Below are positions 1 through 64,000 of a stretch of DNA of 64,000 nucleotides, in pieces. The stretch spans positions 1,288,534 through 1,352,533 of the forward strand of contig BQUP01000002.1 in NCBI GenBank assembly GCA_022835595.1, read 5' to 3'. This stretch comes from Cystobasidium ongulense. Its lineage: Eukaryota > Basidiomycota > Cystobasidiomycetes > Cystobasidiales > Cystobasidiaceae. Under the pieces are notes generated by a model. It made no database searches, was not told the DNA's origin, and saw only the letters and a program-made list of their open reading frames with translations. Position 1 is the first letter of the stretch; each line of letters starts with the position of its first letter. Made by a program: the position numbers and the translations under genes.

Positions 1-139
1 GTATCCGTAAAGCCAATTACTAGAAGTGTAAACTATATGTATGATTGACAACCGCAGAGACCAGTCTTGTCTACGGTGGAGATTATGAATGTGGGGTGTG
101 CTGAGCGTCAACATTGAAACCAAATCCTAGCGAACTGCT

Positions 140-3100
140 TCAAATATGTACGGGAGGAGGACCGCTCATATATCCCTTTGCTTCCATGCGTTGAACAGTT
201 TCCAGCGAAGGAGATCCATTCTTAGGGCTTGGAGTGCGGGAGCCAGATTGAGATTGCGTGGGCGAAGAGAGCAACGACGCAGAGCAGGAAGAGGGTGGAG
301 TGATTCGTCGCGGTGTCGGAAGCTCATAAGCGGGGTTCAAGCCTGCCAAGCCTAGGGCAGTAGAGGTACTGCTGCTCGACGAGGAGGATGAAGTTGGATC
401 CCCGTTGCCCCAGCAATCTAAGCAAAGCGTGCAAAATTCAGCATTGTGACCTTGTATCAGTTTAGATACACTTCAGATACTTACATCTATGAACAAAGTT
501 GAAGTACGTATCACTTCCCATCTCAGGTCTGCCTCCACTTCCATTGCCAGATGCAATGAATGGAGAGTACATTCTCAAGGGAGGACTCCCGCCTGGAGAT
601 TGGGGCGTTGAAATGCTCGTATCGGTGGAAGCTGACGAAGGCGAGGGCGAGAGCAAATCATCCGGGGAGAGTGGTCTAGGAGGAGGAGAATGTCTTCGTT
701 GATCTGCGCCTGGGATCTCCGCAGACGAATGTATAGGAGGTGAAGTAGAACGAGGGGAAATAGCAGGTGAATAAATAGACGTATCCCTTGGATCAATAGA
801 AGAATCCATAAGTGAAGCATCTAGCATTTCCGCCAATGAAGATCCCGAAGACTGTCTCTGGCCGTTGTGCAAGAACATTCCCAACTTGGTGTTGTGATTG
901 TTTCCTCCGTGTTGCGTTGCTCCATTCGGGTTTAATTGCCCATTGGGTCGAAAAGACTGTCCCTTAGCAACGTTCGAGTTGACGGCAGGGGGAGTTGCAT
1001 TCTCTACGTCCCTCAGCAAGCTCCTAGGGGGAGGGAAGGACATGATCCTATTCTGTCTCATGAGAGGAGTACCCCCTGCGAAGTCCGTAGTAGGAGAATG
1101 TTCGACGCTTGGAGCAGTAGAATTTGTAGCCGAAGAATTGGTACTGCTCGAGATAGGATCACCGATTGGAAAATATGAACCAGAACCAGGAGTGGCAGTC
1201 GAAGCATTTGAACAAGCTGAAGAAGGTACTTCAGTTCTAGGAGATGAAACATCCGATTCTGATCTTTCTCTAGAGTGTTGCAGTCCAACACCACCTAGAT
1301 TTGCGCCACTTCCAATACCCATATACGAAAGTAGATTAGGTAGGCCGAAATCTTGACTGACGACTCCATCTGCTTCTGTCCTGGGGTAATAACTAGAGCC
1401 CGAAAAAGATGCGGGAGGGGTACTAGCTGAAGGATCGGACGAAGGCGGTACAAAAGTAGTAGCGGGCATGCCACCGATGATTGAAGAAGTCATACGTAGA
1501 GGAGGAGCGTCGTCGGCACCGGCATAAAGACTCTGATGCTGTTGCGAATTGGGAGACATGATATCGCTGGTATTGATAGATAGCGGTGAAGGAGCAGGAG
1601 CCAAAGCGTGTTGAGAAGCAGGCAAAGGAGATAACGCATTTGCTGCATGTCGCCACGAATTGATCAATGCTTCGCTGGCATTGGGAGCTGCGAAGTATGG
1701 ATTGTCAAGGACGGCGTGTGCAGACTGAGGAGAACCACGTTGCGTTTGTTGCTGCTGCTGAGGTAATAGCTGGACTTGTTTCGGAGCAGGAGCGACCGCA
1801 GGAGCCTTGTTCATACCAGACGGGACGTTCGGGGAGGCAATAGGAGGGAGGTTCGAATTAATAGAAGAAGGCGAAGAAGAATGAGCAGCTTGTTTCAAGC
1901 TAGCACCAAAGTCATATCTTGAAGAAAACGTATTTGAAGCAGGAGCTTGAGCCAAAGGGACAGCTTCACCCCCCATGAAACGATGCTGATATTTGAATCC
2001 TCCTTTACCAGCTGCTCCTTGAGGTCCACCAGTGCCGTTGCCACTATTACCAGCAGCAGAAATAATCAATTCATCCGCAGATGAGAAATCATCATCGTCA
2101 CGACCAGCGACAAGTCTATCTAATTCCCTTCTTAGATCCGCCATTCTTTCGTTCGCTTGACCAGCATTTGTGACTGCCCATTCATGTCTAGCAGCTCTAG
2201 ATCCACCAACGACAGCTTGTGATCTAGCAGCTTGCTTCTTGAATTCCGCTCTATAATTATTTCCATTATTAGAATCCCAAATCTCTCTACCTGCGACGGT
2301 ATACTTCAAAGCTAGATATAATTTCTTATCTTCAATCCTAGCTAGCATATCGTCTAACTTGATCCTGAATGACCATCTATCAATCTGGCCTCCATTCAGA
2401 GTAGCCTGCCATTCACCAGTAACTTCAGAGACAGTTTGCCAATCATCAAAAGTAAACCTTATGCTCAATCTCTTCTCAAAAGCTAAATTTCTCAATAGAG
2501 CAGTTCCTTTCAAACTCCTGCAATCTGCCGCAATCTCCAATGATTCCAAGCACAAATCTCTATTGCCCAAATCGGGTAACATATTCTTGTTGAAGTCGGG
2601 TAGGACAAGCGTGATTTGCGCAGGAATAGATGTAGTCATAGGAGGGAAAGGGAAAGCTACAGCTTCCGAATCGTCTTCAGTTTCCGTTTCCTGAGGCGAT
2701 CCATCTCTAGAAACAGCAGTAGGTTTCTGTTGAGCCAAGAACAACTTGACTCTTTCCAGCTGTTCATCGAAATGTACAGCTTTAGGACCGGTAGGTGTAG
2801 TAGGAGCAGATTTAGCTCTACTATCATGTTTCATTGAAGATTTGACCAGTTCTCCCGACTTTTTGCGTAGCATTGGAGTAGGCAAAGGGGAAGGTCGATA
2901 AGATGAAGATCTAGGTCCATGGCCAGAGTGATGGTTATGATGATAGTGATCTCTCAAAGCAGGATGAGGTACAGGATGATGAGTGTGTACCGTCAAATTG
3001 CCATGAGCAAAATGAGGCATTCCATCACCATGGCCACCACCACCGACACTAGAAGTACCATTTTCAGAGCCTTCACGATGTCGCCCTACACCAGTCATTC

Positions 3101-5015
3101 TAGAATGGGTAGAATCCCGAGCTTGATTGTTAAAGTTATTAGATTCAAATTCAAGTCTAAATGGAGAATCTGATCTCTCTGAAAAGGCTTTCGTATGATG
3201 AGGGCGTCTCTTGACTGTTGTAGCACCTGGAGCTAGTGGCCCTGAAGTGGGTGTGGCACTCGAGCTTGATGCAGATCCAGAAGTAGGAGATGAAGATTCT
3301 GAACCAGAAAGTGGAGAGTCGGCGACTAGTCCTGATGCGTAAACTGCTTGAAATCGAACACAAAATTTGAGAGTCAGCATTGTATTCGGATCGTTTCCAT
3401 CCTCACCGCTGTGCAGGAGAATCGACGGGCATGCATCTCTTTCCAAAAAGAGTGTGATGGATGCCGAGACAAGGGTATAAAAGGGCTCACCTCCGTTCAT
3501 CTTCGTCAGAGAAGGCTGTGCATCAACAAATTCATTCTGTAATTCCTGTACTCGCAAAGCAGTAGGTGAAGCGTTTGCATTCGCATTCGTATTCGCAGCG
3601 GTTGCCTCTGCATTACTAATAATAGCAGGTGTAGGATCTGATTTTTCAGCTTTAGGAGTAGAACTTGAAGATCCCCACGAAGGCTCCCTTCCAACTTCAC
3701 TCAGCATTGGTGTTCTTCCATCCTCCTCCTGCGCCCCGTGGGGCGCACTAGACGTTCTTGGATTTTGACCAAATGAAAAAGCAGTAGATCCATTCAAGCT
3801 AGTAGGAGTTGGTATTTCACCCCAAGAGGGTTTATGCTTTTGTAGTAGCGGAGAAGAGAGTGTTTTCTTTGCTTCCTCGAGATCGCTATCTTCCGGTGTG
3901 GTAGAGGATGGTGATGATGTTGATGAAGAAGATAGCTGTAGTGCCGAATCAGAAAGAGATGCCTGCATAGTCGCTGATTGTGGCTGATTCGAGCTTGCAA
4001 ATCTAGCATGGCCAGGTGAAGTAGGAGCAGAAGCAGTGTTGCTGTTCGAGGAGCGTTCTTGTGGAATATCATGAATCCTAGACAGAGGAGAGAAAGAGAT
4101 AGATTGCCGAGGTGATGAATCTGCCGAAGCCGAGATTGATCTTCTATAATTTCTTCTTCGTTCGCTCGCACTGCTCCCCGCTGCACCGTTGCTATGCGTA
4201 GATGATAGATTCGAGCTCGACGAAGAGCGAGGTGGAGGGACATCACCTTCATCTCCGGCAGTAGACGACATCGAGGGCGATAGAGGACCATGGTTGGAAT
4301 AGGCTGAATGATAATCGCCAAAGACAGCAGATGCAGCTTGTCGATTATAGCTTGAGCGTCGAGATGAAGGACGAGAAATCGAGGTGGAAGTGGAAGGAGG
4401 CGAGTGCGAGTCCGCGGGGGAGGAATACTGACGCGAGGTGCTCGACGGCATTGAATGGTAGTATTCTCCGTTCGCGTTGCCATTGTCCATGCTCGATGAT
4501 GATGGTGAGCTAGTGCCAGACAAGCCTTCGTGATGAATGGCATGGACAGAGGGAGGCATCTCATCTGGGCCTGGCGACGCGGGATGTACGAAGATGTACT
4601 CTGGCGTCATCTTGCTCGCCTTGCTGTGTCTGTTATAAAGGGGAGGTCGGCTGAGATTGGTCGACGAGGCATTTGTTGAGGATGAAGTCGAGGGGAGACT
4701 GGACGGATTCGACGTCGCCGCCGACAATGCGACTAGCGCGTCCGAGGAATGAGAGCGAGAATGATGACGGTGAGAGGGACGCTTGAGGCTTGCTTGGGGT
4801 ATAGTGGCGACAGAGTCTAGCGAGTCGTCCTCATACGCGTGCTGGGACGAAGGGAAGCCATCGAAGTATGTTTGTGCAGGCGTGTTGCTGCCAGATGATG
4901 ATGGAGTGGACGAGTACGAGTTTGCTTTGCTCCTGCTGCGAGGGGACGAGGCGCCAGAGCTGCTTGGGGAAGCAAATGTCTTTGTCGGAGAGAGCGAGGG
5001 GGAGATGTAGGGCAT
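140..5015 (-). CDS. Protein phosphatase 1 regulatory subunit with CBM21 domain (Gac1-like)
   Basis: Two exons, 485-5015 and 140-417, joined by a 67-nt GTAAGT..TTAG intron; the join stays in frame and gives about 1602 residues. Most of the protein is Ser/Pro/Asn-rich and probably disordered. Near residue 747 it has KAVHF, a match to the RVxF docking motif for the PP1 catalytic subunit. This is followed at about 795-925 by a CBM21 carbohydrate-binding domain (FTFDDWQTVSEVTGEW, WDSNNGNNYRAEF). In the Gac1/Pig1 family this pairing targets PP1 to glycogen and activates glycogen synthase. The start at MPYISPSLSP is the first ATG of the open frame, and no upstream exon was seen. The protein is longer than yeast Gac1 (about 790 residues), the excess being low-complexity sequence. 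The family call is firm; the specific orthologue is inferred. Confidence 0.88.
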
Positions 5016-8000
5016 GTTTGCTGCGCTATTGTACGAGAATGGCCAGTGTGGAATAGCCTATTCAGAGCGTATGTCGAGTGAATTCAAGCATGTGTTGATG
5101 CGAGTTCGAGGGCGAGTCGAGTCGCGTTGAATCGTCTGCGTTCTTTGCTGTCCAGGGGTCCGAGAATGGAGAATGACGGGAAACGACAGCGTGAGGATGA
5201 CTGTGCGCAGAGATGACGAGAACAAGGGCGTCAGTATGGTCTGAGTGGAAGGGGTGATGGTCGTCTAATGTGTGGATGATTGGATCAAGGAAGAGAGGCG
5301 GACTTGTGAGGTGGTACAAGGGAGTCGGGTCTTGTACAGGGTGGACTGTCGCCACTGCGAGAGTGAGGTGGGGGGAATGACAGCCTTGAATGGGCGAAAG
5401 TGTGATGAGAGCAGCGTCGAGTTGAGAGTGTTGGGATGAATCCAAGTCTTGTCTCGTCTCTTCTCTGTGGCCCCTCGTCCTCCTCTTGTCCTGATGGCGG
5501 AGGCAAACTGTCCTCGATCACGCGCAGGGAATCGCGAGTGAGGTGGAAGTGAGAGGCTGAGGGTGAGGGTGAGCGAGGTGATGAGAGTGAGCGAGCGAGC
5601 GAGTGTACCTCTGCTGCTGCTGCTGCTGCTGCTTGTCGATATGCTCTGGTCAATCTCGCATTCACCGCCAAAGTCGCGCTTCCCGGCAGCCGCAGCCTCA
5701 CCCAGAACGCGGCACGAACTGATGGATGTGTGGATTGACTTGGTTGCTCGCAGTGTGGAGGGGGTGGAGGCTAGTATGGTATAGTAGAGTATAGTCTTAC
5801 CTGTATATCAATCCAGCCACGCTCTTGCCCTCAATCAATCTCAATCAATCCACGCCCGATACCAGGTCAAGTCCGACGAGGATGACAGGCGCCCCCACTG
5901 GTGTCAGGTAGAATGTGTGATGGATAGTATGGGTGTAGATTGGCGCAGAGTGTTGCTTGTGCAGTACCAAGAAAGGCAGTTGCTGCTGTCTTGAGCTCTC
6001 CTCTTGCTGGCTATGGTAGGGCTCCTTGTCTCTCTGCTCCAATTTTATGCAGAGCGAGTTGAGCTCGAGTGAGGTCCGGATGAGCGAGTGGACGATGTGT
6101 AGAGAGTGAGCAGTATGAAACAGCAGCACACCCTGTGTATCGTGTATGGGTGGGAGAGAGCCAACAAGCGACGCTCTGCAACCTGCTTGACTGATTGCCT
6201 TCCTGTCCAAGTACGGCAGCCTGGTCCTGCGTGCGTCGGATTATTCCTGCGAAGACGACTACGAAGATAGAAGGAGTTGGACCGACCCGGAGAGGCAGAG
6301 TGCAAGAAGGGTCAGCTGTTGTCGTTGTTTGGAAGCCAAAAGGTGTATACTGTACCCACGCACTCTGCTCTGTTCCTCCTTGCTGGGCGTGGAATACGTT
6401 GAGAATACAAAGACTACCGTCCTGCTGCTGCCCAGCTTGAACTTGCGCCTCGACACGCCTCTCTCCAGTCAAGAAAGAATAAGCAGCTCCACACGCCGTT
6501 TATTCGGGTGGAAATAACAAATCAGTAAAGACCTGGGGCTAAAATAGGTTTCAGCTGGCAATGCGGATGCACGGCTGGAGGGTGGGCTGGAGCTGACATG
6601 GATCGATTATTGCATATCTGCATACAGCGGGCAGTGAGTTGGTAGCTACAGTGTCCCTTCGAGATAGCGATAGTCTGCTGCGAGATAGATAGCACGAGTT
6701 AGTCTTCTGCTAGCCAGCAGTATGCTCCTCCCCACCACCTTCACTGACTCGTGCAGTATTCAGTCGTAGCAAAGTGTCTTGAGCTGAGCCCGACACATGC
6801 ATGCACAGACTCACATTTGCTTCAGAGCTCGCTGTATATTGTGAAACAAGCGACTAGACTTCTTACAAGTACTGACTCGGAAACAAGCTTTCCTTGACAG
6901 CTTCCTCGACCTGCAAGATAACTCCTTCCTCCGTTCCGGTACTAATAGCTACTATACACACTCACGGAAACCCATTATCGAGGAAGAAAGCGTGCCTACT
7001 ACCATCAACCACCTCGCTATATGCTCGTCAACAGTTGCATGTAGCCACAGTCATGCGCAGAAATGCCCAATGTTATGCAAGAGTACGGCAGTGGCGAAAA
7101 AGAGGGAAAGGCTTTCAGCGTGAAATCAGGAGCCCCGTGTTTCCGAAAAGGCAGCAGTCTTCGGTCCAGCTCCGGGGATAACGTTGACGAACAAGATAAG
7201 ATAATGCCTGCTGTACAGATGAAAGCATCCAAAGGAATATAGCTACTCGAAACGCGTATAATGAATATTGATTTCAAGGTATCGAGAGCACGCATCTACC
7301 GTAGCGGCCCAAAAATAAAACGCGTGTCACTTTACGATAGCAGATTACGGTATACGTAGCTACAAACAAAACGAGAGAAGAAAGAAAGAGCTCCATAAAG
7401 CTCTCTTGATAGTTTCAACTGCTACGCTACCTTTGAAGCTTTGACGGTACCCAGCACGAAACATCTGCATTAACCGAATGCCCATTACTTCTGTTTAGGA
7501 CTTTCCCTCCGGAGATGCCAACCCTCCAAATGTTGCAGCAATCCTAGAAACCTGCGCATTTGGGTTAAAGAGTGCGGGTGCGGGGGTTCTTGAAGAAGGG
7601 CCCTCAAGATCCTCCACAAACTATTTCAGGGGGAGGGGCTTTGTTGCGGATGGGCCCTGTTCATGGTGTGGAGTTCTTCGTGGAGGTCGTTCAAGAATTC
7701 TTCGCGGAGGTCTCCCACATTCTCCTAATTGGAGGAGTGGAGTTCTTTGCAAGTAGAACCAAGCTTCTTTGTCCTTATCAAGTTCGATACGGTACTTTCA
7801 CAAGTAAGTCAATACCTTCCTTTGGTAGGAGGAGATTAGCAAGATTGAAAGCCAGGTTTGGATTCGTGCTCGTGGGCCAGCGCCAACGGTGCACATGTGA
7901 GTCGGTTGCTAGTAATATCGTAAATGCAGTGGTAGCATTATTAGAGGCGAAGAGTAGAAACGTATCATACCTGCAAAAGAAAATAGTAGTGAATCCCTAT

Positions 8001-9017
8001 GGCATCTTGTTCCAACCGGCCTAGATGCTATGATACACCTTTTCGGCCTTGCCAAGTGGAAGGGGAGGAAACTCCAAACTCGACCGTGGGAGGCGTACTG
8101 CCGTAATTTAATATCCTCCAAAGGCAAACCAACGGAAATAATACTGTACAACCCCAAAGAGAGAGAAATTCGCTGTTGGCCCCCCCAAAAAAGTTGGGCC
8201 ATCCCTGCCCTGCCCTCCCACCCATGCCTTGTGGGCGAAAATTTCCGCGTCGATCTGTGCGGGATCTGCAACGACGTCGAAGCCGTTTTTCTTTTTTGTC
8301 TCTTTGCTTTTAAACTTTTTAGGCCGCTTCGATCATTGTCGCTGACGTGAGAGACAAAACTCTCTCTCCCACAGGTATTTTAAGCTGAGAGTCGCGTTTC
8401 GTTTTCACTTTTTCCTTTTTTTACCTTTTTGTTGTGGGTTTGAGAGATCGTTTTTGGCCTTGAAAAAGATGCGGGGGGAAAATCATCCTATGGATTCATT
8501 AAAGAGTAGTGTACCTTTTGACTTTGTTGCTAAGAAGAGATTTCTTTGATAGCATGCACCTTGCCTCCGCATGTTCGTGTGCCTCGAAATCGAACACTTA
8601 GTGTGCGGTAGTAGTGGGCGTCGAATGAAATTTTCCCTACTGCTGCGATAGCCTTCTCACCAGTGTCTTTATCGTATGTCTGGGGCTACCACGACCTCAC
8701 CGAGGTAACTTTATGGAACCACAGTGCACCTACATCTCACAAAGGACGGTGATGTATGAATATCGCGAAGAGACTTGGAGACTTTCTCCCTCGTCCTTTT
8801 CGTCCCCGCAAGGTGTTTCGGAAGGCGTCTTGACGGTCATGACGAGGTGGTCTGTTTGCTGCTCAGACAGCTAAGCATCGCATTCTCAACACTAAGAAGC
8901 AGATGGCATTTGCTGGTGTTGAGGTTCCTCAGATTCAGATTGTGCTCTTTCTTGAACCTTTTGCAAGACTCGCGACAGTCCAGAGGTAAGTCCCTGTTCA
9001 AGCCAGCAAGTCATCAG
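5016..9017. other. Gene-poor 4 kb region
   Basis: No open frame here resembles a known family, and I found no splicing that makes one. The first kilobase upstream of 5015 is rich in GAG/TGC-type simple sequence and is probably the promoter and leader of the CBM21 gene. Around 7650-7760 an approximate 18-bp unit (GAGTTCTTCGTGGAGGTC and variants) recurs. At 8179-8205 a G/C run with an A-tract could pair with itself, and 8285-8450 is T-rich. It could hold a non-coding RNA or a decayed element, but I see no positive evidence of either. Confidence 0.5.
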
Positions 9018-12000
9018 TCATATGCATTCCTGGAAGCAACTCGCTGATGGATAACAAGCAGGAAAGTAGACCCTCACCCAGCTGTCATTATGCTCCATGA
9101 ACTGACGGGCGCTCTCCAGGATATCGACCCCTGCTTGGGAAGACGTGAATAATATATCGCCCAACTTGACTGAGGCTAGACCCGTTTGCACGTAGTTGAG
9201 CTCCATAACGCTGTCGGAAATGACGGCCAGATGGCAGTGTCAGAAGTGAATGATATGGTTCCGGACTTGCATGCGCTTTAACTTACCCCGGCTTTTCGCA
9301 GTCCAGCGCAATATAATCCTCTTCAGGGATGCTCATATGCAAGACTCCCGCTTCACTTCGTCCGAACTGAGGAGATGTAGCACACGTATAAAGTACCAGT
9401 GTTGAATACAAGAAGCAGAATGGGCCATAAGTAGGCCGTAAATTGCCTTGACGTATCAATTTCCAGCATTGGCCGGCGTGCAAGGCAACTTCACGCCCAG
9501 ATACCGCATTGTTGACCAACCACTCGCTTAGCTGAATTGAGGAGAAGCGTAAGCAGTTATCAGACGCGATAGGACAGGCGGGTAATTGTGCGAACTCACA
9601 GCTTTCTGTGCTTCTGCGGCTTCGCGTGCACTCTCTTTGCCTGCGAGCGCGAGTAAGGTAGGTATAGGCATACGTGACGCCAACTGAGCATAGTGATAGA
9701 GCTGCGGGTACGCGCGCGAATTCATCGCCAGAAGAGTCAGCGCAAATACTCTCCAGCAGGTTTTGAAGAGGGGCAAACTCACAATCGCGACACCTCGCCA
9801 AGCTGAAGATCGGTTGTCCTGATATGCAGTGAATTCGTTCTCGCTACATGCTACCATAGTAAGTGAACGCTGAATTTCTTGAAGCATTATGCGAACGGTC
9901 GGACTGGTGCTGCTGCCGCATTGACGGATGGTCCAGCTGTGAAGACACTTGAGTAAGGTTCTACTACTAGCTGGCTTGCCTGTGAATGGTGAACTTACAC
10001 GTTCATGTGTAGCATTTGAATCCTGCAACAGTAACACCAGACCGTAAGCTAACCTAAGCGTCTTCTATAGCTATGTACCCTCGCGAACTCACAATACAGT
10101 CGATGCAAATGCCGAGCGCTTCGCTCCTTTCGCCAGCTCTCGCAAGACCGCAGGCCGACCGTCCACTACATCGCAAGCAGCATAGTTACATTGCAGGCTA
10201 AGCTCCTTGCCGAAGTAGATGCTAGCCCAATCTTGAGCATTCGACGCATTCCAGCATTCGTCCGAGCACGGTAGGCGACTTTGCATTTCTCTAGGCATGA
10301 TTACCGGTGGCCGATTCAATAAAGTCGTAAACTCCGCTGTGTGAATTAGTAGACATATGAGTTTCAAGTCTCAGATATCAAATTAAAAGGTAAACATGGC
10401 ACACCTTCCGATAAAAGGCAGGCAAAACCAGTCCGCCGACGGGTTTCCCATGTGCGCCAGATTTGCCACCGACGATCTAGCGGCTGCGAAGTATCGTGAA
10501 CCTCAAGTGGGAGCGGTATCTTGTCGTCGAAGCCGTGCCTAGAAGAGTCTGAGATTAGCTATTGATGGACTATTTAGCTGGCCAGCCAGCCATTCACTCA
10601 CATCCGTCCTACAGGGACCGCATAGGCGCCTCTGAAGACTTCGGCCATTTCCATGAGTCTGAATATATGGTCAGGTGAGTCTGAATAGGATGACAATTCC
10701 CTTATGTAAGAAATGCAATTACCTTCGAAGCCCATTGTATCTTAAGAAAGACCAAAGAAGCAAAGTCTGTAGCATCTTGATCTCTCTCAGCAGTATGCGG
10801 TCTGCGTCGACCTAAAGCGGATTTGAAAGCCTTCAACATTTCGCCAAAGACGAATCCAATTCGTAAGCTTACCACTTTACTGAACGCGGCATGGATCAGA
10901 TCTCCGAGGAAGTAACTAAAAGATCTAGCTCTGCAGAAGTGCAAGTCTCAGTATACAACTTAGCGATAGGCTGAAATGCGATATCTACCCTGTCAATCTG
11001 GATAATTGTGCACCCAAAGCGATCATGATAGTCAATAAGAAACCCGAGCACTTGCGCGGATCAAAGGTAGCTTTGTGTAACTGCATGAGATTTACATCAG
11101 TTTTGAGCCAGCTATACTGATGTGAAGGCGTACGAAAGGGACGTATGGGTACATCTCGGAGAAGTAAGTCGCCAGGAAACTGTCAAGAACGGAAAGTGGC
11201 CTGGTCCGCAAGTCATGTTAGTTCTGGCAGACCAAACAGCACTAACGTATAGAAATAAAACGAAATAAAACTCACAAGCGGGAAAGGCGAACGTATAATC
11301 GATGATACGCATTTGCTGGCAAGTCGGCAAAATGTAAGAGCTCCAGCATGGCCAGCCGACATGTCTCATCCATTGGGATAAGGGAGATTTCTTCTGCTCA
11401 GATATGAGATTTATTCAACAAGTCAATCGAGCCAGGAGCTCTGCATATATATGCTTACCTGGATTATGGTCCATAAGTCCATGCACTGAACAAGCCCAAA
11501 TTGTCAGCCGAGATGCTTCATCGAGACCCCACAATTTCGAACATTACCTTCACCAAACTCTACAACATTAGTTGATAAGCCTGAATCATGCTCCATGCGG
11601 TTTGGCTCCCATGTCATAGGCCAATGCACGTCCTGCTCCGATTGCTGAGGGAGGATAGGTGAAGGCGGGCGGGTACGTATGCCATGTTGCAAGGAAGGGT
11701 GAGTAGGTGATCGTTTCCCATTTTGCTGGGTCTGTTGACCTGCTCTTTCCGAAGACATGCTGAACTGGAACGCTCCAACTTCCGGATGGTTCTTGTTCTG
11801 ATCGTCTATCAACCCATAAGTGGGAATAGTTTCAGGCGTGGAAAACGTTAAAGCTTGACCAATTGATGCAGCGCCGATGTCACCGCTTAGCCAGCGCATG
11901 AAATCATCATTTTGCGCTTCAAGCGACGTGTTTCCTGCTACACCTAGTGACTGATGGCCTTCTGGGCCCATAATAGGGTGCCCCGGCACTGTCCAGGTTG

Positions 12001-13012
12001 CGAGAAGAGTGTTAAGTTCGTCATTGATGCCAGGATTTACGCTGACAGGCGGCTGTGTTCCAAATGTGGAAGCATCAAAGAAGAGATTATCCAAGTCGAA
12101 GTTGTTGCTATGCCAAGCGTACGATGTACTTGACGGGACAGGCTGAGCTTGCGGGAAATGATGGAACGAGGTACTTGCAACAGGCGGAAGCTCCTCCCGC
12201 TGCTCGTCTCCGGCTAGTGTTGCTTGGGAGATGATAGCGATATTGCGCAGGTCTGCTTGCATTGTGCTGTTTGTATGCTTATCAGGCGTATATTGGAAAC
12301 CCCACGGATCTTGAGGGGTCGTTCCAGTAGGCTGCAACTCAATCCTGTCAGACTAGCTGGTCCAAAGGGTAGGATCTGAAAGACAGTCACCTCTTTCACG
12401 CTAGACTGCCGCTCTTCGTTTCCATGCCTTCATACCACGGTGAGGCAGATTAGATGATGGCCTGGGAAAATGTCAATGTCGCAGAGTACCCACTTTTGAC
12501 TATTTGTCTTGCCAGGAGTATCGTTGCCTTCTGGACTTCCATCAGGATCATCTTCGACATGCTGTTTCCGCTTGTGCCGCGTTAGAACATCCTGGCGAGT
12601 AAAGCTCTTCCCACATATCTGTAGAAATGCAACATGGGCATTACTTGTTCAGTGACGGGAAATTCGAAGATACATCTGTTGGGCTGGTTTCGGCTCACGT
12701 CGCATTGATGAGGCTTTATGTCCTGATGCGATTGTCTATGACGAGCCAGATGACTTGCTCTCGAGTATTGCTTGCCCTATGGAATTTCCGAACCGCCGAT
12801 GCCAAGATGGGTGAATACGCGAATGTATATAGTCGTCCCGTCAGCAGAAACCAGTTCCGGCTATTAGGCGTCAAGCTTTCCCACAAGCCAAAGCATTATT
12901 ATCCATCGCAACTCACGCACTCCGGGTACACGCAGCGATACGACGAATGCACCGGCCCAATCTCGCCCTCGCTGCCGTCGTCTTGGTCCCCGCCGCGGTG
13001 CTCCATTCTCAT
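9018..13012 (-). CDS. C2H2 zinc-finger transcription factor with fungal-specific regulatory domain
   Basis: An intron-rich gene. The first exons are clear: 12917-13012, 12699-12776, and an exon starting at 12618. They join in phase 0 to give two tandem C2H2 fingers, CVYPEC-GKQYSRASHLARH and CDICGKSFTRQDVLTRHKRKQH. A long Pro/Gln/Ser-rich exon (about 11550-12335) follows. Downstream exons include LPCSDECWNASNAQDWAS near 10210-10280, typical of the fungal_trans domain (PF04082) in regulators of the AmdX/C2H2 type, then SSAWRGVAIVSLPLFKTCW and a last exon near 9018-9206. The middle and final exon borders are not resolved base by base. Start chosen as MRMEHRGGDQ just before the first finger; the frame is open further upstream. 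It is divergent from the hydrolase at 13524, with 511 bp between them, so it may regulate that side. The DNA target is unknown. Confidence 0.83.
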
Positions 13013-13523
13013 TGATGCCCACTTTCCTGTCGAGCGGGGCGTGTGATCTGTCAAAGAAAGAGCCAGGTGGGGCCTTTCGCTCTCAAGGCTGAGGCGGTGA
13101 TCGGCTTTTCGCCACACGCAATGGTGCATGGCATGATGGCAGGACTGAGTATGCCCATGCAGCTGTTCAGGCAAGCCCACAGTCACTGTCGGGATGGTTA
13201 GAGCTGCTTCAATCATCGACCGACTGGAGACCGCTGCTACGTATACCGTAGAGCGTGGCAATCTCTGAAGAGCAAGACTCGGAGATAAGCGCACGCTCTT
13301 GTGCACGTGCCCGGCCCACGCGGCCGAAGCAAGCAACCCGCCGAGGATAGCACAATCGTTGTCGATAACGAGCCAGTCGTCTCAGCCTTGACACTACTAC
13401 CACCGCTGCATTCCGACTCTTATCCAAGACTAGCAACCTCTGTGTTCATATTCAGCAGCAAAGCAGAGTAGTCTCAACCCTGGTCAAGAGTACGGAAGGG
13501 CAATCGAACCAGAAAACAGCACG
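13013..13523. promoter_or_regulatory. Divergent promoter region, regulator/hydrolase
   Basis: 511 bp between the start codons of the C2H2 regulator (-) and the hydrolase (+). A shared bidirectional promoter is inferred from geometry only. I recognise no specific binding site. Confidence 0.35.
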
Positions 13524-14556
13524 ATGGACGGGCTAGCAGCAATCCACAAACCCACTATCATGGAGGTAGTCATGCCTACCTTTGGCATCTACTTTCCACT
13601 GCAAATAGCCCGCAAGGACGAGATATACAAGAACCCGCCAGTCGAGCATCAGTATGGCCCGCATGACCGCCAGAAGCTAGACGTCTTCCTCCCCTCGGCA
13701 TCGACAGATTCGTCAGACAGCAAGAAGTTGCCATGCGTGGTCTTCGTATACGGTGGTGGTCTAGCCCAAGGCGATAAACGCATTGGTCCCACCGGAGGCG
13801 CAATCTATGGCAATGTCGGCGAATACTTCAGCTCTCGCGGATACGTGACCGTCTTGCCGGATTATAGACTGTTCCCGTCGCACAACGCGCAGTACCCAAG
13901 TGGAGGAGAGGATATCGGCCTCGCTGTTGACTGGATCGTCAGGAACCTCCCTCAGGTGGATGCTGAGAAGATCTTCCTTATCGGTAACTCGGCTGGGTGA
14001 GACAGACTACACCATGACCGGTATCCAACGACCGGGCTAACGTTTTGCTTGCAATGTACAGTGGAGTTCATATCAGCACCCTTCTCTACTCAGACGAGAT
14101 TCCAGCAAGTGTCCCACGGCATCCCATAAGAGGCGCAATTCTCGCCCAGGTCCCATTCCACTTTGGCAATCCAGATGACAGCAGGCAAGAGATCCTAGAT
14201 GGATATTTCCAAGGCAAACAAAATGAGCGCAATCCTCTGGCCTTGAGGAAAAAGAGCAGCGACAACACCGATACTGCGGTACTAGTGGCTGAATTCGACT
14301 CTGAAACTGAGATTCTCAAGCCGGTAAGCTTTTGTGCACGAGGTTCACCCAAGCTCCGAACTAGCTTTACTAATCTACTATTTAGACTCGAGATTTCTTG
14401 GACATCTTCCCACTCGAGAATGGAGTCAAAGCACCTGAGCTATTGCCAACTGTTCCTGTACATAATCACATTAGTCCTTTCCTTTCGCTAGGTCTCGGCG
14501 GCAAAGAAGATGCTTGGGCACAACCTCTCTTGGACTGGATCAAGGTTAGATGTTGA
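13524..14556 (+). CDS. Alpha/beta hydrolase (esterase/lipase or BD-FAE-like)
   Basis: Three exons, 13524-13996, 14062-14323 and 14386-14556, giving 301 residues in one frame. The fold markers are all present. VYGGGLAQGD is the oxyanion-hole HGGG-type loop with Tyr in place of His. GNSAGG carries the nucleophile Ser. VAEFDSETEI has the likely acidic residue, and PVHNHISPFLSLG near the C terminus has the catalytic His in the HNHxS context seen in kynurenine-formamidase and BD-FAE-type esterases. There is no signal peptide, so it is probably cytosolic. It lies between a regulator and a quercetinase-like bicupin, which makes hydrolysis of a phenolic ester or depside an attractive role, but substrate cannot be read from sequence. 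Confidence 0.85.
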
Positions 14557-14953
14557 ACATACCCATTGGAAATTAGCAGTATCGCAAGATAGAGGAATGT
14601 AATGTACCTCGTCCAGAGTGATGTATGTGCAGCAAACTCTTCGCAGCTTCAGCTCAGCAGGAGAAAGGTCATGATCGCATTAAAGATCAAAGACTGTTAT
14701 TGACATGCATGATATGACTTTATGAGGCGCTAACGGCATTTAACAGCGATAAAAGCGATGTACAGTGACACCGATACCCACTTCTGAAAACACGTGAGCT
14801 TGAACAGCCCCCGCTTTCGCCACCCGGTTTCGCAAGTGGGTTCTGTGCGAACGAATTGAGACTGGCTGTAGAAGCTGGATTTATTACTCATGCAGGGTGT
14901 CCTGCACCTTAGCTCTGTATCCTTTGGACTATCATACATCTATTCTGCGAAAC
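14557..14953. other. Intergenic, hydrolase to bicupin
   Basis: About 400 bp holding the 3' end of the hydrolase transcript and the bicupin promoter. No gene or recognisable element was seen. Confidence 0.5.
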
Positions 14954-16339
14954 ATGGACGCCGTCAGAAAGGTAGCTCGCCAGGATGCGTTCATACTGGA
15001 AATGGACGAGGGAGAGTCTTGGACTATTCCTGGAACGAACTCGTCTTTGCGTGAGTGTAACGTCGCAAGTAGTATCGTTGGTACACGTTATCTGACGTCC
15101 CGCATTCATTTCAGGTTTTATTATGGATGAAGAATGCGGTCCTTTCGCACTCGTTCACAGCCGTGGCAATGTGAGGTCGATCCCTCTTTCGGCGAGCGAT
15201 CCTATCTTGACTTCTTACTGACTTCTTGGATTCAGCCCGACGATGCTGTTCCACCTCATTTACATAACGAAGCAGTAGACACCTGGCTAGTGTTACAAGG
15301 AGCTTTAAAAGTATGGGCCGGAACGACTGGACGCGTACTTTCAGCTGGAGATTTCGCATTCGTACCACCTGGAAACGTGCACTCATATCAAGTCATTGAA
15401 CCTCACACTGAATTCATCGGCGTCATTCATCCTTCTCAATGGGTCTCGTTCTTTAGAGCTATTGGAGAAAGAAATAACGCACCTGGACCTTACCCTTCGA
15501 ATGATACTAGACCTTTCCCTGTCGAACGCTTCATGAAAGCCATCAAAGACGGTCACGATGTTGTGTGGGCTAGCCTTATAGACTGCAAATTCATTAGAAT
15601 GGTTATTCACTGACACCCTGCGAGCACTCACAGTCCGAAATTCGGTCATAAATTCACAGAGATCCTGCACGACTGGTCGGATTCGGAAGTACCAGACACG
15701 CCAAAGCCTTACTTCTTGAAGGTGAGTTACAGCCTGTCTCTTGCCCGGCTCGGTGAGTAGTAGCTTAGCCTATAGCTTTCCATTTCCGTTCCAAAAAGGC
15801 CCATCGTGGAGTGCGATATGCTCTCGGAGGTCAAACTTGCGCACCCCTCTGCACTTTTGGAGCATCAGGCGATAAATTCAGCATGAACTATCTCGAAGTC
15901 CACAAATCGACGCAACAGAATAAGCTGTTCAACTCAATCACCTTCAAGGATGCCTGTCAGGTTATCTATGTTCAGACTGGAAGCATGAAAGTGAAGATCT
16001 CGGGAGAGGAACATCTATTGCAGACTGGACATAGTGCTTATGTGCCTCCTGGTGCACCTTTCAGCGTACAGCCTGCCAGTAATTTTGCCAGGTGAGCTCA
16101 CTGCATTTCGCTACAACAGCTGTGCGATTAATGTGTACTGATGTCCCGTTTGGTTTTGTAGAGCACTCGTATGCAGCAGTGGACCCGGCCTAGAATCGCT
16201 TTTCAAAGTCGGCAAATCCATCCAGGGTGTCATAGGTTCTGAGGATGCAGAGGCAGACTCTTCTACCATTGAAGCGCTCAAAGCTGCTTCTCAGAGGGCG
16301 AACATTGAGATTGAGCTGGCGCACAGTAACGGCCATTAG
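14954..16339 (+). CDS. Bicupin dioxygenase, quercetin 2,3-dioxygenase-like
   Basis: Six exons (14954-15050, 15115-15170, 15236-15564, 15634-15721, 15799-16091, 16162-16339) join in frame to 346 residues, close to fungal quercetinases. The N-terminal cupin has VPPHLHNEAVDTWLVLQG and VPPGNVHSYQV, giving the three metal-binding His residues. The position of the usual fourth ligand Glu appears to be Asp (HLHNEAVD). The C-terminal cupin (from about residue 200) keeps the barrel pattern GSMKVKISG..YVPPGAPFSV but lacks HxH and the distal His, as expected for a non-catalytic second cupin. Quercetinases cleave the flavonol C-ring, releasing CO and a depside. An in-frame ATG lies upstream at 14897 in the track frame; MDAVRKVARQ fits better. 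Another bicupin activity, such as pirin-like, is possible. Confidence 0.8.
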
Positions 16340-16869
16340 ACGGCGGATCTTCTCAGCGGGTTTTGGTATGCATCTCAAGGTCTTTATGTAACAGCCTGAA
16401 GTGAAGGTGGTGAAACCTAGGTTCTTGCTGTATTGAGTATCTACTTGCCTGCTTGCGTATCGTTTGAAAGTCGCTTTGATTCGAGTTCATGTCTATCTTT
16501 GTTAATGGCGATTGTGATAGTTAAAGCCTGAAGGTCAGAGAATTGGTCGAATGCAGACAGAGCGGCAAGCTCTGGGACTTTTTAAGTGCTGAATGGTGCG
16601 TCTAAAGACTGAATGATCATTGCGAGGGTGACATCATAATAAAGCAGTCAAAAAAGGTGATATAATGTGCCAAGACATGTAGTCTAGAAACGTCATGAGA
16701 GGATTCCTCTACCGTCGCATGTGTTGAACAACAGCGTACACTGCACACTATGGTGAAAAGCAACAAGCTAGGAACCCCCCTCTGATCTTCTAAATTGATC
16801 TGCTAAGGCATGTGTAGTCGAGTCGAAAGGATGGATATAACCAAAGTAAGAGAGAGTTATATATACTCT
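16340..16869. other. Convergent intergenic region, bicupin/cytochrome c
   Basis: 530 bp between the stop codons of two convergent genes; presumably two 3' UTRs. AT-rich runs near 16640-16660 may serve polyadenylation. Nothing else was seen. Confidence 0.5.
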
Positions 16870-17701
16870 TTACTTGGTTGCGTCCTTGAGCCATGTGATG
16901 AGGTTGTTGCGGTCCTTGTCCTTCTTGAGACCAGCAAAGGCCATCTTTGTACCAGGAATGTATTTCTTTGGGTTCTCGAGCTGCAAATCAAAATGGAAGG
17001 CGTCAGTCGCCGTGTTACATCCGACTGCATTATGGCTTCTACTCACGTATTCGAAGAGGGTGTTCTCGTCCCATGTGATTCCCTTCTTTACGTTGGCCTC
17101 GGTATATGAGAATCCCTCAGCCTGACCGGTCTTTCGTCCGAAGAGACCGTGTAGGTTAGGTCCGACCTATGATTATACGTCAGCATGATAGATCTGCAGG
17201 AGTGAGCATGGACAGCTATGCTCTCACCTTGTGGCCTGTTGATGACAAGATCCGGCGATGATCGAATGTGACGATGGGCGAGTTTGAGATTGGCCAGGGT
17301 AGGAAGTACGAAAGAAGGGAGTTGAAGGTCAGCGAGATGTCGACGGGGACTGTTCCCAGCTGCAGGTTCTAGCAGTCTTGTGAGAAAGCCTGTCCCAAGT
17401 GATGGCGATGATGCTCGAATCGCATGTCATCAAGGCAGGCCTATCCAAGATCTGCAGCTGGAAATCAACAAGACTGGCTTTACGCACCGCCGCCTGCTTC
17501 GACAGCTGTGGACGGAGATGTGTGTCAGTATAGTGGCAGGCATGCTCTCGCTATGAACGCTGCTCACTGTGGCACTGCGCGCATCTGGTCTTGAAGAGGC
17601 TGCGAGATTGTGATGATGATGAGCTACCGACTACGTGGAAGCTGGATGGACAGCATGACCTACGATGCACCCTTGCTGGCTTCACCTTGAGCGAATCCCA
17701 T
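16870..17701 (-). CDS. CYC1: Cytochrome c
   Basis: Six exons: 17664-17701, 17568-17599, 17488-17505, 17228-17235, 17047-17166 and 16870-16980. They give 108 residues, the normal length. The haem is attached at CAQCH (residues 19-23) with His23 as axial ligand, and Met85 in GTKMAFAG is the other ligand. [16 protein letters not shown] and [13 protein letters not shown] are diagnostic. The protein carries electrons from complex III to cytochrome oxidase in the mitochondrial intermembrane space. Exons 3 and 4 are only 18 and 8 nt long; both are required to encode TVEAGG and GHK of the conserved segment. The first donor is GTAGGT. A CCAAT box sits 117 nt upstream of the ATG, as often in HAP-regulated respiratory genes. 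Confidence 0.97.
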
Positions 17702-17817
17702 ATTGAATAGAAGTGGTAGTGTTGTTGGAGGTTACTAGGTAGTAATTGTAAGAACAAGAAAGTCGAGCTTCCAGCAATTGAACAATTTCAATTTCGTCGA
17801 ACTTCGCGCCACCCGAG

Positions 17818-17822
17818 ATTGG
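17818..17822 (-). promoter_or_regulatory. CCAAT box upstream of cytochrome c
   Basis: The minus strand reads CAGCCAATCTC, placing a CCAAT pentamer 117 nt before the cytochrome c start codon. The CCAAT-binding (HAP/NF-Y) complex controls respiratory genes in fungi. A pentamer alone is weak evidence. Confidence 0.35.
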
Positions 17823-18095
17823 CTGAGAGCAAGTGCCCACCAGGAACCAACCGGAAGCGTGGAATAGGGTGGGACCGGGTAAAGCAGGAAGACCGCCACT
17901 TGGCTATACTTCACTGTATGTAGACGGCCTGCTATTGCAGCTTGGCTTGTTCCTACATAGTCTACATACCACTACTTCAACAACAACAATCGTATCTTTC
18001 CGCGGTTCTGATAGACTCTTCCTGCTGATGATCTGGACGTACCTGAGAACCCTTGTATAGGACACACTTACCTCGTACTGGTACACAAATCTACA

Positions 18096-19187
18096 ATGTC
18101 CTGGTCAGCTCCACCTTTCCATTCTCATTACCATCCTCCTCTTCACTATTCGAGTCGTGAGAAATCTGTGCGAAACTCGGGCGGTGAAGTATGGCAAGCA
18201 TGCGTAGAAAGTCACGCATGACCGGTGCATGTTCGTTAAGGGCGCGGCGCTTTTGTGTAACGTCGCTAGTCGGGGGCAGATGAGGGTCAGGCCAGGAGGA
18301 GACATGACCGCTCTCTGTCTTCGGATCCAATCACCAACAAGAGTATCAAGTAAATGGCCAAACCATTGCCCACCCTGTAGACCCTACAGATAGAATCGCT
18401 TCATCGCAACCGCAACGATCCAACGGGACCCTTAATAGGCTCACTGCAGGACTCTCTAGGTCCGCACCTTCCGCTGGTGTGCTGGGTATCGCTAGCCATG
18501 GTCGAGCTGATAGTACTACATCGCAGCGTCCGGGACGACCTGGCAGAGGGTTCGCAGGCCCACGCCCAATCACATCTGCTACAGGGCTATCAGCAAGACA
18601 AATAATTGGTAATTACCCACCCGGGCAATACCCATTCCCATTCGGATGCCATGTAGCGGTGGAGATCTTATGGCTATGGGAGGTCGAGGGATCTTTCGAG
18701 ATACACAAAAAGTCGACATGCCGAATTATCAGAGAAGTAACGAATGGACTACTCGGAGAGCATCACACCTGAAAGCTACCAAATATCGCGAAAGCTCTAC
18801 CGGTGATATACTGGAACGAGAGGACAAAGCAGCCAGACAAACTCGCTAAGCCTGACAATACGAATCTTGAAGGTGCCATACGTAGGTTACGGGAGCAAGG
18901 CACACCGCTGTCAGTTTTGGAAAGGCACGCAAAGGTCCCCGTGTCTGTGGGACTATAACCAACTGTGCTCTCAGGAAGCCTACGCTCGTGTATTCCTCAC
19001 CAAACATGGATGGGAACGTATAATACGTCAAAAACCAGATCCTTCCCCTGAATGCCTGCAGCAGGAAGGGTATTCCGAAAGTTACCATGTTCTGCTTCCA
19101 GGCTATACGAGTAAGCGTCTGCCTAAATACACAAAGAAATTGAAGACCACATGGCGCCGACCAAGGGTCCGAGTGAGCTTGATTTAG
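18096..19187 (+). CDS. Possible multi-exon gene, unknown
   Basis: Several open stretches on this strand have protein-like composition but no family I recognise: MSWSAPPFHSHYHPPLHYSS from 18096, a Ser/Arg/Gly/Pro-rich frame at about 18341-18650, a charged stretch NLEGAIRRLREQGTPLSVLE near 18860-18930, and EAYARVFLTKHGWERIIRQ ending in a stop at 19187. The last two can be joined (AAG to GAAGCC) by removing a short stretch ending in CTCTCAG. I could not find one consistent set of splice sites for the rest. It may be one gene, two, or chance. A competing open frame of 79 codons lies on the minus strand at 18091-18330. Confidence 0.3.
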
Positions 19188-20040
19188 CAACGCGGCAATC
19201 CATGTTCAGCTCCTTTTTATATACCAGGGGCATCCAGAGTTGACGAAAGGTACGACGGCACGCGTCTAAGCCTCCTAACATCCGAACAAGTATTGTTCCT
19301 CTTTGCTATGTATTTTCCATGCCTTTTGTAGACATTGCATCGTTCAGCTTGACATCGTGACTTGAACTGCTACTTAGTGATCTTGGTGCAGCCTGGACTC
19401 TTGCACGGGAGAACGTTAGGATTTCGACCTGACATTCTGATTTCATCGTAAACAAGCCTCTTTCGGATTGCTTCAGAATTTACAGCTTTTGAAAAGCGTG
19501 CAGAGTCAGAATCTTAGGCCGAGTTAACTTGCGCTTGACACGAGGGTATCGATGGGCAAGCAAGCCGGTGACCCAAGGAGGCAGGATGGGATTAGTGTGC
19601 CATGTTACGTTTTTTGTGCTCTGCATAGTCAGTCTTTGTCCGTACCAAGCCCATTATGAAACCGCGAAGAATCTTCCAGCTTTACCCTTGACATGTGCCC
19701 AGTGAAAATCCTGATGGATCCAATTGTGATCTTCCCATTTTATTTAATTTTTATTTTTTGCTGCATGCTGCGACTTACTTCTCAAAAGTTGGAGGTTACA
19801 AAGATGCAATAAATGCAATGCAATGAAAGCGTAATAGACTCGTTGATTTTTCCCAATAAAGATTGTCCTTCTAGCGGCCGTCGATGGCAGACTTTTCTGC
19901 ACGTGTTTCGTTCGATCGCCTTTCCCGAGCCTTCCCTAGGCAAGAAGTCTTCCAGAAGTCCCGAGTTCAGCGAGAGCATGACAAGGATAAGGCCAACCAA
20001 CGCCTACCCCTCTACACATCAAGATAACTATCTAGCCGCC
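19188..20040. other. Intergenic upstream of RPL5
   Basis: About 850 bp with a T-rich tract at 19740-19765 (ATTTAATTTTTATTTTTTG). It is probably the promoter of the ribosomal protein gene. No coding potential was seen. Confidence 0.5.
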
Positions 20041-21435
20041 ATGGGGTTTGACAAGATCGTCAAGAACAACGCCTACTTTTCGAGGTACCAGGTCAAGTAC
20101 CGTCGTCGCAGGTGAGTTATTGGAGGAGCTATGGGGTGGATGGATGGGCGAGATCGAGGGACAGGGAGGCATACATGGAGCAAGAAGACGAGAGAGAGAT
20201 AGCTATCAAGCCAGCAAGCTACCTCATCAACGACATCCCCACGCCGCCGCTGCATACGATGATTTTAATCAAAACAAGCATAGTTCAGCTGAGGGTGCAC
20301 CTTGAGAAAGGTCGCACCCGTTGAAGAACTATTTAAGCACAAATGTCTTTCGCTCCTATCTGAACAGCACGGCGGCGTGCACACTTGCAAGCTATCCTTC
20401 TCTCCTTGTCCCGCGTCTCTCCGCCATCCACGGTCAAAGTCAGTTCGGAAAGTTCAGCACTAACAATGCTACCGCTTCCGCAGAGAGGGCAAGACTGATT
20501 TCTACGCCCGCAAGCGTCTCGTCGCACAGGCCAAGAACAAGTACAACAGCCCCAAGTACCGTCTAGTCGTCCGCTTCACCAACAAGGACATTGTCGCCCA
20601 GATTGTCTACGCCAAGATCCAGGGTGATATCGTCCTCACTTCCGCCTACGCTCACGAGCTACCTGAATATGGCATCAAGCACGGTTTGACCAACTGGGCT
20701 GCTGGTAAGCTCGACTTTGACGAAACCCTGAAGGAACCATCTCTAATCTGCATTCGTCACAGCCTACGCCGTCGGACTTCTAGTTGCCCGACGTGCCCTC
20801 ACCAAGCTCGGCCTAGCCGACAAGTACGAGGGTGTCGCTGAGCCAGAGGGAGAGTACACACTCACCGAGCGAGAGGGAGAGGAGGGACCACGACCATTCA
20901 AGGCCTACCTTGATACTGGTTTAAAGCGAACATCGACCGGTTCGCGAGTTTTCGCCGTCATGAAGGGTGCTTCCGATGGCGGCATGTTCGTCCCCCACTC
21001 CGAGTCCCGTTTCCCTGGTTTCGACCCTGAATCCAAGGAGCTCGACACCGAGACCCTCAAGCGATACATTGTGCGTCCATGACAACGGTTTTCCGAGGTT
21101 TGGGCATGGTTCTAATCTTTACTTTCTGCCCCCAGTTTGCCGGACACGTCGCTGAATACATGGAGTCGCTAGAGGAGGAAGATGACGAGCGCTTCAAGAA
21201 GCAATTCGCGACATACCTCGCTGACGGAATTGGTGGTGATGACTTGGAGGAGATTTACACTGAAGCCCACAAGAACATCAGAGAGAACCCAGTAAAGGAG
21301 AGCAAGGACGTTGACAGAGCGAAATGGAAGTCGGAATCGAAGAAGCACAAGCACCAAAAACTCACATACGACCAGAGAAAGGAGCGCGTGCAAAAGAAGA
21401 TTGCCGCTTACAAGGCTGGAGAACTCGAGCAGTAG
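20041..21435 (+). CDS. RPL5: 60S ribosomal protein L5 (uL18)
   Basis: Four exons, 20041-20111, 20484-20704, 20763-21070 and 21136-21435, giving 299 residues, the standard length. The N terminus [36 protein letters not shown] and the segments [47 protein letters not shown] and the Lys-rich C terminus are typical. The protein binds 5S rRNA and, with uL5, joins the 60S subunit. The first intron is 372 nt, far longer than the other two (58 and 65 nt), as is common for the first intron of ribosomal protein genes. The donor splits the codon of the fourth Arg in RRRR. Confidence 0.97.
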
Positions 21436-21928
21436 ATTATTTTCATCCATTGAAAACTACTTTTACTTTTTCTTCTTCGTTGTCTACTGTCTTTCGGTAT
21501 ACCTTTTCTTTTACTCCCTCACATCACACACTTTATTCATTGACCATGCTCCGGTAATGATAAAACATGCAAGCCTGTTGTGCTTTGCGAAAGACAAAAC
21601 GCCTGTTCCCTTTTGCTGTTGCTTCGTTCAAAAGAAGTCGCCACCATAGTTCGGGCAGAGACCTCAAACTGTGTCCAGCCTGTCTCACGCCTGACACACT
21701 GATTGAGGCTTGAGTAACCATTCAATGTGTCATGTATAGCTTCAGACTGTTGCTGCTGTTCGTGTGCAGTGTGCATTGCAGCTTTGAAGCCAGATGTCCG
21801 CCACCAGTTTGCAACCCTTCGGGCTTCGGGCTATCCATCCAGTCGCCTTCTTGCTTTCGACCACGAGCTCGCCATCACTCGAACTCACAGTGACCATCCA
21901 GCAGCAGACAGCCAACCTACTGCACACC
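21436..21928. other. Intergenic, RPL5 to NFS1
   Basis: 493 bp holding the RPL5 3' UTR (T-rich tract after 21455) and the NFS1 promoter. The NFS1 frame is open upstream to an ATG at 21794, so a longer N terminus is possible. No other feature was seen. Confidence 0.5.
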
Positions 21929-23689
21929 ATGGCCTTCTCGCGCTTCGCAGCGTCAACGTCGAAGCGCGCATCCAGCTCCGTCCTCAAGTCCACCGCACCA
22001 TCTTCAAGGCTTTATTCGTCATCAGCGGCGACATCGACGGCAGCAGCAGCCTGCCCAGCATGCACGAGCACCTCAACTAGCAGTCTGCTCGCTGCCAGTC
22101 GTGCTCGCTCCACCCAGATCGCCGGAGCCAACTCGCTGCTTTCCCGACGAACTTATGCGACTCCATCGAGACCAAACTCGATGGCTGAAGTTCTCAATTC
22201 CCCCGAACGTTCTGCGCCCACTCAAGGAAAGAAGATATCAGTAGATGAGATTAAGCCCTTCAGCCCTGAACCGGTCGTCGTCTCGCCTATCAGCTCCGAG
22301 GGAGTCGACCAGGCTGTCAAGTCGATTAGGGAGGATATCGGACGACCGATCTACCTCGATGTTCAGGTGGGTGCAGTTTAATATACTATACTACTTGTGT
22401 ACTGAAGGAACTAAATTGACTTCATTCCAAACTCAGGCCACTACACCTGTCGATCCCCGAGTCCTCGATGCTATGCTTCCGTACCTTACAAATCAATACG
22501 GCAATCCTCATTCGCGCACACATGCATACGGCTGGGAGTCCGAGAAAGCAGTCGAGATTGCACGAAAGCAAGTTGCTGATCTCATCGGAGCCAACGCTAA
22601 AGATATCATCTGGACATCGGGTGCGACTGAATCGAACAATATGGCCGTCAAAGGTATCGCTCGTTTTTACGGTCGAAATGGCAAGAAGCATATTATTACT
22701 CTACAAACAGAACATAAATGTGTTCTAGATTCGTGCAGATATCTACAAGATGAAGGATTCGATATCACTTATCTTCCTGTAGAACATGATGGTAAGGTCG
22801 ACCTTCAAAAGCTAGAAGCTGCCATCAGACCGGATACCTGCTTGATTTCTATCATGACCGTCAACAACGAAATCGGAACCATTCAACCCATTAAAGAAAT
22901 TGGTCAAATCGTCAAGAAGCACAAGGGTGTCTTCTTCCATACCGATGCTGCTCAAGCCGTCGGCAAGATCCCAATGAACGTAGACGAGTGCAATATCGAT
23001 GTCTTGTCAATCAGTGGTCATAAGCTATATGGACCTAAGGGAGTAGGAGCTATCTATGTACGAAGACGTCCAAGAGTTCGTCTAGAGCCAATCATCAACG
23101 GAGGTGGTCAAGAACGTGGTCTAAGGAGTGGAACTGTACCTGCCCCGCTTGTCGTTGGACTCGGAGAGGCAGCTCGCATCGCAAAGGAAGAGATGGCTCA
23201 CGACCATGCTCATATCAAGTACTTGTCTGATAAGCTCATCAAGGGCGTCACCGACAAGTGCGAAGCTATCGAGCGTAATGGCGCCACCGATGGATACCCA
23301 GGATGGTGAGCAGCTTCAAGTCTTGCGCAATAGAATGCTTTTCTTAAACTGATGATGATATGTCCGTTCAAAGCGTCAATCTTTCCTTCTCCTTCATCGA
23401 AGGTGAATCTTTCCTCATGGCGATGAAAGATATTGCTCTGTCGTCAGGAAGTGCATGCACATCAGCCTCGCTAGAGCCATCTTATGTTTTACGAGCACTC
23501 GGAGCAGAAGAAGATATGGCACATTCATCTATTAGATTCGGTATTGGCCGTTTCACAACAGAAGGAGAGATCGACTTTGTCACTAGCAAGATTGTTGATA
23601 TCGTTGAGCGATTGAGAGATCTATCACCTCTATGGGAGATGCATCAGGAAGGTATCGATATCGCTTCTATTAACTGGGCTCAACATTAA
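21929..23689 (+). CDS. NFS1: Cysteine desulfurase, mitochondrial
   Basis: Three exons, 21929-22366, 22437-23305 and 23374-23689, giving 540 residues. The first ~110 residues are Ser/Ala/Arg-rich with almost no acidic residues, a typical mitochondrial targeting sequence; the start sits in a good context (CACCATGG). The catalytic core has [15 protein letters not shown], the PLP lysine in [15 protein letters not shown], the His of the TEHKCVLDS segment, and the mobile-loop cysteine in [20 protein letters not shown]1 takes sulfur from cysteine for Fe-S cluster assembly with Isd11 and the Isu scaffold. An in-frame ATG at 21794 could add 45 residues; the 21929 start is preferred for its context and targeting character. 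Confidence 0.97.
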
Positions 23690-24163
23690 ACAGTCTATAG
23701 CGTTAATATTAGATCGCACCTGCTTTTTGTATGTCACTAGGCTAGTTTCGTGCTTTCTTTGTATCAATTTGTGTGTAGCGGGTAACAACATTGTTTCGAA
23801 TATACATCGCTTCTCTGGAGATATACTAGCCGTGTGTTCTCATGCGCTTCTGCGTACCTCGCTGCCGGTATTAGCTTGCACCAAGAGGTGCCCGTGCTGA
23901 ATGTTCTTGCCACCGGAATTGATTGCGTCTGCCACATATGCCCATTCAGAACTCTATCCTGAAACCCATGCGGTATGCTTGCTTACGGAGCGCTCACGAT
24001 AAAGTCCTGCCTAGTTGCGGAGCCCGGAGCGGGATGACTACGAGCAGGTTGCAGCGGGAGACGTAGGTCATTTCCAGAATGCCACGATGTGTAGAACGCC
24101 GGCCTCATTACAACGCTATCCCAATCAATCTCGGATGGTTGCTCGTTTGGCGACTGGTGTGCA
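23690..24163. other. Convergent intergenic region, NFS1/UXT-like
   Basis: 474 bp between convergent stop codons. It contains an 81-codon open frame on the minus strand (23983-24228) that runs out of the UXT-like last exon in another frame. Nothing independent was seen. Confidence 0.5.
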
Positions 24164-24966
24164 CTAAACTGCAGCTCTGCTCCCCATATTCTGTTGCACG
24201 TTCTGAAGTATTTCGGCCAATTGTTCATAGTCCATTCTAAGTTCGGCCTGGAGTCCAGAAAGTCGGTCTGATAGTTTAGCTCTGTAATGGCGCGCGAGGT
24301 TATATCATTAGTATGTAGTCCATGGACGATATGTTCATTCTTTATCGTTCGAGCAAGATTGGCTTACAAGGCGCTGTGAACGGGCAGTAGACAGAAGAGG
24401 CAGCCAGTCAGCTTATGTCGCACGATGAAGATAAGACGTGGATTGGACTTACACTCTGAGGTATTGCTCCCTTCGTTGGGTGTATGCTATAGCTTCTTCC
24501 AGCTCTAATTCGACATAAGCATCCTCCAGACCCAGTGAGACGATGTAGATATCGGGGTCGGCTCTGCAAGGAAGGAATAGCAAGCATAAACATTAGAGTG
24601 AGATATCAGGAGGAGATCATCATTTCAACTTCTCACATTTCAGTTTTCACGAAGAAACCTTCGGCAAGTTCAGTTTGTTGGGGCAAGACCGTTTGCCCTG
24701 ATTTCCGGTTTGAGCGTGTGTCAAGGAGGTACTTGTAGAAATCTTGGCTGAGGAAAGTCAAATGCTAGCAGCTTAGCATTTAACATGCGAAGATAGAGGA
24801 AACCGGGTAATGCAGCCTACCATTCCTTCAGTTGTGTCTGCAGAATACGCTGCTCTTGTAGGAAGCGGCCGTATACTTGTTCGGGCGACAGCGAGTCGAG
24901 CTTGCTTGAGTGCGATGGACGGTGGGAAGTCTCCTTCAGGAAGAGAGCTTCGTTGATTACAGCCAT
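24164..24966 (-). CDS. UXT / prefoldin-alpha-like protein
   Basis: Exons 24821-24966, 24637-24747, 24453-24563, 24368-24373 (6 nt) and 24164-24281 join in frame to 163 residues. Two heptad-rich helices (SPEQVYGRFLQEQRILQTQL and LSDRLSGLQAELRMDYEQL) flank a beta-hairpin core: TELAEGFFVKTEIADPDIYI and VSLGLEDAYVELELEEAIAY. This core matches UXT/ART-27 and prefoldin alpha subunits (VDLG.NFFV.TVVPDTSRIYVALG in human UXT). UXT belongs to the R2TP/prefoldin-like chaperone complex. Prefoldin subunit 5 is an alternative. The 6-nt exon is frame-neutral, so skipping it would remove two residues only; without it the intron would be 171 nt, long for this genome. Confidence 0.75.
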
Positions 24967-25504
24967 GATTGAGGTCGGTCAGTTGCTTCACCTTGTAAAA
25001 GATGGTGGCGACCGCGTTGATTGCACAAATGCGAGGAGAGAGCTTGTTCGCACGGTGACAGAGCTATCGAGACTGCGAGACCAGTATGCACCAGTCTGCT
25101 CCCGTCGGTGTAGTCAGTCAAGTGGCCTGCCGCTTGGTTGGTGCGGATGCGACCTCGCGCACCATCCAAGCTCTTCTTCTTTTGCCCTACAAGCTGTCGA
25201 CCGGCGTGCTCTGCTCTCTCTTCACCACCAGCACCGAACTCGCATCGACCACTGCGCCAGTCCAGCGTTTCCAACTTGTTCATGGGAAGTACACAGGTTC
25301 GTATCAGGCTGCCATCCCTTCGCATCGCACCTTAGTTGACTTCTGACTCGCCTGGTTCATGCAGCAGCTCTTTTCGGACAATCAAGTCATGCAAGCATAG
25401 AGCACAGCAACAGCAGATGCACCAGTCACAGCCATTCCATGAAGAGAAAGACATTCACACCACCTCTGCTTCACAGCTAATCCACTCCCAGCAAGCAAGA
25501 CAGC
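24967..25504. promoter_or_regulatory. Divergent promoter region, UXT-like/TFIIIC
   Basis: 538 bp between two divergent start codons. Overlapping open frames on both strands here (24902-25339 and others) show no family resemblance. A shared promoter is inferred from layout. Confidence 0.4.
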
Positions 25505-28500
25505 ATGGACGACCTTTTGCACTTTGTTCGCCATGAAGTGGCCATGGACGGGGATGATGGTGAGTGTCGAGGCCTCTCTAGAACAAAGCAGGCAGCACGC
25601 TGCGGTGCACACCAGCTATCCGCACCTTTCCACTCCACTCCTTACGCACCACCCACCGAGCTGCGTTATGCAAGCCGCCAGTCACGCGTCTCCTTGAATC
25701 CCGCGTAAACAAGCAGCTGGATCTCGTGCAGAAAAACAGCCCAGCGTGAGAGACGCTGTTCGAGGCGGCATCAAGACACTTTATTGCGACCTTACCACTT
25801 TACCTCTCTGCCACATATGCCTGTCAAAGAGCTCTTGCTGCTTCAGTCTGCTTCCCACTGACTCTTTGTGCAATCTCGCAGGCACTCCAATTGATCGACT
25901 GGATTCCTTCCTGCAGACCTTCTATGCAAGAAATGTGGACCAGACAGGCAGCTCAGCTGGTATAAAGTCGCAAAACATAGACGACTCGTTCAAAAATTTC
26001 GTGTGGAAGCAGCTCGCCTCCCTTCCTGAACTGAAAGTCGCTTTTCTGCGCAAGCTTGACAATAACACTTCGGCACCTACACCTGATCCAAGCGCAGATA
26101 CAGGTACTCCAGCACTGCCACCCGCTTCAGAAGACAATACGGCCCCCGTCGCTTCAGGCAGCAATACTCTCTTAGACGACGACGGCAATCCTATCGACCA
26201 AGGGGCTTTCAATCTTAAAAACAAAGCAAAGATCAAAGCAGCTCGTAAAGATGATCAAACGAGACATAGAGATGCTCGTCTTACCGGTGATCAATACGAG
26301 TTTGTCGAAATTGCGCAAGAGGAGATACAAACTTTCACCAGAGAAGCATTGCTGGAGAAATACGGTACTACTTTAAGAATAGCAGCGGATCCGGAGACGT
26401 GCTATATTGCTATCACCGGTTCACCGGAGAGGGTGAGCAGACCTCCGATGCCTATAGGTGCCACCATGCTGATGCAAGTGCTCTACTACCGTTCGCCTAC
26501 TACAGTTCGGCAAACTCACACCTTTAGCATATCAAGTCCTCCAAGCCATTGCAAGAGGCAGAGAAAATGGTAAAACAGTAGTAGATCTAGGGAAAGAGTT
26601 TGCTCATGACCAGAAATCTCTTTTTCACTTTGTCAAATCTCTTTGTGAACTAAACTTGATGTGAGTGCACTCTTTTTCTTTTCTATTTCATTAAAGACAG
26701 TATTTGGCACCATAGCTAAAATTTTCGATGTCGACGCTTTTCAATCGTACAATCGTACAATAGTATCAAGATGAAAGTTTTGGATGCTCGCTCACAAACT
26801 TCAAGATGCATACATCGCCATTACCTCGAAACATCGCGACACTGGGCGACATGGATGGCGAAAGATCCGAATGAAGGCGCTACTATGAAAGGGGAAGATG
26901 ATGAAGATGATATGGGAAAGAGCACACCTCTGACAATCATGACAGTTGCACACATCAACAGCAATGAACCTTTTGTCAGATCAAGAATCATCAACGCGTT
27001 AAAAAACGCACCTGAAAAGTTAATACCCCATGTAGATCTCGTCTTTGCTATCGGTTTCCATGCGAGACCTGGTAGAGAAGCTAGAAGAAGAATCAACCGT
27101 ATCGTAACTACTATGGAAAGGCAGGGCTTGGTAGAGAAAGTCGGAGTCGCTAGACAAGGCGCGAAAGGCTTATTGAGCTGTTTGAAATTATGTCAGACTC
27201 CTCATTTGGAAGGCGAAGGGTCCGAAGCGCAGCAAGTGATACGAAGCGAAGAAGATGAGATCGAACAGAGACCCAATATCCTAGCCACTCTTCCTGTAGA
27301 ACGGCAAGTTGTAGATCTGTTAGTATCAGCTCGACATCAAGGCCTTACTATCCGAGAGTTACAAGCTGGCTTAGGAGATGTTGGGATTAGAAGTTTGGAA
27401 ACTCTTTTGACAAGGATGGAAAAAACACTCGAACCTCCACACTTGTGTGATTATCGTATACAAAGCGTCTTCGAAACTCATGGTCGAGAGAAAAGATTAC
27501 GATACTTTACGACCGCAGGATATCACGAGAGGTGCAGACAAGATGGTCTATTTGAACTCGCGAATCAATCCGATTTCACACATCCTGAACTCGCAGGCGG
27601 CTTTTCAATCCTTGATAAATCAGATTTCTATGCAACACCACAAGAATTCGCTACGATTGCTAGCAATATGCAAACGAACGCCAGTGGTAAACTGAAAGCA
27701 AAATCAAAAGCTACTGGAAAAGGAAAATTGAAAACTCCAAAAGATCCAAATCAACCTCCTGTCAAGAAAGGTAGACCTAAGGGAAGCACTAAAGCCGCAA
27801 AAGTTTCTGCTACTACAAATGGGGATACAACAACAACCTTACCTGATAATACTCCACTGGTAGAGAAACCTAAGAAAGTAAAGCAGAAGAAGCCAAAGAT
27901 TGAAGGAGAGGACCAAGCGCCGAAGAAGAAGGGAAGGCCAAAGAAAGTACAACTAGAAGGCGAACAATCTCAATCACAACCTCCAGCTGGATCTAGCACG
28001 CCTCATGCAGATGGCGAGGTTCCACCGATGATGGAAGGATCCTCCGAGACGCCAGCGGCAGAGCCTCCCAAGAAAAAGTATAAACCGAGGAAAAGTAAAG
28101 CCGACGCGGAGACAATCCCTGATGTTACTGTGGAGGGATCTTCTGCAGCTCTTGAGCGCACCGGGATAGAAGCAGGCGAAGTTGCGTCGCTGGCGGAAGG
28201 ATCGTCCGAGACGCTGGTAGCACAACCTCCCAAGAAGAAATACAAACCGAGGAAAAGCAAAGCCGTCGTGGATACAGTCCCTCCTGTGCCAGTGGAAGGA
28301 TCTGCTACACTTGTTGAGCTCGTCGCAGCAGAAGAAGGCGATCAAGTCATGGCAGATCAGAGTACTCTTGATCCTGATCTCATCAGTGGCGGTCCGCACG
28401 TTGACGCAGCACAGGTTGGCGCAGAGGTTGGTGGCATTGCGACTACAGCACCTTCACCAGCACAGTCAAAGAAGAGACCCAGGGCGTCGAAAGTGCACGA

Positions 28501-31500
28501 AGGCACGCCTAGCGAGAATGGTACCGACAAATCATCGAACAAGTACAAGGCAGAGCTCGATGAAAATGGAAAACCTATCAAAGGTAGACCTCGCAAATAT
28601 CCACCTGGTACAACATCCCAACAACGAAGGGTAATACTGGAGCAACGGAGAGCAGCTGGTCTTGAGCCTCCGTCTAAGAAACAGAAACGAAAATCCAATG
28701 GGGCAGACGGGGAGATTAGATCGGTGCCTCCTTCGAATGTCGAACCGGCGCCAGAAGCAGAAAGGCAAGACTCGCAGCAGCCTCAACAAGATCTGACGGA
28801 AGCTAGTCTTAACATTGCCCAGGATAGTGAAATTGCTATGGAGAATGCTCAAGGCGGAGGTGTCCTCACCTTGTCTGCTGTCGAACCGTCCACCTCAGGT
28901 CGTAATCCCTCCTTCGAATCTCTACCCCCTCTTCCGCCCGCTTTCATGCAGGCAGAGCCACCATCAGAAATCATGGGAACTCCCAATGATACACCCTCTG
29001 CACTCGAAGTCTCGGATGCAGTACCATTTGCGCCTGAAACCTTGGCAACAACAATTCTTGAGCCGAATTCAGCACCAACATACTCCAAAACCAACTCAGA
29101 GGCGGCTGAACCTCCAGTTGCCTCAATATTAGCACCGACACCAAAGAAGCGCGGACGCCCAAGAAAGAACCCACTCCCAGAAGCTGTCACTGTTCTCGAG
29201 CCTGTTGTGTCTGCAGAGAAACAACACCAGGATGAGGCAGTTAGCACACCCGCCATACAAGAGACTATCGCTGTAGCTGTCAGCGTCGACGATGGGCAGC
29301 GTCGTTCAAAGCGCCAGAAAACTGGGGAAGCTGTTTCATCGACGCCTGTAGCCAGACTCAGACGAGGTCGTTCGAGTAAGGGCGGGCCGGCTGATGCCCT
29401 TGTAAAGGTAGAAGAAAGTGCGCTGCCTACCATGGACGTTGAGATGCAAGCTACACCTCTGAACGATGAGCAACAGATGGGGATGATAGCTGCAGAAACT
29501 CCAGAGGAAGAAACTGCAAACACGGCAATCCTCGCTGCTGAGCCTATGTCGGTCGACGAGGCGAATGTACCTGATATGGTTACAGAGCCGAACCCGCCAG
29601 CGAGAGACACCTCTGTAACCATGGCAAACCCGTCGATGCTATCCGAACAGCAGCACGAAGCTCCGATGCTACGCGAAAAGCCAGTTTCGGAGCAGAAAAC
29701 CCGCCAGCCCCGCAAGTCGGTCAAGCAAGCGAAAGAGGCTATACCTGACACTGTCGCTGAGGCAGCATCAGAGACACATTATATGACCACGCAGCAGCCA
29801 GAAGCTATCCTCGACCTCCCCGTCCCAAGCATGGAGACCGAAGCAGCACCTCAAGACAACGCGCAGGCACCCGGAACGGATACTTCTTATACTGATCTAG
29901 AAAACCACCAGTCGCAAGTCATAATAGTACCTGATATGCAAGAAGACTCTTCAGGAACAGTTGAAGTAACTGTGCAATCAGAACACGCGTCAGAAACTGT
30001 AGATGTACCTATGCAGCTACCAGCAATGCCGGAACCTCTGCCAGGCTCCGGCAGTATGCACACTGAAGATGGTCCTGTCGACATCGCGCCCAATGTGATA
30101 GGCAAGCCTGCGCAGAGCGATATCAAGCAGGACAAAGGTATGCATCCTCACCAGTGCTACAATGCTAGAGGGCAGGCACTGACCGTTGAAAGAATGTGTT
30201 TTGACAGGCCCGGAAAGAAGAAACCACTCAATGAAATTGCACGAGAACGAATACATCGCAACATTGAACGATGCGGGCGGCATCGCCGAAGAAGGTATCC
30301 CCCTCAACAAGCTTTGGCAAGAGTATTTGCAGCGCAAAGACCCCAGTAAAGGACTGCCGCGACCTTTAGACCGGCGAACAATGAAGGGCGTCTCGAGCAG
30401 TCTTGAGAAACGTGGTCTCGTGAAGCGGTCCATATTACAATTCCAGAATTCTGATGGCAAAATGGTTCAGCGACACATTATGTACCTCTCCAGCATCACG
30501 CTGCAAAGCCCGCAAATGCGAGAATTTGCTATCAGCATGCAGGAAAAGATGGATGGCATGATCGCTGGGCCAAAGAACTGGCTGTTAGGCAGAAAGACAA
30601 TAGATAAAACGTCAGAAATGGCTATTGCCCCTAGGCGAGGTCGACGACCGATGGGTGAGATACCTACGGAACCCCGACCATTCTTCCTGAAAAACTGGAG
30701 GATTGTCGCCCAATACTTTGGCTGGCAGTACGGCTTTCTCGCGCGAGCAAGAACGCTTCACGAATTCCTCGTTAGCAGCATCACCGACGAGAACGACTCC
30801 TCCTTCATCATTTCCTCGGCGCCTGCTATTCGCATCTTCTCCGCACCCTTCGTCCTTCTCGACACGCCCTTGTCGGTATTTATACGTATAGCTGCCGTGT
30901 CCGAGTACAGCGAAGACCTTGAAAACTTCCTGAAACAGAATGACTCGCAGAACATAGCTATAAACCAGCTGCGCACAGAGCTTTCAGGCCTGTTTGGCAC
31001 AAAGAAAGCTAGAGGCTACAGCCGATTCTCCCAATTATTTGAGACTCTGATGATGCTGAAGCTGCTAGTGCCGCTTGAACAAGTAGACTACGAGAGTCCT
31101 ATCGTCGCGTATTCTGGTGCAGAGCGAGAACCCCGATACTTTGCGGCTAAGGAGGATCGAGCAGGAGCGACATACTGGATGCTGCCGAGCCACGCGCCGC
31201 TTTATGATATGCAGGAAAAGAAAGCGAGCGAGCAGAGGCTACTCGGACAATTACCGATTTTCACACTTGAACAAGCTTCACACTATTGGGATACCGTTCA
31301 AGCGCTCACCTTCGGAGTCGCCAACCCCGCCGACCTTCCTGCAGCGACTGTGAAGTATCCCCCAACGATGAATGCACCTCAATCATTCATCTACTCAGCT
31401 CGCAGCTCTTGGCATTGGCGGTCGCAGTACCTGCTTCTTTCGCAGCAGAAGACATACCTCCGACGCATCCTGGATGAAGCATCTAGCAAGGACATCCTGC

Positions 31501-33492
31501 TGTCAGACCGCGACAAACTACAACAGCTAGCTTACAACGTCTGCGCCCCTGTCGAGGCTGTTGAAGCGTACTACGCCAAACCACAGCAAGGTGCACGTCC
31601 TGAATGGGCAAAGAAGAGGAAGCGCCGTGCAAGCAGGAAACAAATATTGGATGATTCTGGTACATCAGCCTCCGAAGCCGAAGGTCCAAAGGCACCCTTG
31701 GCCAGAAGTCAGCGCACGGATCAAGCCAAAGCTGAACGCACGAGGAAAGAGAAAGCAGCCAAAGACGCAGCCAAGTTTAAGCAGCAACAACAGATCATAT
31801 ACATGAAGGCACAAGGCGCTTCGAAGCACAAGCAGGAGTTGTGGGATGGTATAATCAACGGCTTCCGTTTGCAACATGGCGAAGATGCTCTGAAAACCGT
31901 TCAGCTCGACTTTCTACACAACTGGTTCATGTCGCCCGAGGGCCCGACGGGTAACACAATCAAGGATCATCTTGAACAAGCTGTTGAGGGTGTACGGTCT
32001 GCACCTATTGTGATTCCGTCCAGGTCCAAGTTGACTGGCAAGAAGGGCACCATTGCTCATCGAGGTCAGGGCACGAAGGGGCACATGCAATCTCGCCACA
32101 CGGATGCACAGGACAGCGTTGGCACAATGATAGGAAAAGGTTTCGTGCTTTCCGACTTGCCAGAATTACCAGAAGGTGAGGAATGCATTCACAGCGCTTG
32201 ATACCTCGGTCTTGACAGGTTTCTCCTTGCAGTGATCCCTTTGGACGGGAAGAAGACTGCAAAAGCGGGTTGGTCGCCCGAGGAAGACGAGCAGTTAATA
32301 GATTTCTATATCATCTTGCAATGCCGCGCAAATATCCAAGCTACTGCATTCAGTATGGAAAAGGCGACAGGGTTCTACGGGGACGTCAAACCAGCGGTTC
32401 TTGTACAACGCTTGCGCGGAATTGCGTCTAAACCGGGCGAAGTTGCCTATCTCGACGCTCTACAGGCGGCATGGTCCGAACTCTGGCACAAGAAGCAAAT
32501 CACGGATCCTTTGCTACACGACGCAATGCGGAATGTCACTCCACAAGGCCTGCTTCTTCTGCGACGGGTTCTCAACGGTCTTCTGAACAAACAGTCACTG
32601 TAAGTGCACCCTCTTTCTCCTTGTCTACTTTGTACTTTATCTGACCGATCTTCACAGCCGCTTCCAAGCAATCATGCCAGCAGATGCGGCCGCAGCTTCG
32701 CAGACCCGCTTGCCCGTGGACCCCGATGATCTGAAAAAGTCCTACATTATGGAACCGAGGAATACCCTTGAAAATCCAGAGAATTCTCAGACTTATTCAT
32801 ATCTTTGGTCTATGACCACCACGGCACAAAAGTCTGCAAAACTCAATTATCAGCCCTTCTGCACTTCGTATGACAATAGCTTATCAGGAGAGCCGCTGTC
32901 GAACGAAGGTCGCTTGGAGGTATTCAAGACTAGGTTAGTGACTGTTGCGTGTGTTGCGATAAGCTTTCACTGACGATCTGTTTCTTTCATAGATATGAAA
33001 GGCTAAATAAGATAACGTCACATTGCCTCAAGGACGCAAACGCTTTCGAGAAGCGATTGCTTGACGAAGGGGAAGTAGAATGGACACCGATTTGCGAGGA
33101 TGGTGATATGTTAGCGGTTACTCATCTTTTCTCTGATGACTTGGTAAGTCCTGCCAACTGTGTCTGTGATTACTACTATTCGGCATACTAAGACTATCCA
33201 TCTGCAGCTGAACTTCACAGTCGATACTTCCGTTACGCGACCTGGAAGACCATATACTGATTATAGGACACGAAAGATAGGTACGAGCTTGAACGACCAG
33301 GAGATATGCGCAAATGAAGCATTAACTGACATGTACCGCATAGACGACGATGGCCTCGAGAACAGTTTGACTATTCAACCCAACGAGCGCTTTGCCCAGC
33401 GGCACATGCCCTTATTTGATGTGCCTCCTGAGAGCAACAATGCGAAACCTGCCAAAAACCAGGGTTCTGCCAACAACGTGCGAGAAGAGTAG
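25505..33492 (+). CDS. TFC3: TFIIIC largest subunit, B-block binding (Tfc3-like)
   Basis: Ten exons: 25505-25559, 25882-26432, 26506-26660, 26764-30137, 30208-32175, 32233-32599, 32658-32933, 32993-33143, 33208-33280, 33344-33492. They give 2372 residues with every phase consistent. The start MDDLLHFVRHEVAMDGDDG-TPIDRLDSFL and the winged-helix segment FGKLTPLAYQVLQAIARG..LFHFVKSLCELNLI then RCIHRHYLE identify the B-block-binding subunit of TFIIIC, which recruits TFIIIB to tRNA genes. A long central region (about residues 560-1375) is low-complexity with at least four AT-hook-like cores (KKGRPKG, KKKGRPKK, KGRPRKYPPG, KKRGRPRK) and an imperfect internal repeat. The C-terminal part has GWSPEEDEQLIDFY, a Myb-like helix. 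It is longer than yeast Tfc3 (about 1160 residues). Confidence 0.93.
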
Positions 33493-33773
33493 TAGGGTCA
33501 GTGATATAAGTGATAGTGATAAGTGGTAGTGAATCAAAAAGGCCAGACAGCAGTATGTTCGGTGGACTGGATGTTGTTGTTGATTACGCGAGATCTTAGC
33601 TTAGCCTGCAAATTTGGCTTCGCTTGTTGGCTAGAGCATGCAATACTGCAATACTACAATACTAGTGCGGATTACGATGACTTCCTTGTGGTATGAGACG
33701 ATAGGGTGAGGGTACTACTCCTGAATATCGACGACTATTTGCTTGAGACTTTTTGCTGTTTACATATTACGTA

Positions 33774-34951
33774 TTACAACTCGATATTTATCAGAAGGTT
33801 GTCGATAAGTCTCGTCTTGCCGATTCTCACTGCCCCAGACAAAACAGCGGGTTGACCTTTTTTCACCTCGTCGATTTCTCGTAGGGTTACCGGATCGTTC
33901 AGCTTGATATAGTCCAGCTGTATATGCACATTATCCGCTGGTGCTTTTGTTGTATACTCGGCCATGGAAGCAGTGGCAGCTGCCAAACCATCTACCTGCG
34001 ACACACCCGACTGATGTTCTAGTTCACTTTCTATCTTCGCTTTGGCAGCTGCCAGTGCTTTGTACAATAGAGGCGCATACTGACGTTCCGCCTTAGAGAG
34101 ATACGCATTTCTGCTGCTCAAGGCAAGATTATCATGATCTCGGACAGTAGGAACGATCTTGAGGTGGAGAGGTGATGGAGGATGTGGAAAATGCAGGTCT
34201 GATAGCATTCGACGCAAGATTAGACATTGCTGAATGTCCTTTTGGCCGAAGAATGCATAGTCTGGTTGTACGATGTTGAACAATTTGGTTACGACTGTAG
34301 CTACACCGCGGAAGAAGGTCGGTCTACTTGCACCTTCCATCTTAAAATGAGACATGTCAGTATGAGAAGTTTTCCAGGTGCTTTAACCTACCTCTTGTGA
34401 AAACCCGACGACATCGACAAAGGTACCCCGTTGCTTTGACACATCTTGCTCTATACCGTCGGGATACAGGTCGGCGACAGAGGGTAAAAACAAGCCAGAT
34501 ACTTTCTTCCCATCAATGTTGAGTGATTGCAGCTTTTCGAGGTCAGCTTCGAGGGTCCGGGGATATGTCGACAAGTCTTCGGTCGGAGCAAACTGGGCCG
34601 GATTGACAAAGATGGAGCATATAGTGTGGTCGCATTTTTTCAGGGATTGCCGGACTGAAGCAGTGTGTCAACAATGCAGTAGTCAGAAGCGCCTAGGGAA
34701 TGTCGCCCACCCAGCTCGAGATGTCCTTCATGCAGCGCTCCCATGGTGGGCACGAAGCCGACGGCTGCTTTTTGCTCGAATGCATCTCTTCGCCAGGACC
34801 GGACTTCTGGGACCGAGCGGAGTATGGGAAATGCAGCAGAAGGCATGCCGGCGTCTGAGTGTGCGCTCATCCAGCGCCGTGCTCTTGCTGTATGCAATTG
34901 CGAACACTTGCAGAGCCGATCACGTCCACCAAGTCGGCGCGCCAGCAGCAT
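33774..34951 (-). CDS. PAN6: Pantothenate synthetase (pantoate-beta-alanine ligase)
   Basis: Three exons, 34711-34951, 34392-34654 and 33774-34340, giving 356 residues. All family signatures are visible: VPTMGALHEGH (HIGH-type ATP site), CSIFVNPAQFAPTEDLSTYPR, FFRGVATVVTKLFNIVQPD, FFGQKDIQQ and SSRNAYLS (KMSKS-equivalent region). The enzyme joins pantoate and beta-alanine using ATP in pantothenate/CoA synthesis. The first 70 residues (MLLARRLGGRDRLCKCSQLH..) precede the catalytic domain and contain alternative Met starts at MSAHSDAGM; the Arg-rich first part could be a targeting sequence. The gene is convergent with TFC3 (281 bp) and divergent from the HD-domain gene (194 bp). Confidence 0.95.
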
Positions 34952-35145
34952 GGACGAGGGTGAGCAGGTGTACGATATTCTTGCTGCAGAAGGGCAAGAC
35001 GTTCAGCTGCTGTTCGCTGAATCCGGAGTATCTGGGCGCACCTCGCCTGCTTGTGTGCGGCCGTCTGTCTGTTGAACAAGTGCTGTCGAGAAGCTGAAGT
35101 GGTGGTGGTGTGCAAACGACAGGAAGAAGACAGCTATCCTGTACC
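34952..35145. promoter_or_regulatory. Short divergent promoter, PAN6/HD hydrolase
   Basis: Only 194 bp separate two divergent start codons, so the two genes almost certainly share a promoter region. No specific element was identified. Confidence 0.5.
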
Positions 35146-36129
35146 ATGGCAAGCGAGAGAGAAGAACAGCGAGAGCTGATCCATGCAGCAGAAGCAATGT
35201 CGAAAGCACACATGGACGGCTACGACGACCCCAGCCACGACTGGTGAGCCTGGCCAGCCATTCTGACGGCTTAACGCGCCTTCAAAACAAGAAACTCCAG
35301 GATGCATGGCTGATGGGTGGATCCACACAGGCTGCACGTTCAGCGTGTGCGCTCTGTCGCACTCAGCCTAGCTCGCAGTCTTGAACAAGCAGGCAAACAG
35401 GTGGACCTGCTCGTCGTAGAGCTGGCAGCCCTCTTCCATGACCTGTATGATATGCTACGCGCCTTGTTTCCCAGCATATTGACCCGCCACTACAAGCTGA
35501 CGCTCGCGAAACCACCCCATCTTCATAGACACGATTCCAAGTATGCAAAGCTCACACAACGCGTGTGGGACGATCTCAATGCCCGCTTCTTTGCTGAACA
35601 AATACAAGCCAGCCGGATTTCAGAAGATGCAGCAATGCTGGTTTCCAAGATCTGCGAGAATGTCTCGTACAGCAAAGAAGTCAAGAGAATAAAAGCGGTC
35701 AGTTCCCCATTTCATTTCAATTGTCCCTTTCTCATATATGAATCATTTGCCATTTCCAGGGCACGCAAACGTCGTGGCATAACGAGTGCCTCGAGTTGCA
35801 TTGCGTACAAGACGCCGATAAATTGGATGCTATGGGCGGTAGGTGACTTTCTGATGCCGTTGACTTCAGAGGCTCGTACATAACTAACGACAATCGTACC
35901 AGGCATCGGCATCCTTCGATGTGCCGCCTTTTCAGCAGCCAAGAAGAGACCCCTGCTCGAACAAGGCAATCCTGACGATAGTATTTCGCATTTTCACGAT
36001 AAATTGCTCAAGCTCAAAGATATGATGCGCACAAAACAAGGCCAACAAGCTGCTGAAGCTCGACATCAGACTATGCTTGTATTTCTCGATGGGATACAGA
36101 GTGAATCTAGCCAGTTCAAGCTGCACTAG
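35146..36129 (+). CDS. HD-domain phosphohydrolase
   Basis: Five exons, 35146-35243, 35331-35444, 35529-35697, 35760-35838 and 35903-36129, giving 228 residues. The HD metal ligands are in place: DWLHVQRVRSVALSLAR (first His), LAALFHDLHDSKYA (HD), and QDADKLDAMGGIGILRC (distal Asp). This is the YedJ/YpgQ-type HD subgroup found in bacteria and fungi, whose members hydrolyse nucleotides or related phosphates; the substrate is unknown. The intron at 35445-35528 could also be read through as open frame, but its removal restores HDLHDSKY, which fits the family. The C terminus (KLLKLKDMMRTKQGQQAAE) is a helix typical of the family. Confidence 0.88.
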
Positions 36130-36468
36130 CTGCAGCGATTGGACTTGCAGATATTCTATCGGATTCTGTATATTGAGTTTGGCATCCATGCCATCTTAAA
36201 TTGATGATACAGGCACGACAGAAGAAGACAAGACAATCAATACAACTCTAAGCTTGTGACTGAGATCAAAATCTATTTGAATGCGGGTATCAATTGAGTC
36301 TAGTAGTGAACGACAAAGTTACAGGATGCACGGGACGGCTGAAGCTACATGGGAGACTCTGAGCAAGCGTAAGAAGTGGGCTCCCTTCAATTCTGTAGAG
36401 CGTGTATAATCTACAAAGCGAGAGAGCGTGTAACATTAGCTGTTGGTCCAAGTTAATTCTTGGCCTTA
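36130..36468. other. Convergent intergenic region, HD hydrolase/KAP104
   Basis: 339 bp between convergent stop codons. I looked here for a missing last exon of the transportin gene and found none that continues the family pattern. Confidence 0.45.
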
Positions 36469-39400
36469 CTAGTAAGAGACAGATGAACCTACCGGAGCGG
36501 ATAGCGTCCGCAAGTCATCAGACGGGTTTTCGGACCTGCCTAACGCTTGCAGCAGGAAAGGGCCTCCCTCTGAGATAGCAGAAGGATTGTACTTTGCAGC
36601 TTCGCAAATTCCACGTAGCGCGGCATCTTGTTCTGGTCCTGAAGAAACATGCGCCATTGTCTGACTCCATAACCGAATGATCTCGCCTAGATGTGGTGCT
36701 ACTGTTTGAGGCGCAGCAAGCGCAAGTCGACCTATTGTGACTGCTGTGTTCTCGAGGAGATTTGGTGACGCTTTCGGTGAGGATAAGATCGGTAAAAGGC
36801 GCTGAAGGAGTGTTTCCACAAATGGTTCCATGTTATTGCCTGGAAGGGTATAGTTCAGCAAACGCCCATCTTCACTGATGGATATGGAATGATCCACCTA
36901 ACGCCATGGCGAGTTCTCCCAAGCACCAGATACAATTACTCTCTGCAGACACTTGACTCAACTTTGGTTTAGGATTGACAGCTTCTACGAGTGTTGGTAC
37001 GAGCTGGTTCAAGAGCGGGTACAGGGATTCCACTGCTCTGCTTGCGATATCGCCAATGAGGGCAAAAGTAGATTGACGAACATCGGGTTGAGGATACTGC
37101 AAGAGGGGATAATAAGAATACAGTATAAACCTAAATCGAGACTTTGACCTACGGAAGTGCAAATGAGCAGGAGAGGCAGCGTCCCATCTTGAGATGATTG
37201 TGTCATCTTCGATAGCTGTGCTTTCGAGTCTGCGCCAAGCGCTTGTACCAAACTTGAGACCAAGTCAAGCGCTACCACAAGCCACGAATGCTCGGGCACG
37301 GGATTATTATTGGGATCGCTTTGATAGACTTGATATTGGTATAGTACGTTCTGCATTATGCGATACGCCCGTTCAAAGACTGTAAGAAATTCGTATGGTA
37401 AGCATAATAAGACTAATGTGCATGTGCCGATGCCTACCTGGATCTGCGTAATCCTTGAAAGCAGGACCCGCCGCTACTACAAGCGATGTGAGGCACTGTA
37501 CAGACGCAATGAGCATAGGTGGATGGTATGACTCGCTGTAGACTTTGAAGTACTCACTCCTAGCAGATGAAGAAGGTTGATGTCATCGTCTGCAAAAGCC
37601 TGCCACCGTTCGATGAGTGGGGGCATAAGAGCACCGAGCACTGACGCATCACCGAGCCCTCCTGGACCGACACCATCTGACAAATGGCCTATCGCCTCGT
37701 ACAGCTTGAGAATGTTCTTCGATTGATATCTAGCGAAGGCAGCTACGAAGGCCTGTGCAATAGACTGGAGGTATGGTGATAGAGCCCCGGTGGGTCCAGC
37801 TTCTCCCGCCAAGTGACCAAAAGCAGTGATGGCGGAAGCTTGAGCGTGCTTGTTGTTGTCTAGAGATACATTAAGAAGCTGGGGAGAGAAATAAAGTAAG
37901 CAAGGTTGATTAACATAGTGCCAGAAAGTTGGTCACTTACACCCTCGATGACTTGCAGGAGATAGCTGCTACCCTCATCAGCCACCCAGGTTGAATACTC
38001 GCCAATCGTCCAAGCAGCGCCGGCTCGTATTAAGGGCTGAAAAGATACGGCATTAGCTACGAGATCCAAAAAGCGTACGTGACGTTCCGAGGCTTACATG
38101 AGTGTCGCTCAAGCTCTGAAGAAGGAAAGGAATGAGAGAATGAAGATGTTCATACATCGCTTCGCCGCATCCCTGAGCGACGTTTCCGAGTGCATGCACA
38201 GCAGCCTCACGCTGAGCCCAGTCGCCACTATTCAGCATTTGATTGACGATAGGTAATAAAATCTCCAATATAGCTCCCTCGAAACCTTCTGCTGCCAATG
38301 CAAGCGCTTGAGAAGCTGCTATGCGTACGGTCCAATCGGCTTCTGTGTCATCCTCGTCTTCGTCCTCATCGTCCTCGGCTTCATCTTCTTCGTCTTGATC
38401 TTCATCGTTTTCTGCTAATGCTTGGATATCATCGGCTGTCATACCGAGTCGGGCAGCTAAAGAAGGCGACTTGGCAGTTGATCCTCCTGTTGTGCGGTTC
38501 TTGTAGATGTGTGGCTTTACGTCACTGGCTTTGTCGGGCTTTGCATAATCGTCTGCATCTAGGTCGAGTACTTCACGCGAGTTGGGTGTGTATGCTAATG
38601 CTTGAAGGAGACCAGGTAGGAAGCGTTCAATGTGTATCTGCAATTGTTCATACAGATCCGGCTCCTCGGTGAAACTATAAAAATTCGGTCACAAGTATTA
38701 GCCGGGTATCCCTCAAAACTTAATGTTGCACTTACGTTAAGAGGAACTCGGCTGCGACCAATGCAACCTCTTCTTGCTCATCCTTCAGAGTCAAGCAGAA
38801 CAGCATGAAATCGATTACAGGCTCAATGTGTGGAATGACTTGATCCGGCCAGAATGTAAGCATTGTGTTCAGAGCTTCTACGACTCCCTTTCTGACGGGT
38901 ATGGAATTGTCCGAAGTAAGGTTGAAAACTGCCGATAGGTAAGGCTGCATGTTGTTGGCTAGCACGGCCGCTTGGGGAACAATGAACGAGTTCAAGGCGC
39001 TTAGAGAGCTTTTGCGTAACTCCACGGATTGCGATGTGAGACCTTCCTGGATCATCATGGGTACAATTGTATCGAGAGGTTTTTGACCGTTCACTTCTAC
39101 GTCTCCCATCACTCGGGGACTCTGCCGGCATATATTGGCTATAGTCTTGTAGGCGGTCTGAATAACGTGAAACGCAATTTGACATTAGAAAAGCGGTCTT
39201 CCTCTGCTGGCTTGGAGTATGGGTGCTGTCATATGCTTACCACTTTCACGTGCTCGCTGGGTGCATTCATGTATTGTACCAGTCTAGCAAAGGCTTCCGG
39301 CCATTGCAAAGGTCCAATACAGCGAACGAGCCAGTCAATAACCGAAGAAGCAGTATTTCTGACCTGAGCACTCGTATCGTCTTCTAGAGCGGACCAGATA

Positions 39401-39678
39401 GTTTCTTTGACATGTTCACGAACATTAGAAGGGAAAGCAGCTAGCCTTTGTTGGATTGTGTTTTTCAAAGTCAAGCCAGCGCGAACGCGGACGAGCTCGC
39501 TCTGATCTTTTGCGAGAGCGAAGATGTTGACCAGATATGCAGGTAGCTCGGGTACGTTCTTTGAGAAATAGTCGAGCTGCTCGACTACCTGGCGCTGTGC
39601 CTCTGTGCTGGGACTGTCTGCCAGCTTGAGCACGTCGATGAGCTGGCCGAGTGCGGCGCCGTCGATGGCTACGGCCAT
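36469..39678 (-). CDS. KAP104: Transportin / karyopherin beta-2 (Kap104)
   Basis: Nine exons: 39241-39678, 38736-39157, 38674-38098, 37941-38036, 37558-37878, 37438-37495, 37153-37379, 36898-37096 and 36469-36839. They give 902 residues in frame. HEAT repeats run throughout, and many segments match transportin: FPSNVREHVKETIWSAL, ADWTVRIAASQALALAAEGF, FARYQSKNILKLYEAIG, VPEHSWLVVALDLVSSL, PDVRQSTFALIGDIASRA, PNLLENTAVTIGRLAL. The acidic H8 loop (about residues 372-397, almost all D/E) displaces cargo when Ran-GTP binds. The protein imports PY-NLS cargo such as mRNA-binding proteins. After ENPSDDLRTL the sequence ends SAPVGSSVSY, so the usual last 30-40 residues (basic-aromatic, FP..L..RL) are missing or encoded by an exon I could not find. 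Confidence 0.93.
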
Positions 39679-40026
39679 GTTCAGAGGTATGCCTGACGTT
39701 AGGATATGATGTTTGAGGTGCAATAGTGCGCAGAAGAGAGGCAAGAGGGCCGTCATGCATTTTTGGGTCTGACAGAGTGGATGATCGAAGAGCTCAAAGA
39801 TGGGATGCAATGGCTATGCTGTGAAGCGGCAGCTCTCCTTGTGTCCATCTCATAGTGTCATAAGGTAGTCTCATCTCTCATGGGATCCAGTGTCTCTCAC
39901 TTATTTGCGTGGCTTGTCAGGCTGGAGCTCACAGAGTGCTCGTCAAGCACGTGAGTTGGAGTAGGACCCCGGACATCTGTAGCGCATCTCTTCTCTGCTT
40001 CCCAACAACAGCAACCAAGTCAGACA
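39679..40026. promoter_or_regulatory. Divergent promoter region, KAP104/TAF13
   Basis: 348 bp between divergent start codons; a shared promoter is inferred. No gene was seen. Confidence 0.4.
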
Positions 40027-40755
40027 ATGAGCTCGCAAGCAGGCAGTCCATCAGGAGGTGACTCTTCCCTCCAGCTCCCAGGGCCGCCGAAGAAGCGTGC
40101 AAAGAAGGAGGGTGGTCCATCGACCTCGAAAGCCAAAGGCAAAGGCAAAGCACGAGACGCAGATGCGGACGAGTCTGGACAGCAGCAATCACGACGCCAA
40201 TCACAAGCACTGCAGAGTGGCTCGCATGCTGAGAGCTCGTTGAGTCGCAGCCAGGGAGTGAACGGTGCTGCCCAAGCGGACGAAAGGCCTGCGAAGACCC
40301 AGAGGACCGAAAAGAGAGGGCAGCAGAAGATGAGCAGGAAGAACCTGTTTGCAAAAGAGTGTGAGCTGTTCTCATCGGACTACCTCCCTTTAAAGCTGTG
40401 CTGAATGAGATGCTTGGACAGTACCATCCCTGATGTACGCCTTTGGTGATGACCGTGATCCTCTCCCTGAGAGTGTAAATGTGTTGGAGGAGATCCTGGT
40501 AGACTATTTGTCTGATCTAGTACGTGTTCTCCAATGATTTCAGCCATTCTGTACACTCACTAACATGGACGGTGCGTACAGTGCAAGAGCGCAGCAGCTC
40601 ACTCGCCCAACGCAAAGAAGATACGCCTCGATGATTTGAGGTTCGCCCTTCGTAGACCGCAGCAAAGCAAGCAGCTGGCAAGATTGGAAGAATTACTGTA
40701 TCTACAGGAAGACATTGCCCGAGCTAGAAAGCTGGACTTTGACGGTATATCATAG
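40027..40755 (+). CDS. TAF13: TFIID subunit 13 (TAF13), histone fold
   Basis: Three exons, 40027-40360, 40422-40519 and 40582-40755, giving 201 residues. The first 110 residues are a basic, Ser/Gln-rich extension (PPKKRAKKEGG, SKAKGKGKARD) with a likely nuclear signal. The rest is the TAF13 histone fold: LMYAFGDDRDPLPESVNVLE, EILVDYLSDLC, KKIRLDDLRFALRRPQQSKQ, ARLEELLYLQEDIARARK. TAF13 pairs with TAF11 in TFIID. The N-terminal extension is longer than in human TAF13 (124 residues). The following aminotransferase lies on the same strand, 255 bp downstream. Confidence 0.93.
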
Positions 40756-41010
40756 GAGCTCAAAGAAACTTTTCGTCGGGCTGTACTTCTGTAGTCGTTG
40801 GGCATTCGTGCTCCCTTTGTCATGCACCTGTAGCATACTTGATCTTCTCAACCATGGCTGGCAATCATCATAGACTGCTGCCTTCAATGACGGTGTGCTT
40901 GTTCCTGCACGTGCTTTGAACAAGTTGCTTCAGGAATAGATTGACTGCGACGGGATGGGGCTACTCTTCTCACACAGCACCAACAGCAAGTACCACCCCA
41001 ATTAACATCA

Positions 41011-43727
41011 TGGACGCGGCACAGAAGACCTACAAGTACTTTCGCGACACGCTGTCCAGTGCAGCTCGTGCTATCGAGTGCGTTGCGTTGACTGCGGGAA
41101 TATTACTGATGGCGCACTACATGGACGCAGGCTGATGTAAAGGCATCCTGATGATATGTCGCAAACTCGAAAGGCACAAAGCTTTAGAAGATACAGAGCT
41201 TGAAGCTCATGCTGTAAGTCGTGCTGGCTGTCCTGCTCGTAGCTCTCTGTAGGCTGACATCAAATACGCGATCGTCCTTGTACATGTAACAGATCTTCAA
41301 ACAAGCAGCAAGTAAGCGTAGAGTCCTTCCTGCTCGGATGCAAGGTCTATTGACACTGTCTTATCTGCTCATAGAACGCACTGAACAACCTTCAGACTCC
41401 CATGCTTCGTCTAAAGCTTTGCCTGGTAGGCGTGGTCCCGTCCCTGAGCAATTATAAATATAACGTAGACTGACCCTCTACGTCCAGGCATCGAAGCTCC
41501 AGGAGCAACGGGTGTAATCTACGTATGCAAGGAATGTACACTCTTATGCCTTTTTCATGACTAAACGCTTCGTTGTTGCGTTGCGTTGCAGGTCATGGAT
41601 CGCGCCACTGCCAATGGCTACGACTATGACGATAAAGAATGTCCGTTAACAAACAACTCGTCCTCCAGATCACACTCAACATGCTGATGTCGATTTCGAC
41701 TAATCGTAGGGGCGAACTTCGGTCAAGGCGCACCTGAAGTAGGACCTCTACCTGGTGCGTCAGAGCGACCTAAATCGATAGATCTCGTAGCTATGGGCAA
41801 TTCCGTCAACGAGTCAGCACTTCTCCCGTTCTTTCTACCTCTCGGTTCGATTTCGCTGAAGACTCTAATGATTCGCAGGTATGGACCAACCGCTGGTATC
41901 AAGGAACTCAGATATGCAGTTGCTAATCTATACAATGAGACTTATCGACAAGGCAAAGACTCCAAGTATACTCATGAAAATGTGTGCATTGTACCGGGAG
42001 GAAGAGCTGGTTTGATTCGGATAGCCGCTATTATCGGAGTAAGAGTTGCATTCTGACCGTAGTCTGAGTGCCAAATGCTAAATGACATTCAATCTTTATA
42101 GGATGTCTACGTCGCGTACCAAATACCGGGTATGTATTTGAGTAAAGCGAATAGGTGTCACAATCTAAAACCTAATCATATCCACCAGAGTACACTGCCT
42201 ACTCCTCCATGCTGGCTGCATTCAGGCGCCTTCTACCTGTACCGACGTCGCTGTCATCACAAGATCAGTACAAGCTTCATATACCCGAGTTGAAGAATAC
42301 TATCAAGTAAGGTTCTTACAGACTCTGCTCATCTGCACCGCATGGTTTAACCGAGTGTGGATCATGCTTACGATCTCCTTCATTTCGTCGTCAATGCCAA
42401 TTAGATCTCTCGGCGCTAGTGTCATTGTTATGTCGAATCCTCGCAATCCGACAGGCCAAGTCATCAAGGGAAAGGAATTGGAGGAGCTTGTTGAGCTCTC
42501 TAGAACCGGAGTCACTATAGTGTAAGTCTTTGTTGAAGCTGTTGAAGCCGATCCCCGGTCCATCTAGCGAATTGAATACCAAGACTAATGTTTTGTTTGA
42601 CGTAGATTGGACGAGTTCTATTCTTGGTATCAATACAGTCCGGAACTTGAAGGCAAGAGTGTCTCATCAGCTGCTTATGTCGACGGTCAGTGTTATTCGA
42701 CATGCTTTATTTCGCTAGGTCTCGAATGCTGACGTGTTCAGCGTTTCGCAATTGACAGATGTAAATGAGGAGTGAGCAGGATTTCCAGCATCTGCGATCG
42801 TCACTATGTTCATTCTCTGATTAACTCATTCGGATGCTATCGACAAGTCCCATCGTCATTCTTGATGGTCTGACCAAGAACTTCCGTCTACCAGGCTGGA
42901 GATGCTGCTGGGTAGTCGGTCCGAAGGCCTTGATCTCGGGTCTAAGTCAAGCAGGTTCATATCTTGACGGAGGAGCATCCCACCCTACTCAAGTAGCCGC
43001 TATACCCCTTCTTGAGCCTAACCGAGTTCAACAAGATAAAATTGCATTGCAAAAATGCTTCAAAGCTAAGAGGGATCATGTTCTGAAACGATTGGCGGAC
43101 ATTGGTTTGCAGGTGAGTTGCGTGTGCTTTCTTTACTATACAACCAGAGCGTCCCTTCATTTCTTCCCGATATGATAACTTGAGGAGATTGGAGGGTTTT
43201 AACCTTTATGCCTGACAATCGTTCCCCTTCCAACCGTTTGAATAGGTCGATGTACCTCCAACATCTACTTTCTATGTCTGGCTAAATCTAGCAAATCTCC
43301 CGCATCCGCTCAATAGCGGTTTAACTTTCTTTGAAGAGCTACTAAAAGAGAAAACGATTGTAGTCCCTGGTATTTTCTTCGATGTGAATCCTGCTTCTCG
43401 ACGTCAATTATTTGATTCTCCATGTGCTCATTTCGTGAGACTCTCATTCGGTAAGATCAATTCCACTACGTCTCTCCCCATTTCATCTATACTTCGACGT
43501 TCACGGCTGATGCTTCAATGGCATATGTGTGTGCGTTTCTGTTTTACTCAGGACCGCCTCTAGAAGAACTCGATAGGGGATTAGATGGTATCGCCCGTCT
43601 TATTAACCGTACGAAGGGGCACTATGAACAGCATGGCCATCTCAACGGAGCCCTCGGTGGATACAAGAAGAGTACTTCGGGTCATAGACACCATGGTTCT
43701 AGAGAAGCTAAAGCGGCTGGCTCATGA
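41011..43727 (+). CDS. PLP-dependent class I/II aminotransferase
   Basis: At least a dozen exons. Clear parts: FKQAA..KRTEQPSDSHASSKALPGIEAPGATGVIY, then VMDRATANGYDYDDKEWANFGQGAPEVG, EYGPTAGIKELRYAVANLYN, VIVMSNPRNPTGQVIKGKEL, VLDEFYSWYQYSPE, DGLTKNFRLPGWRCCWVVGP (PLP lysine in TKNFR), VPPTSTFYVWLNL and HFVRLSFGPPLEELD (substrate carboxylate Arg). These define fold-type I class I/II aminotransferases of the aspartate/aromatic group; the substrate is not determined. A 13-nt exon (42759-42771) supplies DVNE between VD and DPIVILDGL. The join between the first exon (MDAAQKTYKYFRDTL from 41011) and the next (KLERHKALEDTELEAHA) is unresolved, so the true start is uncertain. The C terminus ends in a His/Gly/Ser-rich tail. 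Confidence 0.85.
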
Positions 43728-44039
43728 TTTGTATAACTCAGGCACCCTCGGTGAAGAGAGTAGGAGAAGACTTGAATGTAGGCGTGATTTGTTTGTCCTG
43801 CTCTCTTCTAGAAGGCGAGTGATGCTTCCCTTTACACATACAAGCAAAAGGGCCAGTTCGTCGCTTTTGGATTGTCCTTTTGTATCTAATGCCGGATACT
43901 TGCAATCTGCTGGTTTTCGGTTGGAGTCAAACCTCAACAAGATGCTTTGCTTGTCCTTCAAGTCGGCCGATGACACTGTCGCCCGCATTCTTGAAAAGAC
44001 AGCCTCACGACGTATCGTAAAGCATCTCTTGCCTTTTCA
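43728..44039. other. Convergent intergenic region, aminotransferase/NSRP1-like
   Basis: 312 bp between convergent stop codons. The long plus-strand frame that runs through here (43585-44436) is a shadow of the low-complexity NSRP1-like gene. No feature was seen. Confidence 0.5.
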
Positions 44040-45518
44040 TCACTGTTGTGCCTGTGTAGCTTTTGCTTCATCCTCCTCTTTCCTCTTCTGCATTCTTCTC
44101 TCCAAAGCTTTCCTTTTCATTTCTTCAATCTTAGTTTCATCATTTTTCCTTACTTTAATCTTCTTTTCCAATTCAGATTCCTTTTCTTCTTCAGCTTTTC
44201 GTTTCTTTTCTTGCGCGAGCAGCATTTGTCTTTCTAATTCTTTAGATTGTCTTTCTCTACTTATTTTTTGTCGTTCTGCCATTGTCAATCCTGTCATTCC
44301 AATACTAGCTTCATCTTCTCTTTGTTTTCTTTCATTTTCTTTAGCTTTAACTTCTTCTAATGCTGATTTACGTTCTGCTATACTTAATGCGAAACCTCCT
44401 TTCTTACTCTCATTAGGATCACTCGCTGCTCCATAAATCTTCTTTGGTTTTATATTTAATCCACCGGTTAATAATTCACGTTTGTCTACTATTTGACCTT
44501 CTTCATTTATAGTGACATTACGACCTAATGCTTTTGATGCTTCTGCTGCAATTGCAGCTTCTGATTTAGGCCCATGAGCTGTCATTTCTGCTTTCACCTT
44601 TTCTTCTTCCGTCATTTCTTTGTTTGGTAATGTTGTTGATGTTGTGGCATCTGGGTTGGAGGTAGATGCAGCTGAAGAAGCAGCTTTCATTGCGGCTTCG
44701 TGAATTGCTTCACTTTGTGCTAGTTCACGTTTGTAATATTCCGACATTCCACCTGGTCTTTTAGCGGCTTGTTCTAGAACAAGAAGAAGAAGACTCGTCA
44801 GCTTGCTCTTGACAGAGAAAGGACGGAACAGAAGTCAGCACTCACCCTCTTTCAAACCTTCCTCTTCTTCCATTTTCCTCAGTTCCTCTTGTTGATCTTT
44901 ATAAGCTTGAGTAACAAAAGCATCTTTATCTTTATAATCCTCTCCTTCTTTTTCTCTTTCTCTTTCAATCAATTTATCTTCTGCTCTAATTCTATCTTTT
45001 TTTCTTAATTCAGCTGCTTTTAATAAACCTGAAACATATTTTGGTGTATCGCCTTCTTCTTCTTTGGCTTTTTTACGTTCTGCTATTGCAGCGGCTTGTG
45101 CTGATTTCATTGTATCATAAACTTCATCATAACTGAATATTGTAGGATCTATTGATTTTGCTTCTGCATGTAATTTCGCTAATATTTTTGAATTGTTTGA
45201 TTTTGTTACTTCTGCCGTGTTTGATGATAGTGCGTCTAGAGGGGTCGTTGACAATCCTTTTAAACCCTGAGCTAATCTCGATGGATCTGATCGTTTCTTT
45301 TGCTCTAGCTTGGAGAGTGGTTTGGTCGACGATGAGCCAGGCATGCCGTCTTCCTCTCCATCTTCATCGTCGTCATCTCCAAACACAAGTGGCTTCTTGC
45401 TGGATGAGGATGATGCCTTGCTGGACGGTGCTCCTCCAAGAGCATTCTTCGAGGTCGACTGCTGCTTGCCTCTGTTCTGCGCGAGACCCGGCTTGTTGCC
45501 TGCGAGCGAGAGCTTCAT
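44040..45518 (-). CDS. NSRP1/CCDC55-like nuclear splicing regulator
   Basis: Two exons, 44846-45518 and 44040-44773, joined by a 72-nt intron to give 468 residues. The N terminus MKLSLAGNKPGLAQ leads to PLVFGDDDDEDGEEDG, then DPTIFSYDEVYDTMK, PKYVSGLLKAAELRKKDRI and EGEDYKDKDAFVTQAYKDQQ. These are the diagnostic elements of the NSRP1/CCDC55 (DUF2040) family (VFGDDSDDE, YEYDSIYDEM, PKYIHNLLKAVEIRKKE, DKEAFVTSAYK in human). The family is nuclear-speckle-associated and affects splice-site choice. The C-terminal half is a charged Lys/Glu coiled coil. Codon use is A/T-rich compared with neighbours, largely because of the Lys/Glu content. The role here is inferred from family. Confidence 0.88.
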
Positions 45519-45757
45519 GGTGGGCGTGTCGACAGATCAGAAGTGCGTATGAGTGCTCAGAAGGGTGTTCACTTCAGTCCAACGTGAGTAGTTGGTTGGA
45601 TGCAAGTCAGTCAGGTGTAGAATGCGTTACAAGCTGAGGAGGGAGGACGACGACGTGATCGGACAACAGCAAGTAGGCATGCATGCAAGTACTGCAGTGT
45701 GTGAGCATCAATTGCTAGCGAAGCAAGACTATAGCTACATTCTACGATGGTCGTCAC

Positions 45758-46238
45758 CTAACTAGCGAGGTATTCCTTGCCTGCCTCTGTCTGAAGTCCC
45801 TGCACCTTGTCGATTCCCTTCTGGAGGATAGACTTGTCTTCTTCTGGCACATCGGGGTCGCTTGCACCGGGCTGCAGTAACACGTGCCATTAGCATACAT
45901 ACGACACTTGCAATTCATAGTATAATCTATGAACTGCACCCACCAGCTTTGTCTCTTGCTCAAACTGTGCGTCATCGGCCGCTTCTCTCGCTCTCAGCTC
46001 GTCCATTTCTCCTCTGCGATTGACCTCATCAGGCTTTGAGGGTGGGTAGTATAACAAGAAAGGTTACACACTCGTCATTCTGCTGATACTGCCATGCTTG
46101 ACCGTCGTGCTGCTTGTTCTTGCCTCCATCAGGCCCGCTCTCTGTCACTCCATAGTACCCGCTCTTGTTCCTGTCGTCTGCGGTAATGTCGCTGGTCGAC
46201 TTTGCGGCTACCGAGTGAGCTTCTGTGGTCGATGCCAT
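45758..46238 (-). CDS. Small conserved-looking acidic protein, unknown
   Basis: Three exons: about 46072-46238, 45944-46013 and 45758-45871, giving 116 residues; an alternative second intron boundary (exon 45944-46033, first exon to 46068) gives 124 and is also in frame, but its intron would be only 34 nt. The sequence is hydrophilic and acidic: MASTTEAHSVAAKSTSDITA, QHDGQAWQYQQNDE, GEMDELRAREAADDAQFEQE, then SDPDVPEEDKSILQKGIDKV. I recognise no family, signal peptide or membrane segment. It is divergent from the SLC35F6-like transporter (354 bp). Consistent splice phases in all three exons argue that it is real. Confidence 0.65.
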
Positions 46239-46592
46239 GGTAATGTATAGGTAGAGTGGTAGTAATAGAGCAGGGATGAACAGGGTGGGTATGAGTAGGT
46301 GTCTTCTTGCATGAGGATGATCGGGTACATGATGGTGGCAATATGGACGATGCAAAGCCTCGTTGATGGTGAGGAGATAGACTGACAGTGACATGCCATC
46401 CATACTGCCCACACACTCTTCTCCCATCTACTGACCCTCCACTGCTGTTCCACAAGAGAGAGACTGCCCGCCACCAGATAAGGCCATCGCATTCCATCCA
46501 CTCTCGTCCGCCTTTCTCTCTCACAACACGCACGATAAGCGGGATTGGCAGCATACTGGAGACAGGACAGGGAATAAGAGCACTCATTCACC
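46239..46592. promoter_or_regulatory. Divergent promoter region upstream of transporter
   Basis: 354 bp between divergent start codons. Overlapping open frames on both strands in this stretch have no family resemblance and are treated as chance. A shared promoter is inferred. Confidence 0.4.
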
Positions 46593-48689
46593 ATGGCATC
46601 ACAACCACAACCAGCCCAACATGGCCTCCCTCGTGCAAAACTCGCCATCCTCGTATCGTCCCTGCTCGTCTCTGGCGTGTGCAACTCGATGCTGAACAAG
46701 TGGGTGGTCATTCATCCATTCACAGGCTGTAGAGCGTATCTGATAGGATAGTACCGCAGATACCAAGACATGCAAGTCGTAGACACTACCACAGGCAAGA
46801 AGTACGAACAGCCCGTGTTCCAGACGCTGTGAGTGACTTCATCATCATCAATGGCAACGAGTCAACATCCGGTCAAGACACAGGCTGACATGCAATCATA
46901 ACATCAACAGCACAATGTTCGTGGGAGAGAGTGAGTGGACACATAGGTCGTTTATTCTCCTTCTTAGACACGCTTGCTGACGAGTTGAATCTACTCCATC
47001 CGCCTCCTCGTCCTGCTGCTGCCCTCGTCGTGCCTACTTGCCCTCCGCCGGCTAATGTACCATGGACTCCCCTACTGCGCACTATGTCAACTAACGGCAT
47101 CAATCACTCATCGTGACGACTCTGAATAGCCTTCTGTAAGTCTCGCTGTCCTCCTTGTCCTGCTCAGGGAGTATCGACTGACCAGCATTGCATGTCACCA
47201 CAACGTCAGGCCTCGTCGCTTTCCAGATCGTAAAGTACCGCTCAAGAGTAATAGAACGTCGGAAAGCAATCAAACACAAATATAGCAAGATTCCTACTAT
47301 AATAGACGATTCTGGAGTCGTCTTGAACACCGAATCAAGCATTACCATGCGGACGGTAGCGAACGATGATGATGACGATGAAGAGGATGGAGAGGCGAGC
47401 GGTGTACAGAGACATGGAGATGGCAATGATGGGAATATGCACGGCGTACATGCTCATAAAGCTGTCGTTGGACCCGATGAACTCCTCCCTGGCGAACAGG
47501 AACCAATGCCAAAGAATGGAGAGAAGATGGTCGGATTCACACAGGCTTTGATGTGGTTACCTGCGATATTCGACGTGAGTCAAGTCGCTCTATCCTGTAT
47601 TGTTATCTTACATCATGCAAGAATTGCTGACGGGTTCGCTTTGTTTGTGCATGACAGATCTGCGGTACAACGCTTATGAACGTCGGACTTTTATGGGTCC
47701 CAGTCAGCGTCTATCAAATGCTAAGAGGCTCATTAGTCCTCTTTGTCGGATTATTCAGCGTTATCTTCCTCAACCGACGTCTTCCACTCGAACAATGGCT
47801 ATCACTCTTTGTCGTCATGCTTGGTATCGCAATTGTGGGATTGTCAAATGCTATTTCTACACCCGCATCGACACCAGGTGGTGAGGTCGGGCATAAAGAG
47901 GATACTACGAAAGCCATGCTCGGAGCGGCGTTGGTACTCTTTGCTCAGATCTTTACTGCAAGTCAGTTTGTTATTGAAGAAAAGATCATGACTAGGTATT
48001 CTTTGGCGCCTTTGAAGGCAGTAGGTCTCGAAGGTATCTTCGGTCTCGTCACAACAAGTGTTGGAATGCCAATATTATTCTTCCTGTTCGGACGAAGTAT
48101 GACAAGCCATCAAGGCAATAAAGGTTATTTCGATGTACCAAACGGTTTCCAAGAAACGATTTCAGATCCAAAGATTTATGTTACATCTATTTTTATAGCT
48201 TGTTCAATCGCTTTCTTTAATTTTGCTGGTTTAGCTGTTACTAAGAATATTTCGGCTACTGCTAGATCTTTATTAGATTGTTGTAGAACAGTGGGTATTT
48301 GGATTTGCTCTCTACTGTTGGGTTGGGAAGCTTTTAAAGGATTACAAGTACTTGGATTCGGTCTTTTAGTTTATGGTACTTTGTGAGTTTTTTTCCCACC
48401 TCTCTCACACTTACTCAACAAAGAATCAAATCCGCACATCATTGCTTACTCTCTCTAATAACTTCGTAACAGATGCTTCAATGAAGTTATTTCCCTCCCT
48501 TCTTTTCGCAAGACTCGTGACAATACTGCATTTCAATCATCGTCAGCCAAGGTACACTCCGCTCACAACTCAAGATATACAGATGCAATCGACTCGGACG
48601 ACGAGGGAGATGTCGTAGTGTCTGCCCATCGCGATAAACGGCATAACTCGACGGAACGGAGTCCTCTATTGGCCGATGCTAGTCGGTGA
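46593..48689 (+). CDS. SLC35F6-like drug/metabolite-superfamily transporter
   Basis: Seven exons: 46593-46699, 46760-46828, 46911-46930, 47130-47135 (6 nt), 47186-47574, 47658-48382 and 48473-48689. They give 510 residues. The match to SLC35F6 is strong along the chain: LAILVSSLLVSGVCNSMLNK (TM1), QTLTMFVGE, LPAIFDICGTTLMNVGLLWV, SVYQMLRGSLVLFVGLFSVI, LFAQIFTASQFVIEEKIM, KAVGLEGIFGLV, IAFFNFAGLAVTKNISATAR and WICSLLLGWEAFKGLQVLGF. About ten membrane helices are visible; the human protein is lysosomal/mitochondrial. A His/Asp/Glu-rich loop (about residues 105-185) is inserted after TM3. The cytosolic tail SDDEGDVVVSAHRDKRHNS ends ERSPLLADASR, with a dileucine-type sorting motif. A diverged copy of this tail lies at 52247-53354. 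Confidence 0.9.
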
Positions 48690-48696
48690 TTGTCTG

Positions 48697-48736
48697 TCTG
48701 GATAACAAAGCCAATGTCTGGATAACAAAGCCAAAG
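48697..48736. repeat. Tandem duplication of a 20-bp unit
   Basis: The unit TGTCTGGATAACAAAGCCAA occurs twice in immediate succession, a few bases after the transporter stop codon. It is probably a simple replication-slippage duplication in the 3' UTR. Confidence 0.8.
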
Positions 48737-49030
48737 CCAAACAATCAAGCTCGAAACGTATCACATTTCGCACGTCGTCTCTCTCTGCAAGCATGCATGT
48801 ACAAGTTGCCTGAATCAACTGTATTTATTTCGAAATCTCGTTTACCTATATCCTCAATTGCAATGTATCAACCCGCAAATTTGCATGTCTAAGCCAATGA
48901 ATGATGCCTTTCGATCCAGTCCGGTTGGGTGAGGTTTTGTTGGTGCTATCCAGGGCAGAGAAAAGCACAGATTTGAGAAGCTTTGTGCTTCTGGCTCCTT
49001 CCTATCAGTCCCAATTGTAGCCAACGCCGG

Positions 49031-49060
49031 AGTAAATACCGGTAATCCGGAGTATTTACT
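49031..49060. repeat. Inverted repeat AGTAAATAC/GTATTTACT
   Basis: A 9-bp perfect inverted repeat (49031-49039 and 49052-49060) around a loop that itself contains two CCGG tetramers. It could be a dimeric factor site or a cruciform. It lies about 725 bp upstream of the permease start. Function is unknown. Confidence 0.5.
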
Positions 49061-49126
49061 GCGGGCTCGGTGCTCCTGACTTGCTGTTCGCGAACCGTCG
49101 TTGAGAGGGAAGCCGCAACTCTGTAT

Positions 49127-49431
49127 GATAAGTCAATGCACACGAGTTGTACCGCCATCGGTGCCGTCGGCCGTGACACAAAGTCCCGGCGAGAGACAGA
49201 TTCGACAGCATTTTTAGATGGCTACAGTAAGCACCGTAAGACCGTCCTGTCAAGCGTTCCCCCCCGCTGCGAGTGACTAGGGAGAACAGCTGTGGCGATC
49301 AGCCTGGACCAGATGACTAGGTCTGCCAGCTCACCTCTGTTCGCATGGACTGGCCTAGTTATCATCACTATCTCATATAGCAGCTATTGCCAGTCTCGCG
49401 CCCACCGGCTCCACCATCTGCAAGGTTATCT
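49127..49431. promoter_or_regulatory. Two GATA-type sites upstream of Dal5-like permease
   Basis: GATAAG at 49127-49132 and its type on the other strand (AGATAA, 49426-49431). Allantoate permease genes in fungi are commonly under GATA-factor nitrogen control, so these may matter, but hexamers this short occur often by chance. Confidence 0.25.
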
Positions 49432-49785
49432 AGTTATGCGCAGAGTGAGAAGATCGGCCGGTGCGGCATTCATCGATATCACTTACCGCCCAACGGCCGG
49501 CCGGCGCCGACGATCAATCTCTATCGAATACCCGCTGACAGGCAGAAGGGCACAGGCCAGGGCAGACCAGATACCACACGGCGCGGGAACTGGTACTTTA
49601 TCGCACTCGATCTTACTCGTGCTCGCGGGTAGAGGTCCCGTTATCCCTAGCAATTCCTTTGCTCTTGTGGGACCTGCATCGTCTTGGTTTTATCCTCAGG
49701 TCTCGTTTCGGCCCTTCTCCTTTGCTCTATCGCTATCATACGTTCTTCGAGTTGGTCAACCTAAATCCACCCTTACCCTCACGAG

Positions 49786-52238
49786 ATGGCAGAGATTCGA
49801 CCAGACATGCGCTCAGTCGCCAGCGAGGATGGCAAGAAGGTGCGCTTGACTTACGGTATCTATAGGTTTTGCGGCTGCCCATCTGACACTGCATGCCACC
49901 ACTGCAGGATCAAGACGGCATTAACATCGAAGCGGCACTTGCCCCCGGCGTAGACGCAGAGCAAGCCCAGAAGGACAAGGCCCTCGCCATTCTCGCACAC
50001 AATGTTATCGACTTTGATATCGAATCAGACGAGGCCAAGCGCGTATTGAGGAAGATTGATATGCGGATTATGCCCATCATCTGGATTCTTTATCTTCTTC
50101 AACTTATGGACAAGAATTCGCTCAGGTGCGGATTTCTACAATTAGGAACCAGATGGTTCATTCACGCATTTAGGGGACCGAGTACTTACTTTCACCTATC
50201 CTTACGCGTAGTTTTGCCAATATCATGGGTATTCGAAAGGATTGCAACCTTACCGGCAGCGAGTACAGTTGGTTGGGCTCAATTGTCTAGTGAGAGACAA
50301 GTTTGGCGCTGCGTTCTACCGCAGGACTGACGTTTGCGTTGATTCATCCACTAGCTTTGGCTACCTGCTCGGACAGCCTCTAGTCTCGTTCAGCATGCAG
50401 CGCTTCCCCATCACCAAATACTTTGGTGTTATGAGTGTATGCTGGGGCGCGGTAGTAGCCTGCCATGCCGCCGTGAGTTTTCGGACCGAGTCTCGCTTTC
50501 CTCCGCTCCAACTGAAGCCACATACTTGGGACAGTGCCATAGCTTCGCTGGACTTGCTGTTGTACGATTCCTGCTCGGGTTTCTGGAAGTCTGCACGGCC
50601 CCAGTCGTTATCTACTTGACTGTGGGTATTAGGCCCCGGCATCACAGGTAGTCTATCGGCCGGAAGTTGATCTCATCTGTTGCAGGGAGTCTTCTACACT
50701 CGTCAAGAGCAAGTCACGCGAGCTGCGCTTTGGTAAGTTGCTTGTATCTCTTTTATGAAAGGCGTAGCTAACGTCTGCTCTCCTTGCCAGGTACACTTGC
50801 TCAGGTTAGAATTGACCTTGCACCGTTCGGACGCAAAATTAGTACGACTGACACTTATACTCGGCAGGTTTCGCCAATATCTTTGGTGGGTTCATCGCCG
50901 CGGGTTTCTCGCAAGCACCACGCTTCAAATGGCAAGGGTATGTGTCCTATCCTTCTTACGAGGTGGAATACGCCGCTAAATGACGAAACAATGCTCAGCC
51001 TGTTCATCCTATACGGCGGTATCACCGCGGGTATGGGCATCTGGGCCTTCTTCTGCCTACCCTCCAGTCCAACCGAGTGTGGCTTCTTGACCGAGCGTGA
51101 AAAAGCTATCGCTCTAGAGCGAGTTCGAGGAAACAAGACTGGTACCGAGGCCTGGAGATTCAATATGTCCCAGCTCAAGGAGTCCTTTTTGGACATCCGC
51201 TTCTACATCATTTTTATACTTCTCGTCTGTACTGGTTTGCCTAACGGAGGCATCACTGCATTCGGACCCGAAATCATCAGGAACTTTGGCTTTACTACCC
51301 TTCAGTCCACCCTACTAAATGTGGGAAGCGGATCATGTACTGTTGTGGGTACTGGTCTTGCCTGGTACGTTTCGCGATACACGGGTCGAACCTTTGCCGG
51401 TGTCTACACTCTATGTCTTGCCGCTATCGGATGCATTAGTAAGTTCTGATCTGCTCAAGTTGTATGTGCTAGTCCTTTGGGTTTGCTGAACTGACATATT
51501 ACACCATCACCAGTGATGTTGACTATTCCCGCTTCCAACAACGGTGGAAGATATGCCGGCTACATTCTCACCCTGCAATACCCCATTTGCGTGCTCTTCA
51601 TCATCTCCTTCATGACGAGCTCTTTCAGTGGCACCACCAAAAAGGTGGCAATAGGCGCTGCTTATCAGATCGGGTGAGCTAGTCTCTCTCTAGAACCCCC
51701 GAAAGCCCTCCTAATCGTAATGGCCCTTCTTTTACCTGCAGATTCGCGGTTGGTAACATTGTCGGACCACAAACCTTCGTAAGTACCAGTTGGCCACCGT
51801 TTAATAATTCAGTGGAACCTTGCTGACTTTACCCTGTAGCGACCAAGCGACGGTCCCAATTACCCTATTGCGAAATGGTAAGCCTGACTACCGTAAAGCG
51901 TGACGCGGTTGCTGCCATGCAATGGAATCTCTTGATGCTGATCACCGTTGACAATTGCAGGACCATGTTTGCATTCATCCTATTCGGCGCTTTCACGCTG
52001 GCCGGCTGGGGGCTCCTCCACCGGTCCTGGAACAAGCGACGAGACGCCCGAGACGCCCACGATGCAGCCAGTACGTCCACTTGCCATTCCGCATGGCACC
52101 TATCCTCCAATATTTCAATGGTCGGCTGACGTGCTTGTGGCTTGTACTTCAGACGGCATCGTTCATGAGAAGATTGAGAATGAGGAATTCGCGGATCGTA
52201 CCGACTTTCAGATCCGCTCGTTCCGATATGCTCTGTAG
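49786..52238 (+). CDS. MFS permease, allantoate (Dal5-like) family
   Basis: Fourteen exons (49786-49839, 49908-50125, 50212-50289, 50355-50472, 50535-50621, 50686-50732, 50791-50804, 50868-50937, 50999-51438, 51514-51673, 51742-51778, 51840-51877, 51961-52070, 52153-52238) join in frame to 518 residues. Family marks: RKIDMRIMPIIWILYLLQLMDK before TM1, SEYSWLGSIVYFGYLLGQPL, FLLGFLEVCTAPVVIYLT, GVFYTRQEQVTRAALWYTCS, FFCLPSSPTECGFLTE, KVAIGAAYQIGFAVGNIVGPQTF and the C-terminal FADRTDFQIRSFRYAL. These fit the anion:cation symporter group (TC 2.A.1.14) for allantoate, nicotinate or related carboxylates; the substrate is unknown. Exon 7 is 14 nt. A paralogue lies at 55755. The stop is only 8 nt before an orphan transporter tail. 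Confidence 0.92.
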
Positions 52239-52327
52239 ACAAGCAGAATATACAGATGTAATCCACTCGGATGACGAGGGCGGTGTTGTAGTATCTGCTG
52301 GTCGTGACAAACGATACAGCTCGACGG

Positions 52328-52342
52328 AATGCATGGAGCCCT
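52328..52342. repeat. 15-bp direct repeat flanking the element (left)
   Basis: AATGCATGGAGCCCT. The same 15 bases recur at 53318-53332 on the other side of the element, within sequence that is contiguous in the intact transporter tail. It therefore reads as a target-site duplication. Confidence 0.75.
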
Positions 52343-52343
52343 G

Positions 52344-53319
52344 TTACGGGGCTAGGGACCCGTTCTTGTTCCTCCTCCAGGGCAATTTTGGCAAAATGTT
52401 CCATGTTTAGAGTTTGAAAAGAACGCAGCAGCACGGCTTGATCGCATTTCGAACAAAAGAGTGGCGTTGACAGCTCACTTTACCGTACGTAAGGGTTCTC
52501 AATCACAGTAGCCTTACGACCCGAAGCTTTCAGTGTACACTGACCCGTTCTTTTTGACGAAGTTTTTGAATGAAGGAAGGGATGAAGAATACAGATTGTG
52601 GCAAAAGGCACATCCAAAGTCAGTCTCGAATGTTCAGGCAGTAGATGTGTGATAGGTGTTCACCAACTGCAATTACGCTACTTCGCAAATGTATTAGACA
52701 ATTGCAATTGGCACATCTGGATGATAAGTACAGAGATCAGAAACTCTCAGTGGACGTGATCGGCAAGCATGCTAAGCGAAAACCAGTCTGTATCAGCCCC
52801 ATGGCTGGTAGTGGTAAGTCGGCTGGAGCACATAATACTCGGAGGCANNNNNNNNNNCTTATCCCTCCTGCTATGTACAGTAGCGATGACCTTGAGAAGC
52901 AGGAAGCCTTCTTTGTTACCAGTGTGCGAAGCCACTCAGCTTCTCTTCTTACCGCTATCAACTTAATTACGATCCGCCCGCCGCGCAGCGGCGGGCGGTC
53001 CACGCAGTACTAACGTTAACGAGTCCGACGCATGGAGTCGGTAAAGTCCTATGGATGTGACCTGTCGTCATAGCTCGCTTCCGCAAGTTTTGTGTCTGTA
53101 ACCCCACAAATGTTTGTAAATGTGTATGCGAGCAAGTTCCACTGGGCGTTGAGAGATTGACAATGTGCACTCGTCGCCACCCATCGCGCATTGTAGCGGA
53201 AAGCGTAGAGGTCGGAAAGGGGAAGCTGGAGGCAATCCAACTCATAGCGCCTGCCAGAACAAGTACAGCTTTATGCTCCCTAGCCCCGTATCTAGCTGCT
53301 CTCGCAGCTGTTCCTGTAA
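52344..53319 (+). mobile_element. Repetitive ~1 kb element, copy 1 (class uncertain, no coding capacity)
   Basis: The copy begins TTACGGGGCTAGGGACCCG and ends GCTGTTCCTGTAA, so the termini are TTAC..GTAA. A 14-bp motif TACGGGGCTAGGGA at the left end recurs inverted 30 bases inside the right end. It is bounded by a 15-bp direct repeat. It contains ten Ns (52848-52857) and a perfect 11-bp GC hairpin. No transposase or other protein is visible. A near-identical inverted copy is at 60640-61692. It could be a non-autonomous DNA element (MITE-like) or a solitary terminal repeat; a 15-bp duplication is unusual for either. Confidence 0.7.
52974..52998. repeat. Perfect 11-bp GC hairpin inside copy 1
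   Basis: The stem CCGCCCGCCGC (52974-52984) is followed by the loop GCA and the exact complement GCGGCGGGCGG (52988-52998). The same hairpin is kept in copy 2 (60958-60980). It stands out from the average composition around it. Confidence 0.85.
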
Positions 53320-53332
53320 TGCATGGAGCCCT
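53318..53332. repeat. 15-bp direct repeat flanking the element (right)
   Basis: AATGCATGGAGCCCT, identical to 52328-52342. After it, the transporter-tail relic resumes (ATTAGCCGATGCTGC). Confidence 0.75.
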
Positions 53333-53451
53333 ATTAGCCGATGCTGCTCCATGATCGCGACACTCGGCATCAGTCTCGCCTTCACGCTGACTCCGTATCA
53401 TAGCAGGCGAGTCCATCTGACGTGAATCCAGTGCAGTCATCAACAGTTGCA

Positions 53452-55345
53452 ATGCGACGTGCGCTAGTGATAGGCGCAGGCTCGAGGTGTGTCTGTAATC
53501 GCCGGATGAGATGGGGCTATTCATGAAAAGGCCACGGCTGCGAGCTCCTGTAGCTAAACCTCGCCGAATGTCCTTCGTGCAGTGGTCTCACTGCTGTTCG
53601 AGAGCTGCTGCGCTGTGGCTTCGATGTCACAGCGCTTGAAGGTATGCTGTATGCTCGACTTGATGTCACACAGAGGCAAGATGCTGAGATGCTGCTTGAT
53701 GGCGGATAACAGCAAGAACCCAAGTCGGAGGGGCATGGATATACTCGAGCAAGACACCTGGCGCATGCAGGATAGCCTACGACAAGCACGGTCGTCCATT
53801 CCCAGTGCACGATGAAGAGCAGTCCTCCCATAACAGTGACAGCAACGCGCAGGCAAATGGCGCCACCACCTCGTCAAGCAGCAGCAACACAAGCAGCGTC
53901 CTGGATCCAAGTCCAATGTACAGACTACGCACGAACATTCCTGCTGATCTCATGGCCTACAGAGGCTATCCATTCGCGAATATTAGTGGTCCATTCCCGT
54001 GAGTAATTGCGTGGTTTCACGCTTCTGACTAATGTGCTTAACATTCTCTGATACACACAACAGTCGCGACGATGAAGTCCTCAGATATCTAGAAGGCTAT
54101 TCTAAAGAAATACTTTCGTATATCCGCTTTGATACCCTGGTCGATAGAATACGCAAGGATCCCAACGACAAGAACGCTCGGTGGCGAGTCACATCAACGG
54201 ACGTTACAACTCAAGAGGAAACTACAGAAGAATATGAAGCCATATGTGACTGCTCTGGACACTATACTCGTCCGTACATACCTTTCGTCCGCAACCTGTG
54301 GAAGTATAAGCGGCCGATACTTCACGCCAAGTGGTATCGCAAGCCCGATGTCTTTGCCAACCAGGTAAATTCGCATTCACCGCATGCGTCCTCTGTCACT
54401 TGACCAATGTATCTCAAATCACACCTACAGAACGTACTTGTTATTGGCAACAGCGCTTCCGGTTACGACATCGGGCGAGAGATTGCATTATACCTAAAGA
54501 AGCATTCGCCGGAGAATTCGGTATATCAGTCTATTCGACATCCTTTCGAAATTGGCATAGATCCATCAGAAGGGCCAGCATGGTCAAGCCATCTTAAGAC
54601 AGTACCTGGGCTAGATTACGCGACGGATGATGAGATTGTCCTGATCGATGGAACCCGCTTGCAAGTCGACACAGTCATTTTCGCTACTGGCTATCTATAC
54701 AGCTTTCCGCATTGTTCAGAGAAGGACTATCCATTCTCTGAGCATCCTCTCGTAAAGACTCCACCGCTTCCGGCCAATGCAGAATCGCCAGAAGCACTAT
54801 CGAAAACAGCAGACTGTCCAGAGGGTGGTTTGCAAGTGCACAATCTGGATGCCGACTATCAGACTTTCTACTATCCGGATCCCACACTCGTATTTCTGTG
54901 TCTCAATAAGAACGTCATACCATGTGGGTGCTGCCTCACTGCATATGATATGTGTCTCAGGGCTGTCTGACACAGTGCTTTTCTCTACATCAGTCCCTCT
55001 TGCACAAGCGCAAGCTCACGCAGTGGCGAAGCGCTGGGCAGGATTGGACTTCCCTCTGCGCGCGCCCAAAGAGACGGAAACTGAGAATCCGATATACCAC
55101 AAGTATGGCTTTCCGAAAGTAAGACTTGTCCTTTTCGTTTTTCTCGGCCTTCCACGTTCTAACGTCCTTCTGTGCTCTCGTAGGAATTCGACGTGGCGGA
55201 TGCGCTTCTGCAAGCAGCAGGTGAAGGAGAGTCAAACGGGAAGGAAGAAATCCTCGATGATGGTACGTTCCCTGCGACATCACAGTGGAGAAGAGATAAG
55301 AGGCCTACGTGTAAAGCATTCAGGAAGCAGGAACTCGGATATTAG
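53452..55345 (+). CDS. Flavin-containing monooxygenase-like enzyme
   Basis: Seven exons, 53452-53486, 53583-53641, 53713-53998, 54064-54364, 54431-54923, 54994-55118 and 55184-55345, giving 486 residues. The FAD-binding GxGxxG is at the N terminus (RRALVIGAGSSGLTAVREL), then QVGGAWIYSS, the FMO-typical Arg/Trp position, and AICDCSGHYTRPYIPFV. The NADPH-binding site is NVLVIGNSASGYDIGREIAL. The FATGY-type motif VIFATGYLYSFP near residue 305 completes the class B monooxygenase/FMO pattern. Such enzymes oxidise soft nucleophiles (N, S) or perform Baeyer-Villiger oxidation; the substrate is unknown. All exon phases agree, so the gene looks intact. A Ser/Asn-rich insertion (about residues 55-80) is unusual. 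It lies directly downstream of the repeat element and upstream of a permease on the same strand. Confidence 0.9.
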
Positions 55346-55754
55346 ACGGCAACGTACATGTTTCATATCTGGCGGTGTGACATATGCATAGCAAGGCAGC
55401 TAAGGTTAGTTACCGGTACGGTTCAGCATATACTGTACCCAATAAGCTTTCGTGTTAGCCTGGAACTGGTTTTGATTTTCACCGGTTACTCGGTACATTT
55501 ATTTTGGGGCTAAGGAGCGCGCTATCGGTTTTCAGTTTGATAAGGATGAGCAAACTGAGGCTACCTATCAAGATAAGATACACGGCTGCGGGAAGGGGCA
55601 CAGGGCGCAGGATGAGTGGGCTTGAAGCTGTTCAACGATTCGCGTACACTGGTTGTTCTCTTTCCAACGAAGTCTACTGTGCCGCATCTCGCAACCTTTC
55701 CTCGAGTTGAGCGCGATAAAGCTCACCCAATTTGAGAAACCCGATCAAGGCGTC
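55346..55754. other. Intergenic, monooxygenase to second permease
   Basis: 409 bp, presumably the 3' UTR of the monooxygenase and the permease promoter. Runs such as TTACCGGTACGGTTCAG and ACCGGTTACTCGGTAC near 55411-55495 share ACCGGT/GGTAC words but form no clear element. Confidence 0.45.
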
Positions 55755-58096
55755 ATGAAGACCACGGAAAGCGAGAAAGACCAGGCAACGAGTGCCGACA
55801 GGGCCGTCGAGAAGAATCTAGGCGACGATGGGCTTGCTAGAATTATCACTCAAGGTGAGTGAGAGCATTCGACACTTCGACCGATGGAATGTGGCGGAAA
55901 GTGTAATTAATTGCTGAACCGAGGTTACATGGCCATGCCCTAGCAGACGCAGCTGGCGAATTTGGGCACCCATTCACGATTAGCGATGAAGACAATAAGA
56001 GGGTGTTGCGGAAGATCGACTGGTTGCTTATGCCGTTGATGAGCGTTGCTGTTTTATTGCAATTTCTCGACAAGACCTCGCTCAATTACGCGAATCTGCT
56101 GTGAGTAGGCAAACGGACATATGGATATACACGTCTGATAGCTGACTATCCATATCCTGTGACATCCTACTTTGTCAGTGGAGTCCAGAGTGATTTGGGA
56201 CTGCACGGCCAACAGTACTCGTGGCTTGGCAGTATATTCTATTTCGGGTACGTAAAGCAGATTATGCGCATCAATCTTCGTTAACGCGATATCTTGGTTG
56301 TCAAAGCTATCTTGCAGCCTCGCCAATTCACGGGTTTTTTCTTCAAAAGTGAGATAAACCGACAGCAAGCTATTTTCCGTAATTACCCTCGAAGCTAACA
56401 GTCAAATTTCCGGATCCGTCTAGACTACATCTATCCCGCTACACTGCAAGCGTCGTCATACTCTGGGGCGCTGTTCTAGCACTTCATGCCGCCGCCTTCA
56501 ACTATGCTTCTCTCGTGGCATGCCGTCTCTTCCTTGGAATCCTAGAAGCAGGTGAATAGGCGATAACAATAAATGGTAGCGAACGAAGTGAGCTAACTGG
56601 TTGACTTATGACAGGTCTTACACCAGCCTTCATCCTCCTCACTGGACGCTTCTACAGAAGCCAAGAGCAGGTCGTCCGTACTTCGCTCTGGTTTTCGATG
56701 AACGGTTGGGCTCAAATACTCGGAGGTCTCATCGCGTATGGTCTGCTCCAGCGCCAGTCGACTGGTTCCTCGCTTGAGCGCTGGCAGGAACTCTTCCTTA
56801 TCTTGGGATGTATCACAATGTTCTTTGGGGTCCTTCTATTCTTCTTTATGCCCGCTAGCCCGGCCTCTACGAAGTATTTAACTGAAGAGGAGACAAAGAT
56901 CGCTGTAGAGCGCATTAGAGAAAATAAGACTGGCATCAACGATACGCGATTCAAGCCTTATCAGCTCCTGGAAGCTTTGAAGGATCCTCGCTTGTATCTG
57001 TTCGGTTTCGGTGTAATGAGGTAAGATGACGAGGGGAGAGCTTCACCGACGTTCCCCGACGTACGAGGCACTAATCTGTATTCTCATCGCTGCAGTGCCA
57101 ACATCGCCAACGGAGGAGTGACCAACTTCGTGAGTTTGGTTCTAGATCCTAGGCAGTGGATTGGAGGGAATTCGTGCAACTGCAGATCGCTGACATGTGT
57201 TTATTGTAAACAGGGTTCGGCCATCGTTGGTGCCTTCGGCTACGGCAAAAGTCAGACAGCTCTCATTGGCATGAGTACAGGGGCCAGCGAAATTGTGGCC
57301 ATATTTATCGGTGTGGTGATTGCTCGTCTGACCAAAACAAGGGTCATCCCGGGAGTGTTTTCTTTCTTGGTTGCTATCATTGGAGGTGTCTTGTGAGTCT
57401 GCTTCACTTCTAAGGGGGACTTGAGCGAGCCATTGACGCTGCAAGTGTTCCTGCAGAATGATTGCACTTCCTGCGCAAAACAAAGCAGGTCGAATGACAG
57501 GCTTTGCAATTGTGAGTCTTAGCATACTTCGACACGTCTACCTTTACTGATGGTGCGCAATCTAGGTCTACTTCTACCCTGTTGCATCGCCTTTCTACTA
57601 CTCCGTGAGAATCTTTGTCGCCAACTTCCTTGAAAGTATGCTGACCGTGCGACATTAGTGGTTGAGCTCTTGCATAGGTGGCACATCCAAGAAGATTGTC
57701 TTCAACGTGTGGCTTCAGCTATTTTACTGTGCAGGTGAGTGCAGAAAGTTCGCCAGAACAGTACCATTTAGAGGACTGACATTTGTTGCCCCGTCCCACT
57801 AAATTGCCGTCCGCCGACTCTTTCCTACGTCTGGAAACGCGTTTATGCTCAAAGGCAACGCTATCGGACCGCAGACTTATCGCGCTCAAGATGCACCTGA
57901 TTATGTACCGGCAAAGATCACTCTCATAGCAATGTTTGGTGTGAGTTCGCTTTGTTTGATTGGAATCAGCTTGTATCACCTTTTAGAGAACCGCACAAGA
58001 GATAAGAAGGGTGAATTCGGAGAGGGAGAACCAGAGGACGTTGCTTTTAGAGATTGGACAGACAAAGAAATAAGAAGTTTCCGTTATCCATATTAG
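55755..58096 (+). CDS. MFS permease, allantoate (Dal5-like) family, second copy
   Basis: Twelve exons: 55755-55854, 55947-56100, 56179-56247, 56307-56348, 56424-56551, 56615-57020, 57096-57129, 57214-57392, 57457-57511, 57566-57635, 57678-57734, 57855-58096. They give 511 residues. Marks: RKIDWLLMPLMSVAVLLQFL, QQYSWLGSIFYFGYLAASPI, CRLFLGILEAGLTPAFILLT, GRFYRSQEQVVRTSLWFSMN, FFFMPASPASTKYLTEEE, GGTSKK..FNVWLQLFYCAG, NAIGPQTYRAQDAPDYVPAK and the C-terminal RDWTDKEIRSFRYPY. It is the same transporter group (TC 2.A.1.14) as the gene at 49786, and the C-terminal D.TD..IRSFRY is shared, but the two differ widely, so the duplication is old. The substrate may relate to the adjacent monooxygenase; this is inference. 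Confidence 0.92.
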
Positions 58097-58157
58097 ACTC
58101 ATAACATGTATTGAAGAAAATTCGGTATCCTATTATTGGCGAATAAAAGTACAACAA

Positions 58158-59962
58158 TCAGTGATCCGAGCTTGTGAAAGTCTCTTGTTTAACTGTGATT
58201 CCCGAGAATATAATAGTAGTATCCGCTTCGTGCGAGGTTGGTCTCTCGCTCGCATGCTTGAGATAGGCAGGAACGAGGGGCGGTCGAATGCGTACAGGCG
58301 ATTTGACCAGAGTCAAGGATACGTCCGAATGTGTCGCACTTAGGTCTTCCTTGTCGTCAATCTTTTGCATGTCCGAAGCGTTTGTATCGTCGGTCATTGG
58401 GAAGGTAATCTTGGTGCTGCCATATAATGCGTGCTTGGAAGGCTTCCTGAAAACGAAGTTTGCGGAATCTAGGTAGCAGAGTCGTCAGCTGCATCCACAC
58501 GTCTGGGACGAGAAACGGAAAAGGCTCACTGGTAACCTGTTCTTCTCGTTTAGGATGAACACTCAAGAGGTGCTGAGATGACACCGTTTCATCAGCTATA
58601 CTCGACTGCTGAACATTTTTGTAGTTATCGGACGTACCCTGGAAAAGGTGTATAACAGTGCGTTGGCAAGCCCTCCCAATGAGAAAATACAGCCGCAGGC
58701 AGCAAGCGCTTGGGGCGATCCCGGCTTTCCAGCTAGGGCCATCACTCGATAGACCGACAAGGGCATGATGACGCTCAAATTGACGAGAGGATAGATGAGC
58801 ATGATCATACTCGTTCTGTCGAGCATGTAAGTATCGCCAGACTTCTTACGACCCAAAGGCGTAGCTTTGCCATTGGATGGCTGGTCTTCGGAAGAAATGT
58901 ATTCGTCTACTTGCGAAAGATCACTCATATGCATTCCGCCATTTTCCCTTTCCAGATCCTTCAAAAACCTTTGCTGTGGTAGCCATCGAAAACGGATAAC
59001 CTATTGGGAGTTGTATTTCAGCTTGGGTTTGCGAGTGTCGTTCTCGGTCTTATTTCTCGTACTTACCAGGAAGATAGCCAAATATGCAGCGATCTGTCCA
59101 GCAGCTGACAAGAAAAGCTGACAGACAGGCGTGTCAAAGGGTTAGCTGTCACTACTGGCGGAATCAAACTAATGAAGAAGTGGACGCACGAAGAAGTAAT
59201 GCAGCCAGAGGCGCATTTCGCTGTACGAGTTAGAGATCCAGCACCAATTTCCTGCTTCGCCGTAGAAAGCTCCCCCTGACTTGTTTGCAATCGCCAATGG
59301 ACCAATGAAAGTAGCGAAGGCAACAAATATCCAAGAGCTGGCAGCGGCAATGTAGAGTAATTTATCGCTTGGTTTCCTGGAAGTTGTGAGGAGTACGGCA
59401 GTGTAGAGAGCGATAAAGAAGCTAAAGACAGCTGAAGCTACATCGCCAGACTGTATTGCCAGTGCTTGGAAGAGACATAGATTGGCGTTGTGCTCTATGC
59501 TTCCGTGAGAAGCCCAAACCCAAGTGAGGCCAAAGCCAAGTGCTTGAGTTGAATCTGCAGCGAGGAGGTTCAAAAATATAAAGCCTGCGGGTGTTCGTAG
59601 AAATCGGATGCCAGTACTGGGTGGAGTATTCATAGTTGATACCTTGCGATATCGGTAAATGGTATAAGCGATAAAGGCAGCTAGGGAAAGCGTGGCAGAC
59701 AGAGAAAGCTACCAAGGACATTGGTCAGTGCCGCTGCCCAGGTGTAGATTAAGAGAAAATTACACACGGTTGCGCATGTAGCTACCGCCTACAGAAGGGC
59801 AGAAAGAGAAGGGTAAGTTCGTCGGCATCCGGTACATATCATTAGATGCACGGAGTGGGAAGCATACTTTGGCACCCAGGAGACTATTATCACAATGCGA
59901 ATATATTAGCTACTGCATCGTCGATGAGGGGGACATACATGTCCTTACTAGAATGTTGCCAT
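58158..59962 (-). CDS. 7TM receptor, Git3/cAMP-receptor-like GPCR (copy 1)
   Basis: Eight exons: 59949-59962, 59868-59883, 59768-59788, 59190-59708, 59067-59117, 58638-59000, 58530-58608 and 58158-58468. They give 457 residues. Seven hydrophobic segments are visible, from LSLSATLSLAAFIAYTIY through AGFIFLNLLAADSTQALGF, DVASAVFSFFIALYTAVL, LYIAAASSWIFVAFATFIGP, SAAGQIAAYLAIFLVIR, MLIYPLVNLSVIMPLSVYR and GCIFSLGGLANALLYTFSR. The pattern GNWCWIS in the second outer loop and the seven-helix layout fit the fungal glucose/nutrient-sensing Git3 and Dictyostelium cAR families. The long third inner loop is hydrophilic. The first three exons are 14, 16 and 21 nt. A paralogue at 61861-63747 has the same structure. 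The ligand is unknown. Confidence 0.85.
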
Positions 59963-60639
59963 GGTGCTTAGTCGAAACTTTGTATGATAGTCCTTGCTAA
60001 GCTCTGTATTAGCCGGGCGATGGGAGAGAAGAGAGGTAACGCAGTGCTAGGTCTACTCTTGCAGCGACTGGCTATCTTGACCAGCACCTTCTAGCGCGAT
60101 AGACTGTCATCATTAGCTTGACGTATCCCGTAAGCTTCAGACGGACAAGCTGTCTATCGAGTGGGACAGATGTCTGAATGTAAGCCTAGCTGCGCAGCGG
60201 ATAATTGTCAGAAAGGTCCAGAGATCTTGAGGAGTGAGTATACGTTCTGCAGGGATGCTACCAGCCCTGGTACTGAACATATTGCCGAGACCATGCAGTC
60301 AAATCCTTGCCTGGGCAGTCAGACTCGCAGGCGTGTACCACGCCGATGTGCAGCGCTTCAACTGCTGACGTGGTCGTGCCTAGACTGGCGTTCAGTACGT
60401 ATCCAGACACCAGGTCGTCTACAGCTGTCGAAGCCAGTGCCAGCAAGGTCTGATTGACATTTGACGCGAGCTGGCTAGACCAGACAGGCCATGCGAGACC
60501 ATGCAGCAGCTATGCAGCAGGTTTGAGGAAGGTGTAGACTATCATGGAGGGGTATTCGTATGCATGTACAGTGCTGGTGGACAAGAGCAAAGCCGAAGGT
60601 CGTCCAATAATCACTGATCGAGGAGCAGAACGATATCGA
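59963..60639. other. Intergenic between receptor copy 1 and the inverted element
   Basis: 677 bp. It includes the receptor promoter and, on the minus strand, an open stretch (60258-60446) whose translation I do not recognise. The left flank of the element shows no direct repeat matching its right flank. Confidence 0.4.
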
Positions 60640-61692
60640 TTACAGGAACAGCTGCGAGAGCAGCTAGATACGGGGCTAGGGAGCATAAAGCTGTACTTGT
60701 TCTGGCAGGCGCTGTGAGTTATGGGTTGCCTCCAGCTTCCTCTTTCCGACCTCTACGCTTTCCGCTGCAATGCGCGATGGGTGGCGACGAGTGCACATTG
60801 TCAATCTCTCAACGCCCAGTGGGACTTGCTGGCATACACCTGTATCAATATTTGTGGGGTCACAGACACAAAACTTGCGGAAGCGAGCTACCACGCCAGG
60901 TCACGTCCATAGGACTTTACCGACTCCATGCGTCGGACTCGTCAGTGCTGCGTGGGTCGCCCGCCGCTGCGCGGCGGGCGATTGTGATTAGGTTGATAGC
61001 GGTAAGAAAAGAAGGGTGAGTGGCCTCGTATGCTGGTAACAGGGAAGGCTTCCTGCTTCTCAACGACCTCGCTACATAGCAAGAAGAATAAGGACAACAG
61101 ACATGCACGTGCCGATCACAGCTAGTATATCCCCTTGAATTCTTATTGGGATGAACACAGCATTGTCACATGCCTCCGAGTATTCTGTGCTCCAGCACAC
61201 CTACCACGACCAACTATGGAGCTGATACAGACTGGTTTTCGCTTAGCATGCTTGCCGATCACGTCCGCTGAGAGGATCTGATCTCTGTACTTATCATCCT
61301 GATGTGGCCGATTGCAGGCGTCTAATACATCTGCGAAGTAGCGTAATTGCAGTTGGTGAACACATATCACACATCTACTGCCTGAACATTCGAGACTGAC
61401 TTTGCATGTGCCCTTTGCCACAATCTGCATCCTTCATGCCTTCAACTTCATTCAAGAACCTGGTCCAAATGAACGGGTTAGTGCGCGTACACAGTGACAC
61501 TGAAAGCTTCGGGTCGTAAGGGTACTGTGATTGATGAGAACCCTTACGTACGGTAAAGTGAGCTGTCAACGCCACTCTTTTGTTCGAAATGCGATCAAGC
61601 CGTGCTGCTGCGTTCTTTTCAAACTCTAAACATGGAACATTTTGCCAAAATTGCCCTGGAGGAGGAACAAGAACGGGTCCCTAGCCCCGTAA
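60640..61692 (-). mobile_element. Repetitive ~1 kb element, copy 2, inverted
   Basis: Read on the minus strand it begins TTACGGGGCTAGGGACCCG and ends GCTGTTCCTGTAA, like copy 1, and most of its length matches closely, including the right-hand 150 bases. It is about 77 bp longer than copy 1, partly because copy 1 carries the assembly gap and lost segments. No matching target duplication is visible at its ends. With copy 1 it forms a long inverted repeat around 7.3 kb. Confidence 0.7.
60958..60980. repeat. GC hairpin inside copy 2
   Basis: The stem CGCCCGCCGC (60958-60967), loop TGC and exact complement GCGGCGGGCG (60971-60980). It is the counterpart of the hairpin in copy 1; the flanking pair present there is not retained. 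Confidence 0.85.
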
Positions 61693-61860
61693 TAATTATC
61701 TTCGTTGCTCTTCCTCTTCCTACCTTCGTATAGACTACAGGGTATCCTCGCATTCAAATACATACATCAATTACACACATACAAGAGCTGGGTATCACTA
61801 CCGCTTCCGAAAGTCCGAGGAAAACCGCAAAGAATACCGAACAGAAATGAACCTTTATAA

Positions 61861-63747
61861 TCATTTCTCTGACAAGGTCACTGTCTCCTGATCCACTTTG
61901 ACAAGAGTCATATCAGCGAACGGTCCTGTGTTCCTTGAGACTGGTCGGGATGGGTTCGTGAAGCTAGTCTTGTGACTGATTGAAGAAGCGCTTCGTTCTA
62001 GTTTCAAAGGCGGCAGTAGAGCGCTTGCCGGTTTCTCAATTCCAGAAGAAGATGTGCTCGAAGCGCTTGGGCTAAGTCTCAATTCTCGAAGCTTCTTTGC
62101 TGCCTCAGAGGTCTTATAAGGTGTAGGAGGATTGGTATCGACTTTCGTAATATCGCTGGCAGGTGAGCCGTACATGGGGGAATGGAACATATCAATCTTG
62201 AATGTTTGCACGTCGCCAATCGCTGAGAGTAAGTTGGGGAGACGTCAGCTGCTGCTCGGGTGATTCACGAAGGCTAGGAGGACTGACGGGTGATGCACGC
62301 ATCCTGATCAGTTCGCTTAGTCTGAAAGCTCAAGATCCGCTGGGAAAAAAGCGCTTGTCAGCATTTACACACACAGAACTAAGAGATAGGAAGACCTACT
62401 CTACTGAAGGAATACAAGACAGTATTTGCTAGTCCACCAAGTGCGAAAATGGAGCCACAAACAGCCAAAGCTTCTGGTGAACCGTGTTGACCAGCAAGAC
62501 CCAGTAATCGGAAGATAGAAAGAGGAAGTATGACAGTCAAGTTGACAAGTGGGTATAGTAGCATCAACAAGCTTGTCTTGTCCAACTTTCGCCGAAGAAC
62601 AGAAGAAGAAGTCGTTGGACGTGGTATAGTTTTGGAACTTGCACTTCGGCTTGGACTTGGCCTTTGGATACCGAAGGGACGAGGCGGACTTATAACAGTC
62701 TCATCTTTGTGCTCTACATCTCTCAACTTTGTCTTTTGGAAACTGGTGCCAAAGCGGATGATCTGTGATAATGCGAAAAGGTGTATCAAGGTCAGCAGCA
62801 ATCCAGAAGATAGAGGATATTGGAGGAGAGCACTCTTACAATGAAAATAGCTACATAGGAAGTGACTTGTGCAGCTGCAGATATGAAGATCTGGGAAAAG
62901 ATGCGGAAAATTAGCAAGAATAGTGGGGATTGCGCTAGGAGACAATGTGCAAACTTACGAAAAAGTAGTGGAGCCACAATCTCTGGTTTACGTAACTGTC
63001 GCCAATCCAGCACCAATTTCCAGCATCGGCGTAGAATTGTCCTTGTTCAGGCGTCGCAATTGCCAACGGACCTAAAGCAGTGATAACAGCTACGAATATC
63101 CAACCGCATATACAAGCAACTCTCAGGAAAGTTTCATTCGCTTTCTTTTCGATGGTGAGCATAGCGGCTGTATGAAGAGCGATATATAAGCTGAAAATGG
63201 CAGATGCCACATCACCAGCTTCAATTGCCAGTGCTTGAAAAGTGCATGTATGCATTGCCGGCTCTATACGCCCTTTTCCTGCCCATACCCAGGACAAACC
63301 GAATCCTACAGCTTGAGTAAAGTCGGCGGCTAGGAGACTGACGAACAGATAGCCCGCTTGGGAGCGGAGAAAGCGAATGCCTGTGCTTGCTGGAGTTAAA
63401 GACGTGTCGATGCCGCGATAGCGTAGAGCGAGGACAGCAATGTAGATGCCCAGAGACATGGTGGACAGGAATGAAAGCTGAAGGGTGAGAGCGAAAGGAC
63501 AGTCAGTGTGCAAGTCGCTGGGTAGTACACGTCCGCTTGTTACGTCTACCCACACTTGCGCATGCTGCAACGGCCTGTAGTGAAGTGGGAAGAGAGTGGT
63601 ATATGCGTTGTTCGTCAGTCCTTGCCGGTCTGGAATACTTGCATCCATGCTCACGACAGCGCCAAAGGATCTGCAAGCGAGAAGGGGAGTCAACAGGAGT
63701 TCAGACGTATGTGTTGTATAGTCAGTCGCTCACTCAAAAGTCGTCAT
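61861..63747 (-). CDS. 7TM receptor, Git3/cAMP-receptor-like GPCR (copy 2)
   Basis: Eight exons: 63734-63747, 63655-63670, 63554-63574, 62959-63477, 62840-62890, 62400-62762, 62288-62339 and 61861-62222. They give 465 residues. Six of the eight exons have exactly the lengths found in copy 1 (14, 16, 21, 519, 51, 363 nt). Helices include LSTMSLGIYIAVLALRY, AGYLFVSLLAADFTQAVGF, GDVASAIFSLYIALHTAAML, VACICGWIFVAVITALGPL, SAAAQVTSYVAIFIVIIRF, LMLLYPLVNLTVILPLSIFR and GSIFALGGLANTVLYSFSR. GNWCWIGDSYVNQRLWLHYF matches the second outer loop of copy 1. The C-terminal tail is Ser/Pro-rich and divergent, as expected for a regulatory tail. It is probably a nutrient- or cAMP-type sensor acting through a G protein; the ligand is unknown. 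Confidence 0.85.
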
Positions 63748-64000
63748 GACGAGTAGAAGTGCCCTGAAAGATGAATCGCTTGACCAGGCACGCAGAGCTG
63801 GAGGTGGTACCGGCGAATAAAAGGCTGTGGAACCGAAGAGGTAGACGTATAAAAGAGTGTGGGTATGGTCAGAATGGTCAGAGTGTGGAAAATTAGTGAG
63901 AAGAGAGCTCTTCGCATTCTCCCTCGATGCACTCGGATGCAGCATCCATGCCATTGTTCACAGGTCCCAGGCATGCACGTTTCATCTGCATCAGGAGCTG
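63748..64000. promoter_or_regulatory. Upstream region of receptor copy 2
   Basis: 253 bp to the window edge, upstream of the receptor start. Short open frames on the minus strand (63730-63974) are in other frames and not convincing. No specific sites were recognised. Confidence 0.35.

Follow-up and report, generated by a model that had tools for sequence, protein, structure and literature searches.

Several short rolling-circle elements bear on the repeat described here, above all the CRe elements of Chlamydomonas. According to the parts of PMC3627910 that describe them, CRe-1, CRe-2 and CRe-3 resemble verified Helitrons over the first 200 bp at the 5' end (about 90%) and the last 50 bp at the 3' end (about 70%), and the insertions are preceded by TTTT. 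Target-site duplications (TSDs) of 7–19 bp are reported there as variable, and their absence is reported as well; no TSD accompanied the copies with an intact 5' end, and of 200 short Helitron-1N1_CRe elements only 1 had one. According to PMC5148889 (2016), such Helitrons form a large and still uncharacterised reservoir in fungal genomes.

Two oppositely oriented copies of a 1-kb sequence

The window, by which we mean the whole stretch of 64,000 nucleotides of Cystobasidium ongulense DNA that was analysed, contains two sequences of about 1 kb that an earlier note had described as a near-identical pair in opposite orientation. This pair is real, as 52344–53320 and 60639–61692 align on opposite strands. 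Using blastn within the window, 52344–52847 pairs with 61692–61171 (opposite strand, 90.6%, 522 columns) and 52858–53320 with 61092–60639 (opposite strand, 88.8%, 466 columns). The copies were delimited by aligning each to the other up to the point where identity stops:

52345..53319, + strand: left copy, probable non-autonomous Helitron2-like element
60640..61691, − strand: right copy, in the opposite orientation

The full alignment has 887 identical, 68 different and 101 gap columns (92.9% identity over the 955 compared) and includes a stretch of 158 bases with full identity. On both sides identity ends within 1–2 bases of the terminal TTACGGGGCTAGGGA and GCTGTTCCTGTAA; these common ends and a common hairpin are present in each copy, as had been claimed, and the enclosed stretch (53320–60639, 7,320 bp) has the announced length of about 7.3 kb. 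The boundaries of the left copy hold to within 1–2 bp, and the T at 52344 and at 53320 may be target bases. The left copy also holds 10 N (52848–52857), the sole such run in the window, being joined across an assembly gap, and 68 alignment columns of the right copy are absent from it at that gap. No third copy was found by blastn within the 64-kb window.

We propose, with a probability of roughly 0.9, that each copy inserted independently and that both belong to one family of short, non-coding rolling-circle transposons of Helitron2-like type, whose movement in trans would depend on a RepHel protein encoded elsewhere in the genome.

Terminal structure

A 14-bp motif had been noted to recur inverted just inside the right end. 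The motif does recur inverted, but this is not confined to the right copy: each of the two copies has TACGGGGCTAGGGA in inverted form inside its 3' end. The terminal features, among them the asymmetric terminal inverted repeats (ATIRs), are as follows:

52345..52358, + strand: 5' ATIR of the left copy, TACGGGGCTAGGGA
52346..52363, + strand: 5' hairpin of the left copy, ACGGG, loop of 8, CCCGT (fold z = −2.7; its stability was matched by 2 of 200 shuffles)
53277..53290, + strand: 3' ATIR of the left copy, TCCCTAGCCCCGTA, 29 nt from the 3' end
53294..53309, + strand: 3' hairpin of the left copy, AGCTGC-TCTC-GCAGCT, 6-bp stem and loop of 4 (fold z = −4.0; its stability was matched by 1 of 200 shuffles)
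61678..61691, − strand: 5' ATIR of the right copy
61673..61690, − strand: 5' hairpin of the right copy, located by pattern and not folded separately
60669..60682, − strand: 3' ATIR of the right copy
60650..60665, − strand: 3' hairpin of the right copy
52975..52997, + strand: internal GC-rich hairpin of the left copy, 10-bp palindromic stem and 3-nt loop (z = −4.5)
60958..60980, − strand: internal GC-rich hairpin of the right copy (z = −4.7)

These ends fit the published structural description of non-autonomous Helitron2, so that the earlier statement that no named family applies is not supported. The 5' ATIR, described as 8–15 bp long and 0–2 bp from the end, is here 14 bp long and 0–1 nt from the end in both copies. 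It takes part in a 5' hairpin (ACGGG/CCCGT, loop 8) in which ATIR bases pair with the bases immediately downstream. The 3' ATIR, expected about 20–30 nt from the end and above a hairpin, lies 29 nt from the end with its hairpin 10 nt from the end, and in the left copy the hairpin is followed by the 10-nt tail GTTCCTGTAA. The 5' terminal T is present as TACGG or TTACGG.

Two other classes were considered and set aside. Canonical Helitron1 has 5'-TC, CTRR-3', A/T insertion and no 5' hairpin, whereas the ends found here read 5'-TA and 3'-TGTAA and a 5' hairpin is present. TTAC is a feature of Starships; the 3' end here is GTAA, which makes the termini inverse and not a direct repeat.

In a scan of the window for strand-wise inverted pairs of at least 12 bp at a spacing of 0.3–3 kb, both hairpins accompanied 2 of 22 pairs, namely these two copies in their own orientation, whose repeats are also the sole 14-bp pairs of the set. 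Markov controls (n = 60) gave 6 cases with both hairpins in about 1,100 pairs, under hairpin criteria that had been chosen after the element was seen.

The 14-bp inverted repeat can also be read as 12-bp TIRs with TA on either side in both copies (TA-CGGGGCTAGGGA...TCCCTAGCCCCG-TA), as would be expected of a cut-and-paste TIR element, a Tc1/mariner-like MITE with a TA target duplication. We regard this as very improbable. In such an element homology ends at symmetric TIRs plus TA, whereas here 29 further identical bases with a hairpin lie past the 3' repeat in both copies, at sites that are otherwise unrelated, and only one T lies past the 5' repeat, so that the shared bases extend beyond one TIR only. 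A TIR element would need to have nested twice at one and the same position within a second, unknown repeat.

Conserved ends and absence of a recognised protein domain

The differences between the copies are concentrated in the interior. Of the 237 columns compared at the ends 1 differs, whereas 67 of 718 differ in the interior (9% diverged; Fisher P 9e-8, with end lengths picked from the data), and ends fixed at 60 and 100 columns give P values of 2e-4 and 3e-5. The difference-free opening run of 167 columns was matched in 0 of 100,000 random placements. It is as if mobilisation in trans required the ends alone. Gene conversion could be an alternative source of the invariance.

That the copies carry no recognisable protein, as had been stated, is confirmed by a Pfam scan at E up to 1, in which no family reached its cut-off in 35 of the 40 frames of at least 40 codons listed for the two copies (the other five lie mostly outside them). 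Four frames gave weak matches, all under the curated cut-offs (DUF3551, 0.0055; Cys_rich_KTR, 0.015 and 0.069; CoiA_N, 0.05; Zn_ribbon_NOB1, 0.1; SNCAIP_SNCA_bd, 0.15), and none of these is a Helitron family. A coding remnant was rejected: the longest stop-free frame wholly within the right copy, of 101 codons, is interrupted by a stop in the left copy, and its differences fall 5, 3 and 5 by codon position. A 122-codon frame of the left copy crosses the N gap and is untrustworthy. Rfam gave no match in the window at gathering scores. Dinucleotide ratios showed no clear RIP signature in either copy (TA/AT of 1.00 in the left copy, 0.82 in the right copy and 0.75 in the window; (CA+TG)/(AC+GT) of 1.15, 1.26 and 1.28, respectively).

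Insertion sites and the orientation of the inner segment

The left copy is abutted on both sides by a 15-bp repeat, and a paralogue of its target is found upstream:

52330..52344, + strand: upstream member of the 15-bp repeat, TGCATGGAGCCCTGT, a putative target-site duplication abutting the 5' side of the left copy
53320..53334, + strand: downstream member, TGCATGGAGCCCTAT, with 1 mismatch, abutting the 3' side
48575..48689, + strand: paralogous unoccupied site, which runs without a break over the position of the left insertion and is probably the final exon of a gene for a UAA/nucleotide-sugar-type transporter (splicing not modelled)

The match to the unoccupied site spans a short stretch of about 33 columns and was scored at the position where it was expected. 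Free alignment of the whole right flank to the paralogue favoured another local match, with many gaps (score 35), and MAFFT left the flank unaligned. The repeat at the left site, TGCATGGAGCCCTRT, could be a target duplication or, alternatively, an older tandem duplication. It follows CGGAA and not a T-rich tetranucleotide, TTTT is absent before the insertion at both sites, and the right copy has no flanking repeat like that of the left copy. A T stands on either side of both copies (n = 2 insertions), and these T may be the element's own.

The two flanks of the left copy match each other with a score of 26 (0 of 2,000 shuffles as good), while the crossed pairs between left and right copy score 10 and 8, which is chance level. 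This test concerns the left copy, the right copy having no flank pair, and depends on the scaffold join through the left copy. It bears on the suggestion that the inner 7.3 kb can invert, that is, that the repeats recombine, the segment flips and its genes switch. With a length of about 1 kb and a 158-base stretch of full identity, the inverted repeats would be usable for homologous recombination. However, an invertible cassette predicts exchanged flank pairs, whereas the flanks of the left copy belong together, both by the 15-bp repeat and by the paralogous exon, and the crossed flanks do not. The assembly thus shows no net inversion, and no sign that the segment has flipped an odd number of times since the left insertion took place. 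Each copy moreover has transposon-like ends, and no recombinase was found among the Pfam-scanned host proteins, which cover part of the window's frames. We therefore regard inversion as highly unlikely.

A segmental inverted duplication that happened to contain these sequences would accord with just two copies having been seen and with the local duplication indicated by nearby permease and receptor paralogues. Against it, the similarity breaks off at transposon-like termini on either side of each copy, and no homology was seen between the flanks of the two copies, which leaves it an extremely unlikely explanation.

Genes between the copies

Three genes lie in the enclosed stretch:

53452..55262, + strand: FMO-like flavin monooxygenase gene (PF00743, 2.8e-28), hand-spliced into 7 exons, open throughout, 459 codons, model not extended to the true 3' end
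55755..58096, + strand: MFS permease gene (PF07690, 4e-10 on one exon), limits approximate, unspliced
58600..59710, − strand: Dicty_CAR-like receptor gene (PF05462, 0.0013, below the curated cut-off), limits approximate, unspliced

The receptor is 59% identical over 163 aa to a neighbour at 62938–63729, and the presence of permease and receptor paralogues nearby points to local duplication. The apparently intact monooxygenase gene begins 132 bp downstream of the left copy, and to judge from this position the insertion might affect its expression. The host ORFs that were scanned, 16 of 638 window frames of at least 50 aa plus the spliced monooxygenase, include no RepHel.

The presence of accessory-type genes between the copies had suggested a composite mobile unit, with the two copies as its ends and the monooxygenase, permease and receptor as its cargo. 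This proposal finds no support. A rolling-circle unit would need a 5' end followed downstream by a 3' end that points the same way, whereas the copies are inverted, with both 5' ends outward and both 3' ends inward, an arrangement that should be unusable as one unit. The left insertion has matching flanks of its own, as in a stand-alone insertion, and a comparison of the outer flanks at 52344 and 61692 gave no shared repeat at E 1 or better (very short ones would escape). A composite unit is accordingly most improbable; most simply, the enclosed genes belong to the host and happen to lie between two independent insertions.

Comparison with known systems

The pair is a fairly ordinary finding and does not point to a new kind of system. 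For independent Helitron2-like insertions, RepHel would act at the 5' T adjoining the 5' hairpin, copy one strand and stop at the 3' end; the 3' ATIR may pair with the 5' ATIR and so open the 5' hairpin, a possibility raised in PMC3627910. The copy would then insert at a T/T position, and the left insertion would either have made the 15-bp duplication or have landed exactly between its halves.

The terminal sequence of the element was not found in the transposon literature in a search by terminal strings judged by title. The exact 14-mer occurs in 45 stretches of viral contigs; the CCCGT arm adjoins it in 0 of 45, CTAGCCCCGTA follows within 4 kb downstream in none, and the 8-mer TAGCCCCG lies close by in 1. 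We take these stretches to be chance matches. A 20-base pattern of the 3' end had 0 occurrences in viral and 0 in prokaryote contigs, and blastn of the right copy gave no match to phage and plasmid records. A repeat that the earlier note had left unnamed is placed, and its well-defined ends, TACGGGGCTAGGGA and a hairpin on the 5' side and TCCCTAGCCCCGTA, a hairpin and GTTCCTGTAA on the 3' side, can serve as probes for the family and its RepHel partner in fungal genomes.

Like HINE / DINE-1 as characterised in the relevant part of PMC4067079, the element is non-coding and has subTIRs of 12–15 bp, a short palindrome near the 3' end and perhaps a T-rich or TT target. Unlike HINE, whose subTIRs lie 2–4 nt from the 5' end and 38–60 nt from the 3' end, those found here lie at 0–1 and 29 nt, and a Helentron endonuclease partner is without support here. 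FoHeli3-5 of Fusarium oxysporum, as described in PMC5148889, likewise have an inverted repeat (13–16 bp there), a 5' hairpin and a 3' TCCTGT, and the tail ...TTCCTGT(AA) found here resembles their CTCCTGT end. They differ in being 9–11 kb long, starting with TGCCT and having no 3' hairpin, whereas our copies start with TACGG, have a 3' hairpin and carry AA after TCCTGT. For another Helitron, FoHeli1, circles with joined ends have been reported.

Measured against the account of the CRe elements in PMC3627910, the TTTT before insertions is absent here, no Fanzor protein was found, and the 15-bp repeat stands beside a copy with an intact 5' end, a state in which the CRe copies lacked such a repeat. 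That this is a Helitron2 family of fungi in which a full-length insertion can duplicate 15 bp of target and still keep a perfect 5' end is a tentative and rather doubtful reading; if true, target duplication would be separable from the 5' truncation seen in the Chlamydomonas elements. The repeat of the left copy lies inside the 7–19 bp range of CRe TSDs, and the right copy corresponds to the state without a TSD. At about 1 kb the element is short like Helitron-1N1_CRe and 1N2 (657–673 bp). It agrees with Helitron-1N1_CRe and CRe-1, CRe-2 and CRe-3 in the positions and length of the ATIRs, in the 5' hairpin with its ATIR, in the 3' hairpin below the 3' ATIR and in the 5' T, and it shares with them the lack of RepHel, the conserved ends and perhaps the occasional TSDs of 7–19 bp.

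Two copies of a probable Helitron2-like element

Comparison of the window with itself bore out the inverted pair of elements described in an earlier note: on opposite strands, 52344-52847 pairs with 61692-61171 and 52858-53320 pairs with 61092-60639. We conclude, at a probability of about 0.9, that the two copies inserted independently of each other and belong to a rolling-circle transposon that is non-autonomous and Helitron2-like, with n = 2 copies in the 64-kb window, where blastn found no third.

52345-53319 (+), left copy
53320-60639, inner 7.3 kb
60640-61691 (-), right copy

Aligned in full, the copies are 92.9% identical over 955 columns (887 identical positions, 68 differences), with a further 101 columns gapped. 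The sole N run of the window (52848-52857) lies inside the left copy where the right copy has 68 extra alignment columns, which indicates that the assembly broke inside the repeat; such a break hints weakly that the element is multi-copy.

Both copies are built as follows, read 5' to 3'.

5' end: T(T)ACGGGGCTAGGGA
interior between the 5' and 3' repeats: about 0.9-1.0 kb
3' part: TCCCTAGCCCCGTA, then TCT, hairpin AGCTGC-TCTC-GCAGCT, tail GTTCCTGTAA

At the 5' end ACGGG pairs with CCCGT directly downstream (loop 8, fold z -2.7), and the 3' hairpin folds with z -4.0. Near the 3' end, the first 14 bases return in exactly inverted form as TCCCTAGCCCCGTA; the inverted repeat is asymmetric (an ATIR) because one arm lies at the very 5' end, whereas 29 nt separate the other from the 3' end. 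In mid-element, both copies keep an intact and very stable GC-rich hairpin (52975-52997 and 60958-60980; 10-bp stem, 3-nt loop) despite diverged surroundings. Some 143 nt in from the 5' end lies another hairpin (52488-52518 left, 61515-61548 right), with an outer stem of 7 bp in the left copy versus 9 bp in the right, whose loop carries 3 more bases.

As a control for the layout, inverted pairs of at least 12 bp, 0.3-3 kb apart, were read on both strands and scored for the presence of both hairpins. The window holds 11 such pairs (22 strand-wise), and both hairpins occur in two, which are the left and right copies, each in its own orientation, and also the sole 14-bp pairs. Sixty Markov-resampled windows averaged 18.4 strand-wise pairs with 6 two-hairpin cases in total (about 0.5% of pairs), a comparison in which the hairpin criteria were chosen after the element was seen and the copies are not independent, so that the layout taken alone is suggestive. 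What carries the case convincingly is that this layout sits exactly at the homology boundary, identity between the copies ending no more than 1-2 bases from TTACGGGG and CCTGTAA.

Differences are concentrated in the interior. None was found among 155 positions compared in the first 158 columns (3 gap columns) and one in the last 82, versus 67 of 718 in the middle (Fisher P 9e-8 with end lengths picked from the data; 2e-4 and 3e-5 with fixed ends of 60 and 100 columns). When 68 differences were placed at random over 955 columns, an opening run at least as long as the observed 167 appeared in 0 of 100,000 trials and a run of 167 anywhere in 5 of 100,000. Non-autonomous elements whose ends are the substrate of a shared transposase keep those ends conserved while the interior drifts; this pattern could also arise by gene conversion. 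No coding remnant was recognised in the 35 of 40 frames of the copies scanned with Pfam, with weak sub-threshold matches in 4 frames and none to Helitron proteins.

Insertion sites and neighbouring genes

The left copy sits in a second, diverged version of a transporter gene's probable last exon (48575-48689), seemingly a piece of a pseudogene that the element has split. This version (52248-52329 plus 53320-53352; frame ...SDDEGxVVVSAxRDKR..STE...) lies about 3.6 kb downstream of the transporter gene (about 47.2-48.7 kb), past an MFS gene. The joined left-copy flanks align with the exon across the insertion point. At the expected place, 40 nt of right flank scored 32, a short match that 0 of 2000 shuffles equalled; the whole right flank, aligned freely, favoured a different register. 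Right after the exon's stop codon is a perfect 20-bp tandem duplication (48695-48734).

The left copy is bracketed by TGCATGGAGCCCTGT and TGCATGGAGCCCTAT (15 bp, 1 mismatch; 19 bp with the shared TTA and AA included), and no flanking repeat was found at the right copy (score 9; 1119 of 2000 shuffles as good). The Chlamydomonas Helitron2-type CRe elements are mixed in this respect: copies with an intact 5' end have no target-site duplication (TSD), and many of the remaining copies have one, about 7-19 bp long, after T-rich tetranucleotides (PMC3627910). Unlike the TSD-bearing copies described there, the left copy is untruncated and has no T-rich bases upstream, which leaves an older 15-bp tandem duplication, split at its T/T junction, as a possible alternative to a TSD.

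These flanks also bear on the earlier suggestion that recombination between the copies could flip the inner 7.3 kb. After a flip, the left insertion's 5' flank is expected opposite a foreign 3' flank; its own was found instead (score 26; 0 of 2000 shuffles as good), and crossed pairs scored at chance (10 and 8; 1139 and 1849 of 2000). This argues against the inner 7.3 kb having flipped an odd number of times since the left insertion in the assembled haplotype, which is the scope of a test based on the left copy and on the scaffold join that crosses it. The two copies together would be unlikely to form a composite rolling-circle unit, also raised earlier, because their 5' ends face outward on opposite strands.

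The window looks fungal, judging by its short introns and by a flavin monooxygenase-like gene that could be hand-spliced to an open frame of 459 codons (PF00743, E 2.8e-28). Enclosed by the two insertions are this gene, an MFS permease, one exon of which matches PF07690 at 4e-10, and a PF05462-related receptor (match at 0.0013, under the curated cut-off). Receptor paralogues on the minus strand (59187-59675 and 62956-63444; 59% identical over 163 aa) sit either side of the right copy, one of them just outside the copy pair. Two MFS paralogues are 43% identical over 86 aa; one (about 55.8-58.1 kb) is enclosed by the pair and the other (about 49.9-51.4 kb) lies just outside it. Elsewhere, a direct repeat with adjoining units of about 165 bp (28013-28341, 75% identical) falls within a frame that stays open for 1209 codons (26720-30346) and has no Pfam match at 0.001.

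Comparison with known Helitron types

Published Helitron2 elements have ATIRs of 8-15 bp and T as the 5' base; the 5' ATIR lies 0-2 bp from its end and forms part of the 5' hairpin, and the 3' ATIR is placed above a hairpin, about 20-30 bp in from the 3' end (PMC3627910). The end layout of the present element agrees with Helitron2 as published there. HINE/DINE-1 (PMC4067079) and Fusarium FoHeli (PMC5148889) elements represent variants of a related kind: the subTIRs of HINE are set a little deeper, at 2-4 and 38-60 nt from the ends, and the 3' end CTCCTGT of FoHeli3-5 resembles the TTCCTGT of the element described here.
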